Shown: positions 1 through 64,000 of the stretch, piece by piece
Layout of the letters: each line of letters opens with the position of its first letter
Position numbering within the stretch: the first letter of the stretch is position 1
Source: an uncultured Woeseia sp.
GTDB lineage: Bacteria > Pseudomonadota > Gammaproteobacteria > Steroidobacterales > Woeseiaceae
Length of the DNA: 64,000 nt
Direction: 5' to 3'
Assembly (NCBI GenBank): GCA_913031125.1
Contig: CAJWFK010000006.1
Location: 1-64,000 of the forward strand
The notes under the pieces: model-generated
Told to the model about the DNA's origin: nothing
The model's database searches: none
The model's input: only the letters and a program-made list of their open reading frames with translations
Made by a program: the position numbers and the translations under genes

Positions 1-809
1 GGGTTCACGTTAGCGTAGAAGCCATATTCGTGTGGTGCGGCCAATTCCCAGCTGGTCCTTGGCTGGGTTTCGCTAAAGTAAATTTTAGTAATACCCTTGA
101 TACTTTTGAAGCCATATTTCCATGGCACTATTAACCTGATTGGTGCCCCATTTTGGTTGGGTAAGACTTTTCCGTATAAGCCAACAGCCAATATGGGTAA
201 GGGATTTGTGGCTTCAGCAATAGTAAGTCCTTCTATATATGGCCAGTTGAGCCAACGTGAACGCTGCCCGGGCATCCTTGCTGGGTCGTAAAGTGTCTCA
301 AAAACTACGTATTTTGCGTTGGATAGAGGTTTTAGATTCTTTACAATTTTTGCAAGCGGTATGCCAATCCAGGGAATGACCATGGACCATGCTTCCACAC
401 ATCTTAGTCTATAAATACGCTCTTCAAGTTGATGCATTTTTATGATGTCTTCGAATGCAAATTCACCGGTGCGTTCTGTATTTCCTGCAACGGTTATTGA
501 CCAAGGGCGCGGTATAAAATTTTTTGAGTTGCGGTATGGATCATCTTTTCTAATACCGAACTCGTAATAATTATTATAAGTTGTAATATCCTTGTAACTA
601 TTTGGCTGTTCATCCGTTGAGTAATTGCTGGGAATGACCTCGTCAATAATCGTCCCTGGTTCTTTTGGGATAATCGCAGCCAAAGTTTCCCCAGTGACTA
701 ATGTACTGCCCGTTGCCGCGGCAGCTCGCATAAACTTGCGGCGATTCAGGTAATGCGATTTGCTGGTTATCTCGGATGGCCGAATATCTGTTGGTTTCTT
801 GATCAGCAA
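1..809 (-). CDS. msrP: Methionine-sulfoxide reductase catalytic subunit MsrP (partial, 3' end cut)
   Basis: Molybdopterin enzyme that repairs oxidised methionine in periplasmic proteins, normally working with the haem membrane subunit MsrQ. The window edge removes the C-terminus; about 269 residues are visible. Residues 22-27 read NRRKFM, a twin-arginine export signal followed by an Ala-rich stretch. The family's molybdenum-ligand cysteine lies in RLRCVEAW near residue 137, and the downstream blocks PWKYGFKS and TSWELAAPHEYGFY are typical of MsrP. I chose a TTG start at 807-809 because a GGGGAG ribosome-binding site sits 6 nt upstream (816-821) and the next in-frame ATG falls inside the Tat motif. 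Any msrQ would lie beyond the left edge. Family assignment is secure; the start is an inference. Confidence 0.9.
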   Translation of the reverse strand, partial: MLIKKPTDIRPSEITSKSHYLNRRKFMRAAAATGSTLVTGETLAAIIPKEPGTIIDEVIPSNYSTDEQPNSYKDITTYNNYYEFGIRKDDPYRNSKNFIPRPWSITVAGNTERTGEFAFEDIIKMHQLEERIYRLRCVEAWSMVIPWIGIPLAKIVKNLKPLSNAKYVVFETLYDPARMPGQRSRWLNWPYIEGLTIAEATNPLPILAVGLYGKVLPNQNGAPIRLIVPWKYGFKSIKGITKIYFSETQPRTSWELAAPHEYGFYANVN

Positions 810-925
810 TTATTACTCCCCAATGAGATTATTTTAACAGAGACATTTATCCACGATAAGATTATAGATTGGACACAAATAGAATGATCTGAACAATAGT
901 TCTCATAGTGAAACAGTCACCTGGA

Positions 926-1954
926 TCATGATCTAATAGATGGATAACGTCGCTGCAGCCAATCGAGCAGTATTGCATTTAGCTCGTCCGGTTTCTCCTG
1001 TTGCGTCCAATGACCGCAATCCTCGATCATAGTTATTTCTAAATCCTCTACATATGGTTTCATTTGCTCAATTTGTTTGGTACTTACTACAATTTCATCG
1101 GTTGCACCTACAAATAAGGTTGGGGATTGCACAATCTGTTTAATATTGCGTGTACTTTTCCAGTTGTGTTTGAAATTCCTGTACCAGTTAATTGGTCCGG
1201 TGAAACCATTTTTTGTAAAGGCTCTGGTGTAGTAGGCGAGCTCTTCTGCATTTAGGACTGGCTCACCACTTGGGTTTTCCTGTTCAAGCATCCTAATTAG
1301 GCTAATAGCATTTTTTTTACCCGATTTTTTCTTAGGCTCTTTGGTATTTCGTTGACGTTTACGCATTATTGAGTTGATAAAATGACTTGGGTTTTCGTTA
1401 AAATAGCGATCCGCTTCATCTGAGTCTTGGAAATTAACGATGTAAAAATCTTTGCCGAGTTTCCAGCGCATCATCGTAATCGGATTGATTGGTGGTCGTT
1501 TGAAAAATGGAATATTGAGAGCGATTAGACCGCTTATTCGTTTGGGTACTATCAAACTCATTTGCCACGCTATAAGGGCCCCCCAGTCGTGGCCTATAAT
1601 CACTGGCCTGTTGATTGAAAGCGCGTCCATAAGCCCCGTTAAATCGCCAATCAATTCCTGGATGGTGTAATCGGAGATATTGGGAGGTACATCTGTACCG
1701 CCATAGCCACGCATATCTGGAGCAATTACACGGTAACCCGCTTCAGCAAGAGGCAGCATTTGCTTTCTCCAGGAAAAAGCTAATTCGGGAAAACCGTGCA
1801 CAAGAATAATGGGTGGTCCCGCACCGATCTCGTGTACGGCCATTCGGATTTCACCTGTGTCAACTATTACTGGATCTGGAAATTTTGCATGCATAAACAT
1901 CTTTGTAGTAAGGAAACCCTTGTATTTTAGCCTCACCAGCGCTAATTTCCCCAC
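926..1954 (-). CDS. Alpha/beta hydrolase, epoxide-hydrolase-like
   Basis: Predicted soluble alpha/beta-fold hydrolase of the epoxide hydrolase/haloalkane dehalogenase group. The oxyanion-hole motif HGFPE is near residue 53, the nucleophile motif GHDWGA places Asp at about 123, and the catalytic His lies in DCGHW at about 315. Asp rather than Ser as nucleophile, and a cap-domain NWYRNF segment typical of epoxide hydrolases, favour epoxide opening over ester hydrolysis. The reading frame opens at 1954, but Met19 (1900) or Met21 (1894) are equally possible starts and would give a more usual N-terminus. It is transcribed away from ileS and has no obvious operon partner. The natural substrate cannot be told from sequence. 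Confidence 0.8.
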   Translation of the reverse strand: MGKLALVRLKYKGFLTTKMFMHAKFPDPVIVDTGEIRMAVHEIGAGPPIILVHGFPELAFSWRKQMLPLAEAGYRVIAPDMRGYGGTDVPPNISDYTIQELIGDLTGLMDALSINRPVIIGHDWGALIAWQMSLIVPKRISGLIALNIPFFKRPPINPITMMRWKLGKDFYIVNFQDSDEADRYFNENPSHFINSIMRKRQRNTKEPKKKSGKKNAISLIRMLEQENPSGEPVLNAEELAYYTRAFTKNGFTGPINWYRNFKHNWKSTRNIKQIVQSPTLFVGATDEIVVSTKQIEQMKPYVEDLEITMIEDCGHWTQQEKPDELNAILLDWLQRRYPSIRS

Positions 1955-1997
1955 ATTGATGTAGATGGGGACAAATAGGCGGACTAATTCGTTGCCA

Positions 1998-2204
1998 GCG
2001 ACTGGGGGAGAGTGCGAGCCTCGGAACGAATCCCGCTAAATATCACCCCGGAGTCGCCGTTCGAAAGCTAAGGGCTAGTAGGCACGGCCGGCTGGCCCCC
2101 GAGATAGGGTACAAATGAGGCGAGGTTCTTTCCTCGTGAACCGGGTGGTACCGCGATATGGACATGATTCGCCCCGGACGCTCTTACGAGCGTCCGGGGT
2201 TTTT
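1998..2204 (+). promoter_or_regulatory. T-box riboswitch (tRNA-Ile sensing) upstream of ileS
   Basis: Leader RNA that tests the charging state of tRNA-Ile. Stem I closes with GCGACT (1998-2003) against AGTCGC (2052-2057), then GGGG (2004-2007) against CCCC (2046-2049). The specifier loop carries the isoleucine codon ATC at 2042-2044 followed by the conserved purine A2045. A hairpin at 2121-2136 (CGAGG/CCTCG) follows. The antiterminator pairs CCGGG (2141-2145) with CCCGG (2173-2177) and GCG (2153-2155) with CGC (2170-2172), leaving the canonical seven-base bulge TGGTACC (2146-2152), whose UGGU complements an uncharged ACCA end. Stem I is short, as in actinobacterial ileS leaders, yet the switch ends in a transcription terminator. 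All pairings were read directly. Confidence 0.94.
2172..2204 (+). terminator. T-box intrinsic terminator of the ileS leader
   Basis: A perfect 12-bp stem, CCCCGGACGCTC (2172-2183) with GAGCGTCCGGGG (2188-2199), loop TTAC, followed by five T residues (2200-2204). Its 5' arm shares bases 2172-2177 with the antiterminator, so the two folds exclude each other. Uncharged tRNA-Ile would stabilise the antiterminator and let transcription continue into ileS. Confidence 0.92.
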
Positions 2205-2220
2205 ATTTAGGAATAAACAG

Positions 2221-5200
2221 ATGGGTTTTAACGAAGTTACTGGCCGTTATGATGGCCCGGGAATTGAAAAAGCAGTGCTTGAATTTTGGGAAGAGCATGC
2301 TGTTTTCGAGGCCACTCTTGAAATGTCGCGCGGGAAGCCATTATTTACTTTTAATGAGGGGCCTCCAACTGCGAACGGTAAACCGGGTATTCATCACGTA
2401 TTGGCGCGTAGTTTTAAAGATATCTACCCTCGGTATAAGACAATGCGTGGCTATCATGTCCCACGCAAAGCCGGTTGGGACACACATGGGCTTCCGGTTG
2501 AGCACGAAGTAGAAAAACATCTTAAGAAAGAAGGGTTAATTGAAAGCTACGACAAGCAGGAAATAGAAGAAAAAGTTGGTATTGCTGAGTTTACGAGACT
2601 TTGTCGCGAGTCAGTGATGACATATGTCAGTGACTGGGAAATTATGACTGAGCGTATGGGCTTCTGGGTCAATCTAGATGAAGCCTACTATACGTTGCAC
2701 AATAGTTTTATCGAAACAGAGTGGTATCTGCTTAAAAAGATCTGGGAAAAGGGACTTATTTATCGCGGCTACAAAGTTGTACCTTACGATCCGCGTATCG
2801 GAGCAACTTTGTCATCCCATGAACTCGCACTCGGTTATAAGGATGTTGACGACCCATCGATTTTTGTCCGATTTCCAGTCAGTGGCGAAAAAAATGTGTT
2901 TTTCCTCGCATGGACGACTACGCCCTGGACTCTGCCGGCGAATCTGCTGCTAGCTGTAAACACTGAAATCGATTACGTTTATGTTGAAACCGGCGAGGAA
3001 GTTTTGGTTTTTGCGAAAGACCTTGTCGAATCAGTGATGCAAGATCGTGACTACAGGGTAGTTAAAGAGGTTAAGGGGGCGGATCTTGTAGGTAAGAGTT
3101 ACGATCGCTTGTTTGATTTCTTTGCTGTTGATGGAGATCCTTTTCGCATTGTTGGCGCTGACTTTGTTACCACCGAAACAGGAACTGGAATTGTGCATAC
3201 AGCACCTGCTTATGGTGTCGATGATTTGGCTGTGGGGCAAGAACATGATCTTCCGGTAATTCATACCGTTGGTCGGGATGGTCTATTTTTGCCTGAAATA
3301 GAGCCTGTGGCAGGTATGTTTTTCAAGGATGCGGATAAAACACTGATTCGTATTCTCAAGGACCGTGGACTTATATTCCGTTCTGAGCGCTATAAACACA
3401 GCTATCCATTTGGTTGGCGCACCGGCGACCCGATTATCTACTATGCAAAAAACGCTTGGTATATCCGAACTTCTGATTATCGTGACCGGATGACAGAGCT
3501 GAACAAGACTATTAACTGGGTTCCCGAAAATATACGTGATGGTCGTTTTGGAAATTGGCTCGAGAACAACGTCGACTGGGCACTCTCCCGCGAACGCTTC
3601 TGGGGGACGCCACTACCAGTGTGGACTGACAAGAAAGGTGATTATATTTGTGTGGGCTCCGTCAAAGAATTGGAAGAACTCTCTGGCCAGACTCTGGACA
3701 AACTGGATTTACATCGACCTGCGGTTGATGAGATTACCTTCACTATAGAAGGTAGGACTTACAGCCGCGTTCCAGAGGTTATTGATTGTTGGTTTGATTC
3801 GGGCGCAATGTCATACGCGCAGTGGCATTATCCGTTTGAAAATGAGGACGGCTTTGAGAAAAAATTTCCTGTTGACTACATTTGCGAAGCCATTGACCAG
3901 ACAAGAGGTTGGTTCTATACCCTGCATGCAATTGCGGCACTCGTGTCAGACAATGTCGCTTTTAAAAATTGCATTTGCCTCAATCTTATTGTCGATAAAA
4001 ATGGTAAGAAAATGTCGAAGTCGCTCGGCAATATTGTAAATCCATATGATGTTTTCGATACGGTTGGAGCTGATGCCCTGCGGTGGTATTTTCTGGCTCG
4101 GCTGAGTCCTGAAGCACTCAAGCGCATATCCGTTGAGATTGTTCAAGACGTAGCCAGTTCATTTATGAACACATTTTGGAATACGTACAGTTTTTTCGTT
4201 CTGTATGCGCGGATCGATGGTGTCGATATCAAAAACGATATTGCCATTGTTGATCGGCCGGAGATTGATCGTTGGGTTCTGGCGTTGCTTAATAAAACGA
4301 TCCGGAATTGTACTGATGCACTTGATAAGTTTGATGCGAAATCGGCCGGAGAAGAAATTGAGTCGTTTGTCAATCAGCTAAGCAATTGGTATGTACGCAG
4401 AAATAGGCGCCGGTTTTGGAAATCCACAGATCCGGAAGACAAGGATGCAGCGTACCTTACGTTATACGAGTGTTTAAATGGAGTGCACCGGCTGATGGCA
4501 CCATTTATGCCATTTATTGCTGAGCACGTTTATCAGAATCTTGTCCGAAATATTGACCAGGATGCCGCAATAAGTGTGCATATGAATAGCTGGCCGGAAG
4601 CTAATCCCGTTTGTGATGATGATGCGCTGCTTTATGACATCAGTGTGGTTCAAAAAGTGGTTGAGTTGGCTCGCGCTGCTCGTGGGCAGTCCGGGGTGCG
4701 AACTCGACAACCTTTATCGAAAATGTTGGTGCATCCCCCGAACGAAAGGGCCCGCAAAGCGATTGAAGATCACAAGGAGCAAGTGCTTGAAGAACTTAAT
4801 GTTAAACAACTAGAGTTCATCGACAGGGAGACAGGGTTGGTGAATTATCGTATCAAACCTAATTTGCCGCGACTTGGTAAACAGTACGGTAAGTTTCTTC
4901 CCCAGATTAAGAAGATTCTAGATACACTGGATGCCAATGAAATTGCTGCTAAAGTCGATCGAGGCGAAGAAATTCCCATCGAGGCGGGGGAGGAATCGAT
5001 AATTCTAGTTCCGGAAGATTTGCTTATAGAGACCACATCGGCTGAAGGTTACGCGTGCGGAAAAGAAGGTGGTTATCTTATCGCGTTGGATACTTCTTTG
5101 ACTGAGGCCCTTGTCCGGGAGGGCATTGCCCGGGAACTTATACGGACGGTTCAAGAGGGTAGGAAGAAAGCTGGACTCGATGTTTCGGATCGGATTGTAC

Positions 5201-5388
5201 TGGGTATTTTCGGATCAGAGGTTATCGAGGAAGTACTAACCGAATATCAGAGTTATCTGATGTCGGAAACTCTGGCGACTCATTGGAGGGTTGGCCAGGA
5301 TTCCCCACTCTGGCAAGAGGAAAGATCACTCGATAATGAGCAATGGACGATTGAAATTAGCAAGGTTTCCGAAAAGTGTGAACCGTAA
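2221..5388 (+). CDS. ileS: Isoleucyl-tRNA synthetase, type II (eukaryote/archaeal-like)
   Basis: Cytoplasmic class I synthetase that attaches isoleucine to tRNA-Ile. The 1055-residue length is that of type II IleS rather than the ~930-residue type usual in gammaproteobacteria. The ATP-binding signature is GIHHV near residues 56-60, GWDTHGLPVE follows, and KMSKS lies at 597-601; editing (CP1) and anticodon-binding domains occupy the middle and C-terminal parts. The in-frame ATG at 2158 is inside the T-box antiterminator, so I start at the ATG at 2221, preceded by AGGAA (2209-2213) at 7-nt spacing. Type II enzymes are characteristically poorly inhibited by mupirocin. The usual ribF/lspA neighbours are absent. 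With the T-box, this suggests horizontal acquisition as a unit. Confidence 0.96.
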   Translation: MGFNEVTGRYDGPGIEKAVLEFWEEHAVFEATLEMSRGKPLFTFNEGPPTANGKPGIHHVLARSFKDIYPRYKTMRGYHVPRKAGWDTHGLPVEHEVEKHLKKEGLIESYDKQEIEEKVGIAEFTRLCRESVMTYVSDWEIMTERMGFWVNLDEAYYTLHNSFIETEWYLLKKIWEKGLIYRGYKVVPYDPRIGATLSSHELALGYKDVDDPSIFVRFPVSGEKNVFFLAWTTTPWTLPANLLLAVNTEIDYVYVETGEEVLVFAKDLVESVMQDRDYRVVKEVKGADLVGKSYDRLFDFFAVDGDPFRIVGADFVTTETGTGIVHTAPAYGVDDLAVGQEHDLPVIHTVGRDGLFLPEIEPVAGMFFKDADKTLIRILKDRGLIFRSERYKHSYPFGWRTGDPIIYYAKNAWYIRTSDYRDRMTELNKTINWVPENIRDGRFGNWLENNVDWALSRERFWGTPLPVWTDKKGDYICVGSVKELEELSGQTLDKLDLHRPAVDEITFTIEGRTYSRVPEVIDCWFDSGAMSYAQWHYPFENEDGFEKKFPVDYICEAIDQTRGWFYTLHAIAALVSDNVAFKNCICLNLIVDKNGKKMSKSLGNIVNPYDVFDTVGADALRWYFLARLSPEALKRISVEIVQDVASSFMNTFWNTYSFFVLYARIDGVDIKNDIAIVDRPEIDRWVLALLNKTIRNCTDALDKFDAKSAGEEIESFVNQLSNWYVRRNRRRFWKSTDPEDKDAAYLTLYECLNGVHRLMAPFMPFIAEHVYQNLVRNIDQDAAISVHMNSWPEANPVCDDDALLYDISVVQKVVELARAARGQSGVRTRQPLSKMLVHPPNERARKAIEDHKEQVLEELNVKQLEFIDRETGLVNYRIKPNLPRLGKQYGKFLPQIKKILDTLDANEIAAKVDRGEEIPIEAGEESIILVPEDLLIETTSAEGYACGKEGGYLIALDTSLTEALVREGIARELIRTVQEGRKKAGLDVSDRIVLGIFGSEVIEEVLTEYQSYLMSETLATHWRVGQDSPLWQEERSLDNEQWTIEISKVSEKCEP

Positions 5389-5587
5389 CTTGTACAATCT
5401 TTATAATTTTTGGTATAAAAATATCGTGTAGTTCATTGATAGTATAAATAATATTGATAATTGTCCCATGTATGACACTCATAGAAGTCGTCATTGCCGT
5501 ATATTACTTTCACTATTAATGTTCCAGATGCCGAGAGTCTGAGGACTCAATTAAGGCAATTAAAAAAATAATAACGCTGGAGTCTCT

Positions 5588-5974
5588 ATGTCCAAACCTG
5601 TCAACCAGTTTGATGCTGCAGTTTCTGTACTTGTAGGTACGGGCAACATAAAAAAAAGACTTATAGATGCTTATGAGAAACATCTGGCATCTATCGACGA
5701 AGAAAATTTTCCGGAAAAGATAAGAAATCAATTTTCGGAATTAAAAAATCAGATGACCGTTGTTGATCCATTGAATACTGAGAGTAGGGTTCATGCCACA
5801 GTTCGTAAGATGTCTATTAGCCAAGCCGAACAATTTTCGAGAGAGATCCTTATGATCTATCTTAGCCTCATGCCTAAAGTTCGTGCGGCTCAATCTCCGA
5901 GATTTTCTCAACCGGTTAATGTGGGGAGCAAACCACGGATACCAGAGTTTTTGGTTAAGTCAACGAACTCTTAA
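5588..5974 (+). CDS. Conserved-looking hypothetical protein, 128 aa
   Basis: I do not recognise this family. The product is a small, mainly helical, probably cytoplasmic protein: it has no signal peptide or membrane segment, no cysteine, and mixed charged and hydrophobic helices up to about residue 100, then a Pro/Ser-rich tail. The ATG has a CTGGAG ribosome-binding site 5 nt upstream. It stands alone between ileS and the opposite-strand folE, with about 200 AT-rich bases before it that could hold its own promoter. The intact frame and good ribosome-binding site make it a likely real gene. Confidence 0.65.
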   Translation: MSKPVNQFDAAVSVLVGTGNIKKRLIDAYEKHLASIDEENFPEKIRNQFSELKNQMTVVDPLNTESRVHATVRKMSISQAEQFSREILMIYLSLMPKVRAAQSPRFSQPVNVGSKPRIPEFLVKSTNS

Positions 5975-6000
5975 GTGACTTGCAATTTAGCGATACTTGG

Positions 6001-6594
6001 CTAAACATTTTTTCCAATCATGTTTAGGAACTCGGCTCGTGTTCGTGCATCTTTTCGAAATGCTCCGAGCATCTGGCTGGTGACCATGGAGACTCCAGGT
6101 TTGTGAATGCCTCTCGTTGTCATGCATTGATGAGAAGCATCAATCACAACCCCAACACCTCTCGGTTTTAGTACTTCTTCTATACAGTTGGCAATCTGAG
6201 CGGTCAGTTTTTCTTGGACCTGAAAACGCCGTGCGAATGTATCTACTACGCGTGCTAATTTGCTGATTCCAACCACTTTATTACTGGGTAAGTAGCCGAC
6301 ATGAGCAACCCCTATAATTGGAGCCATATGATGCTCACAATGTGATTCAAACTTGATATCGCGTAGCACAATCATTTCGTCGTACCCTTCAACTTCTTCG
6401 AATGTTCGCGTAAGAAATCGAACAGGATCCTGACCGTAACCACTGAACCAATCTTCGTATGCCGTTGCCACACGAGCTGGCGTATCAACAAGTCCTTCTC
6501 GTTGTGGATCTTCACCCGCCCATAACAATAAGGTTGAAATAGCATCTTCGGCTTCTTTGCGGCTAGGGCGCTTCAAGTCGTTTTTTTTAGTCAC
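6001..6594 (-). CDS. folE: GTP cyclohydrolase I FolE
   Basis: Zinc enzyme that converts GTP to 7,8-dihydroneopterin triphosphate, the first step of tetrahydrofolate synthesis. The 197-residue length fits the family. Zinc ligands are visible as Cys86 and His89 in HCEHHMAP and Cys157 in SHQCMTTRG; the QEKLTAQIA block is also diagnostic. It lies just downstream of msrA on the same strand with a ~49-nt gap. The later pathway genes folB and folK are elsewhere in this window (24.4-25.2 kb), so the pathway is dispersed. It is the zinc-type FolE1, not the FolE2 form. Confidence 0.96.
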
Positions 6595-6643
6595 TTCAGT
6601 TACTTCTTCTATTAAGATTGCTGACGCACTAGTTCACTAAGGA

Positions 6644-7228
6644 CTAGCTCGCGATGGCAGCATCAGCTAGGCAGCTGACACCGGTTCCGCCCACTCCACA
6701 ATAACCATTTGGATTTTTAGCCAGATATTGTTGATGGTAATCTTCCGCATAATACATTTTTTCAAAAGTCACTATTTCTGTCGTGATGTTTCCATAGCCA
6801 GCTATTTTTAGTTGACTTTGGTAGGCGTTTTTGGAACTTTCGGCTGAGTGCGTTTGGTCGTCTGATGTAGTCATAATTACTGAGCGATACTGTGAACCGA
6901 TATCGTTTCCTTGTCGATTACCCTGAGTGGGGTCGTGGTTTTCCCAGAAAATTTTTAATAATGCATCATAGCTGGCGGTTTCCGGGTCAAATACAACTAA
7001 TACGACTTCGGCATGGCCGGTTTCTCCACTGCATACTTGCTTATAGGTGGCGTCGGCAATAGTACCGCCAGCGTATCCAACTGCAGTCGAATAAACGCCT
7101 AAAGTCTCCCAGAACCGTCGTTCAACTCCCCAAAAACACCCCATGCCAAATACTGCTTGACATAAATGATCTGGAAACGGACCTACTAACGGATGCCCGT
7201 TTACGAAATGTTTATCCGATATATTCAT
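6644..7228 (-). CDS. msrA: Peptide methionine sulfoxide reductase MsrA
   Basis: Reduces methionine-S-sulfoxide in proteins and free methionine using thioredoxin. The catalytic motif GCFWG gives Cys31; the C-terminal Gly-rich segment [12 protein letters not shown] supplies resolving cysteines. The frame is open to 7306, but that would overlap the upstream TPR gene and add 26 residues unlike MsrA, so I start at Met27 (7228), giving 194 residues. It sits between the TPR gene and folE on the minus strand. With msrP at the left edge, the window carries both a cytoplasmic and a periplasmic methionine-repair enzyme. Confidence 0.95.
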
Positions 7229-7280
7229 TGATTGGCTCTCGAGTTTGGTAATGGTGATTATCAGATACCAGTACTCATTA

Positions 7281-8852
7281 TCATAGGGTTTCCACCTGCA
7301 TGTCATTATTTCTTTCGGAGGACGGAGCTTGTTTTAGATCCGACGGGCGATAGAAGAATTCATGGGTATAAAAAACTTCCTCCGTTCGTACCATTTTTCC
7401 TTCTTCCATCCGAGGTCGGTAAATTATCCTCCTCAGGCTGCGACTTACATTGGTAGAGAAGTGCTCTAGTTCTCGCGGCTGTGTTTCAATATGCCTTACG
7501 TTAGTTACACGGCCACTTGCCGTAACAGTCAAGCTGAAGCTTGTTGTGGCGGTTTCGAAATTGTTTGGCTGAGGTTCACTATCTTTTCGGACACTATTAT
7601 AGTATTTCGGTGGAAATACTAGTTTTAGAATTTTAACTTTTTCCAGGTGATCGAGGCGTGCTCGCAGCCTTCCAGAATCGTCCTGACTAAGAAGGTCCCA
7701 CACTTCCCGATAGCTTTTTGATGCTTTACTCGGCCGTCCTGAAAGTTGGTAATAATCTGCAAGCTGTAAAAGTGTATCTTTGACAATCTTCCAGTCGGAA
7801 TCCGGATGTCTTTCAGCGATCCGATTTGCACGTCTCAGATAACCATCCCCTGATTTTGCTGAAACATCTGGTTGAAATTCAAAATCGTTAGGATTAGCAA
7901 ATAAATAGGTTCTGCCGAGGCTGCTAAGTGGGGCTATTAGTTCGAGGCCCTCTTTGCCGTAGTGATGCTGGGTAATCTTAATAATTTCCCGCCAAATTGA
8001 TCGCTCCTGATCATAATGTTGTAACCGGTGTTGCCAGAGCGCTTTCCTTTCAAGCGCTGGAATAAGATCAATACTCAATGGATCAAGGTTTCGCGACTGA
8101 ATGGCAAAGATATGGTCTTGTATGCTTCCTGCCTCTGTAAAATCGCTCTGGGATATATGCAGTTCGGCTAACGATTCTAAAATATCGATTTGTTCGCGAT
8201 TGTGGGGTCCATCATTTACGTGACTGACGTGAACAGCACGCTGGTAGGCTAGCCTTGCAAGATCTGGGCGTCCAACCGAGGCTTGACTGGCAGCAAGCCC
8301 TTGAAGTGGATTGATTAAGGCATCACTTAAGTTATCGTCTATACGCTCTACTATGTCGATAGATGCGATGAAATTTCTGAGGGCTGATTCAAAATCGCCA
8401 TTTTTGTGCTGAGCAATCCCTAAATTAGTAATTGCCTTTGCAGAATCGTGGCTATCTAAACCGTTAAGTTTTATGGAAAGTTCCACAACACGTTTTGCGA
8501 GCGTGTCTGCTTCGAGATAATCTTCATTCTCAAGTGCTTCACGATAGACATTGAATAGTCGTTGCAGCTCTCGCACTTGCAGGTTATGTTCTGCTTCCTC
8601 TTCGTTTGTATTGGTGGGCTCGATAAGCCTGTACTGCTGAATTGTCTCATCGAACATGAGGTCTGAAAATCCCTCTTCAGGCATTTCCTTGTCGAAGGGC
8701 GGACGATCGAGGGTTATGTATTCTAGTTCATCATCCAAATTTTCAATGCTGTCTTGTGCGAATATGGGGGCGCAAAGTGCTGCTAAAGTCCATGGTGACA
8801 ATTTTTTTATGGTTTTTTTTGAATGCTTAATGCGCATACTAAATTCAGTCAA
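7281..8852 (-). CDS. Secreted tetratricopeptide-repeat protein with TonB-like C-terminus
   Basis: Predicted periplasmic protein of about 520 residues. A basic N-terminus and hydrophobic stretch ending near AQDS (around residue 34) look like a signal peptide; Met6 is an alternative start. An acidic linker precedes helical repeats of TPR type (about residues 95-420; for example [20 protein letters not shown]). The last ~100 residues turn to beta-strand character with [19 protein letters not shown], resembling the C-terminal domain of TonB/energy-transducer-like periplasmic proteins. No catalytic motif is visible. Its 3' end is close to msrA. The TPR reading is firm, the TonB-like reading moderate, and the function unknown. 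Confidence 0.75.
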
Positions 8853-9007
8853 AGTCCGCCGATTTCCAGAATATCTACTCGGCTAAAACAGCACCGTAAC
8901 CGAGTAAGGCCTACACTACAGCAACTATATCTTATCATTATGTCCTGCGAGACATTTGCCATTAATCTGGACTGTTAGATAGATTATTGGGCAGCCGATT
9001 CAGGTAA

Positions 9008-9367
9008 TTAGTTCAGAACTCGGTAGCCGCGTCCGCGCATGCATCGCTTAAATACATTTTCTTTCTCTCGTGACCCTGAAATGCCGGACTTGGTAGCGCC
9101 CCAGATTGCTCCATATCCAGCACCTTTTTCAACATTACCTGAAATTGCGCCACTAGCGGCACCGATGACCGCCCCACCTGCGGCCCCCTTTGCGGTACCT
9201 TGTGCGACTATTACTCGGTCAGAGTAGGCTTTACATTGATCCCAATCCATCTGCATTGCTGCAGGGTCTACGCCTTGCATATCAATGATAGGATCCGGGT
9301 GAGAAGCACAACCGTAAGAAATAGCAGTAGCTATGGTCATTGCCAGTGTCATTTTTCCATTTTTCAT
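9008..9367 (-). CDS. Glycine-zipper lipoprotein, small
   Basis: A 119-residue envelope protein. The N-terminus MKNGKMTLAMTIA...SYGC ends in a plausible lipobox with Cys20 as the lipidated residue, although the residues before Cys are not a perfect match. Residues ~58-98 form a Gly/Ala-rich segment with GxxxG spacing (AAGGAVIGAASGAISG), the glycine-zipper pattern of proteins that insert in or associate with membranes. Two further Cys residues (~45 and ~110) flank the zipper. It lies between the TPR gene and mscS on the same strand. The cellular role is unknown; such proteins are often linked to outer-membrane integrity. Confidence 0.75.
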   Translation of the reverse strand: MKNGKMTLAMTIATAISYGCASHPDPIIDMQGVDPAAMQMDWDQCKAYSDRVIVAQGTAKGAAGGAVIGAASGAISGNVEKGAGYGAIWGATKSGISGSREKENVFKRCMRGRGYRVLN

Positions 9368-9426
9368 AGCAACATCTTTTTATGATTTCACCAACAATAA
9401 CGCGTTAGCACTTATTTGGTTGACTG

Positions 9427-10269
9427 CTACGGTTGCCTATAGATATGAATGTCCTGCTGAGGAAATGGGAATGAGATGCCTTCTTGATCGAAACGTTTCT
9501 TGACTGCTTCAGTCATATCAAATTTAACGTTTGCGTAATCTTGTGTCTTAACCCACACCCTTACCATGAAATTTACACTAGAATCTGCGAGTTCCGAAAC
9601 CGCAATTAAATAATTTGGGTCTTTCAGAATGCGAGACTCATTTTTGATCAAATCCTCGATGGTTTTACGTACTTTATCGAGATCATCCTTGTAGCTTACG
9701 GCAATGGTCATATCGATGCGGCGAGTTTTTTTGGCAGAATAATTTGTAATAACACTATTCATAATTTGGCTGTTGGGAACGATAATTTGTTTGTTGTCAG
9801 CTGTTATCAATATTGTTGTCAGTATTTGAACTTGTTCAACGGAACCGGAAATTCCAGCCGCTTCTATCCAGTCACCAACGCGGTATGGCCGAAAAACTAC
9901 GATGAGAACTCCAGCGGCAAAATTCGATAGAGAGCCTTGTAAAGCGAGACCAACGGCAAGTCCTGCAGCACCTAGCATGGCTACAAGAGATGTAGTTTGC
10001 ACTCCTATCTGGTGTACCGCTGCGATGATTACGAATATCATAATCGCCCAGTAAGCGAGGTTACAGACGAAGGTCTCTAGAATCTTGTCAACCTGCTGTG
10101 ACTGCAATATGCGATGGAGTGTATTTTGGGCGGTTTTTGCAATGACTCTTCCGACCCAGAATATGACAAGGGCTGTAACTAGCTGCAGACCGAACTCGCT
10201 ACTCAACGTAATTATTTTTTCCCAAAGTTGAGGCCAGTTGGGGCCAGACATATCTGTAAGGTCATTCAT
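9427..10269 (-). CDS. mscS: Small-conductance mechanosensitive channel MscS
   Basis: Inner-membrane channel that opens under membrane tension and releases solutes after hypo-osmotic shock. The 280-residue size is that of the minimal MscS. Three hydrophobic segments occupy roughly residues 20-125; the third carries the Gly/Ala-rich pore helix (AMLGAAGLAVGLALQGSLSNFAAG). The cytoplasmic beta domain begins with FRPYRVGDWIEAAG and continues to IVPNSQIMNSVITNYS. The gene is transcribed divergently from the SRPBCC gene with ~196 bp between them. Identification is firm. Confidence 0.94.
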   Translation of the reverse strand: MNDLTDMSGPNWPQLWEKIITLSSEFGLQLVTALVIFWVGRVIAKTAQNTLHRILQSQQVDKILETFVCNLAYWAIMIFVIIAAVHQIGVQTTSLVAMLGAAGLAVGLALQGSLSNFAAGVLIVVFRPYRVGDWIEAAGISGSVEQVQILTTILITADNKQIIVPNSQIMNSVITNYSAKKTRRIDMTIAVSYKDDLDKVRKTIEDLIKNESRILKDPNYLIAVSELADSSVNFMVRVWVKTQDYANVKFDMTEAVKKRFDQEGISFPFPQQDIHIYRQP

Positions 10270-10465
10270 TGCTTAAATTTCTCTTTATCGTGTTTTTTCT
10301 GCGATCGGACTAGAATAGACGGCAAGCCGATTTGTTATTCATTATCCATGACTGCTAGAAGTTGACGAAAAAAATTTTATTGGTTCATTCTATAACCAGA
10401 TAGCTGCAATATCCCAGCATATTGCATTAAAGTCAGCTGCTTGGTTTGCAGATAGGATTAAGCTA

Positions 10466-11011
10466 ATGCAACAAAATAACAGCCTGAAGCTCTTTGCTAC
10501 TGCAATTGTTCTTTTAATCGCAGTTGCGTCAAATGCGGAAATTGAAGATGCGGCAGTGCATGGTTTTACACTTCACTATCAGGTTTCCATTGAAGCGGAT
10601 CGATTTGAGGTATACAGAGTCGCTACAGATGAAATAAATCAGTGGTGGAGTAATGATCACACTGTGTCAGGCAATGCGGCGAATATGAGTATTAATAGCG
10701 CGGTCCTCGGGTGTTTCTGTGAGACACTTGGAGAATCCGCAAGCCTGGTGCACATGACCGTGAGTTTTGTTAATCCAGGAGTGATGATTCGTTTAACGGG
10801 AGGTCTTGGACCCCTTGGCTTGTCCGGCGTTAATGGCAATATGACTTGGGAATTTGATACTTCGGAAACTGGAACAGTCGTTACAATGCGGTATGCAGTT
10901 GGTGGTTATATGCAAGGAGGCTTGGACGCATTGGCTCCTGAAGTTGATAGTGTCCTTACGGAAGCTATGGATAGACTAAAATTATATGTAGAGACGGGTG
11001 ACCCCATCTAG
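10466..11011 (+). CDS. Secreted SRPBCC (START-like) domain protein
   Basis: A 181-residue exported protein. Residues 1-24 form a Sec signal peptide ending SNA-E. The mature part resembles the Bet v1/AHSA1-like SRPBCC fold that encloses hydrophobic ligands: an N-terminal strand FTLHYQVSI, the segment VYRVATDEINQWW, and late strands NMTWEFDTSETGTVVTMRYAVGG, with a final amphipathic helix. Two cysteines (CFC) sit in the centre. Ligand and role are unknown. It precedes fdxA by ~70 nt but need not be in an operon with it. Proteins of this kind are commonly annotated only as SRPBCC family. Confidence 0.7.
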   Translation: MQQNNSLKLFATAIVLLIAVASNAEIEDAAVHGFTLHYQVSIEADRFEVYRVATDEINQWWSNDHTVSGNAANMSINSAVLGCFCETLGESASLVHMTVSFVNPGVMIRLTGGLGPLGLSGVNGNMTWEFDTSETGTVVTMRYAVGGYMQGGLDALAPEVDSVLTEAMDRLKLYVETGDPI

Positions 11012-11082
11012 GGTTGATTCCAGAACTCAATTTGACTAATTTGCCGCTTCACCATTGAAGTTAAAAATCCAGGATCACGGAA

Positions 11083-11406
11083 ATGACCTTTGTTGTTACA
11101 GAAAGTTGTATTAAATGTAAATTGACGGACTGCGTCGAAGTTTGTCCGGTGGATTGTTTCCATGAGGGCCCTAACTTTCTTGTTATTGACCCTGATGAAT
11201 GCATTGACTGCACCCTTTGTGAACCTGAATGTCCGGTCGAAGCGATTTATTCTGAAGATGAGTTGCCACTAGGGCAGGAAGATTTCTTGGAATTGAATGC
11301 CGAACTTGCGCAGGAATGGCCTGTGATTACTGAAATGAAAGATTCACCGCCTGATTCTGACGATTGGCGCGAAGTAAAGCATAAGTTGAAATATCTAGAA
11401 CGCTAG
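11083..11406 (+). CDS. fdxA: Seven-iron ferredoxin FdxA
   Basis: Cytoplasmic electron carrier with one [3Fe-4S] and one [4Fe-4S] cluster, 107 residues as in Azotobacter ferredoxin I. By comparison with that protein, Cys9, Cys17 and Cys50 would bind the 3Fe cluster and Cys21, Cys40, Cys43 and Cys46 the 4Fe cluster, leaving Cys12 and Cys25 free. The acidic C-terminal extension after residue 60 is also characteristic. The redox partner is not evident from the neighbours. Confidence 0.94.
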
Positions 11407-11449
11407 ACTGGATTATTGCGAGTAGATTCGCTAAGTATGTTAATCAGAT

Positions 11450-12658
11450 CTATGCGATGGTTCTTGAAAGAAACCAGAAAACCCCAACACCGCAAAGGCT
11501 AGCGGCGGCCGCATGTGGAATAAAGTACGGTACTTGGTTTTTGAGCAACTTGCTAACAACAAGGGTAATGAGGACTAATCCTAACTGGCCTACCTCAACC
11601 CCTAGGTTGAAACCCAATAGTGGAACAATCAATGATGTGCCTAGCAGTCCAGTTTCCATAAGAAACCCAGCAAAACCAAAACCATGTACAAGGCCGAAGC
11701 AGCAGGTAGCAACTAATAAAAGCAGGGTAGCCTCGGATCCTTTTGTTCCTTTTAGTTGGTTAGCTGCGAGCAGATAGCAGGTAGCAAATAGCCCGATTCC
11801 AAAATAGGCAAATAACGAGCGTCCTGTTATTAGTTCTAATGCGAAAGCAGTTAGACCGGTTAGACAAGCGATAACGAGACAGGTGAATGCCAGTCGGACA
11901 ACATTACTTTGCCTGAGTAAGAAATATTCCACAGCAACCAGCGCAACAGTAAAACCAATAAATGCTTCGACCATTTTTCCGTCCGCATGTAAATAGCCTA
12001 GAACAGCCGCAGCAAGACTTATTGAATGACCGACAGTAAAGCCTGTGACCGCAATGATACTGCGTCCGATTGAGCCCGCGATTAGCAACAAACCGAGCAG
12101 AAATGCTATATGGTCAATGCCGCCGGAGATATGCTCTATGCCAATCAGTAGAAAAGAGAAAAGAGAGTAACTCCCAATGGATTCCAGACTGCTAAAATTC
12201 CATGTGTCCTTTGTATTAGTGAAGAGGAATTCGCCCAGTAACACTCCATCCCTATGTAATTTTGCGTAATTTACATGAGCCGGTGCCGCCTCGAACATGG
12301 CCCGAAAATGTATTGTGTTAAGTTGTTTCGATTGGCAATCGAACCTGATTTCCACGCGTACGTAGTCAGGGGGTGCTGTTAACAGCCCGCTCGAGTTGAT
12401 AGGACATTCAAATGCATCGGACTGGACCGACACATTTTCAATCAGGTGCTCTTGAAGCATCTGTTTTGGAGAAATTTCGGAATCCTCAACTTGGTATAAC
12501 GTCATCACTTCACGCAAGGGTGTCGTGATGGTCCCCGTCAGTGCGGTTTCGGTTATGTGCCAATGTGAGTAACTCTCACTTCGTGCGTGGGCGCTCGCAT
12601 AATCGGATGCGAGGCAGCAACTGAGTAGCATAAAAGCCGCGTGCTTTATGCGAATCAT
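11450..12658 (-). CDS. HupE/UreJ-like membrane protein
   Basis: A 402-residue membrane protein. The first ~24 residues are a signal peptide (ending ASAHA), residues ~25-160 form an extracytoplasmic domain, and about seven transmembrane helices follow. The membrane part carries the HupE-type motif GIEHISGGIDHIAF near residues 173-186, then GHSISLAAA and HGFGFAG, giving several membrane-buried His/Asp residues that in HupE/UreJ proteins are thought to handle nickel or cobalt. No hydrogenase or urease gene is present here, so the transported substrate is open. The start codon overlaps the stop of the upstream parvulin-like gene by 4 nt, implying translational coupling. Confidence 0.82.
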   Translation of the reverse strand: MIRIKHAAFMLLSCCLASDYASAHARSESYSHWHITETALTGTITTPLREVMTLYQVEDSEISPKQMLQEHLIENVSVQSDAFECPINSSGLLTAPPDYVRVEIRFDCQSKQLNTIHFRAMFEAAPAHVNYAKLHRDGVLLGEFLFTNTKDTWNFSSLESIGSYSLFSFLLIGIEHISGGIDHIAFLLGLLLIAGSIGRSIIAVTGFTVGHSISLAAAVLGYLHADGKMVEAFIGFTVALVAVEYFLLRQSNVVRLAFTCLVIACLTGLTAFALELITGRSLFAYFGIGLFATCYLLAANQLKGTKGSEATLLLLVATCCFGLVHGFGFAGFLMETGLLGTSLIVPLLGFNLGVEVGQLGLVLITLVVSKLLKNQVPYFIPHAAAASLCGVGVFWFLSRTIA

Positions 12659-13488
12659 GGTATTGAAACCTGAATTTCAGCCCGCTCTCTTAAGTCATCT
12701 ATGTAGCTGGTTAGCATTGCATTGGCTAGGTTTCGACGGTAGCTGAGTAGGACCCGACCTCGTATCGTACTCATGTCAGTCACGTAACTGCGCTCTTTCG
12801 CAATCATCTTTACGACTAACCATCGACCGCGTCTAGCAAAAATAGCGCTACTGCCTTCCGGCATCTCAACTACAGCTGATGTGATGGCTGGTCCTAAATG
12901 TTCACTTAGCATGGACGTTTCTGTAAGCGCATCGGGCAAGTCTTTGAGCGATTCAATACCTTTAATTTCTGGAATAGGCGCGCCTGCTTGCAGAATACGT
13001 ACTAACTCCTGTGCCACTGGCTCCATATCCGACCTCCACACGTCTATCCAAATTTTCGACGTGTAGCTAAAATTGTCAGCGTTTTCAGCAAGATATTTTT
13101 TCAGTTCGTCATCCGTTGGGTTGGCAGCATCTGCTTCTGCCGTGATAGAGGCAACAAGTGAGTTAACAATTGCATTGCGCACCTCGATATCAGACTCGGT
13201 CATGCCCAATTCGACACCTCGCTGCACAAGTAACTCATTATCAACGAGACGCTCTACTAACAGTATCTTGTCATCTTGATCTAATGTCGATGTGCCAAAA
13301 CTTTTCAATGCCTGATCAAAGACATCCCGACCAATCGTTGTACTGTTAACGCTCGCAACCACAGTCTCTGGCAATTGTGTATTTGGATCAGCCTGTCGCA
13401 GCATGCCGTAACCCGTTGCGATCAATCCAGCGAAGGCACCAAATGCTAGCCAACTCATGTTTATTTTATTTTCCATTTTTTCGGTCAA
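12655..13488 (-). CDS. Membrane-anchored parvulin-like peptidylprolyl isomerase (PpiC/SurA type)
   Basis: A 277-residue protein with an N-terminal membrane anchor (about residues 12-30) and a periplasmic body. The segment ASVNSTTIGRDVFDQAL is the usual start of SurA/PpiC N-domains, and the helical region with MTESDIEVRNAIVNSLV matches that group. The C-terminal half aligns loosely with a PpiC rotamase but lacks the standard parvulin signature, so isomerase activity is uncertain. It overlaps the HupE-like gene by 4 nt and probably helps that protein fold or assemble. The two are divergent from the SDR gene at 13530. Confidence 0.72.
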   Translation of the reverse strand: MTEKMENKINMSWLAFGAFAGLIATGYGMLRQADPNTQLPETVVASVNSTTIGRDVFDQALKSFGTSTLDQDDKILLVERLVDNELLVQRGVELGMTESDIEVRNAIVNSLVASITAEADAANPTDDELKKYLAENADNFSYTSKIWIDVWRSDMEPVAQELVRILQAGAPIPEIKGIESLKDLPDALTETSMLSEHLGPAITSAVVEMPEGSSAIFARRGRWLVVKMIAKERSYVTDMSTIRGRVLLSYRRNLANAMLTSYIDDLRERAEIQVSIP

Positions 13489-13529
13489 CTAATCCCAGAA
13501 ATGTTACTTGTAGCTGCTATGCTAACCCA

Positions 13530-14312
13530 ATGACTAATCTTAAAGATAAAATCGTTCTGATTACGGGCGCTGGCGGCGGTTTTGGACGAGAAATGACGAT
13601 GCAATTTAGTGCTGCCGGTTGCAGGTTATTTGTAACCGATGTGAATGACAAGTCAGTTGAGAGGGCTGCGGGACTAGCGGGAAGCTCTTTGTTAGGTTCC
13701 GTGGTTGCTGATTTGGGAACAGAGCAAGGAAGTATGATCATCGAGCATTCGTGTGCACAGATGAAGATAATTCCAGATGTAATTATCAATAATGCCGGAG
13801 TGGCTGTTACAGGTCGCCTTGATCATGTCCCAAGAAATAAGTGGGAGTTGCTCATGCAGTTAAATCTGCTATCACCGATGCGGCTCTGTAACCTATTTAT
13901 TCCCGATTTCATTGCTCGTGGTCATGGTCATTTTGTCAACATATCATCGCTTGCTGGATGGATTGGAGTAGATGGTCTTTCGGCATATTGTGCATCGAAA
14001 TTTGGATTGCGTGGTTTTGGAGAGTCGCTTGCGGCGGATCTCGAGGGAACCGGAGTAAAAGTCACAAATGTGTACCCATCTTTTAGTCAAACCGCTATTT
14101 TAGATTCAGAGCAATTTGGATATGAGACTCCAAGAATAGTGCCCCAAAGACTTATTTCTGATCCGGCGGATGTTGTGCGAAATATCATCGAGGGCGTTCA
14201 AAAAAATCAATTGAGTGTGTTTCCGGATAAACATGCACGGCGCGTCCACTACATTAAACGGTTCGCCCCTTGGTTGATCCCTATGGTTATTCGTGTTGAA
14301 GGGGCCGATTGA
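13530..14312 (+). CDS. Short-chain dehydrogenase/reductase
   Basis: NAD(P)-dependent oxidoreductase of the classical SDR type, 260 residues. The Rossmann motif TGAGGGFG is at residues 12-19, NNAG follows in the middle, SSLAG gives the catalytic Ser, and YCASK gives the catalytic Tyr and Lys. The frame is open upstream to 13377, but that extension overlaps the divergent parvulin-like gene and lacks SDR character, so the ATG at 13530 is taken. The esterase gene starts 1 nt after its stop, so the two are co-transcribed and may act on the same lipid or alcohol-type substrate. Confidence 0.88.
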   Translation: MTNLKDKIVLITGAGGGFGREMTMQFSAAGCRLFVTDVNDKSVERAAGLAGSSLLGSVVADLGTEQGSMIIEHSCAQMKIIPDVIINNAGVAVTGRLDHVPRNKWELLMQLNLLSPMRLCNLFIPDFIARGHGHFVNISSLAGWIGVDGLSAYCASKFGLRGFGESLAADLEGTGVKVTNVYPSFSQTAILDSEQFGYETPRIVPQRLISDPADVVRNIIEGVQKNQLSVFPDKHARRVHYIKRFAPWLIPMVIRVEGAD

Positions 14313-14313
14313 A

Positions 14314-15240
14314 ATGGCAAGTATTCGTTCGCGCATCGTACGGGAATTAACTCACCAGTATATGAAGCGCCAGTGGATACAGACAGGGTCAGATGCTGGC
14401 CAGGGTCGAAAAAGTGTGGCTGCTGCACGACGAGATTTTGAGCGTCGTATGAGCCTATTACCAACGGCACGCGACGTTAGATTGGAAAGGGAACAGATCG
14501 CCGGGGTCGATTGTGAATGGCATGTGCCAAAAGGATGTGATGGGTCGCCTTTGATTTACTATCTACATGGAGGTGGATTCGTCGTTGGTGGGCCCAGTAC
14601 ACACAGACGCCTAGTAAGCCATATTGCTAGCGAAGCGAAAATGCGAGCCATAGTTCCGGATTACCGCTTATCTCCAGAGAATCCATTTCCGGCAGCTCTG
14701 GACGATTCGTTAAAGGTTTGGCGCGGGCTACGTAGCCGCGGCGAAGATTCTATGCGTATGGTCATAGGTGGTGACTCGGCTGGTGGCAACCTTTCAGTTG
14801 GGACAATATTGTCCTTGCGAGATGCGGGTGAGGAATTACCAAAGGCGTGCTTTCTTATGTCACCTTGGCTGGATCTGGCTGGGGAGGGTGAGTCATATGA
14901 GACACGCCTGACCGATGACCCGTGGTTTAGACCGGAACAGATGAAAGCTGTTGCCGCACGTTATTGTGGTGCAAGTGAATTGCGTAAACCTCTCGTGTCA
15001 CCGGTGTATGCAGATATGGCTGGGTTTCCCTCGACGCTGATTCAGGTTGGGAACGATGAAATTCTTCTTAGTGATTCGAAGCGTTTAGCTGACAATATTG
15101 ACACTTCGGGTGGTCATGTAGAACTAAACATTTATCCGAAGATGTGGCATGTGTTCCAGTATTTCATTGGACAAATGCCAGAGTCGCGGGAGGCTCTTAG
15201 TGAAATTTCTCAGTTTTTGAGTTTGCAGGTTGCTAATTGA
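14314..15240 (+). CDS. Alpha/beta hydrolase, hormone-sensitive-lipase family esterase
   Basis: Serine esterase of the HSL (family IV) type, 308 residues. HGGGFVVGG forms the oxyanion hole and GDSAGG carries the nucleophilic Ser; the catalytic His is in MWHVFQYF close to the C-terminus, and an Asp in NDEILLSD completes the triad. The frame opens at 14293, inside the SDR gene, but the ATG at 14314 directly after the SDR stop is the more natural start. Tight spacing indicates an operon with the SDR. The substrate is unknown, probably a short to medium acyl ester. Confidence 0.9.
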   Translation: MASIRSRIVRELTHQYMKRQWIQTGSDAGQGRKSVAAARRDFERRMSLLPTARDVRLEREQIAGVDCEWHVPKGCDGSPLIYYLHGGGFVVGGPSTHRRLVSHIASEAKMRAIVPDYRLSPENPFPAALDDSLKVWRGLRSRGEDSMRMVIGGDSAGGNLSVGTILSLRDAGEELPKACFLMSPWLDLAGEGESYETRLTDDPWFRPEQMKAVAARYCGASELRKPLVSPVYADMAGFPSTLIQVGNDEILLSDSKRLADNIDTSGGHVELNIYPKMWHVFQYFIGQMPESREALSEISQFLSLQVAN

Positions 15241-15368
15241 AAATTTTAAATAAAATCTTCTGCAGTTTGCAATATGTGCAGTGGTTTATTTTATGTCACT
15301 GAGTTGCCATTATGGTTGTAATTACAGAATGGTTCGGCCAGATTAATTAGATGAATTGAGGGATACAG

Positions 15369-16001
15369 TTGAGTCAACAAATTTTTTCTCGTCGACCTGT
15401 CAGTAACAGTTCTATACCAAATGCTATTTTCATATTGTTGATCATAAATGGGCTGGCCTTTGCTGCCCAACAACTTCCCCAGCTTAAGCAATTTCTTTAC
15501 TTTAATTTTGCTCTTTGGCCGATTGGCTCAGATTTTCCGCGATTCATGCCATGGCAGCTGCTGACATACGGTTTTATGCATGGTGACCTTATACACATTG
15601 GGTTCAACATGTTTATGCTGTGGATGTTCGGTCGAGAGCTTTCCCTGGTATACGGTTCACGCAATTTTCTGATTTATTACTTCACCTGTGTTACGGGTGC
15701 CGGCATTGTACAGTTGTTTGTTGCTGGCTTGCAGGGAGGCTTTTATCCAACAGTAGGCGCTTCAGGCGGTGTTTTTGGCTTGTTGTTGCTTTTTGGTATG
15801 ACTTTTCCAAATCGTATGGTGATGCTGCTTATACCTCCAATCCCGATACGTGCAAAATATATGGTGTTGTTATTTGGCCTACTTGAATTTTATCTTGGTA
15901 TTAGTGGCGGCGCGCCCGGAATAGCAAATTTTGCTCATCTTGGTGGCATGCTATTTGGTTTTATTCTTATTAACCGATGGAAAAAACAAGCGCGCCGATA
16001 G
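15369..16001 (+). CDS. Rhomboid-family intramembrane serine protease
   Basis: A 210-residue inner-membrane protease with about six transmembrane helices. The catalytic Ser is Ser132 in GASGGVFG and the catalytic His is His190 in AHLGG. The helix-2 HxxxN-type motif appears as HIGFN (His77, Asn80). The start is a TTG at 15369 supported by GAGGGA (15357-15362) 6 nt upstream; no earlier ATG fits. It is convergent with icd, 21 nt away. The substrate cannot be predicted. It is close to the small bacterial rhomboids that lack an extra cytosolic domain. Confidence 0.9.
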   Translation: MSQQIFSRRPVSNSSIPNAIFILLIINGLAFAAQQLPQLKQFLYFNFALWPIGSDFPRFMPWQLLTYGFMHGDLIHIGFNMFMLWMFGRELSLVYGSRNFLIYYFTCVTGAGIVQLFVAGLQGGFYPTVGASGGVFGLLLLFGMTFPNRMVMLLIPPIPIRAKYMVLLFGLLEFYLGISGGAPGIANFAHLGGMLFGFILINRWKKQARR

Positions 16002-16022
16002 GACTTTGTTCAGCAACAATAG

Positions 16023-18248
16023 TTAGCTCAGTGCATCAAGCGCCGCGTTAAATGCTGCACTTGGACGCATAGCCTTAAACACTTTTTCTTCATCTGGATG
16101 GTAATAGCCCCCAATATCGATTTTCATCCCTTGGACAGCATTAAACTCCTCGATGATTTGTTCCTCCTGGTCCATGAGCGCTTTGGCTAGCGGCGCAAAA
16201 ACAGAGCTTAAGTCTGGATCATCTTGCTGATTAGCGAGAGCTTCTGCCCAGTAGGTTGCTAGATAATAATGACTACCTCGATTATCCAGTTCGTTCACTT
16301 TTCGTGAGGGAGCTTTGTTATTCTCAAGAAATTTGGAATTTGCCGTATCGAGCGCCATACCTAAAACTCGGGCTTTTTCATTGGACGATTTTATTGCGAT
16401 ATCCTCTATCGAAACGGCGAGGGCTAAGAACTCACCTAAAGAATCCCACCGGAGATGCCCCTCATCCAGAAATTGCCTTACATGCTTGGGGGCTGAACCT
16501 CCTGCGCCGGTTTCGTATAAACCACCGCCTGCTAGCAGAGGAACGATCGAGAGCATTTTTGCGCTTGTACCCAGTTCAAGGATTGGAAATAGATCTGTCA
16601 GATAATCCCGAAGTACATTGCCGGTTACTGAGACAGTATCTTGGCCAGCTCGCACTCGATCAAGTGTTGCAGACATGGCATCTATCGGATTCATAATTTG
16701 GATATCTAGACTATCGCGATTGTGTTGCTTTAAATGATCGCTAACCACCCTAATCAAGTTTTCGTCGTGTGGTCTGTTCTGGTCAAGCCAAAAAATAGTT
16801 TTAACACCAGTAGCCCGTGCACGCTTTACCGCAAGGCCGATCCAGTCCTTTACCGCTATATCTTTCGTTTCACACATACGCCAAATGTCGCCTTTGCTTA
16901 CTTTATGTTCGAGCAGTACTCGATCTTCTTCGTCAGTGACGACGACCTTGCCAGCGACAGGTATTTCAAACGTCTTATCATGTGAGCCATATTCTTCCGC
17001 TTTCTTTGCCATAAGTCCGACATTGCAGACGTTGCCCATGGTGGTAACGTCAAATTTGCCTCGCTTCTGACAATCTTCAAATACAGCTTCGTAAATTCCG
17101 GCATAGCATCGATCGGGAATCATGGCATGGGTATCTGCAAGACAGCCATCCGGATCCCACATTTGCCCGCCAGAGCGCACCGCGGCGGGAATTGACGCAT
17201 CTATGATGACATCACTTGGTACATGTAGGTTTGTAATCCCGTTATCTGAGTCAACCATTGCGAGTGGAGGTTGATTCTCATAAACAGCTAGGATATCGGC
17301 CTCTATTTCTGCCCTTTGTTTGGCAGGTAAATTAGCAATGCGCTTACACACATCGCCAATACCATTATTCTGATTAACACCCAGTTCCTCAAATAGAGCG
17401 GTGTGTTGATCGAACAAGTCTTTAAAATACACCGCAACCGCATGTCCAAAAATGACAGGATCTGAATTGCGCATCATTGTCGCCTTTAAATGTAAAGACA
17501 GCAGTGCGCCTGCTTTTTTACAGTCTTCCATTGTCTGGACAAAAAATTTTCTGAGCTCGTCACTAGACATTACGGATGCATCCACTATGTCATCTTTTAG
17601 AACAAAAACGTTGTCCTTGAGGATGTTCGTTTTCCCATCCTCCGTTTTTAATTTTATCTTCAGACTACCTGTATTCTTAATAACGACTGACTTTTCATTC
17701 GCATAAAAGTCACCACTTTCCATATGGGCAATACGTGACTTCGAGTCTTTCCGCCACTCCCCCATGGAATGCGGATGTTTCTTTGCATACTGCTTTACCG
17801 ACTCTGCGACCCGGCGATCGGAGTTCCCATCCCGAAGCACAGGATTTACTGCGCTTCCAAGTACCATTGAGTAACGCTCTTTGATTGCCGTCTCTGCATC
17901 GTTTCCGGGTTCGTCTGGATAGTCAGGAACATCGTAACCTTGTGTTTGCAGTTCGGAGATTGCTGCTTTTAATTGCGGTATCGATGCACTGATATTTGGC
18001 AACTTAATTATGTTTGCCGTCGGTTTCTGTGCTAATTCCGCTAACTCTGCGAGACTATCGGTTTGTTTTTGTTTTTCAGATAATTGATCCGGAAAACTGG
18101 CGATGATGCGTCCGGCAAGTGAGATATCCCTAGTTTCAACACAGATCCCTGCCGCAGCGGTGAAGACTTTGACGATCGGAAGTAGTGAGTGCGTTGCCAG
18201 CATCGGTGCTTCATCAGTGATGGTGTAGATGATCTTCCGTTCATTCAT
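16023..18248 (-). CDS. icd: Isocitrate dehydrogenase (NADP+), monomeric type
   Basis: Oxidative decarboxylation of isocitrate to 2-oxoglutarate in the TCA cycle, yielding NADPH. The length is that of the monomeric IDH seen in Azotobacter and Vibrio-type bacteria, not the ~415-residue homodimeric enzyme. Recognisable family blocks include [18 protein letters not shown] at the N-terminus, AHMESGDFY, and [31 protein letters not shown]. The frame opens at 18299, but Met18 (18248) starts the conserved protein and gives 741 residues, matching the family. It lies directly downstream of the intron-split tRNA-Ile gene on the same strand. Confidence 0.96.
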
Positions 18249-18319
18249 GGAATTTTGCCGTATTCCTGTATTTAAACTCAGCTCTTTCTCAACTACCAAA
18301 TCTTGCTAAAGCTAAGATT

Positions 18320-18630
18320 TGGTGGGCCCGCCAGGACTCGAACCTGGGACCAAGGGATTCACTTTACCCAATCATTATCTGAATGGAGTGGACTATCTCA
18401 TCACCCTCAACCGAATTGCTAGGGGCGGGACGCTCTCGCCTGTTATTAAGAACACTAAAGTTCCCAGGTAGTCTCTGCACCTTCCGGCGGTGTACCGCCA
18501 GCTTGGCTCAGGGTTGCCATCAGCCTAACTGTTAAGGTTTCCCTGAATTCATCCCGTTCAATTTCCGCCTTTCGGCACAAACGCACCGATTCGATGAGTC
18601 CCCTGCTCTAACCAACTGAGCTACAGGCCC
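18320..18630 (-). tRNA. ileX: tRNA-Ile2 (CAU) gene interrupted by a group I intron
   Basis: The exons join into a complete tRNA. Acceptor GGGCCTG (from 18630) pairs with CGGGCCC, discriminator A, and CCA is encoded (18320-18322). The D-arm is GCTC/GAGC, the anticodon stem GGGGA/TCCCT with loop CTCATAA, and the T-arm CCAGG/CCTGG with TTCGAGT. The anticodon CAT is at 18594-18596. The CCA-encoded end, the variable loop TGGTC and the position after rpoD, as for E. coli ileX, point to tRNA-Ile2, whose C34 is converted to lysidine by TilS to read AUA, rather than elongator tRNA-Met. The intron occupies 18360-18593. Confidence 0.93.
18360..18593 (-). other. Group I intron (Azoarcus-like) in the tRNA anticodon loop
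   Basis: Self-splicing RNA of 234 nt inserted directly after the CAU anticodon. The 5' exon CAU can pair with GUG seven bases into the intron to form P1 with the required U-G at the splice site; the last intron base is G. P2 is capped by a GAAA loop. The core strands are present: AATTCAGGGAAACC (18536-18549), GTGCAGAGACTA (18469-18480) and GATGAGATAGTCC (18390-18402), close to the Azoarcus intron, as is ATGGCAAC...GAGCCAAGC between them. There is no room for a homing endonuclease. Subtype IC3 is inferred from this resemblance. Confidence 0.93.
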
Positions 18631-18689
18631 TTAAATGGGTGCAGAATTCTAACAGATTAGACTTATAGGTACAGGGGTATTTAGTGGCG

Positions 18690-20504
18690 CTAATCTTCTA
18701 GCAGGAAACTCCTCAGTTGATCTGACCGGGTTGGGTGCCGGAGTTTTCGAAGAGCTTTAGCTTCGATCTGACGGATGCGTTCACGGGTTACGTCGAATTG
18801 TTTTCCCACTTCTTCAAGTGTGTGATCCGTATTCATATCAATTCCAAAGCGCATTCGCAGAACCTTAGCCTCACGAGGCGTAAGTCCGGCAAGTACGGAG
18901 TGTGTCGTTTCCTTAAGTCCCTCCGATGTTGCAGAATCTACCGGCGAGTGGATTTTCTCATCTTTGATAAAGTCGCCGAGATGCGAATCTTCATCGTCGC
19001 CGATTGGGGTTTCCATGGAAATTGGCTCTTTGGCAATTTTTAGTACCTTCCGCACTTTGTCCTCGGGCATGTCCATCCTTTCCGCAAGTTCTTCAGGTAA
19101 TGGCTCTCGACCCATTTCTTGTAACATCTGACGCGATATTCGGTTTAATTTATTTATGGTTTCGATCATATGAACTGGTATACGGATAGTACGAGCTTGG
19201 TCTGCAATGGAGCGTGTGATTGCTTGTCGAATCCACCATGTCGCATAAGTAGAAAACTTATAACCACGCCGATACTCAAATTTATCGACAGCCTTCATCA
19301 AGCCAATATTTCCTTCCTGGATCAAATCCAAGAACTGGAGGCCACGGTTTGTATATTTTTTGGCAATGGATATAACAAGCCGTAGGTTCGCCTCGACCAT
19401 TTCTTTTTTGGCTCGCCGCGCCTTCGCTTCGCCGATCGACATTTGTCGGTTAATCTCTTTTATTTCGGGAATTTTCAGGTTTGTAAGTGCTTCAAGCCCT
19501 ATCAGTTTCCGCTGTGCGCGCAGAACATCATCCTTTAGTTTGGAGAGCACGGATGAATGTTTGCGCTTTGCACGAATGTGTTTATCAATCCATTCGAGAT
19601 CGGTCTGGTTTTTTGGAAAGCTTGCTATAAAGTCTTTGCGTGGCATACCTGCATCACGTACACATATTTGCATGACTTTTCGTTCTTGCGTGCGAATAAC
19701 AAATATCACGTCACGTAGATTACGAACTAATACCTCTGTAAGTTTTGGTGATAATTTTAATTCTAATAGCTGATTTGCAATTTCAGCCTGAATTGTTACT
19801 GTTTTTTTATCTTTCACACCCAATTTGTCAATGTAATTGAGTGAGCGTTTGAAAAGACGCTTAATCTTTCTAAGTCTTGCGGTAACTTCCTTAGGATCAG
19901 GGCCAGTATCGACAACTTCATCATCATCAGATTTTGGGGCCGGCGGTTTAATAACATCTGGCGCATTTGGATCAATAAAACCCACAACAAAGTCCTGCAT
20001 ACGAGTGTCGCCTCTTGAAACCGCTTCATATACATCGAGTAGTTTGTCAAGTGTTGGTGGGAAATGAGCCATATGGAATTTAACTTGGTTAAGTCCTGCT
20101 TCGATACGCTTGGCAATTTCAATCTCACCTTGGCGCGTTAGCAGTTCTACTGTGCCCATCTCGCGCATATACATGCGGACAGGATCTGTTGTTCGACCAA
20201 ATTCCGCATCCACACTTGCTATAGCTGCTTCTGCTTCAACGGCAGCATCTTCGTCATCATTAGAGACCTCGGCATCCGATAACAACAAAGACTCAGCATC
20301 CGGAGCTTTTTCATGCACAGTGATGCCCATGTCGTTAATCATGTTAACGATACCTTCAATTTGTTCTGGATCTACGATGTCGTTTGGCAGGTGGTCGTTG
20401 ACTTCTGTATAGGTCAGGTAACCTTGTTCCTTGCCGCGGGCAATGAGTTCTTTTAATTGTTGTACTTGTTTGCTGTCGTTTATAACAGCGCTTTTTTCTG
20501 TCAA
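18690..20504 (-). CDS. rpoD: RNA polymerase primary sigma factor RpoD (sigma-70)
   Basis: Housekeeping sigma factor that directs RNA polymerase to most promoters. Region 1.1 begins [25 protein letters not shown], region 1.2 reads [11 protein letters not shown], region 2 contains the -10-reading helix with [12 protein letters not shown], region 3 [15 protein letters not shown], and region 4 the -35-reading helix in [20 protein letters not shown]; the end SFLLED is typical. The frame is open to 20558, but the added residues are unlike RpoD, so I take a TTG start at 20504 preceded by GAGGA (20514-20518) at 9-nt spacing, giving 604 residues. It is the last gene of rpsU-yqeY-dnaG-rpoD. Confidence 0.96.
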
Positions 20505-20595
20505 GGTGAAATATCCTCTTTGCAGGAAATGCAATCGACCGATTATACGGATTTGCACGGTTCCATTCTATAAGCCATTGGTTGGAATTATTAGA

Positions 20596-20646
20596 AAAGG
20601 TATTTTTCCCTCCCTTTACTTTGTAAAGGGAGGGAAAAATACCTTT
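20596..20646 (-). repeat. Perfect 24-bp inverted repeat between dnaG and rpoD
   Basis: Arms 20596-20619 and 20623-20646 are exact reverse complements around a three-base loop (20620-20622). In the minus-strand mRNA this is a long uninterrupted hairpin starting 15 nt after the dnaG stop. The 3' arm runs into TTTTCT, a poor U-tract, so it is at best a leaky terminator; a 24-bp duplex would also suit RNase III cleavage. A consensus -10 box TATAAT (minus strand, 20542-20547) lies between the hairpin and rpoD, though with no good -35. Together these could uncouple rpoD from dnaG. Confidence 0.75.
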
Positions 20647-20661
20647 GACATCGGCAAACAT

Positions 20662-22416
20662 TTAAGGTCCCTTTGTGAGTTCTCGAAGTTCTGTTTTTTC
20701 AACACTGGTAAGTTTGTGAGTTCGTTGTTTATCAATAAGGGTTTCTATCCTTGTTCGCCGTGCGGATAATTCTAGCTGGGTCAAACAATGACGAAGCTCG
20801 GCTACCGAATCAAAATTATCGTCTCCTGGTAGTTCAGTTGCCGCAAGTTTCCCCAGATGCCGCCCTTCAGCATCATTGCGGAAGCGCTCAAGTAGACCAG
20901 CGGTAGTTATTTTTGGTTCTGAATTAACCGCTTTGATAAGGCTATTTAAAAGCTCAATCCCCGGCCGCGTATTGCCTGACAATCTCTCTATATCGATTTG
21001 TAACGCTGATGCTGGATGGTGAATGATGAGTGTGATTGCCTTACGAACGATCGAGGGTTTTCCTGTGGAGGGATTTTTTTCTGATGACCCTATTTTTGTT
21101 CTGTTTCCATGACTTCGTTTGCCATGTTCAGCAGAATTATTCTGAAAAAGTGGTTCTAGTCGATGGGGCGGCAAGCCGATAGTCACGGCGAGTTGCTCGG
21201 TTAACAAATCTTTATATACTCCCGCTGGAATTTTACTTAGCAGAGGTCGTGCGAGTTCGGCAAGCCTTGCCCGTCCGTCAACGGTGTCCACATTAAGTTT
21301 GCTAGTTAATTCATCGATTAAAAAATCGGATAGGGGTAGTGCGTTGTTAAGTGCTGTCGTAAAAGCGTCAGGCCCGTTTTCTTGAATAAAAGAGTCAGGA
21401 TCCTGGCCCTCAGGTAAAAAGATGAAACGGATTTGCCTTCCTTCACGGATATGTGGAAGCGTGTTCTGCAGCGCTTTCCATGCCGCAGCCCTGCCGGCCC
21501 TATCCCCATCAAAACTAAAAACGATTTCTTCACAGATGCGAAAAAGGCGGTTAAGGTGCTCATCAGTTGTCGCTGTACCCAAAGTTGCAGCGGAAAAATC
21601 TATACCGTGTTGTGCAAGACCAACAACATCCATATACCCTTCTACCACAACCAATTTTTCAATGTTACGAAGTGCTTGGCGCGACTCATACAGGCCGTAT
21701 AGTTCACGTCCTTTATGAAAAAGCACTGTTTCTGGTGAGTTTAGATATTTGGGTTTTTCATCCCCGATTATTCGACCACCAAAGCCTATGGTTCTGCCGC
21801 GTGCATCACGGATCGGAAACATAATTCGGTCCCGGAAACGGTCATAGTACTTACCGTTATCTTTTCGAATGATAAGTCCAGTGGCTAGGAGCCGATCGAT
21901 ACTTTCTTTTGATGATCCGAATTTGTTAAGTAAGTTATTCCAGCCAGATGGGGCATAGCCAAGACTGAAGCGCTTAGCAGTAGCGCCATTTATGCCCCGT
22001 GTTTTAAGATAATCGATGGCCGTTTCATGTGATTTGAGATTTTTTTCATAATAAACACTGACGCGGTCCAATAGCTCAAACAAGCTATCGTAACTGCGTG
22101 ACTGGTTGTTCGATTCTGAACGCGGGACTTCAAGCCCCATTATTGCTGCTAGGCTTTCGACTGCATCGACAAAGTCCATATGATCGTATTCCATAAGGAA
22201 ATCCAATGCAGTTCCATGGACTCCGCAGCCAAAGCAGTGATAAAAACCTTTTGTCGGCGATACAGTAAACGACGGAGTTTTTTCGTCGTGAAATGGACAA
22301 CAAGCTTTGAATTCTTTGCCAGCTTTCTTCAGTTGTACTCGTCTACCAACGATTTCGGCAACGTCGGCCCGTTCAACTAGGTCAACGATAAATTGCTTTG
22401 GAATTAGTCCAGTCAT
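20662..22416 (-). CDS. dnaG: DNA primase DnaG
   Basis: Makes RNA primers for DNA replication. The zinc-binding CHC2 domain shows Cys40, His43, Cys61 and Cys64 (CCPFHDE... HCFGCGVHG). The central TOPRIM catalytic region carries VVEGYMDVVGL and FSFDGDRAGRAAAWKA with the metal-binding acidic residues. The C-terminal helicase-binding part from about residue 430 is less conserved but has the expected length; 584 residues in total is normal. It lies between yqeY and rpoD in the conserved macromolecular-synthesis operon. Confidence 0.96.
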   Translation of the reverse strand: MTGLIPKQFIVDLVERADVAEIVGRRVQLKKAGKEFKACCPFHDEKTPSFTVSPTKGFYHCFGCGVHGTALDFLMEYDHMDFVDAVESLAAIMGLEVPRSESNNQSRSYDSLFELLDRVSVYYEKNLKSHETAIDYLKTRGINGATAKRFSLGYAPSGWNNLLNKFGSSKESIDRLLATGLIIRKDNGKYYDRFRDRIMFPIRDARGRTIGFGGRIIGDEKPKYLNSPETVLFHKGRELYGLYESRQALRNIEKLVVVEGYMDVVGLAQHGIDFSAATLGTATTDEHLNRLFRICEEIVFSFDGDRAGRAAAWKALQNTLPHIREGRQIRFIFLPEGQDPDSFIQENGPDAFTTALNNALPLSDFLIDELTSKLNVDTVDGRARLAELARPLLSKIPAGVYKDLLTEQLAVTIGLPPHRLEPLFQNNSAEHGKRSHGNRTKIGSSEKNPSTGKPSIVRKAITLIIHHPASALQIDIERLSGNTRPGIELLNSLIKAVNSEPKITTAGLLERFRNDAEGRHLGKLAATELPGDDNFDSVAELRHCLTQLELSARRTRIETLIDKQRTHKLTSVEKTELRELTKGP

Positions 22417-22521
22417 TCTGTATTCGATGGAATCGATGCCGATTCTATTGTGTGTCTAGTTTTTGCTGCCTCCGACGGACAGTATCGGTCGCTAAGGTCT
22501 TCGCGTCTAGCATAGTCTAAT

Positions 22522-22971
22522 TTAGGTGTTTAGGCGTTCCTTTACCTTAATACTTACAATGGTCATGTTAGCTCGTCCTTGAGCTTTTGATTTGATTAGG
22601 CCCATTACCTTACCCATGTCTCGCATGTGTTCAGCTTTAGTTACTTTCAGCGCTTCATCAATCAGATGTTCAATTTCTTCGTCAGACAATTCTTCGGGCA
22701 GATAAGTCTGAATGACAGCAATCTCAGCAATCTCGATATCTGCGAGATCTTCACGAGCACCGGCCTGGAATTGCTCAATTGAATCTCGCCGTTGCTTTAC
22801 CATTTTGTTCAAAATATCGATAATGGCGGAATCGTCGAGATCTTTGCGTTGGTCTATTTCAACTTGTTTTATTTCAGCCGCGGCAAGTCGCAGAGCTTTA
22901 AGCCGACTTTTATCTCCGGCTTTGAGCGCCAGCTTGATGTCTTCTGTTATTTTACTTTTCAGGGACATCAC
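22522..22971 (-). CDS. yqeY: GatB/YqeY domain protein
   Basis: A 149-residue protein formed of the tRNA-binding-like YqeY domain related to the tail of GatB amidotransferase. Helical N-terminal part LKSKITEDIKLALKAGDKSRL, the central block IVKQRRDSIEQF-like segment (KQRRDSIEQFQAGAREDLA) and the end MGKVMGLIKSKAQGRANM are diagnostic. It sits between rpsU and dnaG as in many gammaproteobacteria. The molecular role is not established; a link to translation is inferred from its domain and neighbours. Confidence 0.92.
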   Translation of the reverse strand: MMSLKSKITEDIKLALKAGDKSRLKALRLAAAEIKQVEIDQRKDLDDSAIIDILNKMVKQRRDSIEQFQAGAREDLADIEIAEIAVIQTYLPEELSDEEIEHLIDEALKVTKAEHMRDMGKVMGLIKSKAQGRANMTIVSIKVKERLNT

Positions 22972-22988
22972 GATTGAGACTTACATAA

Positions 22989-23204
22989 TTAATATAGACG
23001 TTTGCGGCGAGATACTTCGCGGGAAACCCGTTTCACATGACGTTTTACCGCTGCCGCTTTCTTTCGTTTGCGTTCTTGCGTTGGTTTTTCGTAGAACTCA
23101 CGGCGACGAAGCTCTGTTAGGACTCCGGCTTTCTCACAGGCACGCTTAAATCGCCGCAAGGCAGCGTCAAAGTATTCATTTTCCTTTATACGAACGCTTG
23201 GCAT
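22989..23204 (-). CDS. rpsU: 30S ribosomal protein bS21
   Basis: Small basic ribosomal protein of 71 residues, located near the mRNA exit of the 30S subunit and involved in translation initiation. Start [21 protein letters not shown] and the Arg/Lys-rich C-terminus ([20 protein letters not shown]) identify it. The frame is open to 23294, but the extension is hydrophobic and unrelated, so the ATG at 23204 is the start. It is the first gene of its operon and divergent from tsaD, with about 150 bp for both promoters. Confidence 0.97.
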
Positions 23205-23351
23205 GAAAAAATAATAAACCGTTAGAAAAAAATAAGTCCGACACAAGGCCGGAAAATGACCCGCGATGATAGCGGCGACGGCTGCAATTTGCAAAATATA
23301 AACGTTGTTTTTTCGGCTTATTGGTCAGAGCTGGGGTATTATCCGCCGCCT

Positions 23352-24380
23352 ATGTTGGTGTTGGGTATTGAAACGAGTTGCGATGAGACTGGAGTTGCCC
23401 TTTTCGACACCGAAATGGGCCTTCTAAGCGAAGTTCTGCATAGCCAGGTAGATTTACATGCAGTCTATGGTGGTGTAGTTCCAGAAATCGCGTCCCGCGA
23501 TCACTTACGACGTCTTTTGCCGCTAATTAAAGAAGTTTTGAGTGAAGCGGGTATCGAGCGGCCAGATGCTATTGCTTACACTGCTGGCCCAGGGTTGGTA
23601 GGTGCTCTTATGGTAGGGGCGGGCGTGGCCGCGGGTTTGGCATTAGCGTGGAATTGTCCAGTGATTAAGGTTCATCATATGGAGGGGCACCTAGTCGCAC
23701 CTGTTTTAGATTCAAATAGTCCGGAATACCCGTTCCTAGCCTTGCTTGTCTCGGGCGGTCACACCATGCTTGTCTGGGCTGAGGAACTGGGTGTATATAC
23801 GATAGTTGGCACAACACTTGATGATGCTGTTGGAGAAGCTTTCGATAAGACTGCGAAGTTACTGGGACTGGGTTACCCGGGTGGCCCAGCGCTCGCTAAA
23901 CTTGCTGAAAATGGTAGTGATACTGCATATTCCTTTCCACGACCGATGATTAATAAACCTGGCTTTGATTTTAGTTTTTCAGGGCTTAAGACAGCTGTTA
24001 TGCTGAAAGTCAGAGAGGCTGAGGCGAGTCAAACCTTGGAAGGAAAACGTGCTGATATTGCCGCATCTTTTCAGCGTGCAACCGTTGATACTTTGGTGCA
24101 AAGAACACTCAAGGCTGCCGTTGAAAAGCAGGCAGATCGTCTAGTTATTTCAGGCGGTGTTAGCGCTAACAAACTGTTACGTTCAGAATTTTCGGAGTGT
24201 TTCAACGGGACATTGTATTATCCAGCTTTAAAGTTTTGCACTGATAACGGAGCGATGATTGCTGTTGCAGGTGCACTTCGTTTGGAGGAGGCGGCGAGGC
24301 CCGACATCATTAGCGCAGCCGCTCGTTGGTCTCTTGAGACACTATCACAGCCCAAAGAAGAGGGTGCGACTAATGGCTAG
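23352..24380 (+). CDS. tsaD: tRNA threonylcarbamoyladenosine synthase subunit TsaD
   Basis: Transfers the threonylcarbamoyl group to A37 of tRNAs that read ANN codons, with TsaB and TsaE. The ASKHA-fold start [17 protein letters not shown] is at residues 1-17; the metal-binding HHMEGH motif gives His109 and His113. Further blocks are [25 protein letters not shown] and [10 protein letters not shown] chose the ATG at 23352; the open frame back to 23256 runs into the rpsU promoter. 342 residues is normal. It overlaps folB by 8 nt. Confidence 0.96.
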
Positions 24381-24744
24381 TGAGCACGATTCCGATTCTA
24401 TTTTTCTTAGTGACCTTCGGGTTGAGACGGTCGTCGGTATATGGAATTGGGAAAGGAAGATCCGCCAGATAGTAAGTATTGATTTGCAAATGGCTACCGA
24501 TATCAGAAAAGCGGCGAACAGCGATAGCATCGACGACGCATTAAACTATAAGGATGTAGCAAAACGTGTCCAAAAGTTTGTAGCGGATTCTGAATTCCAA
24601 CTGGTTGAGACTCTGGCTGAGAAAATTGCGCATTTAGTTCTTAATGAGTTTGATATGCCGTGGATTGAAGTATGCGTCAATAAGCCAGGGGCTATTCGTG
24701 GCGCTAAACATGTTGGTGTGCGTATACGGCGTTATAAGTCGTAG
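24373..24744 (+). CDS. folB: Dihydroneopterin aldolase FolB
   Basis: Cleaves 7,8-dihydroneopterin to 6-hydroxymethyl-dihydropterin in folate synthesis. The 123-residue protein shows the FolB pattern: [21 protein letters not shown] at the N-terminus, the [12 protein letters not shown] block that includes the substrate-contact Tyr, VETLAEKIA, and the terminal [17 protein letters not shown] with the catalytic Lys. The ATG at 24373 lies inside the tsaD end (8-nt overlap), suggesting translational coupling; folK follows after 2 nt. Confidence 0.94.
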
Positions 24745-24746
24745 CA

Positions 24747-25247
24747 ATGATTCGCATTTATCTTGGACTAGGTAGCAATCTGCGTCCGATGGAAAATCTG
24801 CGGAGATGCGTTGCAGAGCTTCGCCAACGATTCGATTTTAAGCAGTTTTCATCAGTTTACATGAGTGCTGCAATAGGTTTTCAGGGAGAAGATTTTCTGA
24901 ATGCAGTCGTGGCTGTTGAGACGGATCTTTGTATCGAGGAAGTGACGCAGGAACTTGAGCTTATCCACAAGCAGTGTGGGCGCGAGCGTGGAACTAATGC
25001 ATTCATGTCGCGTACGCTGGATATAGATTTATTGCTTTATGGCAACGATATAATCGAAACATATGGTGTGCCACGATCTGACATTCTTGAATATAGTTTC
25101 GTCCTTTGCCCATTGGCTGAAATTGCTCCTGCAATGAGGCACCCAGCTACAGGGCAATCTTTTGCCGAGCATTGGGAGAAGTTTGATAAAGCTGCCCACC
25201 CACTTAAAAAATTGCCTATTAATTTATTTGGCGTCACCAACCTATAG
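24747..25247 (+). CDS. folK: 2-amino-4-hydroxy-6-hydroxymethyldihydropteridine pyrophosphokinase FolK
   Basis: Transfers pyrophosphate from ATP to 6-hydroxymethyl-dihydropterin, the step after FolB. 166 residues. YLGLGSNL is the pterin-binding start, FLNAVVAVETDL and ERGTNAFMSRTLDIDLLLYG include the metal-binding Asp pair, and the segment VPRSDILEYSFVLCPLAEIAP closes the domain. It lies 2 nt behind folB, so FolB and FolK are made together. The 3' end overlaps the convergent pteridine reductase gene by 14 nt. Confidence 0.95.
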   Translation: MIRIYLGLGSNLRPMENLRRCVAELRQRFDFKQFSSVYMSAAIGFQGEDFLNAVVAVETDLCIEEVTQELELIHKQCGRERGTNAFMSRTLDIDLLLYGNDIIETYGVPRSDILEYSFVLCPLAEIAPAMRHPATGQSFAEHWEKFDKAAHPLKKLPINLFGVTNL

Positions 25248-25992
25248 AGCGACCACCATCCACAGCTAAGATTTGCCCGGTTACGTACCCCGCATCCTTA
25301 ACGAAAAATAGTACGGCAGCAGCCACATCTGCTGGATCTCCTGTTCGGGCCAGGGGCACTTGGCCAAGAATTGTTTTCTTGACATCATCGGCTAGGCCGC
25401 TATCTGGCCAAGCAATTGCACCAGGCGCTATTGCGTTAACTCTTATGTTGGGCGCTAAATCCTTTGCAAGGGAGCGAGTTAACATCGCTAGGCTAGCCTT
25501 TGCAGCTCCATACACGTGGTGGTCACGTAACGGTCGTTGACCATGAATGTCAACTATATTAATTATATTTCCTTTAGTTTCACGTAATGCCGGTGTCGCA
25601 GCCTGCGATAGAAATAGTGGAGCTTTTAAGTTTGTTCCGATGATGTCCGTCCATGAGTTTTCGTCGATTTGACCCAGCGGTGTAGGATAAAAAGAAGAGG
25701 CGTTGTTCACTAAAATGTCCAATGTTCCGCCCCAGTGGACTACCTTCCGTATTATAGTTTCCGGTGCACCATCACAGGTAAGGTCAGCACCGAAAGGCTT
25801 TGCGGAGTTTGATCGAATACTATTTAATTTTTCACATAGCGAAGATGCTTCTTCCTCAGAATGATGGTAGTGCACTGCTACTGCCATGCCCTCCGCATGG
25901 AGGGTAGTGGCGATTGAAGCCCCTATTCTTTTTGCTGCACCTGTAATAAGCGCAACTTTTTGGGCACTGGTATTTTTTTCTAAGATTCGCAT
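25234..25992 (-). CDS. Pteridine reductase / FolM-like short-chain dehydrogenase
   Basis: SDR-family reductase of 252 residues. TGAAKRIG near residue 18 is the Arg-containing glycine motif of NADPH-dependent pteridine reductases, and NNASSFYPTP replaces the usual NNAG, as in PTR1/FolM-type enzymes. Catalytic YGAAK is present, and the C-terminus ends in GQILAVDGGRSIGW. It probably reduces dihydropterin or dihydrofolate, as FolM does. Convergent overlap with folK (14 nt) supports a pterin role. A generic SDR function cannot be excluded. Confidence 0.85.
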   Translation of the reverse strand: MRILEKNTSAQKVALITGAAKRIGASIATTLHAEGMAVAVHYHHSEEEASSLCEKLNSIRSNSAKPFGADLTCDGAPETIIRKVVHWGGTLDILVNNASSFYPTPLGQIDENSWTDIIGTNLKAPLFLSQAATPALRETKGNIINIVDIHGQRPLRDHHVYGAAKASLAMLTRSLAKDLAPNIRVNAIAPGAIAWPDSGLADDVKKTILGQVPLARTGDPADVAAAVLFFVKDAGYVTGQILAVDGGRSIGW

Positions 25993-26072
25993 TGCTGCTC
26001 GTTAGGTTATCCTTACATGAAAAGATTTACACTAATTGACTTACTTATATACTCAAACATAGATATTCCAGA

Positions 26073-27263
26073 GTGATTACCGCAGCCCAGAAACATTTCA
26101 ATCTACCATCCCCAGATGAGGATAGTGTCGCACACAGCCGACTTGTAGCTGATCACATCCACCAAAAAATTATAGAGACTGGTGGAAGTATTTCATTTGC
26201 GGAATATATGCACGAAGTGCTTTATGCGCAGGGTCTCGGCTATTATGCCAGTGGTACAGCCAAGTTGGGTCTGAATGGTGATTTTGTCACGGGCCCAGAG
26301 ATTTCTTCACTTTATGGCTGTGTGTTGGCAACGCAGTTTGCCTCCTTACGAAGTAAGCTCGATAGTTTCTGTATTTTGGAACTGGGCGCAGGTAGTGGTG
26401 AACTTGTAGTGCAAATGTTAAGACATTTGGCTGTATTAGATTCTTTGCCAGAGGAATACCTGATTTTAGAGGTCTCAGCTGACCTTATGGAGCGTCAGCA
26501 TGCAAAGCTGGTGGCTGATATTCCGGATTTTATAGATCGTGTTCGTTGGGTTGCGCAGTTACCAGCGGATTTTAGCGGAATAGTTATTGCTAATGAAGTT
26601 GCGGACGCAATCACTGTTGAGCGATTTCGTATTGAAAATAGTGACGTGCTGCAAGGACGAGTGGTTAGTTTTGGGGAGAGTTTTAATCTGGTTTATGAGT
26701 CAGCGCCAGCGTTCCTTGAGCAATTTGTTCGCAAGATCGAAGCAGATCTCGGTGGTTCTTTAAACCATGGCTTTCAGTCGGAGGTCTCGCCAGCGCTACA
26801 TGATTGGATAAAAAAGATCGCCGCAAGTGTAGAGCAAGGAATTGTTTTGATCATTGATTATGGTGCGACACGACGAGAATATTATGCTCCGGATCGTTGT
26901 AATGGATGGCTGCAGTGTCATTTTAGGCACCATGTGCACGGAGATGCTTTTATACTTCCAGGTATCCAGGATTTGACAGCTTGGGTCGATTTTTCCGGGC
27001 TCGCGGAAGCTGCGGTGGCTGCAGGAATGGAGGTCGTGGGGTTTGCTGATCAGGCAAATTTTCTACTAAATGGAGGTATCCTGAATGAGTTGAAGGATTT
27101 CTCGAGGCTTTCACCAGAACGTCAGATTGAATTATCTGGTCAGGTGAAACGCCTTACTTTGCCGGAAGAAATGGGCGAAAATTTTAAACTTATGGGGCTG
27201 AGCAGGGGTAATGTTGCACCTTTTCCAGCCTTCGCAGGCTGCGATAAAACTCACTATTTGTAA
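26073..27263 (+). CDS. SAM-dependent methyltransferase, MidA/NDUFAF7-like
   Basis: A 396-residue protein of the COG1565/NDUFAF7 group, whose mitochondrial member dimethylates an arginine of a complex I subunit; the bacterial targets are not known. The SAM-binding motif ILELGAGSGELVVQML is near residues 107-122, and family blocks GSISFAEYMHEVLY, GYYASG, GDFVTGPEISSLYG, IVIANEVADA and VLIIDYGATRREYY are seen. The start is GTG at 26073. It is divergent from the pteridine reductase gene and followed by uppP after 32 nt. Confidence 0.9.
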   Translation: MITAAQKHFNLPSPDEDSVAHSRLVADHIHQKIIETGGSISFAEYMHEVLYAQGLGYYASGTAKLGLNGDFVTGPEISSLYGCVLATQFASLRSKLDSFCILELGAGSGELVVQMLRHLAVLDSLPEEYLILEVSADLMERQHAKLVADIPDFIDRVRWVAQLPADFSGIVIANEVADAITVERFRIENSDVLQGRVVSFGESFNLVYESAPAFLEQFVRKIEADLGGSLNHGFQSEVSPALHDWIKKIAASVEQGIVLIIDYGATRREYYAPDRCNGWLQCHFRHHVHGDAFILPGIQDLTAWVDFSGLAEAAVAAGMEVVGFADQANFLLNGGILNELKDFSRLSPERQIELSGQVKRLTLPEEMGENFKLMGLSRGNVAPFPAFAGCDKTHYL

Positions 27264-27295
27264 TCTTTAAGCAGGCACTCTGAAGGAATTTAGCG

Positions 27296-28093
27296 ATGGG
27301 CATAACTCAGTTGATTGTTCTTGCAATAGTTCAGGGATTGACTGAATTTCTGCCGGTCTCAAGCTCTGGGCACCTCATTCTGGTGCCGAGCTTGTTTGGG
27401 TGGACCGATCAAGGGTTAGCATTTGATGTCGCTGTTCATTTTGGTTCCTTGATAGCCGTTTTTATATTCTTCCGAGAGGACATTTACTATCTGTTAAAAG
27501 GGTTACAAGATGTTCTTACGGGAAGAGTTTCTTCTTTTAACGCCCGTATGGTTTGGAATTTGAGTGTGGGTACTATTCCTGCAGGCATTGTCGGCCTTCT
27601 ATTTGCTGCTTGGATTGCTGCTAACTTACGTGATCCGCTCGTTGTAGTTATTACTTTAGCAGCCTATGGTATTTTGATGGCAATAGTTGACCGTTATGCT
27701 TCGGCGCAGCGCAGTATTGCCGATATTAGGATCCGTGATGCTTTGCTTATTGGCTGCGGTCAGGCGCTCGCTTTAATTCCAGGCACGTCACGTTCAGGTA
27801 TAACGATTACGGTTGGACGATTTCTTGGCATTGCGCGGCGTGATGCCGCTAAATTTTCATTTCTTCTTTCGTTACCAATAGTGCTGATGGCAACCCTGCT
27901 CGAGGTTGTGCTGCTAGTTACCGGCGATAGTCCGGTGGATTGGAGTAATTTGGTTTTGGGCATATGTATATCGGCACTAGTTGGTTATGTGAGTATTGCA
28001 TTCTTTATGCGCATGGTTAACGTAATTGGACTCCTTCCATTTGCTATTTATCGATTGGTATTAGCTACTGTTATTATCTATGTTGTTCTATAA
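27296..28093 (+). CDS. uppP: Undecaprenyl-diphosphatase UppP (BacA)
   Basis: Integral inner-membrane enzyme that removes a phosphate from undecaprenyl diphosphate so the lipid carrier can be reused for peptidoglycan and other polymers; overexpression gives bacitracin resistance in known cases. GLTEFLPVSSSGHL (residues ~15-28) and PGTSRSGIT (~162-170) are the two catalytic family motifs. About eight hydrophobic segments are present, and 265 residues is standard. The stop region overlaps the following outer-membrane-protein gene by 14 nt. Confidence 0.96.
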   Translation: MGITQLIVLAIVQGLTEFLPVSSSGHLILVPSLFGWTDQGLAFDVAVHFGSLIAVFIFFREDIYYLLKGLQDVLTGRVSSFNARMVWNLSVGTIPAGIVGLLFAAWIAANLRDPLVVVITLAAYGILMAIVDRYASAQRSIADIRIRDALLIGCGQALALIPGTSRSGITITVGRFLGIARRDAAKFSFLLSLPIVLMATLLEVVLLVTGDSPVDWSNLVLGICISALVGYVSIAFFMRMVNVIGLLPFAIYRLVLATVIIYVVL

Positions 28094-28910
28094 GTTTCTA
28101 ATATTTTCATGCTTGTTTAGCACAGCCGCAAATGCTACTGATTTTTTGCTTGGTTTGGGTGTCGAGGCCGATTCAACAGATGGGCGTGCAATTTCAACGT
28201 TCGCAGATATTGAATATAGTGATAAGACTTGGCTTTCATTCGTAGCTATCCAATCGGAAATCGATGGTGTTACTAGCTCAAACGAAACGACTTTTGCGTC
28301 GGTAAATGTGGATTCTTTTTTTGACCCTATTGGCTTGAGGGTTGGCGCTGGCTACTGGGGTAATTCCAACGTTTTGGATTCACAGGATTTATCCATGTCT
28401 TTATATATAAATGGAAACTCCGGCTCATTGAGTATTGATTATGAGCGCCGTAAATTTGAATTTTTATTGCAGGCAGAAGTATTACCTCGACAGCCGGTAG
28501 AATTTAGTGCAGATGGTTTTGGGATTAGCTCACGCTTAGCACTTAGCCAGAATAGTAACTTCTATCTGGGTGGTATGGCTTACGATTATTCGAAAGATCT
28601 GCGTATCCAGCCAAATATTAGCTCATTGGCCTACATTTCCCGTTCTCGCTTAAGTGCTGTTGGGAATCTAATTGACCACCAATTGAATGCAGGTCTTGAA
28701 TATCGGTTTGGCCTTAAAAGCGTCGACTTTACGGTCAGTCAATGGCAGGTAGCAATCGATGACAGCAGAGTTGATTCTTATAGCATCGGGTATCTTACCC
28801 CCGTTTTTGATCGCTTCGATACCGAGCTCAGGCTTTCGCTTGATCAGTCGGAGATCTACGGGAAAACAACCGCAGTATCGTTTTACCTATACTACTTCGG
28901 CGGTTCATAG
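28080..28910 (+). CDS. Predicted outer-membrane beta-barrel protein, unknown function
   Basis: I do not recognise a named family. A 19-residue signal peptide (LIFSCLFSTAANA) is followed by ~257 residues of alternating hydrophobic/polar strands with many aromatic, Ser and Asn residues. The last residues, SFYLYYFGGS, contain an aromatic-rich terminal strand as in barrel proteins, though two Gly and a Ser follow the last Phe. It begins inside the end of uppP (14-nt overlap), so it is translated from the same mRNA. The 3' end overlaps cca by 19 nt on the opposite strand. The barrel prediction is by pattern only. Confidence 0.68.
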   Translation: MLFYKFLIFSCLFSTAANATDFLLGLGVEADSTDGRAISTFADIEYSDKTWLSFVAIQSEIDGVTSSNETTFASVNVDSFFDPIGLRVGAGYWGNSNVLDSQDLSMSLYINGNSGSLSIDYERRKFEFLLQAEVLPRQPVEFSADGFGISSRLALSQNSNFYLGGMAYDYSKDLRIQPNISSLAYISRSRLSAVGNLIDHQLNAGLEYRFGLKSVDFTVSQWQVAIDDSRVDSYSIGYLTPVFDRFDTELRLSLDQSEIYGKTTAVSFYLYYFGGS

Positions 28911-30127
28911 CTCGTTTTAAAGTGCTTAAGCGCATCAAGTCGGCTTGCTCTTAATTTCTTACCAATTGCTGCCCCATCCAAATTTTTGATGTTCAATTTA
29001 TTAACCTGCATCTTTTGGACTATGCGGAAAGCTTGTCGCAAGTAGTCAGCTTGGGGATAGTCCCGGTTTTCTAATCCAGTTCGGCCTCGAGCGTCGGCTT
29101 CACAAACTAATAAAAATTTCTCAAATCTTTGGGGCCGACGAAAAGCATCTGTTCGGTCCAGTACTTTTAATATTGTCGTTGGCCGCAGTTCAAATGCCTT
29201 GTGGCAATAAGTATGGAATTGTGCAGCTATCTGACCAAGTTGTAGACAAGCCTTTGGAATTGGCATTCGTTTTGATAGCTTTTCAATAATCTTCTTACTT
29301 CGTTTTTCATGTCCAGTGTGGTGGGGTAATTTGTCTTTTTGTGTTGTAGCTTTTCCGAGGTCGTGCACAAGAGCTGCAAATCGCACATCAACTTCGTGTG
29401 AAAGCATTGCGGCCTGCTCGAGTACCATTAGTGTATGTAATCCACAATCGATCTCCGGATGCCATTTTTTTGGTTGTGGTATGCCATAGAGACCATCGAG
29501 TTCCGGAAAGGTATTTGTTAATGCACCGCAGTCCTTGAGTGTTTGGAAAAAAATATGAGGATTTTCCCCATTCAATGCCTTTTCTGTTTCTCGCCACACA
29601 CGTTCGGGCGCGAGTGTATCCGCTTCACCATTGATGACCATTTCCCGCATAAGCTGCAAGGTCTCATCGGCGATAGTGAATCTGTGGGCAGCGAAATGGG
29701 CAGCGAAACGGGCCACACGCAGTATCCGGACGGGGTCTTCAGTAAAGGCAATCGATACATGTCGCAGTATTTTATTATTTAGGTCATCCAATCCCTTGTA
29801 AGGGTCAATAATTTCACCGTCTATGTTTTTTGCTATCGCGTTGATGGTTAGATCTCGGCGCTTTAAGTCCTCTTCTATGGTTACCTCTGTTGAGGTGTTA
29901 AAAGTGAAGCCATGATACCCGCTACTGGTTTTCCGTTCCGTGCGGGCAAGTGCATATTCTTCCCGGGTGTCTGGATGAAGGAAAACAGGAAAATCTTTGC
30001 CGACAGGGCGATATCCCAACGCTTCTAATTCGGCGGGAGTGGCACCCACAATGCACCAGTCCTGCTCTTCCACAGGCAGCCCAAGCAGTTCATCGCGAAC
30101 CGCACCACCGACAAGGTACACTTCCAT
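28892..30127 (-). CDS. cca: CCA-adding enzyme (tRNA nucleotidyltransferase) with HD domain
   Basis: Adds or repairs the 3' CCA of tRNAs. The nucleotidyltransferase start MEVYLVGGAVRDELLG and the metal-binding EEQDWCIVG, followed by the RRDLTINAIA block (residues ~107-116), identify class II CCA enzymes; EDPVRILRVARFAA is the flexible-loop motif. The HD phosphohydrolase domain shows HTLMVLEQ and ALVHDLGKATT near residues 227-257, so this is the multifunctional gammaproteobacterial form. 411 residues is normal. It converges with the barrel-protein gene. Confidence 0.95.
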   Translation of the reverse strand: MEVYLVGGAVRDELLGLPVEEQDWCIVGATPAELEALGYRPVGKDFPVFLHPDTREEYALARTERKTSSGYHGFTFNTSTEVTIEEDLKRRDLTINAIAKNIDGEIIDPYKGLDDLNNKILRHVSIAFTEDPVRILRVARFAAHFAAHRFTIADETLQLMREMVINGEADTLAPERVWRETEKALNGENPHIFFQTLKDCGALTNTFPELDGLYGIPQPKKWHPEIDCGLHTLMVLEQAAMLSHEVDVRFAALVHDLGKATTQKDKLPHHTGHEKRSKKIIEKLSKRMPIPKACLQLGQIAAQFHTYCHKAFELRPTTILKVLDRTDAFRRPQRFEKFLLVCEADARGRTGLENRDYPQADYLRQAFRIVQKMQVNKLNIKNLDGAAIGKKLRASRLDALKHFKTSYEPPK

Positions 30128-30226
30128 AGTAATGATTCTATACCCTGCGACAGGCGAGTGCTCTGGTCTTTAGGTTCTTCTGGTGATGATTGAAGTCCGG
30201 CGGGTAGCTGACGCGCTGTCGGAAGA

Positions 30227-31597
30227 CTAGCGAATCTGAAGCATTAACTGTCTATCGGCCCGCCTCACCAGAAGGAATAGGATGTTATTGCTAGCCGCGA
30301 TCTCTCGTAGTTGCTCCAAACGACGCACAGGCTGTCGATTAACAGCTACAATTATGTCTCCCGCACGCAGACCACGTTGCGCGGCTGGACTCCCTTGTTC
30401 AACTGATTCGACTTCAATTCCACTAGTGCCACTTGGCGCATTTGCTGCGAAGACAGCGCCAGAAAGACCTGGGTGTACTTGAGTGCCATCGATTTGTTGA
30501 CTAGTTCTTTGGCCAAGTTCCGCAGCAACTGATTGAACTTTTCCACTCCGAACAAACTCGATAAGGACGCTTTCCCCCGAACCCTTTAGACCAATAGCAT
30601 TAGCGAGTTCGCGATTATTATCGATTTTTTGATCATCTACCCCGATGATAATGTCATCAACTTTTAGGCCGGCATCCTCAGCTGCGGAGCCAGGTTCAAT
30701 ACCTGTTATTAACGCGCCGCTTTCTACTTGGGTGCCGAGTACCGCAGCACTTTCTGCATCGATCGTCTGTATGGTTACTCCTAGTAACCCACGTCGAACT
30801 TCTCCGAAGTCAAGAATTTGCCGCATAATTGACTGTGCAATTTCAGATGGTACCGCGAAGCCAATTCCTACATTACCCCCGGTACGACTGATGATGGCAG
30901 AATTAATGCCTACTAACTCACCACGCATATTAACCAGAGCCCCACCGGAGTTGCCGGGATTGATAGAGGCATCTGTTTGTATGAAATCTTCAAGTCCATT
31001 TCGACTGATCCCGGTGCGACCGAGCGCAGAAACTATCCCCGAAGTAACCGTATGTCCTAGGCCGAATGGATTACCGATTGCAATGACGAAGTCCCCAACT
31101 TCGACTATTTCGGAATCACCGATTGGTAGCGCAGTTAAGCTACCTGTTTCTACCTTTAGGAGCGCAATATCAGTGGGGGCATCCGATCCGATTACCTCAG
31201 CGTCCAGAGTTTCTTCATTAAACAGCGAAATCTGGATTTGGTCAGCATTAGCAACCACATGATGGTTAGTTAGAATATATCCATTTTCCGCATCCACAAT
31301 AACCCCTGATCCAGCACTAGTGACTTCTCGGGAGGTTCCTCTCGGATCATCGGGAATACCAAAAAAACGGCGAAACATTTCATCGCCATATACTGACGGT
31401 GCATTAACCATCTGGCTTACTCGAATATTTACCACAGCTGGGGCTGCGCGCTTCACTAATGGCGCAAGACTTGGCAGTGTTTCTTGGCTTGCCGAGTGTG
31501 AGAATGCCATGTGACCTGAAGTGACAAGAAAAGAAAGCACCGTTACCACGAAGAAACGGTTCCCAATGCGTTTTAGTAGTAGTTTCTTATTCAACAT
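30227..31597 (-). CDS. degQ: Periplasmic serine protease DegQ/DegP (HtrA) type
   Basis: Envelope quality-control protease-chaperone, 456 residues. An N-terminal signal peptide (about 1-35) is followed by a trypsin-like domain with catalytic His113 (TNHHVV), Asp143 (PTDIALLK) and Ser217 (GNSGGAL). Two PDZ domains follow (about 260-350 and 370-450). The two-PDZ layout excludes DegS, which has one; the shorter loop after residue 66 resembles DegQ more than DegP. It is divergent from nrdJ across a 609-bp spacer. The exact DegQ/DegP label is an inference. Confidence 0.92.
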   Translation of the reverse strand: MLNKKLLLKRIGNRFFVVTVLSFLVTSGHMAFSHSASQETLPSLAPLVKRAAPAVVNIRVSQMVNAPSVYGDEMFRRFFGIPDDPRGTSREVTSAGSGVIVDAENGYILTNHHVVANADQIQISLFNEETLDAEVIGSDAPTDIALLKVETGSLTALPIGDSEIVEVGDFVIAIGNPFGLGHTVTSGIVSALGRTGISRNGLEDFIQTDASINPGNSGGALVNMRGELVGINSAIISRTGGNVGIGFAVPSEIAQSIMRQILDFGEVRRGLLGVTIQTIDAESAAVLGTQVESGALITGIEPGSAAEDAGLKVDDIIIGVDDQKIDNNRELANAIGLKGSGESVLIEFVRSGKVQSVAAELGQRTSQQIDGTQVHPGLSGAVFAANAPSGTSGIEVESVEQGSPAAQRGLRAGDIIVAVNRQPVRRLEQLREIAASNNILFLLVRRADRQLMLQIR

Positions 31598-31890
31598 GAT
31601 TTTATTCAGAGTAGGAGGTTTTGCTCGTTATCAGAAAACAAATGATATCGTGTTTTAAGGTGAATACGGTATTTACTAAATGACAACTGCATACTATTAA
31701 CTAGATGCTGTGTTTCCAGAAAAGGTTGCAATTGATAATTTATGTTTCATTTGTGTATGGTGCATCCATGTTTGTAAGGCGCATATGTACTTAATTTAGT
31801 GGGGCACCAAAAATGTTTGCAAGCCGGTAAAATTGGCATAAAACAGGTATTAAAAGGCCTTTAAAACGTCATATTTCCGCAACTTACTGG

Positions 31891-31904
31891 CACAATATAT
31901 AGTG
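31891..31904 (+). promoter_or_regulatory. Candidate NrdR box upstream of nrdJ
   Basis: CACAATATATAGTG fits the NrdR operator pattern (CACWATATATWGTG core), the site bound by the ATP/dATP-sensing repressor of ribonucleotide reductase genes. NrdR usually binds two boxes about three helical turns apart; I find only one good match, and it lies over 100 bp upstream of the best promoter, so functional use is uncertain. Confidence 0.5.
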
Positions 31905-32026
31905 GTTCGGCATTTTTGTATTATAAATATTTTTTTTTACAATAACTTAATGTATTAATTTCATTAGAATATTTAATAATCTGATTTTAATAGATATTTG
32001 CTATAATGCAAAAAACTAATAAGGGC

Positions 32027-32055
32027 TTGACAGACGTCATTTTGGAGCATAATCT
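32027..32055 (+). promoter_or_regulatory. Sigma-70 promoter for nrdJ
   Basis: A consensus -35 TTGACA (32027-32032) and a -10 TAATCT (32050-32055) with a 17-bp spacer. Transcription would start near 32062, leaving a ~145-nt leader before the nrdJa ATG at 32207. Confidence 0.6.
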
Positions 32056-32064
32056 AGGGGCTCA

Positions 32065-32166
32065 GTAGACACAACATCTTGTGTCTACGATAGCGACAAC
32101 TAAGAGGCCGTTTTTGGCACTCGCTGTGTGCATGCGGACAATAGCGAGAAGGGTAGTTTTGCCCTT
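32065..32166 (+). promoter_or_regulatory. Structured 5' leader of nrdJ mRNA, unknown class
   Basis: Three hairpins follow the predicted start point: GTAGACACAA/TTGTGTCTAC (32065-32074 with 32079-32088, perfect 10 bp), CTCGCT/AGCGAG (32120-32125 with 32143-32148), and a 7-bp stem AAGGGTA/TTGCCCTT-type at 32149-32166. No B12-box typical of cobalamin riboswitches is visible, although the enzyme uses adenosylcobalamin. There is no U-tract, so any control would act on translation or stability. Confidence 0.45.
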
Positions 32167-32206
32167 AAAAAGTTGATTGATAAATCTTTGAGGAGTGTAA
32201 GGCCAG

Positions 32207-34366
32207 ATGAAGTCGGCAGAGAATATTGAAGCACATTCTCTATTAGATATAACCTTCCAGCCAGCGTCGCTGGACATATGGGCTACAAAATATCGGCTTT
32301 GTACAAAAGATGGGTCCGTTGTTGATCAAGCTATAGACGACACTTATAAACGTGTCGCGCGCGCACTGGCTGATGTAGAGCAGGAGTCGCTGCAAGAAGA
32401 AATGTACGAAAAGTTTTTATGGGCATTGCGGTCTGGAGCAATACCAGCGGGCCGAATTATTTCGAATGCAGGAGCTCAAGATCACAAGCCAGCGACATCC
32501 ACAATAAATTGCACAGTATCCGGTACTGTTGCGGATTCGATGGATAATATTCTCAACAAAGTACATGAGGCGGGACTGACTCTAAAGGCGGGTTGTGGTA
32601 TCGGTTATGAATTTTCCACGCTACGTCCCAAAGGGGCGTACGTTACTGGCGCTGGCGCCTACACTTCGGGCCCACTGTCATTTATGGATATCTACGACAA
32701 GATGTGTTTCACGGTATCGTCGGCTGGAGGTCGCCGTGGTGCGCAGATGGGAACTTTTGATGTTGGTCATCCAGATGTAATGGATTTTATTCGAGCCAAA
32801 CGCGAAGATGGAAGGTTGCGTCAGTTCAATCTATCTCTACTGATAACGGACGAATTTATGCAGGCCGTAAAAAAGGATAGAGATTGGGCGCTAGCTTTTC
32901 CAGTCACATATAAAGAATTGGAAGAAGATGGGCTGGATATAAAGGACGACACGCAATTAGTTTGGCGTGATTGGCCAGAGCATGAAAACTATGTCAGAAA
33001 CGATGATGGATTGGTTTGTTGCAAAATATATAAGGTGATGCCGGCACGACGGGTCTGGGATGTCATCATGGCTTCGACTTATGATTTTGCAGAGCCAGGA
33101 TTTGTGCTGATCGATAAGGTCAATGAGATGAACAATAACTGGTTCGTCGAAAATATCCGGGCAACTAATCCGTGCGGGGAGCAACCTTTACCGCCGTATG
33201 GATCGTGTTTATTAGGATCAGTGAATTTAACAAAATTTGTCGTGGAACCGTTCACAGAAAAAGCCCATTTTGATTGGGAAGAATTTCGTAAAGTTGTGAA
33301 AGTGTTTACTCGTATGCTAGATAACGTAGTGGAGGTTAATGGCTTGCCATTGTCGTTACAGCGTGAGGAAATACAGCGAAAGCGTCGACATGGTATGGGT
33401 TTTCTGGGCTTGGGTTCGACTATTACCATGCTGAGGATGAAATATGGGGAGCCGGCAGCGGTCCAGTTTGCTGAAGATGTATCAAAACAGCTGGCACTTG
33501 CGGGCTGGGAGGTGGGTCTTGAATTGGCACGTGAAAAAGGTCCAGCTCCGATAATGAATGAGGAGTTCGTTGTAACCCAAGATATGTTGGCGAAGCGACC
33601 GGAAATGGTGGCGGATGGATATAAAGTGGGTGATACGCTGCCAGGCAGAATTTTACATAGCCGATATAGCAGGTATATGCAGAGGGTTGCCGAAGAAGCT
33701 CCAGATTTGGTCACTGAACTTGCAAATGTGGGATCTCGTTTCACACACCATAGTTCTATAGCGCCGACCGGGACCATTTCGCTCTCATTAGCAAATAATG
33801 CTAGTAATGGTATCGAACCAAGTTTCGCACATCACTACTTTAGGAATGTTATACGGGAAGGCAAAAAGACTAAGGAAAAGGTTGACGTCTTTTCGTTTGA
33901 ATTACTTGCTTATCGGGAGTTGTGTAATCCCAATGCTATGCCAGCAAGCCAAGAGAGTGGAGCCGATACAGAAAATGTGTTACCAGATTATTTCATCACG
34001 GCGGAAGATATAACGCCGACAGAACATGTTGATATACAAGCAGCTTCGCAAAAGTGGATTGATTCCTCTATTTCTAAGACTGCAAATGTACCAACGGATT
34101 ATCCGTACGACGATTTCAAGGAAATCTACTTATATGCGTACGAACAGGGACTTAAAGGGTGCACGACATTCCGTTTTAATCCTGAAGCATTTCAGGGGGT
34201 ACTTGTTAAAGAACAGGATTTAAAAAATACGACCTATAGTTTTACTCTCGAAGATGGCTCTTTAGTAGAGGTGCGAGGTAACGATGAGGTTGAATATGAC
34301 GGTGAAGTACATACAGCAGCAAACCTTTTTGATGCGTTGAAAGAAGGCTATTACGGGAAGTTCTAA
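32207..34366 (+). CDS. nrdJ: Class II (B12-dependent) ribonucleotide reductase, catalytic subunit NrdJa
   Basis: Reduces ribonucleotides to deoxyribonucleotides with an adenosylcobalamin radical, with or without oxygen. 719 residues, close to Pseudomonas NrdJa. The N-terminal STINCTVSGTV carries an active-site Cys, LKAGCGIGYEFSTLRP follows, and ATNPCGEQPLPPYGSCLLGSVNL contains the radical-site Cys with the catalytic Asn/Glu. An additional conserved block is TGTISLSLANNASNGIEPSF. The C-terminal redox-active cysteines are not in this polypeptide but in the next gene, as in split class II enzymes. AGGAG and TAAGG sequences precede the ATG. Confidence 0.96.
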   Translation: MKSAENIEAHSLLDITFQPASLDIWATKYRLCTKDGSVVDQAIDDTYKRVARALADVEQESLQEEMYEKFLWALRSGAIPAGRIISNAGAQDHKPATSTINCTVSGTVADSMDNILNKVHEAGLTLKAGCGIGYEFSTLRPKGAYVTGAGAYTSGPLSFMDIYDKMCFTVSSAGGRRGAQMGTFDVGHPDVMDFIRAKREDGRLRQFNLSLLITDEFMQAVKKDRDWALAFPVTYKELEEDGLDIKDDTQLVWRDWPEHENYVRNDDGLVCCKIYKVMPARRVWDVIMASTYDFAEPGFVLIDKVNEMNNNWFVENIRATNPCGEQPLPPYGSCLLGSVNLTKFVVEPFTEKAHFDWEEFRKVVKVFTRMLDNVVEVNGLPLSLQREEIQRKRRHGMGFLGLGSTITMLRMKYGEPAAVQFAEDVSKQLALAGWEVGLELAREKGPAPIMNEEFVVTQDMLAKRPEMVADGYKVGDTLPGRILHSRYSRYMQRVAEEAPDLVTELANVGSRFTHHSSIAPTGTISLSLANNASNGIEPSFAHHYFRNVIREGKKTKEKVDVFSFELLAYRELCNPNAMPASQESGADTENVLPDYFITAEDITPTEHVDIQAASQKWIDSSISKTANVPTDYPYDDFKEIYLYAYEQGLKGCTTFRFNPEAFQGVLVKEQDLKNTTYSFTLEDGSLVEVRGNDEVEYDGEVHTAANLFDALKEGYYGKF

Positions 34367-34407
34367 GCTCCGATGCTTTTGAGGAAAGAGGCGCAGGAAA
34401 TAAATAA

Positions 34408-35121
34408 ATGGATAGGTTAAAAATTGACAAAAAAATTGTTAGCTATGCTGTAAACCAAACAGCAGATCAGGCTGATGAGACTCCAAAAACAGAGTATCGT
34501 CGTGAGCCTGTCGACGGTGGTGCTGAAGTTATTCGCATGCATGAAAAGCTTGAGCGGCCAGAGATGCTGGTTGGTTCAACTTATAAGGTGAAGACGCCAG
34601 TTTCGGATCATGCCATGTATGTAACAATCAATGACATTATTCTCAACGAAGGCACCGAACACGAAAAACGTCGGCCATTTGAAATTTTTATTAATTCCAA
34701 AAATTTAGATCATTATCAGTGGATAGTTGCGCTCACCCGCATTATTTCTGCGGTCTTTCGTAAAGGCGGTGATGTCACTTTCTTGGTAGACGAATTGAAA
34801 GCAGTATTTGATCCTAGAGGAGGCTATTGGCAGCCAGGCGGTAAATTTATGCCATCTATCATTGCTGAATTGGGCTATATTGTTGAAAAGCATCTGATTG
34901 CTATCGGTCTGCTGGGGCAGCAAGAACTCGATGAAGGTCAACGAAGACTTATAGCGGAAAAACGAGCTGAGTTTGAAGAGAGTCAGAAGCAAACTGATGC
35001 ATTTTCGCGAAGTGATTACCCAGAAGGCGCCCAACTTTGCAGCAAGTGCAACACCGTGGCTCTAGTCATGATGGATGGTTGTATGACATGCCTTTCCTGT
35101 GGAGATAGCAAGTGCGGTTAG
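34408..35121 (+). CDS. Class II ribonucleotide reductase accessory subunit NrdJb (TSCPD domain)
   Basis: Second half of the split reductase, 237 residues. Residues ~60-165 form the TSCPD-type domain (AMYVTINDIILNEG, PFEIFINSKN, ALTRIISAVFRKGGD, WQPGGKFMPSIIAELGYIVEKHL). The C-terminus has a cysteine cluster, CSKCNTVALVMMDGCMTCLSCGDSKCG-like (positions ~208-236), which should supply the re-reducing thiols and perhaps bind zinc. It follows nrdJa by 41 nt on the same strand. It is comparable in length and order to nrdJb of Pseudomonas. Confidence 0.9.
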   Translation: MDRLKIDKKIVSYAVNQTADQADETPKTEYRREPVDGGAEVIRMHEKLERPEMLVGSTYKVKTPVSDHAMYVTINDIILNEGTEHEKRRPFEIFINSKNLDHYQWIVALTRIISAVFRKGGDVTFLVDELKAVFDPRGGYWQPGGKFMPSIIAELGYIVEKHLIAIGLLGQQELDEGQRRLIAEKRAEFEESQKQTDAFSRSDYPEGAQLCSKCNTVALVMMDGCMTCLSCGDSKCG

Positions 35122-35251
35122 CAACGGAACAGTTTTTCTTCTGTACTGATTTGAATATCTGCTCTTTATAAATACAAATAAAAATTTAGCGCAATCTTTT
35201 TGTGGTGTGCAAAAAAAGGCGTATATCTTTAGGTCGTGTTAAATTCACTTT

Positions 35252-36676
35252 GTGACGCTATTAATTCCAGATTTTTCAAAAGCATCAGTGTTGGTTGTTG
35301 GCGATGTTATGTTGGACAGATACTTGTTTGGTGACACAAGTCGGATATCTCCCGAGGCGCCTGTACCTGTTGTCCACGTGCATGAGCAAGACTATCGTCC
35401 TGGAGGCGCTGCGAATGTCGCAATTAATCTATCTCATCTGGGGGCTACAACCACGTTGTTCGGTATTATTGGTGATGATAACGAAGGGGAGACCCTTCAA
35501 GCAGCAGTTGCTGATTATAAGATCGATTGTCAGCTAACCAAAGCCACAAAATGGCCTACGATCACAAAGACGCGTGTGCAGAGCCGTGCTCAACAGCTTC
35601 TTCGTTTGGATAGAGAGCAGCCTCTCAAATCAGGAGTTGTGACCCGCCAATTTACAGAGTCGCTAGCGCATCATCTGGATTCTATCAGTGCGGTTGTTCT
35701 GTCAGATTACGATAAAGGTACACTGTCGGACGTTACAAGGATTATTTCGGTTTGCCGCAAAAAGGGTATTCCGGTGTACGTGGATCCTAAAGGCAGGGAT
35801 TTTCAAAAATATAAGGGCGCAACAGTAATTACACCAAACCAGCGGGAGTTTGAAGCAGTTGTGGGCGTATGCTCAACAGAAGAAGATTTGGTGTTAAAGG
35901 CGAGAAAAATTATAAAACAGCTAGGTCTTGTAGCAGTGCTCATTACTCGCAGCGACAAAGGAATGGTACTTGTGGAAGAAAACGTAGAGCCTTTGTTTTT
36001 AGCTGCAGAAACACGAGATATCTATGATGTAACCGGCGCTGGAGACACTGTCATCGCAGTATTTGCAAACGCTTTGGCAGTAGGTGAAAGTTTTTCGTCA
36101 GCAGCAACTCTTTCCAACCTTGCTGCCGGTTTGGTAGTAGAAAAAATCGGAGTGGCTTCCGTAACTCCTTCGGAACTCGGTCTAGCATTACACCGGCGAG
36201 GTCAAGATGAACGCGGACTTCTCGATGAGACGCAATTGTTATCGCTGGTCAGTGAATCGAGGGAACGTGGTGAGCGCATTGTAATGACGAATGGCTGTTT
36301 CGATATTTTGCACGGAGGACATGTCAGCTATCTGGAGGAGGCGAAGAGCCTCGGTGACCGGCTCATCGTGGCTATCAATGATGACGCTTCGGTCAGGACT
36401 CTTAAAGGAGAGACACGACCTATTAATAAATTAGAAGATCGTATGGGTGTAGTTGGCGGACTTGCTGCAGTGGATTGGGTGGTATCATTTTCTGAAGATA
36501 CACCGCAACGCTTAATTAGTAGTGTTCTGCCTGATTTGCTGGTGAAAGGTGGGGATTACCAGATAGCAGAGATTGCTGGTGCCGATGCGGTTCTTGCAAA
36601 TAATGGTGAAGTGCGCATTCTTAAGTTTCATGAGGGATATTCCTCAAGTCGTATTATTGACAAGCTTTCCGGGTAA
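35252..36676 (+). CDS. hldE: Bifunctional heptose kinase/adenylyltransferase HldE
   Basis: Two steps in making ADP-L-glycero-D-manno-heptose for the lipopolysaccharide inner core. The N-terminal ribokinase-like domain (about 1-320) shows GDVMLDRYLFG, RPGGAANVAINLSHLGA and the catalytic DVTGAGDTVIAVF. The C-terminal cytidylyltransferase-type domain begins MTNGCFDILHGGHVSYL (HxGH motif near residue 355) and continues KGETRPIN and LVKGGDY. The start is GTG at 35252, and 474 residues is standard. waaA follows after 43 nt, both serving lipopolysaccharide core synthesis. Confidence 0.96.
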   Translation: MTLLIPDFSKASVLVVGDVMLDRYLFGDTSRISPEAPVPVVHVHEQDYRPGGAANVAINLSHLGATTTLFGIIGDDNEGETLQAAVADYKIDCQLTKATKWPTITKTRVQSRAQQLLRLDREQPLKSGVVTRQFTESLAHHLDSISAVVLSDYDKGTLSDVTRIISVCRKKGIPVYVDPKGRDFQKYKGATVITPNQREFEAVVGVCSTEEDLVLKARKIIKQLGLVAVLITRSDKGMVLVEENVEPLFLAAETRDIYDVTGAGDTVIAVFANALAVGESFSSAATLSNLAAGLVVEKIGVASVTPSELGLALHRRGQDERGLLDETQLLSLVSESRERGERIVMTNGCFDILHGGHVSYLEEAKSLGDRLIVAINDDASVRTLKGETRPINKLEDRMGVVGGLAAVDWVVSFSEDTPQRLISSVLPDLLVKGGDYQIAEIAGADAVLANNGEVRILKFHEGYSSSRIIDKLSG

Positions 36677-36719
36677 AAATTTAATAACTTTAATGTTTTA
36701 TGTATAAGCAGCAATTGAT

Positions 36720-37982
36720 ATGAGAGTTGCCTACATATTTCTGACTGTCTTTCTAACACCTATTTATGCTGCCTATTGGTTTTTTCGCGGTATTGTAAAT
36801 CGGTCTTACTGGAATCGCTTTGGACAAAGATTCGGATTAGGTTACCCAAACTTATCAGATGGCTGTATATGGATCCATGCAGTTTCAGTTGGTGAAGTAC
36901 AGGCAGCAGCCCCGCTGATAAGAAGACTGATGAAACGTTTTACACATTACCCTGTATTAGTTACGACTGTTACACCTACTGGTGCTGAAAGGGCTAAGTT
37001 GTTATTCGGTGACACTGTCGATCATAGTTATATTCCATTTGAGGCACCGAATGCCGTCAAACAATTTTTCAATTGTGTTAATCCATGTATAGCGTTGGTC
37101 ATGGAAACGGAAATTTGGCCCAATCTCTATAATGAATGTGGACGGAGAAAAATTCCGTTGGTTCTTGTGAGCGCTCGCATTTCCCCTAAGTCTGTTAAAA
37201 GATATCAGCGGTTTTTACCATTGTTTCGTGAAACATTGTCCCATGGCATTGTTATTGCAGCCCAGTCTGAGAAAGATGAGCAGCGCTTCCTATCGCTTGG
37301 GGCAGCGGCTGAAAGAACATACGTAACCGGCAATATCAAATTTGATATCGAATTGTCAGCCGATTTGATCAGCGATGGCTTGGAGCTACGACGTAATTTT
37401 TTCAAACAAAGGAAAATTTGGGTAGCGGCGAGCACACACGACAAAGAAGAATATCAAATTCTTCGTGCGCACCGTTTGATTCGTAACCAGTTTCCGGATG
37501 CAGTACTTGTGCTAATACCGCGCCATCCAGAGCGTTTCCCTGCTGTCAAATCTATTTTGAAAACCCATGGTTTTAATTTTATATCACGGACGGATAAATT
37601 GACTTGCGACGATCAAACAGAGGTACTACTGGTAGATACAATGGGCGAAGTCCCACTTTTTTTTGCGGCGGGTAATGTTGCCTTTGTCGGTGGCACTTTG
37701 GTACCGGTGGGAGGACACAACCTTTTAGAACCAGCTGCGTTAGGGGTACCCATCGTTACGGGTCCTTATGTATTTAATATGCAAGAAATAGCTGACATGT
37801 TTAATAAGTCGGGTGCATCTGTCGTGGTAAAAAATGCTGAAGAATTAAGTTTGGCAGTGGCCGACTTTTTTGCTAATTCGGATGTGGCAGAAGAGGTTGG
37901 CAAACGTGGTAATAGAATCGTGCGGAGCAATCGAGGCGCACTGGAACGACTGCTTAATCTTCTAGGGCCAATACTTGATTAA
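36720..37982 (+). CDS. waaA: 3-deoxy-D-manno-octulosonic acid transferase WaaA
   Basis: Adds Kdo residues to lipid A precursor at the cytoplasmic face of the inner membrane. The 420-residue protein starts with a membrane anchor (about 3-25), then WIHAVSVGEVQAAAPLIRRL with the catalytic Glu, VTTVTPTGAE, METEIWPNLY, VSARISPKS, and the nucleotide-sugar-binding end GGTLVPVGGHNLLEPAALGVPIVTGP. It sits behind hldE and converges with tolC (14 nt apart). Confidence 0.95.
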   Translation: MRVAYIFLTVFLTPIYAAYWFFRGIVNRSYWNRFGQRFGLGYPNLSDGCIWIHAVSVGEVQAAAPLIRRLMKRFTHYPVLVTTVTPTGAERAKLLFGDTVDHSYIPFEAPNAVKQFFNCVNPCIALVMETEIWPNLYNECGRRKIPLVLVSARISPKSVKRYQRFLPLFRETLSHGIVIAAQSEKDEQRFLSLGAAAERTYVTGNIKFDIELSADLISDGLELRRNFFKQRKIWVAASTHDKEEYQILRAHRLIRNQFPDAVLVLIPRHPERFPAVKSILKTHGFNFISRTDKLTCDDQTEVLLVDTMGEVPLFFAAGNVAFVGGTLVPVGGHNLLEPAALGVPIVTGPYVFNMQEIADMFNKSGASVVVKNAEELSLAVADFFANSDVAEEVGKRGNRIVRSNRGALERLLNLLGPILD

Positions 37983-37996
37983 CGTTTATCCAGCTA

Positions 37997-39421
37997 TTAT
38001 TGAACGATGATTTCTTCACGTAGTTGACGGTCAACGAGGTGACGATTGATTTCCTCAAGGTCTTGGATATGTAGGTTGCCCGCTGCAAATTTAAGACGTA
38101 GGACGTTACCGATATAATTGTAACGGCTTTGGTAGTAGTTGGTGATAGCGCTGTACAAAGAGCGTTGGGAGTTCAGAACGTCAACGATCGTGCGGGTGCC
38201 AACTTCGAACCCTGCCTGTGTAGCTTCCAGTGCAGTGCGACTTGATTTTACCGCCTGTTCCAATGCATTAACCCGACTGATTTCAGATAAGACACTTAAA
38301 TAGGCATCACGGGCGGCTCGCTCTGTTTCTCTAGAAACACGTTGCAGTTTTTCTAGAGCTGCACGACGTAGATAGATTGCTTCACGTACTTGGGATGAAG
38401 TTCTTCCTCCGGAAAAAATTGGGACGTTGAATTGCACGAATACCCTATCTCCAGAACTATCCGTTGGAAAGTTTGGAATAGGAGCTGGCATGCCGCCTAC
38501 AGTTACATTATTAATATCCGTATCGCTACTGTCGTAACTTGCAATCAGGTCAATTGTCGGATAATGCCCAGTCCGTTTAGATTTAATATCATCGCGGGCT
38601 ATCTCCTCATCAAAACGGCTGGATACTAGCGCAAGATTTTGGTCCATCGCGAGGTCAATCCAGCTAGACTCATCAGCTGGTTGTGGCGACGCTAGAGGAA
38701 AATCGTCCTTTGGTACAGTCAAATTAGGAACGTATTCACCGGTAATTTCCCTGAGTAGCTCAAGCGCGGTTGCGACTTCACGTTTAGCCTGAATTTCTGA
38801 AGCCACAGCTTGGTCGTAGGCGGCTCGAGATTCTTGTACATCGGTTATTGCGGCCAGTCCGACTGTAAATCGTTGTTTAGCTTGTTCCAGTTGCCTTGAT
38901 ATCGCTAGTCTGTCAGCTTGAATCGATGCTAACCTATCTTCTGCACCAAGTACCTCAAAATAACGTGTAGCTACGCGCACTATGAGTTCCTGTTGTGCGA
39001 ATTCGAAGTCCACTTCTGCTTTGGCAATTCTTTTCTCTGCTTTCTTTAACCCTATAAATTGATCCCAGCGGAACACTGTTTGCCGCAGTTCTGCATTCCA
39101 GCCGAAAGTCTCGAATCCAGAATTTGTTGCCAATGAAACAAAACCAATTACATTACCGGTGACTGGGTCAAATTGTGGTTGCTGTTGAAGTCCTGAATTT
39201 GAGCCTTGTCCATAGTTAGCTCCGGCGCTAATCTGTGGAAGAAGTGCACTTCGAGCTTGAGGTAACGCTTCTAGAGTAGCCAGTCGACGTGCTTCCGCTT
39301 CATGAATTATAGGGTCACTTTGTAGTGCCTGTTGATATACGTCTAAGAGGGAACTAGAGATCGCTGAACCGGGGAACCAGATCAAAACAAGGAGTGATAT
39401 TAGGAGTCGTATGTTATTCAT
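37997..39421 (-). CDS. tolC: TolC-family outer-membrane channel protein
   Basis: Outer-membrane exit duct for type I secretion or tripartite efflux. 474 residues with an N-terminal signal peptide (about 1-22, ending near AISS). The two-fold TolC repeat is visible: long heptad-like helices rich in Ala, Gln and Arg (for example EAEARRLATLEALPQARSALLPQISAGANY and AALEKLQRVSRETERAARDAYLSVLSEISR), and the conserved turns GLAAITDVQ and VGTRTIVDVLNSQRSLY. No inner-membrane efflux partner is adjacent. Confidence 0.92.
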   Translation of the reverse strand: MNNIRLLISLLVLIWFPGSAISSSLLDVYQQALQSDPIIHEAEARRLATLEALPQARSALLPQISAGANYGQGSNSGLQQQPQFDPVTGNVIGFVSLATNSGFETFGWNAELRQTVFRWDQFIGLKKAEKRIAKAEVDFEFAQQELIVRVATRYFEVLGAEDRLASIQADRLAISRQLEQAKQRFTVGLAAITDVQESRAAYDQAVASEIQAKREVATALELLREITGEYVPNLTVPKDDFPLASPQPADESSWIDLAMDQNLALVSSRFDEEIARDDIKSKRTGHYPTIDLIASYDSSDTDINNVTVGGMPAPIPNFPTDSSGDRVFVQFNVPIFSGGRTSSQVREAIYLRRAALEKLQRVSRETERAARDAYLSVLSEISRVNALEQAVKSSRTALEATQAGFEVGTRTIVDVLNSQRSLYSAITNYYQSRYNYIGNVLRLKFAAGNLHIQDLEEINRHLVDRQLREEIIVQ

Positions 39422-39851
39422 CTATTATTTCCATAAGGCTGTGTTACCGATAATATTCAGTACCTAGGCGTTAGTTACATTCAACGGTTGGACTTATTGT
39501 GAAATCATTTGCCGTGTTGTTATTTTTTTTCGAGCATAAAAAGTTTGTTAACCATATGATTTTTATATAAAAATAATTCGATAGCTAATATTCTTTAAAT
39601 CTCTGAACGCATGCTCGTTCTTGAATTATGGTGAATCGCGATGGTGTGCTTTGCTTGCTGAGCTATCCTTACTTATTTACATATAACTAGATTACTTGCG
39701 ATTGGGTTGAACAGCTATGTTCAAAACGACAAATCGCATGCCCGCAATGATAACAGAGGGAACTCTGGAACTTGTGTAAGACATTGTCATGAATTTTAAT
39801 GAATGTTTGGCAAAAGTGGTTGCTATGCGGTTGGACGAAGGTTGCATCTGA
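39422..39851. promoter_or_regulatory. 430-bp intergenic region between tolC and the GGDEF/EAL gene
   Basis: No gene is supported. The only organised element I see is a nested inverted repeat: TGCGATT (39697-39703) with AATCGCA (39732-39738) enclosing TTGAAC (39707-39712) with GTTCAA (39719-39724). It lacks the conserved core of a c-di-GMP (GEMM) riboswitch. The rest is AT-rich and presumably holds the two divergent promoters. Confidence 0.45.
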
Positions 39852-42176
39852 ATGACATCGATACCTATTAATTTAATCCTTACCATTGCGATAGTGATAT
39901 TAATCATCGTAATTTTTCTCCTAGCTTATGCATGGTATCGGGTAGTTAAAGGGATAGGTACACTCAAAGAAGAACTCGTTGATGTGTCGGGGGATGTCGC
40001 AGTGGGCCGTCGTCTTGATGAGACGGCTGGTGGAAGTGTTAGCGATCTAGCAAAAACGATAAATAGTCTTTTTGACGCAATTGTCGAGCGCGATGAGCAT
40101 ATTCAAGATCGTGATCAGCTTTTTGCGGACTTTTCTCGAACCCTGCCTGAAATTGTGCTGGTTCATGATCAGCGCATTTTGTTGGCTAATGAAAGTGCGG
40201 CTGGCCTCATAGGCCTCGAGCCAACTCAGCTAATAGGGAGAGATGCTGCAGATCTTGTTAAGCCTGCATATCGTGCGCTCTTTCGTAAAACAATGGAAAA
40301 GTACCTCGCTGATGAGAGTGCCCCAGATCGCCTTGAGATACAGTTAATCAACGGCGAAGACGATGGTCTATGGGTTGAGGCCCAGAGTTCTGTTATTGAA
40401 CACCATGGCAACATGGCGATATTGACGGTCGCTAGAGATGTAAGCTATAGGAAAAATCTAGAAGTTTCTTTAAGTAGAAGCAAGCGGCAGGCACAGTACA
40501 CTTTAGAATCTATCGCTGAGGCAGTTATCACGACAGATAATGAGGGCCGTATCGATTACATGAACCATGCTGCAGAAGTAATTACTGGGGTGAACCGTGA
40601 TCATGTCTCTGGCCACAAGACTGGTGAGATATTTACCCTTGTAGATGAAGCAGATCGCCGGGCGTTGGGTGATCCGGTCGAACGCTGCTTATCGATCCAT
40701 CGTAGAGTCAATATGGGACGTCGTGCTTTGCTCGTTAGTCCTGATGGCAATCAAGAATATTCTGTCGAAGTGACAGCGTCACCGATCAAGGGGCCGGGAA
40801 ATAGCGTTTCCGGAACTGTGGTCGTGATTCACGATGTCAGTGAAATACGGGGCTTGACGAGGCAATTTAGCTACCAGGCAGCACACGATGCCTTGACGGG
40901 GCTTATAAATCGTCGCGAATTCGAAAGGCGCCTCGAGGAGGCGATAGATGGGGCCCATTCGGAAGAAGCGGTTCATATATTAGCGTATATGGATCTCGAT
41001 CGTTTTAAAACGGTTAATGATAGCTGTGGCCACATTGCTGGCGACAATATGCTGAGAGAGGTTGCTACCCTTATCAAGGATCAAGTACGTGATTCGGATT
41101 ATGTTGGTAGACTTGGGGGTGATGAATTCGGCACCTTGTTGATCGGTTGCCCGATCGACAAGGCACAGCAGATAGCAGCGGACATTTGCGATGCAATAGC
41201 AAATTATCGCTTTGTCTGGCAGGACAAAATTTTTAATATCGGTATTTCCGTCGGTTTGGTTGAGGTCAGCCACAGTAGTGGCGCTTCACAAGATATTATG
41301 GCAGCAGCTGATTCCGCTTGTTATGTGGCCAAACAGCGCGGCCGGGGACGCGTGCACGTCTATTCTGCCCGGGATGAAGCAGTAGCGCGTGAACGTGGTG
41401 ACATCCAATGGCTTCATCAACTTCAGAATGCTCTGAGGGATAATAAATTTGAACTCGCTTTGCAGCCAATAATTGCTACTAGTTCCGGTTCATCCGGACC
41501 TGCGGTGGAAGTGCTAATACGAATGCCTGATCAGCAGGGCCGTAGTCGTAATTCAGCAGATTTTCTCCAATCTGCTGAGCGCTATCATCTGATGCCACAA
41601 ATTGACCGCTGGGTCGTAAATGCTGTTCTAGCTGCTATAAGTGCTGGCGATATTAGGCTACCAAGTCATCGAAGCTGTGCGATTAATATTTCCGGGCAGA
41701 CTCTAAGCGACGAAACGTTTCTCAGTTTTGTGGTCGAGGCGCTCGATCATAGCGGTGTCTCGCCGACGAGTATATGTTTTGAAGTGACCGAAAACGCAAT
41801 TTCTGCAAATGTACAATATGCTCAAAGATTTATCGAAATTTTGCATGGGATCGGATGCGAATTTTCGCTGGATGACTTTGGTAGTGGCCTTGGAGCATTT
41901 TCTAGCCTAAAGCATCTACCGATCGACTATCTTAAGATTGATGGTACTTACACACGTAATCTTTCGTCCGATGAGGTTAATCAGGAAATGGTAACAACAA
42001 TGATAAAGCTTGCGCGAACGATGGAATTTCGGGTGGTAGCGGAACAAGTTGAGGAACAGGATGATTTTGATTGGTTGCGGACGGCTGGTATCGACTTTGT
42101 TCAGGGTAATTTTGTGGATATGCCCGTGACATTGGGTAACTCACGTAGTAGTGCGCATAGAATTTTAAATTTGTGA
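39852..42176 (+). CDS. Membrane-bound PAS-GGDEF-EAL cyclic-di-GMP signalling protein
   Basis: A 774-residue regulator. One transmembrane helix (about 8-29) is followed by a linker, two PAS-like sensor domains (about 88-205 and 215-330), a diguanylate cyclase domain with intact GGDEF (near residue 422), and an EAL phosphodiesterase domain. The EAL signature reads EVL (near 553), but later metal- and substrate-binding blocks are kept: FEVTENAI, LDDFGSG, DYLKIDG and AEQVEEQ. Both activities may therefore be present, with control by the PAS input. The sensed signal is unknown. It stands alone between tolC and the hppA terminator. Confidence 0.9.
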   Translation: MTSIPINLILTIAIVILIIVIFLLAYAWYRVVKGIGTLKEELVDVSGDVAVGRRLDETAGGSVSDLAKTINSLFDAIVERDEHIQDRDQLFADFSRTLPEIVLVHDQRILLANESAAGLIGLEPTQLIGRDAADLVKPAYRALFRKTMEKYLADESAPDRLEIQLINGEDDGLWVEAQSSVIEHHGNMAILTVARDVSYRKNLEVSLSRSKRQAQYTLESIAEAVITTDNEGRIDYMNHAAEVITGVNRDHVSGHKTGEIFTLVDEADRRALGDPVERCLSIHRRVNMGRRALLVSPDGNQEYSVEVTASPIKGPGNSVSGTVVVIHDVSEIRGLTRQFSYQAAHDALTGLINRREFERRLEEAIDGAHSEEAVHILAYMDLDRFKTVNDSCGHIAGDNMLREVATLIKDQVRDSDYVGRLGGDEFGTLLIGCPIDKAQQIAADICDAIANYRFVWQDKIFNIGISVGLVEVSHSSGASQDIMAAADSACYVAKQRGRGRVHVYSARDEAVARERGDIQWLHQLQNALRDNKFELALQPIIATSSGSSGPAVEVLIRMPDQQGRSRNSADFLQSAERYHLMPQIDRWVVNAVLAAISAGDIRLPSHRSCAINISGQTLSDETFLSFVVEALDHSGVSPTSICFEVTENAISANVQYAQRFIEILHGIGCEFSLDDFGSGLGAFSSLKHLPIDYLKIDGTYTRNLSSDEVNQEMVTTMIKLARTMEFRVVAEQVEEQDDFDWLRTAGIDFVQGNFVDMPVTLGNSRSSAHRILNL

Positions 42177-42238
42177 TTAAGGTGCTGGCCCGAGCAGCTG
42201 ATAGCTAATAATTTTTAAGATACTCAGTAATTAAAAAA

Positions 42239-42266
42239 CCGCCCTTAAGCACAAGGGCGGTTTTTT
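42239..42266. terminator. Bidirectional intrinsic terminator between the GGDEF/EAL gene and hppA
   Basis: An 8-bp GC-rich stem CCGCCCTT (42239-42246) with AAGGGCGG (42253-42260), loop AAGCAC, with six T residues after it (42261-42266) and six A residues before it (42233-42238), so it can stop transcription from both converging genes. Confidence 0.9.
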
Positions 42267-42293
42267 GGCACAAGGTCCTATCACTGCCGCAGA

Positions 42294-44336
42294 TTAACCG
42301 AGCAGTGGCACCATCAATAGTGCCACAATATTGATGATCTTGATCAAAGGGTTGATCGCAGGACCAGCGGTATCTTTGTAGGGATCTCCGACTGTATCAC
42401 CAGTTACTGCAGCTTTGTGGGCATCTGAGCCTTTGCCACCGAAATTTCCATCTTCAATATATTTTTTTGCATTATCCCAGGCACCACCGCCAGCGGTCAT
42501 AGAAATAGCTACGAACAAGCCAGTTACTATCGTCCCCAATAACAAGCCGCCAAGTGCCACTGGCCCGAGCGCTAGTCCAATAACCAAGGGGACGCCAATT
42601 GGTAAGAGCGAAGGAACAACCATTTCTTTAATAGCTGCTTTAGTTAGCAGATCGACTGCACGGCCATAGTCTGGTTTTCCGGTACCCTCCATGATTCCGT
42701 CAATTTCTTTGAATTGACGACGAACTTCAGTAACCACTGACCCGGCTGCTCGTCCAACTGCTTCCATAGCCATTGAGGCAAATAAAAATGGCACTAGCCC
42801 ACCTATGAACAAACCGATAATAACGCGGTAGTCGGATAAATCGAAGTTCACATTAATACCTTCGCCAGCCAGCGCGTTAGTGTAATCCGCAAATAGGACT
42901 AAAGCTGCTAGGCCGGCAGAGCCGATAGCGTATCCTTTGGTCACTGCTTTAGTAGTATTGCCTACCGCATCTAACTGATCTGTGATATTCCGGATTTCGG
43001 ACGGTAGTTCAGCCATTTCGGCGATTCCGCCAGCGTTATCTGTAATAGGGCCAAAAGCATCCAAAGCGACAATCACCCCGGTCATTGACAGCATGCTAGT
43101 GGCGGCAATAGCAATGTTATATAGGCCTGCTAGATTATCGCCTTCGGGAGCAAGCTGGAAAGTTCCCCAGATACTGGCACAAACGGCTATTACTGGGAGA
43201 GCCGTCGCCTTCATTGATACGCCGAGTCCCGCAATAATGTTGGTTGCATCGCCCGTTGTAGATGCTTCAGCAATCGTTTTTACAGGGCTGAAATCTGTGC
43301 CGGTATAGTACTCTGTGATAACAACCATTGCTGCCGTTAACGCGAGGCCTATGAGTGCAGAATAGAAGATTCCGGTTGCGTTACCACTATCGCCCATCAT
43401 CATATTTGTTATGGGATAAAAGGCAATTGCCGCAATTATTCCTGCTACGATGACGCCTTTGTAAAGCGCTCCCATAATTTTGCCACCATCCGATGTACGT
43501 ACAAAAAATGTACCTATTATTGAAGCGACGATCGAAACAGCACCCAAGACTAAGGGATAAATGACAGCAGCTGTGCCAAATGTTGATGCTACTAGCGAGC
43601 CAAGTAACATAGTGGCGATTATAGTAACTGCATAGGTTTCGAAAAGGTCTGCAGCCATACCTGCACAATCACCCACATTATCTCCTACGTTATCTGCAAT
43701 CACTCCCGGATTACGTGGATCATCTTCAGGAATTCCAGCTTCTACTTTACCGACTAGATCTGCACCTACATCGGCACCTTTAGTGAAGATTCCACCTCCG
43801 AGACGAGCAAAGATAGAGATTAGAGAACCACCGAAAGCGAGGCCCACAAGTGCGTGGATAGCATCATCAACACTTGAACCTAGGCTCTGAAGAATAAAAT
43901 AGTATCCAGCTACCCCGAATAGACCTAATCCAACTACTAGTAGACCAGTAATAGCACCGCCGCGGAAGGCCACATTTAGTGCTGGATTGACGCCTTGCAT
44001 GGCTGCCTGTGCAGTGCGGACGTTTGCTCTAACAGATACAAACATTCCGATATAGCCCGCAAGGCTCGAGAATACAGCTCCAATTGCAAACCCGATGGCT
44101 GTTGCCCACTCAAGTCCAAAACCGAGGATAATAAACAGTACCATTCCCACGATGCCTATGGCTGTATATTGTCTATTCATATACGCGCTGGCACCTTCTT
44201 GAATTGCCAGAGAAATCTGTTGCATACGTTCATTGCCAGAAGATTGTTTTAAAATCCACTGTGTAGAAATAAGGCCGTATAGAACTGCTAATATGCCAGC
44301 GCCAACCGCTAGCCACAGGGCAAGTTCGTTACTCAT
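42294..44336 (-). CDS. hppA: Proton-translocating membrane pyrophosphatase HppA (K+-independent type)
   Basis: Hydrolyses pyrophosphate and pumps protons across the inner membrane. About 16 hydrophobic segments are present. The catalytic motifs [11 protein letters not shown] and [19 protein letters not shown] are intact, and [20 protein letters not shown] closes the active site. GNTTKA carries Lys where potassium-dependent enzymes have Ala, which predicts K+-independent proton pumping. The open frame extends to 44351 by a TTG, but the ATG at 44336 with GGGAG seven bases upstream is preferred, giving 680 residues. It lies downstream of pfp on the same strand. Confidence 0.96.
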
Positions 44337-44364
44337 TAAGTCGTCTCCCAATCATGATAAAAAT

Positions 44365-44385
44365 CCCAGCAACTTGGCTACTGGG
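44365..44385 (-). terminator. Hairpin with U-tract between pfp and hppA
   Basis: On the minus strand a 9-bp stem (two G-U pairs) CCCAGTAGC/GTTGCTGGG with a three-base loop is followed by ATTTTTATC. It lies 28 nt before the hppA start. It could be a weak terminator or attenuator that lowers hppA expression relative to pfp. Confidence 0.5.
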
Positions 44386-44496
44386 GAAAATAAAACCAAT
44401 ACGCGAGCTTTTACGTTAGACGTTCTTATACACGCAAAAGATTCGATGGGCTCGTGGCATCGCAAGCTGCGACTCCCTACTGCCAGAGGCCGCGAA

Positions 44497-45762
44497 TCAT
44501 AACACAAATTTAGTTTTTAACTTCCGCGTTACAGGTATGTTTTTCAGCGTGACGTATTTTGGTAAACCGCTAGAATATATAGGGTAATCTTCACCCCGTA
44601 TCAGGGGCTCTAGATACCGTCGTGCAGCTCTAGTTATCCCAAAACCATCCTTTGATATATATCGTCTGGGCATCATTTTTTCTTTGTTAGCGATACGTGA
44701 TAGCGGTGCCTTATCGATTTTCCACCGGTACGGCTTGTCGGAAATGCGTTTAATGACTGGCATAACGTTAGTTTCTCCGGAAAGCGCCATTTTTACAGCC
44801 GATTTCCCAACAGCATAAGCTTGTTTGACATCTGTTGCTGATGCAATGTGCCGCGCTGATCGTTGGAGATAGTCTGCAACGGCATAGTGATATTTAAATC
44901 CTAACGCGTCATTGACCATTTTGGCTACTACTGGCGCAACACCACCGAGCTGCGAATGCCCAAAAGCATCTTTTGTACCAGCTTCTGCGAGAAATCGACC
45001 GTTTGCATACTGGGCACCCTCACTAACTACAATGACGCAGTAGTCGTGTTTTTTTACACATTCGCGAACCCTCTTTAGAAACGCGGATTTTTTAAAGGGA
45101 ATTTCTGGAAACAGGATGATGTGTGGGGGCTCCCCAACCGCACCTGAACTGGCAAGGCCACCCGCTGCTGCTATCCAACCAGCGTGGCGGCCCATCACTT
45201 CCAAAATAAAAACCTTCGTTGAGGTTCTGGACATTGAAAGCACGTCGAGCGCCGCTTCTTTTGTTGAGATAGCAACATATTTGGCGACCGAACCGAAACC
45301 AGGACAGTTATCGGTAATCGGAAGGTCATTATCCACGGTTTTCGGAATGCCAAGGCACTGCACAGGAAACCCTAACTGCTTTGAAATCTGTGAAACCTTA
45401 TGCGCTGTATCCATAGAATCATTACCACCGTTATAGAAGAAATAACCAATGTTATGCGCTTTAAAAACTTCAATGAGGCGTTCATACTCCGCACGATTTT
45501 CGTCGATACCTTTCAGTTTATAGCGTGCTGTGCCAAATGCGCCGCCCGGCGTATGCCGCAGGAAAGCGATAGTACTGGCAGATTCTTTATTGGTGTCGAT
45601 CATGTCTTCCGTTAGTGCGCCAATTATCCCGTTGCGTCCCGCATAGACATTTGCAATTTTTTTCTTATATTTTCGGGCTGTTTCAATAACGCCACAGGCC
45701 GTGGTATTGATCACTGCTGTAACGCCGCCAGATTGTGCATAAAATGCATTCATTTTTGTCAT
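44497..45762 (-). CDS. pfp: Pyrophosphate-dependent 6-phosphofructokinase
   Basis: Phosphorylates fructose 6-phosphate with PPi instead of ATP, reversibly, so it can serve both glycolysis and gluconeogenesis. The PPi signature is visible as Asp115 in GGNDS (ATP enzymes have GGDGS) and Lys141 in PKTVDND (ATP enzymes have PGTIDND). Further blocks are SGGVTAVIN and MGRHAGWIAAAGG. The frame opens at 45789; I start at Met10 (45762), which gives 421 residues. hppA follows on the same strand after 160 bp, a pairing also known from methanotrophs. It is divergent from adk. Confidence 0.93.
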   Translation of the reverse strand: MTKMNAFYAQSGGVTAVINTTACGVIETARKYKKKIANVYAGRNGIIGALTEDMIDTNKESASTIAFLRHTPGGAFGTARYKLKGIDENRAEYERLIEVFKAHNIGYFFYNGGNDSMDTAHKVSQISKQLGFPVQCLGIPKTVDNDLPITDNCPGFGSVAKYVAISTKEAALDVLSMSRTSTKVFILEVMGRHAGWIAAAGGLASSGAVGEPPHIILFPEIPFKKSAFLKRVRECVKKHDYCVIVVSEGAQYANGRFLAEAGTKDAFGHSQLGGVAPVVAKMVNDALGFKYHYAVADYLQRSARHIASATDVKQAYAVGKSAVKMALSGETNVMPVIKRISDKPYRWKIDKAPLSRIANKEKMMPRRYISKDGFGITRAARRYLEPLIRGEDYPIYSSGLPKYVTLKNIPVTRKLKTKFVL

Positions 45763-45919
45763 TAGTAACAAAACCTCACGCCGAGCCAAGAATGAAGCGA
45801 AGAATAACGGAATCAGATCGATGGGTCACCGTATTATCCTCATCTCAAAAATTGATTTAATTCACAAATTCTAATAGCGTACCCGCCCTCAGCTAGCTGG
45901 TATACAAGATATTAAGCAT

Positions 45920-46561
45920 ATGCGTATCGTTTTGTTGGGCGCTCCTGGGTCAGGAAAGGGCACACAGGCTAAGAGGCTGATGCAGGAGCGCGGAGTTTCC
46001 CATATCTCTACGGGTGATATGCTGCGCGCTGCAGCAGAAGCTGGTAGTCGCTTCGGACAGCAGGCAAAAGATGTTATGGACGCGGGACAGCTTGTGTCTG
46101 ACACTTTGATGCTCGGAATAATTAGTGAGAGATTGGCGGAGCCAGACGCACAAACAGGGTTCATCCTGGATGGGTTTCCGAGGACGCGAAAACAAGCTTT
46201 GGATCTTGATGGCTTACTTCAAGCAAGTAGTCAGTCACTGGACGCGGCGGTATTAATGAATTTGGATTTTGAGGTACTAATTCGACGCCTAACTGGTCGT
46301 CGCACCTGTTCTATAACGGGTCGACTCCTTAATATCTATTTTTCTCCACCGGAGGAATTAGAGGAATGCATAAATTCTGGCGGTGAACTTCTTCAGCGTG
46401 AGGATGACAATGAGGAAACAATACGGTATCGCCTGGATGTTTATCGCCAGCAAACTGAGCCTTTGATAGACTTTTACCAAGAGCAGAATAAATTGAAGAT
46501 CGTTAATGCGGAAGGAAAGATTGACGAGGTATACAGTCGTCTTCTAGCTATTCTAAAGTAA
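45920..46561 (+). CDS. adk: Adenylate kinase
   Basis: Interconverts ATP + AMP and 2 ADP. The P-loop LLGAPGSGKGTQAKRL is at residues 5-20, the AMP-binding STGDMLRAA at about 32-40, and LDGFPRT at 83-89. The LID region begins GRRTCSITGRLLNIYFSPP, differing from the common VHPxSGR form, but it keeps the typical long-LID length and the QREDDNEETIRYRL end. 213 residues is standard. It is divergent from pfp (157 bp between starts) and overlaps rnd by 9 nt at the 3' end. Confidence 0.95.
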   Translation: MRIVLLGAPGSGKGTQAKRLMQERGVSHISTGDMLRAAAEAGSRFGQQAKDVMDAGQLVSDTLMLGIISERLAEPDAQTGFILDGFPRTRKQALDLDGLLQASSQSLDAAVLMNLDFEVLIRRLTGRRTCSITGRLLNIYFSPPEELEECINSGGELLQREDDNEETIRYRLDVYRQQTEPLIDFYQEQNKLKIVNAEGKIDEVYSRLLAILK

Positions 46562-47629
46562 CTCGAGCAACTGCTTCCCGATTATTTTTTCCCGCCAACC
46601 ATGAAACACGCGTGATTTTCGATTTCCAACGACCGCTGCTGATAATTCCTTTTTTGGTGCAATAATTTCTGCTGCAATGCCTAGACTGTGTGCAATGGTC
46701 ACAACCTTGCGCTTCATTTCCTTAAGTGTGGCTCGTTGTTTCTCATTCAGTCGAGTGGGACGTTGGGAGGCTAGTTGACTCGGTTCAGCCCGTTCGATTA
46801 TTTGTAGGAAATATTTACCTGATCGCTGGACGAGTTTTTCTGGCATTTTGTCAATGCGAGCTAAACTGGCCATTGAATCGGGTAAACCGACTGCAATGTT
46901 TAATAGCAGTCGATCAGAAATAACCCATTTCCTGGGTTTATTGGTCTTAATGGCTTCTTCTTCCCGCCAGGTTGCAAGATTTTTCGCTACTGCAAAAGGC
47001 TTGCCCTGTAGTTTACGTGCACCTTTCAGACGCTCGATAGCTGCGGCTGGGTCAGTTTGATATAGGGAAGCATCTAACAAGTATTGTGAGTCTTCCAGGG
47101 CCCAATCGAAGCGCCCGATCGACTTAAGTTTCTCCGCGAGACTTTCATAGGCCGGCAATAGGTAGTGAACATCTTCAGCTGCATACTTTAACAAGGCTTC
47201 GGACAATGGCCTCTTGGACCAATCTGCGCGTGTGTATGCTTTATCAAGGTTGACATTAAACAGTTGCTTTACGAGTCCGGCATATCCGACTTGCGCTGGA
47301 AAACCAAGCATTGCAGCTGCGATTTGCGTATCAAAAACTTTATCGGGTAATCGATTTGAAGCCTCAAATACTATCTCAAGATCTTGTCGTGCGGCATGCA
47401 GAATCCATTCGTATTTCATCAGCTCCCGCAAAAAGTTGTCTGCTGCGGATGCGGAAAGTGGATCTATGCAGATTGTCCCCGAACTTGTTGCTACCTGCAC
47501 CAAGCAAAGTTTTGCGTAGTATGTGCGCTCCCGCAAGAATTCTGTGTCCACGCCGATTCGTGTTGTTGCCTCCGGGATAATTAAGCGACTGCTGTTATCC
47601 GATAGGTTAATCAACTCATAATTAGTCAT
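46553..47629 (-). CDS. rnd: Ribonuclease D
   Basis: 3'-5' exoribonuclease that trims tRNA and other stable RNA precursors. The DEDD-type motifs are GVDTEFLRE (Exo I, residues ~27-35), ILHAARQDLE (Exo II) and LLKYAAEDVHYLLPAY (Exo III, DEDDy type). The C-terminal HRDC domain starts near residue 205 (ATWREEEAIKTNKPRKWVISD). 358 residues is slightly shorter than the E. coli enzyme. It converges with adk. Confidence 0.94.
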   Translation of the reverse strand: MTNYELINLSDNSSRLIIPEATTRIGVDTEFLRERTYYAKLCLVQVATSSGTICIDPLSASAADNFLRELMKYEWILHAARQDLEIVFEASNRLPDKVFDTQIAAAMLGFPAQVGYAGLVKQLFNVNLDKAYTRADWSKRPLSEALLKYAAEDVHYLLPAYESLAEKLKSIGRFDWALEDSQYLLDASLYQTDPAAAIERLKGARKLQGKPFAVAKNLATWREEEAIKTNKPRKWVISDRLLLNIAVGLPDSMASLARIDKMPEKLVQRSGKYFLQIIERAEPSQLASQRPTRLNEKQRATLKEMKRKVVTIAHSLGIAAEIIAPKKELSAAVVGNRKSRVFHGWREKIIGKQLLELL

Positions 47630-47710
47630 GATTGAATTTACTCAGGTCTACGAATAAAGGGGCGGACGTGAGATGATATAAATTGGTCATCTATATATTG
47701 TGACAGAACG

Positions 47711-48217
47711 TTGCAGCTTCTTCTCCGCACTATCTTAAACATCATCCGGTTGAAAAAAGGGCCGGAGGATGTTCCGCATTCTATTTTTGTTCTTATATTC
47801 GCTGTCGGTCTTTTGATATTCGCGTTGTTTGCTTCCGAGGCCCTCATGCAGCAATCGCCTGAGGGCAGCGTCACATTATCAATTGTAGTAAGTTTTTTTG
47901 GTTACTTGATTTACTGGCTCGTGCTGTTTGCGACCGGTTTTAAGCATAGGTTTTTACCGACCGTATCCTGCATCATCGCTTGTGGCTCTGTTCTTACGAT
48001 TCTAACAGTAGCAGTTTTTATGCTCTTGAAACCGGTTCTTGGTAATGGGGCTTCAATACTTGCTTGGCTAATACTAATGTGGGCTATACCCGTAAAGGGC
48101 CATATTATTGCGAGGGCGATTGAGCAGCACTGGTACATTGGTATTACGATCGCTTTTATAGTTTATATCGTTCAGCGCGTTATTTATGAGGCGCTGACTA
48201 CGTATCAGGTCAACTAG
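47711..48217 (+). CDS. Yip1-like small multi-pass membrane protein
   Basis: A 168-residue protein with five predicted membrane helices (about residues 22-45, 55-77, 82-108, 112-130 and 141-160) and little soluble material. The pattern resembles Yip1-domain proteins, but I see no diagnostic motif. No ATG is available upstream of the first helix, so a TTG is used (47711, or 47747 as the alternative). mpl begins 3 nt after the stop, so the two are co-transcribed. Function is unknown; the coupling to mpl suggests an envelope role. Confidence 0.65.
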   Translation: MQLLLRTILNIIRLKKGPEDVPHSIFVLIFAVGLLIFALFASEALMQQSPEGSVTLSIVVSFFGYLIYWLVLFATGFKHRFLPTVSCIIACGSVLTILTVAVFMLLKPVLGNGASILAWLILMWAIPVKGHIIARAIEQHWYIGITIAFIVYIVQRVIYEALTTYQVN

Positions 48218-48220
48218 AGT

Positions 48221-49585
48221 ATGCACATACATATACTAGGCATTTGCGGAACGTTTATGGGTGGAATTGCTGCCCTCGCGAAGGCAGCCGGGCATCAGGT
48301 CACAGGGTGCGATGACAATACGTATCCACCTATGAGCAATCAGCTGAAAAGTTTGGGAATTGATATAACCCACGGGTACGATCCTTCCCAGATAGATAAA
48401 GTGCCTGACTGCATTATTGTTGGTAACGCGATGAGCCGTGGTAATCCAGTTGTCGAATCGATGCTGGATAGTAATATTCCATATTGTTCGGGCCCACAGT
48501 GGCTGGCAGAAAATGTTCTCCGAGATCGTCATGTCATAGCTATAGCAGGGACACATGGCAAGACTACTGTATCTAGTATTTTGACTTGGATACTAGAGGA
48601 TGCGGGACTCGATCCAGGTTTTCTTATAGGAGGCATCCCGGTTAACTTCGGGCAGTCAGCGCGGCTTGGAACGTCCAAGTATTTCATCATTGAGGCGGAC
48701 GAGTACGATACGGCATTTTTCGATAAGCGGGCAAAGTTTGTTCATTATGGGCCACAGACGCTTGTTCTAAATAATCTAGAATTTGATCATGCTGATATCT
48801 ATGCAGACCTTGATGCAATTGTTTGGCAATTCCACCAGCTGTTGAGAACTATTCCGGGAAATGGCCGGGTTATTATTAATAGTGATGATGTCAATTTGCC
48901 CAAAGTTATTGAACAGGGTTGTTGGACCCCAGTTGAGAAATTTAGCGTAAGAGAGGAGGCCGATTGGACGGGCAAATTGGTCGATGACCGCGGTGCTCGG
49001 ATTTCGATTTCGTCTGAAAACTCCGAAACTGGTGAGTGTGGTTGGCGAATGAGTGGCATACACAATCTTGAAAATGCGCTCGCCGCAGTGGCCGCTTCAA
49101 GTTCGGCTGGGGTATCGCTTGCCGGAGCGATGGATTCCATATCTAGGTTTGATGGAGTCAAAAGGAGAATGGAGCGCACGGCCACTATTAAAGATATCGC
49201 TATATATGATGATTTTGCCCATCATCCAACAGCTATCAAACTCTCCATTGATGGATTTAAACAGCGCAGCCCATCGAATCGTATTATTGTTGCTTTAGAA
49301 CCACGATCTAACACGATGAAAAAGGGTATCCATAAGGATTTGCTTGCTGGTTCTCTAAAAAATGCTGATCTTGTTTTTATTTACCGTCCGAAGGACGTGG
49401 ATGAATCTTTCGATTTATGTTTTACGGAATTAGGGGATCGTGTGCAGATCAATAATGATTACGACGAACTCGTAAAAAATATGAGGAATAAGTTGCTGCA
49501 GGGTGACCGAGTTATTTTCATGAGTAATGGCAGCTTCGGCGCATCTAGACAGAAACTGACAATGGCTTTGCAGGGACGCCGCTAG
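48221..49585 (+). CDS. mpl: Murein peptide ligase Mpl
   Basis: Attaches the recycled tripeptide L-Ala-gamma-D-Glu-meso-DAP to UDP-MurNAc, saving peptidoglycan precursors. A Mur-ligase fold is clear: MHIHILGICGTFMGGIAALA at the N-terminus, the ATP-binding AGTHGKTTVSSILTW near residues 108-122, IIEADEYDTAFFDKRAKF with the metal-binding residues, and YDDFAHHPTAI in the C-terminal domain. The CGTFMGG form separates Mpl from MurC. 454 residues is normal. A LonN-type gene follows. Confidence 0.95.
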   Translation: MHIHILGICGTFMGGIAALAKAAGHQVTGCDDNTYPPMSNQLKSLGIDITHGYDPSQIDKVPDCIIVGNAMSRGNPVVESMLDSNIPYCSGPQWLAENVLRDRHVIAIAGTHGKTTVSSILTWILEDAGLDPGFLIGGIPVNFGQSARLGTSKYFIIEADEYDTAFFDKRAKFVHYGPQTLVLNNLEFDHADIYADLDAIVWQFHQLLRTIPGNGRVIINSDDVNLPKVIEQGCWTPVEKFSVREEADWTGKLVDDRGARISISSENSETGECGWRMSGIHNLENALAAVAASSSAGVSLAGAMDSISRFDGVKRRMERTATIKDIAIYDDFAHHPTAIKLSIDGFKQRSPSNRIIVALEPRSNTMKKGIHKDLLAGSLKNADLVFIYRPKDVDESFDLCFTELGDRVQINNDYDELVKNMRNKLLQGDRVIFMSNGSFGASRQKLTMALQGRR

Positions 49586-49606
49586 CGAGATTGCTTGGAG
49601 GTTTGG

Positions 49607-50197
49607 ATGAAAACACCCTTATTCCCACTGCGAACTGTCCTTTATCCTGGTGGTCCGTTGCCACTTAGAATTTTTGAATCACGATATTTGGACATGATCA
49701 GCCGTTCAATGAAAAGAGACGAACCATTTGGTGTTTTGCTAATTCGTGATGGCAGCGAAATTGGTCGCGCAAAGACCTACAGCATAGGGACGCTGGCAAA
49801 AATTATTGATTGGTATCAAGGTAGCGACGGCGTTCTCGGAGTAACCGCTATAGGCACTACTCGTTTTCGGTGTACCTCGGAATGGCGACAGGCAGATGAT
49901 CTACTTATGGGTGATATTGAATTGTTGATTGAGCCACCTGCATGCGTTTTGCCGGAGGAGCATGGGCCTTTAGCAGATATTCTGGAACGAGTTATCGATG
50001 ATTTAGACCGTTTATATGCTGGGCTAGATAAACACTATAACGATGCTGGCTGGGTTAGCTACCGCTTAGCTGAAATTTTACCGATTAGTCCTGATGAAAA
50101 ACAGGTACTGCTTGAGACTGATGACCCAATTAAAAGACTCGAATCCATGCAACACGCTATCCAATTTGTTCGTTCGAACCAGCCTCTACCAACTTAA
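49607..50197 (+). CDS. Lon N-terminal (LAN) domain protein
   Basis: A 196-residue cytoplasmic protein consisting of the substrate-recognition domain of Lon protease without ATPase or protease parts. LFPLRTVLYPGGPLPLRIFESRYLDMI at the N-terminus and FGVLLIRDGSEIG are the usual family blocks, followed by a helical C-terminal part (LAEILPISPDEKQVLLE). I use the ATG at 49607, which has GGAGG 5 nt upstream, instead of the ATG at 49595. It follows mpl by 21 nt. Its partner and function are unknown. Confidence 0.88.
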   Translation: MKTPLFPLRTVLYPGGPLPLRIFESRYLDMISRSMKRDEPFGVLLIRDGSEIGRAKTYSIGTLAKIIDWYQGSDGVLGVTAIGTTRFRCTSEWRQADDLLMGDIELLIEPPACVLPEEHGPLADILERVIDDLDRLYAGLDKHYNDAGWVSYRLAEILPISPDEKQVLLETDDPIKRLESMQHAIQFVRSNQPLPT

Positions 50198-51462
50198 AGA
50201 GTGCACATGACTGCAGCGGCAGCATCTAGGGTCTTTTCAATTTCGTTTTCACCATGTGCTGCTGAGATAAATCCCGCTTCAAATGCTGATGGGGCTAAAT
50301 AAATACCATTGTTTAGCATACCGTGGAAAAATTTTTGGAATCGTTGAATATTAGCATTAGCTACTTGGTTAAAATGCCGCACTGGGGACTCTTCGGTAAA
50401 AACAAATCCAAACATGCCGCCCATATATTCATGAGCAAAAGGGATACCGGAGTCAGCCGCGATGTCCGACAGGCCGCCTATTAATTTCTTTGTATTAGCC
50501 TCAAGTGAATCGAAAAAGCCAACTTTTCCAATTTGTTCAAGTGTGGCTAAACCAGCAGCCATTGCAAGTGGGTTCCCCGAAAGTGTACCAGCCTGGTAGA
50601 CAGGCCCATCAGGAGACAGTTCGGACATTATATCTTTGCGACCACCGAAAGCCGCAGCCGGAAGTCCGCCGCCTACAATCTTGCCGATGGTTGTTAAATC
50701 TGGTGCGATGTCATAAATCGATTGTGCACCCCCTTTTGCCACCCTGAAGCCTGTCATTACTTCGTCTAATATTAGTAATGCATTGTAGTTAGAGCAGCAC
50801 TCGCGAAGAGTTTCCAAAAAACCTTTTACTGGCGGGACCATATTCATGTTGCCAGCGATCGGTTCGACGATGACGCAGGCAATTTGATCGCCAAGTGCTC
50901 TAAAAGCCCGTTGAACTTCATCAATATCATTAAAATTTAGAGTAATAGTATGTTCTGCAAGACTAGCCGGCACTCCGGGGGAACTGGGTGTGCCGAGTGT
51001 AAGGGCACCCGATCCCGCCTTAATTAATAGTGAGTCGGAATGACCGTGATAGCATCCTTCGAACTTGATGATTTTTTCTCGCTTGGTAAATGCACGTGCC
51101 AGACGAATGGCGCTCATTGTTGCTTCAGTTCCCGAACTGACCATTCTAAGGCGTTCAATCGATGGCATGTATTCAGACACTTTCTGGGCTAGTCTTGTTT
51201 CGATTTCTGTAGGAGCCCCGAAACTTAAGCCTAATTCGGCTGCTGATTTTACGGCTTTCAAAACAAAAGGGTCGGCATGGCCCAGAATCATTGGACCCCA
51301 TGAGGCCACGTAATCAATTAGTTGTCTGCCATCCGCTGTTTCCAGCCAAGCACCTTTAGCGCTGCGAATGAATACTGGCTCACCGCCCACACCAGCAAAA
51401 GCTCTAACTGGTGAATTTACACCACCCGATATATATTTCTTGGCCTCCGTAAAATGACTCAT
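50194..51462 (-). CDS. hemL: Glutamate-1-semialdehyde 2,1-aminomutase HemL
   Basis: PLP enzyme that converts glutamate-1-semialdehyde to 5-aminolevulinate, entering tetrapyrrole (haem, B12) synthesis by the C5 route. Family blocks: GGVNSPVRAFAGVGG, VSSGTEATMSAIRLAR, KFEGCYHGHSDSLL, LILDEVMTGFRV with the PLP-contact Asp, and the Schiff-base Lys in TTIGKIVGGGLPAAAFGG. 422 residues is standard. Last gene of the run metK-ahcY-cpdA-hemL, though the 77-bp gap before it could hold its own promoter. Confidence 0.96.
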   Translation of the reverse strand: MSHFTEAKKYISGGVNSPVRAFAGVGGEPVFIRSAKGAWLETADGRQLIDYVASWGPMILGHADPFVLKAVKSAAELGLSFGAPTEIETRLAQKVSEYMPSIERLRMVSSGTEATMSAIRLARAFTKREKIIKFEGCYHGHSDSLLIKAGSGALTLGTPSSPGVPASLAEHTITLNFNDIDEVQRAFRALGDQIACVIVEPIAGNMNMVPPVKGFLETLRECCSNYNALLILDEVMTGFRVAKGGAQSIYDIAPDLTTIGKIVGGGLPAAAFGGRKDIMSELSPDGPVYQAGTLSGNPLAMAAGLATLEQIGKVGFFDSLEANTKKLIGGLSDIAADSGIPFAHEYMGGMFGFVFTEESPVRHFNQVANANIQRFQKFFHGMLNNGIYLAPSAFEAGFISAAHGENEIEKTLDAAAAVMCTL

Positions 51463-51539
51463 TGTTTCTCCTGAATGACCCTGAGATGCTGGCGTGTAGC
51501 CGAATAACAGGCTAATAATTCTGAAAGTTTAGGTTTGCT

Positions 51540-52298
51540 TCATACCCAGATTACCTTGGTCTCGATGGTACCGTTTGTATGCAGATCGATCAGGCGATAT
51601 CCTGGCGGTTTTTCGTCTATCGCGAAGGTAGCCTTGAGCGGTTTGAATTGCGCACAGGTCGACGGTGTTCCGATTACCCTAACCTGATCTACTATTCGGT
51701 CAAATTCTTGGTGCACGTGTCCAAATATTGCGGTGCGAACCTTCCCCGAGGCTGTGATGGCCTGCCAGAAATCTTCTGAGTTATTTAAGCCCATCTGGTC
51801 CAGCCATTCGCTATTCATTGGCAGCGGAGGGTGGTGAAGGAGAATAGCAACATTTTCGGCGTTAGTTCGCGAAAGCTGGCATCGCAACGCATTAAGCCTT
51901 TCTGGGGAGATAAACCCGCCTGATTTCCCATCAACACAGCTATCTATACCCGTAATTAGCCAGTTTCCATGATACACAGAAGGGCAGTAGTGAAATTGAT
52001 CCGCTGATAGCAGTTTTTGCATGACAAGTTTTATATCGTGGTTGCCGGGCACACAATAAATAGGTAAACCGAGTACTTTTGTTAGTTCTTTAAACCGGAT
52101 ATAAGCGGCCTTTGAGTCGTCTTGAATCAGGTCGCCAGTTACTATGATGGCATTCGCGTGATATTTGCGATCCCGAATATGTTTGATGACGGTGGATAAT
52201 GTTTCGTAAGTTATAGTGCCGTGCAGAGCAGCCTCACTATCCTCAAAAAGATGGTGGTCAGTAAGGTGGAGAAGCCGAACGGTTGGGTGTATCGCCAT
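51540..52298 (-). CDS. cpdA: 3',5'-cyclic AMP phosphodiesterase CpdA
   Basis: Metallophosphoesterase that degrades cAMP and so tunes CRP-dependent regulation. The two-metal motifs are all present: LTDHHLF (residues ~11-17), VTGDLIQDD, VPGNHD, and FGHVHQEFD, with the histidine-rich LLHHPPLP between. 252 residues is close to E. coli CpdA. It starts 11 nt after the ahcY stop, on the same strand. A different nucleotide substrate is possible within this family. Confidence 0.85.
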   Translation of the reverse strand: MAIHPTVRLLHLTDHHLFEDSEAALHGTITYETLSTVIKHIRDRKYHANAIIVTGDLIQDDSKAAYIRFKELTKVLGLPIYCVPGNHDIKLVMQKLLSADQFHYCPSVYHGNWLITGIDSCVDGKSGGFISPERLNALRCQLSRTNAENVAILLHHPPLPMNSEWLDQMGLNNSEDFWQAITASGKVRTAIFGHVHQEFDRIVDQVRVIGTPSTCAQFKPLKATFAIDEKPPGYRLIDLHTNGTIETKVIWV

Positions 52299-52309
52299 TC
52301 AGTTCAATA

Positions 52310-53623
52310 TCAATAGCGATAATAATCAGGCTTGTACGGACCCTCTTTGTCTACGCCAATATAATCTGCCTGTTCGTCTGAAAGCCTTGTCAATTTTGCA
52401 CCAATACGATCAAGGTGAAGTCTTGCAACTTTTTCATCAAGGTGCTTTGGAAGCACATACACTTCATTTTTATATTGGTCGCCATGCTGCCATAGTTCTA
52501 TTTGCGCTAAAACTTGGTTTGTGAACGAATTGGACATCACAAAACTCGGATGCCCCGTCGCACAGCCGAGATTTACTAGACGACCTTCAGCCAGCAAGAT
52601 AATGCGTTTGCCATCCGGAAATACTACGTGGTCGACCTGTGCTTTAATATTTTCCCACTTATATTTTTGGAGGTAGGCGACATCAATCTCATTATCAAAA
52701 TGCCCAATATTGCAGAGAATTGACTGATCTTTCATTTGCTCTAGATGGTTACCATTTACAACGTTATAGTTGCCCGTCGCCGTAACAACAATGTCCGCTT
52801 GGCCGCAGACTTCGTCAAAGTTAACAACTCTGTACCCTTCCATCGCAGCTTGAAGAGCGTTAATTGGATCAATCTCGGTTATCCAGACTGTCGCGCCGAG
52901 ACCTCTAAGCGATTGTGCCGATCCCTTTCCAACATCGCCAAAGCCACAGACTATAGCGATTTTTCCTGCAATCATTACGTCAGTGGCGCGTTTGATGCCA
53001 TCAACCAGTGATTCGCGACAGCCATATAAATTGTCAAACTTGGATTTTGTTACTGAGTCGTTAACATTGAAAGCCGAGCATTTGAGTGTACCATCGTTTT
53101 GCATATCATAAAGACGCTTGACGCCGGTTGTAGTTTCTTCTGAAAGACCTTTTATGTTATTCATAAGCTCTGGGTACTTTTCATGCATAACAAGTGTCAG
53201 GTCTCCACCATCATCCAAAATCATGTTGGGCGTCCAACCGTCTGGTCCATTAATTGTCTGCTCCACACACCACCAATATTCTTCTTCTGACTCTCCTTTC
53301 CAGGCAAATACTGGGACGCCTGATGCAGCAATAGCTGCCGCCGCATGATCTTGTGTTGAAAATATATTGCAGGACGACCATCGAATATCTGCACCAAGTT
53401 CCGCTAATGTTTCTATAAGGACTGCTGTCTGGATTGTCATGTGCAGACAGCCCACCAGTCGCACACCTTCGAGTGGTTTCTGGGCACTATATTCCTCACG
53501 TAGGGCCATTAATCCAGGCATCTCGGTTTCAGCGATTGTTATTTCTTTGCGGCCCCAGTCCGCTAAAGAAATATCTTTTACTTTGTAGTCCTGCTTTTTA
53601 ATTGCAATGGGCTCACTGCTCAT
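52310..53623 (-). CDS. ahcY: Adenosylhomocysteinase
   Basis: Hydrolyses S-adenosylhomocysteine to adenosine and homocysteine, relieving product inhibition of methyltransferases. The family blocks [52 protein letters not shown] and the NAD-binding [12 protein letters not shown] (near residue 220) are present; the C-terminus ends YKPDYYRY as usual. 437 residues. It lies 22 nt behind metK, and GGAGA precedes its ATG. The enzyme is one part of the SAM cycle with MetK. No SAH riboswitch was found. Confidence 0.97.
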
Positions 53624-53645
53624 TGGCTTCTCCTGGCAATGGTCG

Positions 53646-54809
53646 TTATTGGGATGTTAATGCGTCACGCAGAATTCCTGCTTTGTCAGTTTTTTCCCAA
53701 CTCAGATCGATATCGGACCGTCCGAAAGCACCGTATGCTGCTGTCGGTTTATAAATTGGGCGAATTAGGTCGAGCATTTTTAATATTCCGTATGGACGTA
53801 AGTCGAAATTATCGCGCACCAACGCGGTAAGTTGTTCTTCGTCTATTTTACCTGTACCGAAGGTGTACACGCTTATCGATGTTGGTTCAGCAACTCCGAT
53901 AGCATATGAAACTTGGATTTCACAGCGGTCGGCAAGGCCTGCCGCAACTATATTTTTAGCGACGTAACGACACGCATAAGCGGCAGACCTATCAACTTTC
54001 GAGGGATCCTTGCCTGAAAATGCACCTCCACCATGTCGCGCTGCGCCACCATATGTGTCAACGATTATTTTGCGTCCGGTTAAACCACAATCTCCCATCG
54101 GCCCTCCAGTAACAAATCGACCTGTTGGGTTTATGTGAAACTGGGTGTCTTCTGTTATCCATTCCCTGGGAAGAACAGGATTGATGATTTCATCCATCAC
54201 TCCTTCCCGGATTTCTTTTAGGTCGACGTTCGCGTTGTGCTGCGTTGACAGAACTACGGCGTCTATTCCAACCGGCTTATTCTCTTCGTAGATGAAGGTG
54301 ACCTGACTTTTCGCATCTGGCCTTAGCCAGGAAAGTTTTCCCTGTTTTCTAATCTCGGCCTGCTTGCGAACCAGTAAATGAGAATAAGCGATGGGTGCCG
54401 GCATAAGCACCTCTGTTTCATTAGTTGCATAGCCGAACATAAGACCTTGGTCTCCGGCGCCTTGCGACTCGGGCTCCTCTCTATCGACACCCTGCCGAAT
54501 ATCCGGGGATTGTTTGCCCAACGCATTAAGCACCGCACAGGAGGTCCCATCGAAACCAAGGTCAGAGTGGTCATAGCCGATATCTAGAACTGTACTTCGA
54601 ACAAGGTCTTCCACATTTACAGTAGCTTCGGTAAATATTTCTCCGGCCACCATGACCATACCTGTTTTTACTAGTGTTTCAGCCGCCACACGTGCTTTGC
54701 TATCTTGTTCTAGTATGGCGTCAAGCACAGCGTCAGAGATCTGGTCAGCCATCTTGTCTGGATGTCCCTCCGACACAGATTCAGAGGTAAATAAATAACT
54801 ATTGCTCAT
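53646..54809 (-). CDS. metK: S-adenosylmethionine synthetase MetK
   Basis: Makes SAM from ATP and methionine. [21 protein letters not shown] at residues ~9-29, [13 protein letters not shown], the ATP-binding [19 protein letters not shown] near 250, and FNINPTGRF-type [16 protein letters not shown] are the family motifs. 387 residues is typical. First gene of metK-ahcY-cpdA. The region upstream, shared with tkt in divergent orientation, is about 219 bp and shows no recognisable SAM riboswitch. Confidence 0.97.
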
Positions 54810-55028
54810 ATGTAATATCTTGTTGTTCTGCCGGGCGGCAATTGTACATTACTCACAGGTTTGCAACACGGTAGATGTAGTAACTTATTAGACTTTTTCA
54901 AGTCAAACGCTGTAGCGCTTGCGACACTCTGCTTAAACAGCGAAAATGCGCGGCGTCGGTTATGTGAACTGACCTGTATAAAATTCAGAATTTAACTCAT
55001 CGATGACTAAAAGACCCAACACTACTAT

Positions 55029-57065
55029 ATGACTTTAGAAAACGATCGTCCCAACACCACTAGTCGACCAGACCGAAGAACTCTTGCTAATGCCATTCGT
55101 GCCTTGAGTATGGATGCTGTTCAGGCAGCAAATTCAGGACACCCGGGTATGCCAATGGGTATGGCCGATATTGCCGAGGTCTTGTGGAATGATTATTTAA
55201 AGCATAATCCAAAAAATCCTGAGTGGCATGATAGGGATCGATTCGTGCTTTCTAATGGTCACGGATCCATGCTTTTATACAGTTTGTTGCACCTCTCTGG
55301 TTACCGGCTATCAATGGAGGAAATCCGAAATTTTAGGCAATTCGGCCGACACACGGCTGGTCATCCAGAGCGCGAACCTACATTGGGAATTGAGACAACC
55401 ACGGGGCCATTAGGTCAGGGGATTAGTAACGCGGTCGGTATGGCGCTGGCCGAAAAAATCCTGAGTCAGCAATTCAATCGTGACGGTCTCGATATTGTTG
55501 ACCATCGTACATGGGTTTTTGTAGGTGACGGATGTTTGATGGAGGGAATTTCACACGAAGCTTGTTCTCTCGCGGGAACACTGAAACTCGGTAAACTGAT
55601 TTGCCTATACGACGACAATGGTATATCGATCGATGGTGAGACTTCAGGGTGGTTTACTGATGATAGCCGGAAACGATTCGAGTCATATGGTTGGCATGTC
55701 GTTGACGAAGTAGATGGCCATGATAGTAGTAAAATCGCGTCGGCTATAGAAGGTGCTATGGCGGAAACCGAGAGGCCCTCTTTAATATGTTGTAAGACTG
55801 TCATAGGGTTCGGTTCTCCAAACAAGCAGGGCACGGCAAGTACGCATGGCGCGCCCTTGGGGGATATTGAGATTGCGAACGTGCGTAAGGAAATTGGCTG
55901 GCCCCATGAACCTTTTGAAATACCATCGGAGGTGGCGGATAGCTGGAATGCTGTCGACAGAGGCACTGACGCAGAGGATTCATGGAACGATCTGTGGAAT
56001 GTATACCGACGAACGTATCCAGATCTTGCCGATGAGTTTACTCGACGAATGGGCGGTGAACTTCCCGTGGATTGGACCGACTTCGCCGACAACGCGATTG
56101 CAGAAATAAATGACTCTGGTGTAGATATGGCAACGCGTAAGGCGTCACTGCTGGCCTTAAATAGCTTTGCGCCTGCACTACCTGAAATGGTCGGTGGGTC
56201 TGCTGACTTAACAGGTTCTAACCTTACAAAGCATGATGGATCCACTGTGATCAGTGGTGACGATGCCTCAGGCAATTATGTCTACTTTGGGGTCCGTGAA
56301 TTTGGTATGGCGGCGATATGCAATGGATTGGGTCTTCACGGCGGCGTCATGCCGTATTCCGGTACCTTCCTCGTTTTTTCCGACTACTCGAGGAACGCAT
56401 TGAGGATGGCCGCACTTATGGAAGTGCAAAATATTTGTGTGTTTACCCATGATTCAATTGGATTAGGCGAAGATGGTCCAACCCATCAGCCGATCGAGCA
56501 TACTGCGAGCCTAAGAATTATGCCTAATATGCGGGTTTGGAGGCCCTGTGATGCCGTTGAAACCGCGGTGGCCTGGCGCGATGCCATTGAACGTAAAGAA
56601 GGTCCGACCAGCTTAATTTTGACACGGCAAGGATTACCTCATCAATCAAGAACTATCGAACAAATGAAGAATATACGTTCCGGCGGCTATATTCTTCGCG
56701 ATTCGGATGAGTTACCCGAACTGATTTTAATAGCAACTGGCTCCGAAATTTCTTTGGCAGTTAATGTTGCTGAAGAGCTCATGTCAGCTGGCTCGAAGGT
56801 GCGCGTGGTGTCAATGCCCTGTACACATTTGTTTGATCAGCAAAACGAGGAATACAAGGAGGCTATATTGCCATCCAGTGTTACGGCCCGTATTGCGGTT
56901 GAGGCTGGTGTGAGCGATGGCTGGTGGAAGTATGTGGGAGCTCGCGGTCGAATTATAGGCATGAACAGTTTCGGGGCGTCGGCACCCGCCGGGGAGCTAT
57001 TTGAGCACTTCGGATTTTCTCACGACAATTTGCTTAACAATGCTAAAGATATACTCGGGCTGTAA
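55029..57065 (+). CDS. tkt: Transketolase
   Basis: Thiamine-diphosphate enzyme moving two-carbon units between sugar phosphates in the pentose phosphate and Calvin-type pathways. 678 residues. Family features are [36 protein letters not shown], the TPP-binding [13 protein letters not shown] followed by [10 protein letters not shown], and, in the second domain, [19 protein letters not shown] and [13 protein letters not shown]. It starts the operon-like run tkt-gapA-pgk, as is common in proteobacteria. Confidence 0.97.
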
Positions 57066-57085
57066 TACTACAACAGGAGATCAAG

Positions 57086-58096
57086 ATGACTATCAAGGTC
57101 GGTATTAATGGGTATGGACGAATTGGCCGCATGGTATTGCGGGCTCACTTTGAGAATAAGAACCCCCATGATATTGAGATTGTTGCCGTTAACGATTTAG
57201 GTGACGCGCAAACGAATGCGCTTCTGACGCAACGCGATACTGCTCATGGGCGCTTCCCAGGCACCGTAAAGGTTCATGGGGACAACATGCTTGTAAATGG
57301 TAAAAATATTAGGGTGCTGGCAGAGCGTGATCCTGCAAAGCTGCCATGGGGTGAAATGGGCGTAGATGTAGTGTACGAATGTACAGGTCTTTTTCGAAGT
57401 AAAGAAGCGGCGGAAAAACATATTGAAGGTGGTGCTAGCAAGGTAATCATCTCGGCACCTGGAAATGGGGTCGATGCGACAATAGTTTTTGGTGTGAATC
57501 ACCATACCCTGAAAAGTAGTGATTCTGTAATTTCAAATGCCTCATGCACAACTAATTGTCTTGCCCCGTTAGTAAAGCCTCTTCATGAAAAGATAGGCGT
57601 ACAACACGGTCTTATGACAACTATTCATGCCTATACCAATGATCAGGTGCTGACTGACGTGTTTCATAAAGATTTGCGCCGTGCGCGATCAGCTTCAATG
57701 TCTCAAATACCTACGAAGACTGGTGCTGCAGCTGCGGTAGGCCTTGTTCTGCCGGAGTTAGCTGGAAAACTTGATGGATTTTCGATGCGAGTTCCGACGA
57801 TAAATGTTTCAGCTGTTGATCTGAGTTTTATTGCTGATAGAGATACTAGCGTTGAAGAGATAAATGACATTATGAAAGAGGCGAGTGAAGGAGAGCTGGC
57901 CGGCGTTCTTGCATACAACGAGGAGCCACTAGTTTCCGTTGATTTCAACCACGATCCCGCTTCGTCGACATACGATGCTGGTCTGACACGAGTAATGCAG
58001 GGAAATCTCGTCAAAGTTATTTCTTGGTATGACAATGAGTGGGGGTTTTCTAATCGCATGCTCGATACGACGGTAGCCTTGATGAATGCAGCATAA
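57086..58096 (+). CDS. gapA: Glyceraldehyde-3-phosphate dehydrogenase
   Basis: Oxidises glyceraldehyde 3-phosphate to 1,3-bisphosphoglycerate. The Rossmann motif [10 protein letters not shown] is at residues 7-16, the catalytic Cys154 is in SNASCTTN, and the active-site His is in [10 protein letters not shown]. The acidic residue after the second strand (VAVNDLGD) fits NAD preference. [12 protein letters not shown] is the usual C-terminal block. 336 residues. It lies 20 nt behind tkt with AGGAGA before its ATG. Confidence 0.97.
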
Positions 58097-58116
58097 AAAT
58101 ATTTTCGGCGAGGCTC

Positions 58117-59292
58117 ATGTCGGTTATCAATATGGAAGAAATTGATCTCGCGGGGAAACGGGTCCTAATTCGCGAAGATCTTAATGTTCCGTTTACTGAC
58201 GGCAAAATAGCTAACGATGCCCGTATGCGTGCGGCTTTACCTACCATACGTCGAGTAGCTGGGGCGGGGGCGGCTGTTATCCTGATGTCCCATCTGGGAC
58301 GGCCCATCGAGGGGGAGTTTGATGAACGATATTCCCTTGCTCCTATAGCCATCCGCTTATCTGAATTACTAGACAAAAAAATAAATTTTGTAGAGGACTG
58401 GTTAGATGGTTTTGACATGCAGCCTGGCGAGATTGTGCTACTGGAGAATGTCCGGTTCAATAAGGGAGAGAAGAACTGCGACGACGAATTGTCTAAAAAA
58501 ATGGCATCTTTGTGCGACGTTTTTGTTATGGACGCATTTGGTACTGCCCACCGGAAACAGGCAAGTACTTATGGGGTGGCAAAGTATGCGAGGGTCGCCT
58601 GCGCTGGTCCTTTGTTAAAAAAAGAACTCGAAGCTTTAGGGCTTGCATTCGAAAATCCGCAAAGGCCAATGATTGCAATAGTTGGGGGGTCGAAAGTGTC
58701 AACGAAGCTCACTGTGCTAGAGACACTAAAGACTGTAGTTGATCAGCTTATTGTTGGAGGAGGAATCGCTAATACTTTTATCGCTGGAGCAGGACACAAT
58801 GTTGGCAAGTCTCTCTATGAAGCGAATATGGTTGATACTGCGCGGTTATTAAGCATTAAAGGGTTGGAAGGAGCCGCAATTCCGATGCCCTCTGACGTTG
58901 TCGTCGGCGACGTGTTCTCAGCACAAGCGTCTGCAACGATTAAAGACATATGTGATGTTGATAGCAATGACTTAATTCTAGATATTGGTCCGAAAACCTC
59001 AGCATACTTTGCCTCCTTAATTAAGAATGCTGGGACAATAATTTGGAATGGGCCTCTTGGTGTTTTTGAATTTGATCAGTTTGGTGCTGGTACTAGGGTG
59101 GTAGCGGAAGCAATTGCAGCGAGCAAAGCTTTCTCAATTGCGGGGGGAGGAGACACTCTAGCCGCTGTTGAGAAGTATGATGTCGCTGACGGCCTTTCCT
59201 ATATTTCGACTGGTGGGGGAGCCTTTCTCGAATTCGCAGAAGGTAAAGAGTTACCGGCTATTGAGGTTCTAAAACAACGCGGATCAGGTTAA
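58117..59292 (+). CDS. pgk: Phosphoglycerate kinase
   Basis: Transfers phosphate from 1,3-bisphosphoglycerate to ADP. The N-domain has [11 protein letters not shown] (RxDxNVP), [17 protein letters not shown], and [12 protein letters not shown]; the C-domain has [20 protein letters not shown], and [13 protein letters not shown] with [10 protein letters not shown]. 391 residues is standard. It follows gapA by 20 nt, so the two consecutive glycolytic steps are co-expressed. Confidence 0.97.
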
Positions 59293-59403
59293 TTTTTCCT
59301 GTCGGGGAAGACGGCCTAACGCGGTAACTGCTATTTTTTAATTTACTTTGAAATAATGAAATAGCAGCCAGCTTTTCAGCATTCGTGTGCCATAATCACG
59401 TTT

Positions 59404-60840
59404 ATGCAGCGACGTTGTAAAATTGTGGCGACACTCGGGCCTTCAACTGACGATCTAGAAACGCTTCGAAATATGGTTGAAGCCGGACTTGATGTTGCTC
59501 GCCTTAACTTTTCCCATGGAAACCGGCAAGAACAAAAGAAACGTTTGCTTAATCTACGCAAAATTGCTGGTGATTGCGGACGCTTTGTTGGAGTAATCGG
59601 CGATTTGCAGGGTCCTAAAATTCGGGTGCGCCGGTTTAAGAAAAGTAGTGTACGGCTTAAGAAAGGCAATTCGTTTTTTCTGGATTCTACTTTGGGTGAG
59701 GCAGAAGGTTCCAGCAAAGGGGTGAGCGTTGCCCATGACAAAATGCATCTCGATGTAACTGTTGGTGACAGGCTGCTTCTAAATGATGGTCAGATTAAAC
59801 TCGAAGTAGAGAGCCTTGAGGGGACACGCGTCAATACAACTATTTTAATTGGTGGTGTTATCTCTGACCACAAAGGAATCAATCGCGAGGGTGGTGGATT
59901 ATCTGCTGATGCACTGACAGACAAAGATAAGGCTGATATAAAATTTGCTGCGGAAGTAGGGATGGATTTTATTGCGATTTCATTTGTGCGTAATGCTGGT
60001 GATGTGCATGAAGCGCGAAAATTAATGGAGAATGCTGGGGGATCGGGGAAAATTATCGCTAAGATCGAACGCGCAGAAGCCTTGGAATGCATAGACGAAA
60101 TTATTGATGCTTCAGATGCGGTAATGGTTGCGCGCGGGGACCTTGGAGTTGAGATGGGTTATGCCGAGCTTACAGGCAAGCAGAAACAAATTATCAAAAA
60201 AACAACCTTTAACAACAAGATAGTCATCACCGCCACACAAATGATGGAGTCAATGATTGAGAACCCAGTCCCAACGAGGGCTGAAGTGTCAGATGTTGCA
60301 AATGCTGTTATGGATGGGACTGATGCCGTGATGTTGTCGGCCGAGACTGCGGTCGGAAAATATCCGGTTTCTGTCATCGAAGCTATGAGCGAAGTCTGCA
60401 TTGGCGCAGAAAAACATATTCAGACTCGCCCACGAACGACCCATAGGGCTGATGATCGATTTAGTGCAATAGATGAGGCTATCGCAATGGCGGTTATGCA
60501 TACAGCTAATCACCTTAAAGTTAAGGCGATTATAGCTCTGACGGAAACCGGTACAACGACTCTTTGGATGTCCCGTGCGCGTTCTGATATTCCCATTTAT
60601 GCATTTACACCGCATGATGAGACTAGCCGCCGTGTCACCCTTTACCGCGGGGTATATCCTGTGTCATTTACAATTCAGGAGTCGGATCGGCGTGCCTTAT
60701 ATCGTGACATTTTCTCGACACTTTTACAGCACAAGCTGGTTGAGGAGGGTGATCGTGTGATATTTACTAAAGGCGATTTGGATGGCGTTTCTGGTGGTAC
60801 TAACTCCATGCAAATTGTTGAGGTTAATACATCGGCTTAA
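59404..60840 (+). CDS. pyk: Pyruvate kinase
   Basis: Makes pyruvate and ATP from phosphoenolpyruvate. Start KIVATLGPSTDDLETLRNMV; LNFSHGNRQEQ; GVIGDLQGPKIRV; the catalytic region IAKIERAEALE and VMVARGDLGVEMG; TATQMMESMIENPVPTRAEVSDVANAV; the C-terminal domain begins near 355. 478 residues. It is separated from pgk by 111 nt that could hold a promoter, with a 9-bp inverted repeat at 59328-59336/59359-59367. The PPi-PFK in the same window means that both irreversible and reversible glycolytic steps are represented. Confidence 0.96.
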   Translation: MQRRCKIVATLGPSTDDLETLRNMVEAGLDVARLNFSHGNRQEQKKRLLNLRKIAGDCGRFVGVIGDLQGPKIRVRRFKKSSVRLKKGNSFFLDSTLGEAEGSSKGVSVAHDKMHLDVTVGDRLLLNDGQIKLEVESLEGTRVNTTILIGGVISDHKGINREGGGLSADALTDKDKADIKFAAEVGMDFIAISFVRNAGDVHEARKLMENAGGSGKIIAKIERAEALECIDEIIDASDAVMVARGDLGVEMGYAELTGKQKQIIKKTTFNNKIVITATQMMESMIENPVPTRAEVSDVANAVMDGTDAVMLSAETAVGKYPVSVIEAMSEVCIGAEKHIQTRPRTTHRADDRFSAIDEAIAMAVMHTANHLKVKAIIALTETGTTTLWMSRARSDIPIYAFTPHDETSRRVTLYRGVYPVSFTIQESDRRALYRDIFSTLLQHKLVEEGDRVIFTKGDLDGVSGGTNSMQIVEVNTSA

Positions 60841-60994
60841 ACGAAGTTTGAAATCAGCTTACTGACTTTCTAGACAGCGATTATTGAGGCTTACCTACCG
60901 TATTCGGAAAATTTAATAGTTTGGAAGGTTGTCGCTATAAATTAAATTTTTATATCACTTGTGCCGGAAGGTGTGAGCAAAGATACTTGTAACT

Positions 60995-61849
60995 ATGAAT
61001 ACCAAGAAATTCTCTAGTACTAAAACCTATGTCGCAACCGATGATTTACTCATGGCTGTAAATGCTGCTGTTACCCTTGAGCGGCCGATTCTAATAAAAG
61101 GTGAGCCTGGTACTGGGAAAACACAGCTTGCTATCGAAATCGCAAATGTGCTGAATTGTCCTCTATTCGAGTGGCATATTAAATCGACAACTAAGGCGCA
61201 ACAGGGACTCTACGATTACGATGCTGTTGCAAGGTTGCGGGACTCGCAGTTAGGCGATGATCGTGTCCATGATATCGCCAATTACATTGTGCAGGGTAAG
61301 CTTTGGGAAGCATTTGTGAGTGCTGAACAGCCGGTACTTTTGATAGATGAAATTGATAAGGCAGACATAGAGTTTCCGAATGATTTGTTACAAGAGCTAG
61401 ATCGTATGGAATTTTTAGTATACGAGACTAAGCAGGTTATCAAAGCCAAGCAGCGTCCCATCGTCGTTATTACGAGTAATAATGAGAAAGAACTTCCTGA
61501 CGCATTCCTGCGGCGCTGTTTTTTTCATTACATAAAATTTCCAGATAAAGCAACTATGCGCAAGATAATTGCAGTACATTATCCTGACATCAAGAAAATC
61601 CTTCTCCGTGAAGCGTTAGAGACTTTCTACAAAGTACGAGAAGTACCTGGCCTCAAAAAAAAGCCGTCAACATCTGAATTACTCGATTGGATAAAATTGC
61701 TCGTTGCTGAAGATATCTCCGCACAAGCCCTTCGTGAAGCAGATCCTAGAAAAGCCATACCGCCACTTTATGGTGCCCTATTAAAGAATGAGCAAGATGT
61801 ACATTTGTTCGAACAACTTGTGTTCTTAGATAGGCGGAATCCACAGTAG
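60995..61849 (+). CDS. MoxR-family AAA+ ATPase
   Basis: ATPase of 284 residues with chaperone-like activity. Walker A is GEPGTGKTQLA (residues ~35-45), Walker B is VLLIDEIDKAD (~115-125), sensor 1 is VVITSNNEKELPDAFLRRC with the arginine finger. A C-terminal helical lid follows. MoxR proteins work with VWA-domain partners to insert metals or activate large enzymes. The VWA gene follows 6 nt later. The client enzyme is not evident here. Confidence 0.93.
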   Translation: MNTKKFSSTKTYVATDDLLMAVNAAVTLERPILIKGEPGTGKTQLAIEIANVLNCPLFEWHIKSTTKAQQGLYDYDAVARLRDSQLGDDRVHDIANYIVQGKLWEAFVSAEQPVLLIDEIDKADIEFPNDLLQELDRMEFLVYETKQVIKAKQRPIVVITSNNEKELPDAFLRRCFFHYIKFPDKATMRKIIAVHYPDIKKILLREALETFYKVREVPGLKKKPSTSELLDWIKLLVAEDISAQALREADPRKAIPPLYGALLKNEQDVHLFEQLVFLDRRNPQ

Positions 61850-61855
61850 TAGCTG

Positions 61856-63031
61856 ATGTTTGTTGAGTTTTTTTTTATGCTGAGGGACGGTGGCATGAAG
61901 CCCTCTATTACCGAACTCCTTACATTGCTGGAAGCTATGGAACGAGGTATTCACGGCGATAGCGTTGAGGAGTTCTATTACTTAGCTCGGTCTTGTCTTG
62001 TAAAAGATGAGTCACAATTTGATCGCTTCGATCAAATATTTGGAGCCCACTTTCATGGTATTGAACAGGCAATTAAGGATTTATCCACAGAGCTCCCTGA
62101 TGACTGGCTGCGTAAACAGGCTGAGTTGCTTCTAACTGAAGAAGAGCGTGAAAAAATAAAAGCTTTGGGCGGGTTTGATCAGTTAATGAAAGCGTTAGAG
62201 GATAGACTGAAGGATCAGCAGGGTAGGCACCAAGGAGGTAGTAAGTGGATTGGCACCGCTGGTACTTCGCCATTTGGGGCTTATGGCTACAACCCGGAAG
62301 GGGTCCGAATTGGACAGCAGGGCTCACGCAATCGCAGGGCAACCAAGGTGTGGGATCGTCGTGAATATCGTAATCTTGACGACACTCTGGAATTAGGAAC
62401 TCGTAACCTTAAGATTGCGCTAAGGAAGCTTCGAAAGTTTGCTCGTCAAGGTGCAGCTGACCAGCTGGATCTACCAGATACAATCGATAAAACGGCGCGT
62501 AATGCAGGGATGTTAGATCTTCGTATGGTTCCGGAGCGTCATAATGCCGTCAAGGTTCTACTGTGTTTGGATATTGGTGGCTCAATGGATGATCATGTTC
62601 GTGTTTGCGAAGAGCTCTTTTCCGCGGCCCGTAACGAATTTAAGCACCTAGAGTATTTCTACTTTCACAATTTTATTTATGAAAGTTTGTGGAAGGATAA
62701 TAAGCGTCGCCATGCGGAACGAATCCCGACGATGGAGTTAACGCATAAATATGGACCGGAATACAAGCTTGTATTTGTTGGCGATGCGACCATGAGTCCT
62801 TACGAAATTGTTTATGCAGGTGGAAGTGTGGAGCATTGGAATGAAGAGCCTGGGGCAGTTTGGATCAAGCGCCTCCTAGGAACCTATGGCAAAGCAATTT
62901 GGCTTAATCCTGAGCCCCGGCATCGGTGGGATTACACGCCATCCGTTAAACTTACTCAGGAGATTATGGAGAATCGCATGTTTCCACTGACATTGTCTGG
63001 AATTGATGACGGTATAAAATCTCTGCAATAG
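61856..63031 (+). CDS. VWA-domain protein, CoxE-like, partner of MoxR ATPase
   Basis: A 391-residue protein. Residues ~1-130 are helical, a Gly/Arg-rich linker follows, and a von Willebrand A domain occupies about 210-390. The metal-site motif reads LDIGGSMDDH: DxGxS instead of the usual DxSxS, so one Ser ligand is replaced by Gly. Other strands are FYFHNFIYESLW and LVFVGDATMSPYEI. It resembles CoxE-like proteins that pair with MoxR ATPases. It starts 6 nt after the MoxR stop. Met8 or Met14 are possible alternative starts. Confidence 0.88.
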   Translation: MFVEFFFMLRDGGMKPSITELLTLLEAMERGIHGDSVEEFYYLARSCLVKDESQFDRFDQIFGAHFHGIEQAIKDLSTELPDDWLRKQAELLLTEEEREKIKALGGFDQLMKALEDRLKDQQGRHQGGSKWIGTAGTSPFGAYGYNPEGVRIGQQGSRNRRATKVWDRREYRNLDDTLELGTRNLKIALRKLRKFARQGAADQLDLPDTIDKTARNAGMLDLRMVPERHNAVKVLLCLDIGGSMDDHVRVCEELFSAARNEFKHLEYFYFHNFIYESLWKDNKRRHAERIPTMELTHKYGPEYKLVFVGDATMSPYEIVYAGGSVEHWNEEPGAVWIKRLLGTYGKAIWLNPEPRHRWDYTPSVKLTQEIMENRMFPLTLSGIDDGIKSLQ

Positions 63032-63090
63032 TCACCTACTAATTAAATAAGGGGCAATCTAGAATGTCCTTTTCATTCCACCTTACCGAT

Positions 63091-63624
63091 TTAGTCGCTG
63101 GCTTGCAGCGTTTCTAGATCTGCCAGAATTTCGGCTGAATGTGTATCAGGGTTAACTTTTTTGTAATGTTTGGCTACCTTGCCCTCTGGATCAATGAGGA
63201 ACGTTTCCCGCTTTGCTATCGAAAGTCCCATAAACCGCGATTTAACTCCATAGGCGTCAGCAGTTATACCTTCAGCGTCAGCGAGCAGCGGAAACGGCAA
63301 ACCATATTTTTCCGAAAATTGTTTATGGGATGCTTCATCATCCATACTGACACCTAAAATTTGGCAGTCGGCTTTTTTAAAAGCGAATATATTGTCCCTA
63401 AATTCACAGGCTTCAGTCGTACATCCTGGGGTGTCATCTTTCGGGTAAAAATATAGTGCTATCCATGAGCCTCGGTAGTCTTCGATGGAATGCGGTTGTC
63501 CGTCTTGGTCTCTAAGTTCGAATGCAGGGGCTGGTTCTCCTTCCATTGGTTGTTCGGCCACCACCACCTCATTTCCTAATGTGATCAGAAAGAGGATCAA
63601 CGTTTTAAAAATAAGCTTTTGCAT
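63091..63624 (-). CDS. Periplasmic peroxiredoxin, Bcp type
   Basis: Thiol peroxidase of the AhpC-TSA/Bcp family, 177 residues. Unlike cytoplasmic Bcp it begins with a signal peptide (about 1-24, ending VVAEQ), so it should act in the periplasm. The active-site segment FYPKDDTPGCTTEACEFRDN carries the peroxidatic Cys (near residue 68) and a second Cys five residues later, as in Bcp. It faces the patatin gene across 80 bp containing a palindrome. Confidence 0.9.
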   Translation of the reverse strand: MQKLIFKTLILFLITLGNEVVVAEQPMEGEPAPAFELRDQDGQPHSIEDYRGSWIALYFYPKDDTPGCTTEACEFRDNIFAFKKADCQILGVSMDDEASHKQFSEKYGLPFPLLADAEGITADAYGVKSRFMGLSIAKRETFLIDPEGKVAKHYKKVNPDTHSAEILADLETLQASD

Positions 63625-63635
63625 TACTAAACCCC

Positions 63636-63657
63636 AGTTTAATCAATTGATTAAACT
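63636..63657. promoter_or_regulatory. Perfect 22-bp palindrome, candidate operator
   Basis: AGTTTAATCAATTGATTAAACT is its own reverse complement. It lies 12 bp before the peroxiredoxin start and 48 bp before the patatin start, in a divergent promoter region, and so is placed to bind a dimeric regulator of either gene. No regulator can be named. Confidence 0.5.
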
Positions 63658-63665
63658 TTTCACGA

Positions 63666-63693
63666 TTGGCATCAATTACAGGCTGACTATAAT
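63666..63693 (+). promoter_or_regulatory. Candidate sigma-70 promoter of the patatin gene
   Basis: A -35-like TTGGCA (63666-63671), a 16-bp spacer and a consensus -10 TATAAT (63688-63693). The start point would be only about 5 nt before the ATG at 63705, implying a nearly leaderless mRNA. Confidence 0.45.
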
Positions 63694-63704
63694 ACGCTAA
63701 ACAC

Positions 63705-64000
63705 ATGAAAGTTGATCAAGATAATTTAAAGACAGGACTGGTATTACCTGGCGGAGGCGCGCGTGGCGCATTTCAGGTTGGTGTACTTAAAGCCATTGCC
63801 GAGCTTCTGCCAAATCGATTAGCAAGTCCGTTCTCAATAATTAGTGGGACATCTGCTGGTGCGATTAACTCGGTAGTTCTTGCTACTCAAGCGGAAAGAT
63901 TTAGTTTAGCAATTGAGCAATTAGAAGACGTCTGGTGTAATTTTCACTGCAATCAAGTTTACCGTACAGATGCTGCAACTATGGTCAGAAGCAGCTTACA
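63705..64000 (+). CDS. Patatin-like phospholipase (partial, 3' end cut)
   Basis: N-terminal 98 residues of a patatin-family lipid acyl hydrolase. The oxyanion motif GGGARG is near residues 16-21 and the nucleophile motif GTSAG (GxSxG) near 48-52; the conserved Gly/Ala-rich start (GLVLPGGGARGAFQVGVLKA) is typical of bacterial members. The catalytic Asp (DGG/DGA) lies beyond the window. The ATG at 63705 is followed by a normal patatin start. No strong ribosome-binding site is visible upstream. Confidence 0.88.
   Translation, partial: MKVDQDNLKTGLVLPGGGARGAFQVGVLKAIAELLPNRLASPFSIISGTSAGAINSVVLATQAERFSLAIEQLEDVWCNFHCNQVYRTDAATMVRSSL

Follow-up and report, generated by a model that had tools for sequence, protein, structure and literature searches.

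In the established T-box mechanism, uncharged cognate tRNA stabilizes an antiterminator. Taken together, the passages of two surveys cited here record T-boxes from Firmicutes, Actinobacteria, Chloroflexi, Deinococcus-Thermus, and Geobacter/Pelobacter (PMC2494555 and PMC3766115); the relevant part of the second survey describes them as limited to Firmicutes, Actinobacteria, Chloroflexi, and Thermus/Deinococcus, apart from one additional case in Geobacter. The word "proteobacteria" is absent from the cited part of the T-box database paper (PMC7778990), and the database itself may hold an element like the one described here. A literature search, conducted largely by title, found no report of a T-box in Gammaproteobacteria or upstream of ileS in the Woeseiaceae, and databases may list such an element. 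The kind of switch is known, and the class Gammaproteobacteria is without a described case in the literature searched.

We compared these systems with the leader of ileS in a 64,000-nucleotide stretch of DNA from an uncultured Woeseia sp., referred to here as the window. Transcriptional (class I) T-boxes of Firmicutes, represented by Rfam model RF00230, resemble this leader in their Stem I specifier, AGNGA and GGUGNRA-like loops, Stem III, UGGN bulge, antiterminator/terminator switch, and aminoacyl-tRNA synthetase target. The leader differs from them in its gammaproteobacterial host, in its occurrence once per genome rather than many times, and in a score under the Rfam cutoff. Chloroflexota ileS T-boxes, such as that of Dehalococcoides (in the part of PMC2494555 that treats them), share an isoleucine T-box preceding ileS. 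However, Chloroflexota carry several T-boxes per genome (4 to 8 in 16 of 20 genomes and 0, 2, 3, and 21 in the others), and their IleS proteins are just 44 to 50% identical to that of the window. Actinobacterial ileS T-boxes regulate the same gene in response to the same amino acid but, according to the cited section of PMC1262725, sequester the Shine-Dalgarno sequence, whereas the leader studied here has a terminator and a full Stem I. The leuA T-boxes of Geobacter and Pelobacter, again in the part of PMC2494555 used here, are alike in occurring in hosts then classed as Proteobacteria and differ in gene, amino acid pathway, and lineage.

We consider it highly probable that the ileS leader is a canonical transcription-attenuating T-box for uncharged tRNA-Ile(GAU), and likely that gene and switch were acquired together, replacing a native type I ileS. 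The computations below show the anatomy of the leader, its conservation and covariation, folds that exclude one another, its linkage to the gene, and its distribution; tRNA binding, antitermination, joint transfer, and replacement are inferred. The original prediction of a T-box upstream of ileS in a gammaproteobacterium held for the T-box, its isoleucine specifier, the terminator platform, the gene, and the host, but its coordinates and its Stem I class needed correction.

A cmscan search of 401 bases returned a full-length RF00230 match on the + strand at 1953-2179 (model positions 1 to 219, 76.3 bits, E = 5.9e-17), and in a scan of the whole genome (2.98 Mb) the leader was the sole match at E ≤ 0.001 (E = 1.0e-16). 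A match to this model was the check that the original prediction had proposed, and one was found, although under the curated cutoff: the Rfam gathering score for RF00230 is 93, so a default Rfam scan of the window reports no T-box. When an E-value threshold was used, the T-box leader ranked first among the Rfam matches there. The cutoff appears strict, since 5 of 14 control genomes had RF00230 matches and just 2 exceeded it, the other 3 falling below. Likewise, among the 90 genomes with a match in a survey of the order, 16 reached the cutoff and 74 fell below it. Nine other subthreshold Rfam matches in 1900-2300 were set aside; eight coincide in part with the terminator hairpin and were regarded as look-alikes of it, and the ninth is a truncated viral IRES match.

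The leader extends on the + strand from approximately 1953 to 2204 and is followed by an ORF with a likely ATG start at 2221. The original prediction had placed the start of the element at 1998, leaving out the first 45 bases and with them the 5' half of Stem I. Helices mapped from a 60-sequence alignment place Stem I at 1958-2055, a span of 98 nt, with basal pairs between 1958-1960 and 2053-2055 and between 1967-1970 and 2046-2049. Further pairs join 1979-1982 with 2033-2036, 1992-1993 with 2025-2026, and 2002-2006 with 2020-2024. The stem carries what we take to be the standard Stem I motifs: a kink-turn-like element (5' side GATGGGGA at 1964-1971 and 3' side GGAG at 2050-2053), a distal AGNGA bulge (here AGCGA, 1997-2001), and a GGUGNRA-like terminal loop (GAGUGCGA, 2010-2017) identified from the Rfam match and the relatives. 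A short Stem I recalling the actinobacterial ileS class, as first read, was an artifact of the late start. A translational T-box of the actinobacterial type would have a truncated Stem I lacking distal loops, and here both GAGUGCGA and AGCGA are present. The supposed conflict of a short Stem I with a terminator disappears, because Stem I belongs to the ordinary long transcriptional class. The specifier AUC (isoleucine) was correctly read at 2042-2044, as was the purine that follows it, A2045. Downstream lie the Stem II region at 2056-2088 (2056-2059 paired with 2085-2088, plus an inner helix; covarying helices 6 and 7) and Stem III at 2120-2136, in which all seven pairs show two-sided changes and 84.7% of cells are paired.

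The 5' side of the antiterminator (2141-2156) includes the T-box bulge UGGUACC at 2146-2152, and its 3' side occupies 2169-2177; 2141-2145 pairs with 2173-2177, and 2153-2156 pairs with 2169-2172. UGGU of the bulge, at 2146-2149, lies between these two helices. Both the bulge and the antiterminator had been recognized in the first reading. A pattern scan identified an intrinsic terminator hairpin at 2171-2200, followed by a U-run, in which 2171-2183 pairs with 2188-2200 around a 4-nt loop. The hairpin has 13 pairs when one G-U is counted rather than the 12 first reported, and the claim that the two folds exclude each other stands, as the seven bases 2171-2177 are common to both. With each fold considered alone, the predicted energies were -28.9 kcal/mol for the terminator and -11.5 kcal/mol for the antiterminator. 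The sequence AGGA at 2209-2212, a probable ribosome-binding site, is located 3' of the terminator; sequestration of a Shine-Dalgarno sequence in place of a terminator was rejected, with the hairpin at 2171-2200 and AGGA outside it. No sigma-70 promoter pattern was found by a pattern scan of 1800-2300, which counts against the T-box reading. Folding of the stretch 1980-2212, in which the base of Stem I is missing, gave a z score of -2.2, and 3 of 200 shuffles folded equally well. The 15-base core had one mismatch-free occurrence in the window, and 3 matches with up to 3 mismatches versus 0.63 expected. The element is not a chance resemblance, because the core is rare in the window and the whole element recurs before the ileS genes of relatives with covarying helices.

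Comparison with relatives, which the original prediction had called for, recovered the same element before ileS in 92 sequences, of which the order survey supplied 90 and other gammaproteobacteria two. Each of the 92 elements precedes ileS on its own strand; the distance to the first aligned residue is 37 to 148 nt in 91 and 700 nt in the remaining one, from an Arenicellales genome. The specifier is ATC (AUC in the RNA) in 92/92, and the next base is A in 88, G in 2, and T in 2, making it a purine in 90/92. AGNGA is likewise found in all 92, GAN(G/A)GGGA in 89, and the core GGGTGGTACC in 91. By a loose ad hoc rule, 86 of the 92 have a terminator-like hairpin with a U-run, and in 82 its start matches the antiterminator. 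The same loose rule scored the hairpin as kept without a U-run in five (L005, L127, L164, L177, and L179); the sixth element, L216 from genome G231, has no bulge motif and was left out of the hairpin scoring.

These five family members are among the few observations that favor a T-box acting on translation, as in Actinobacteria, with a hairpin that is no working terminator. Another is the UBA7447 element (L036, 4682-5001), which lacks an overlapping U-run terminator and in which the predicted fold pairs GGUGAGGGG, located about 20 bases ahead of the start codon; this T-box is perhaps translational. The cited part of PMC12452182 also gives terminators as rare in Pseudomonadota riboswitches (10%). 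In the window, however, the probable ribosome-binding site at 2209-2212 lies outside both folds, the GC-rich 13-pair hairpin is followed by a U-run, and Stem I is of the long class; across the relatives, hairpin and U-run occur together in 86/92. We therefore regard translational control of the window's ileS as unlikely and favor attenuation of transcription.

Covariation was examined in 60 of the 92 elements, chosen for a terminator-like hairpin, a length of no more than 285, and the absence of duplicates. In these rows, 34 of the 46 predicted pairs show two-sided changes. The stem helices are paired in 94.2% of cells, with two-sided changes in 29 of 32 pairs; pairing fell to 31 to 50% when the helices were slid and to 78.7% in shuffles, and none of 500 shuffles reached the observed value. 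The antiterminator is paired in 540/540 cells (100%) and the terminator in 98.2%, counts that the selection of rows favors. Five terminator pairs covary. Covariation says little about the antiterminator because it is nearly invariant: one pair covaries, and 30 of 500 shuffles scored as high.

Three family members carry broken versions of the leader. G003 (L287) and G049 (L288) have lost most of the aptamer: in G003, a palindrome stands where Stem I was, and in G049, that part is deleted. Both still have a bulge-like motif and a hairpin resembling a terminator before ileS. In G231 (L290, from 542), Stem I and AUC are kept and the rest is replaced by a palindromic repeat that forms a terminator of its own. 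About 50 bases upstream of this T-box lies the end of a similar repeat, and the arrangement reflects either misassembly or an antiterminator lost naturally. Such cases speak for a relic that still folds after tRNA sensing was lost in its present host. This explanation is improbable given the constancy of AUC and AGNGA, the near-constancy of UGGUACC, and helix covariation across 12 genera, which point instead to lasting selection on the T-box.

The distribution of the element centers on one family. In a survey of 99 relatives, it was found in 52 of 61 Woeseiaceae genomes, representing all 12 genera, and in 0 of 38 genomes that represent 15 further families of the same order. A larger draw from the order, counted from a kinship-sorted listing, gave 90 of 346, comprising 89 of 107 Woeseiaceae and 1 of 239 others (G119). 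A draw from the class gave 2 of 369, both Woeseiaceae, consistent within these searches with the rarity in Gammaproteobacteria expected at the outset. In a draw from the phylum, the 2 of 398 were the window and one weak 26.1-bit match. The large draws may have lost weak cases, since just the best few candidates per genome were scored. Every Woeseiaceae genome with a match had a single match. Nine of the 61 genomes had no T-box match: G009, G031, and G060 also gave no ileS2 match at 1e-50; in G006, G010, G037, and G041 the ileS2 match lacks the 5' end of the gene; and G003 and G049 have ileS2 with a broken leader.

This distribution also bears on whether the contig is contamination from a mis-binned Gram-positive or Chloroflexota genome. 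The assembly is a draft (105 contigs, contamination estimated at 4.4%), and the end of one contig appears chimeric. Yet the element is present in 89 of 107 family genomes, including the one-contig genome G017, and the window IleS nests within a gammaproteobacterial clade. On the strength of the distribution, we rejected contamination, the chance of which we judge negligible.

The regulated gene (2221-5388, + strand) encodes an isoleucine-tRNA ligase of 1,055 amino acids and the ileS2 (eukaryote-like) type (TIGR00392, 936.5 bits). The best solved chains for it were 8c8u to 8c8w and 8c9d (E = 1e-265 to 3e-262) and 1ile, which include a 1,032-residue IleRS; matches to 8c9e, 8c9f, and 1ffy were far weaker (5e-111 to 1e-102). 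The type 1 and type 2 labels of all these structures are presumed. By this comparison with solved chains, the window IleS is of the ileS2 type, and the trees that we made held ileS2 rows without ileS1. The MupA model scored 815.5 bits on it, under that model's own cutoff. No other IleRS was found in the genome; the matches that rank next resemble ValRS and LeuRS, labels read by length and sequence, and additional weak TIGR00392 matches fall on contigs C4 and C40. A second IleRS was rejected, as the other matches are ValRS-like, LeuRS-like, and one contig-end fragment. At the end of contig C1 (L114), a C-terminal IleS piece 32% identical to that of the window is joined to a SecA-like piece (labels assigned by eye), and this frame looks like an assembly chimera in the draft genome.

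Genes for ileS2 with at least 60% identity were found in 58 of 61 Woeseiaceae genomes. In the other families of the order, 33 of 38 genomes gave matches of 30 to 33%, in frames of 756 to 1,174 codons that we read as type I ileS; two gave 35 to 44%, and three gave none at 1e-50. The cited part of PMC4861432 describes type 1 IleRS as general in proteobacteria and names some alphaproteobacteria as holders of ileS2 by transfer. In two quick trees, gammaproteobacterial ileS2 of the window's type (24 and 15 rows) formed one side of a branch with support of 100, with Oceanococcus and Hyphomonadaceae ileS2 elsewhere. The first tree used the 80 named IleS loci less 3 that were too short, and the second used 60 of 91 rows and was hand-cut; both were rooted at the midpoint, and neither gave a clear sister of the gammaproteobacterial clade. 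Because this sister is unsettled, the trees do not fix the donor or joint transfer.

In a motif-only search (up to 2 substitutions, within 1.5 kb), a T-box core lay upstream of ileS2 at 46 of the 80 named loci, some of which hold little upstream DNA, and at 16 of 20 Chloroflexota loci. The gammaproteobacterial loci L037 and L040 had no core upstream by this motif search. A T-box search of ileS2 carriers, which took 50 of the 80 loci, found T-boxes in 39 of the 50 genomes, including an Arenicellales genome, the gammaproteobacterium L038, and UBA7447, and found none in SAT1331 (L037), L040, L041, Oceanococcus, or Hyphomonadaceae. Since gammaproteobacterial ileS2 is one clade and a T-box core usually precedes ileS2 in Chloroflexota, the gene probably arrived with its switch. 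Joint entry, after which L037 and L040 lost the switch, is probably the simplest account, and independent gain is less likely.

Several related loci differ in arrangement. In Arenicellales (L042, also L132; 4055-4987), the T-box scores 115.8 bits, above the Rfam cutoff, and a frame with glutathione S-transferase (GST) domains (GST_N_2, E = 1.9e-13) sits between it and ileS; because the T-box precedes the GST frame, which in turn precedes ileS, the GST may be coregulated with ileS. The G119 element (L214, 7857-8301) has no overlapping U-run terminator, and a separate small hairpin with six T's stands just before ileS. An S-adenosylhomocysteine (SAH) riboswitch above the Rfam cutoff occurs at 9565-9645 in the UBA7447 locus, 1.4 kb past ileS. 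T-box matches in the drafts of a Leptolyngbyaceae cyanobacterium (L067) and of G744 (the genome of L064, Poribacteria) are either real or binning errors. In a 0.9-Mb genome of the same phylum (G952; L286), a T-box-like antiterminator with a UGGC bulge lies at 1776-1811 between a tRNA gene and aspS (frame 1876-3309; NF001750, 580.8 bits). It scores 26.1 bits in Rfam and has no convincing Stem I. The discriminator of tRNA-Asp is G, which UGGC would fit, and the element is possibly a second, unusual T-box lineage in Pseudomonadota.

In the proposed mechanism, Stem I would hold tRNA-Ile(GAU) by contacts at the AUC specifier and at the distal loops. With an uncharged tRNA, the free CCA end would pair with UGG of the bulge, holding the antiterminator (2141-2177) and allowing polymerase to read into ileS. 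The tRNA-Ile of Escherichia coli has discriminator A, and the last U of UGGU fits it. If the tRNA is charged, the stronger terminator (2171-2200) would form and transcription would stop ahead of ileS. The only IleRS found in the genome would thus be induced when tRNA-Ile is undercharged, since uncharged tRNA would favor readthrough and charged tRNA termination.

Pattern searches, a tRNA survey, and ARAGORN found no tRNA-Ile(GAU) in either the genome of the window or G017, a relative assembled as one contig; the presumed partner of the leader was thus unseen, a point against the proposed mechanism. The survey gave 33 matches in the former and 42 in the latter, and ARAGORN was run on 30 loci and 26 further stretches, with six G017 matches of 82 to 88 bases excluded. 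Neither a GAT anticodon nor tRNA-Ala(TGC) was seen among the surveyed tRNAs of the two genomes, and ARAGORN on 11 loci with a tRNA-Ile(GAU) pattern returned one tRNA-Gln and no tRNA-Ile(GAU). As tRNA-Ala(TGC) was unseen as well, the rRNA spacers may be absent from the searched sequence. Elsewhere in the window, a group I intron (18369-18606, - strand; Rfam, 61.7 bits, above the cutoff) lies in the anticodon loop of a tRNA at about 18320-18630. With the splice site chosen by ARAGORN, the program calls this tRNA-Gln(ctg); spliced after CAT, it would be a tRNA with a CAT anticodon. The intron of Azoarcus tRNA-Ile(CAU) is a known comparable case.

An ancestor of Woeseiaceae and of a small number of other gammaproteobacterial lineages would have received switch and gene together, and these would have taken the place of its type I ileS. 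The donor was most likely a bacterium, Chloroflexota-like or other, whose ileS2 was already under T-box control. It seems likely, if less so than the T-box reading itself, that riboswitch and synthetase gene moved as a unit into an ancestor shared by several gammaproteobacterial lineages, supplanted the ileS already there, and were kept by selection family-wide. The gammaproteobacterial polymerase would now work a Gram-positive-style switch, and variants would have arisen later, among them forms without a U-run, possible translational forms, aptamer deletions, and the T-box before the GST-ileS pair. A T-box conserved in a gammaproteobacterial family would mean that such a switch can be acquired and kept where riboswitches seldom use terminators. 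The approximately 90 natural homologs, some of them broken, offer a test of how a regulator and its gene travel together, and the same set may be used to ask whether the mechanism works with a gammaproteobacterial polymerase.
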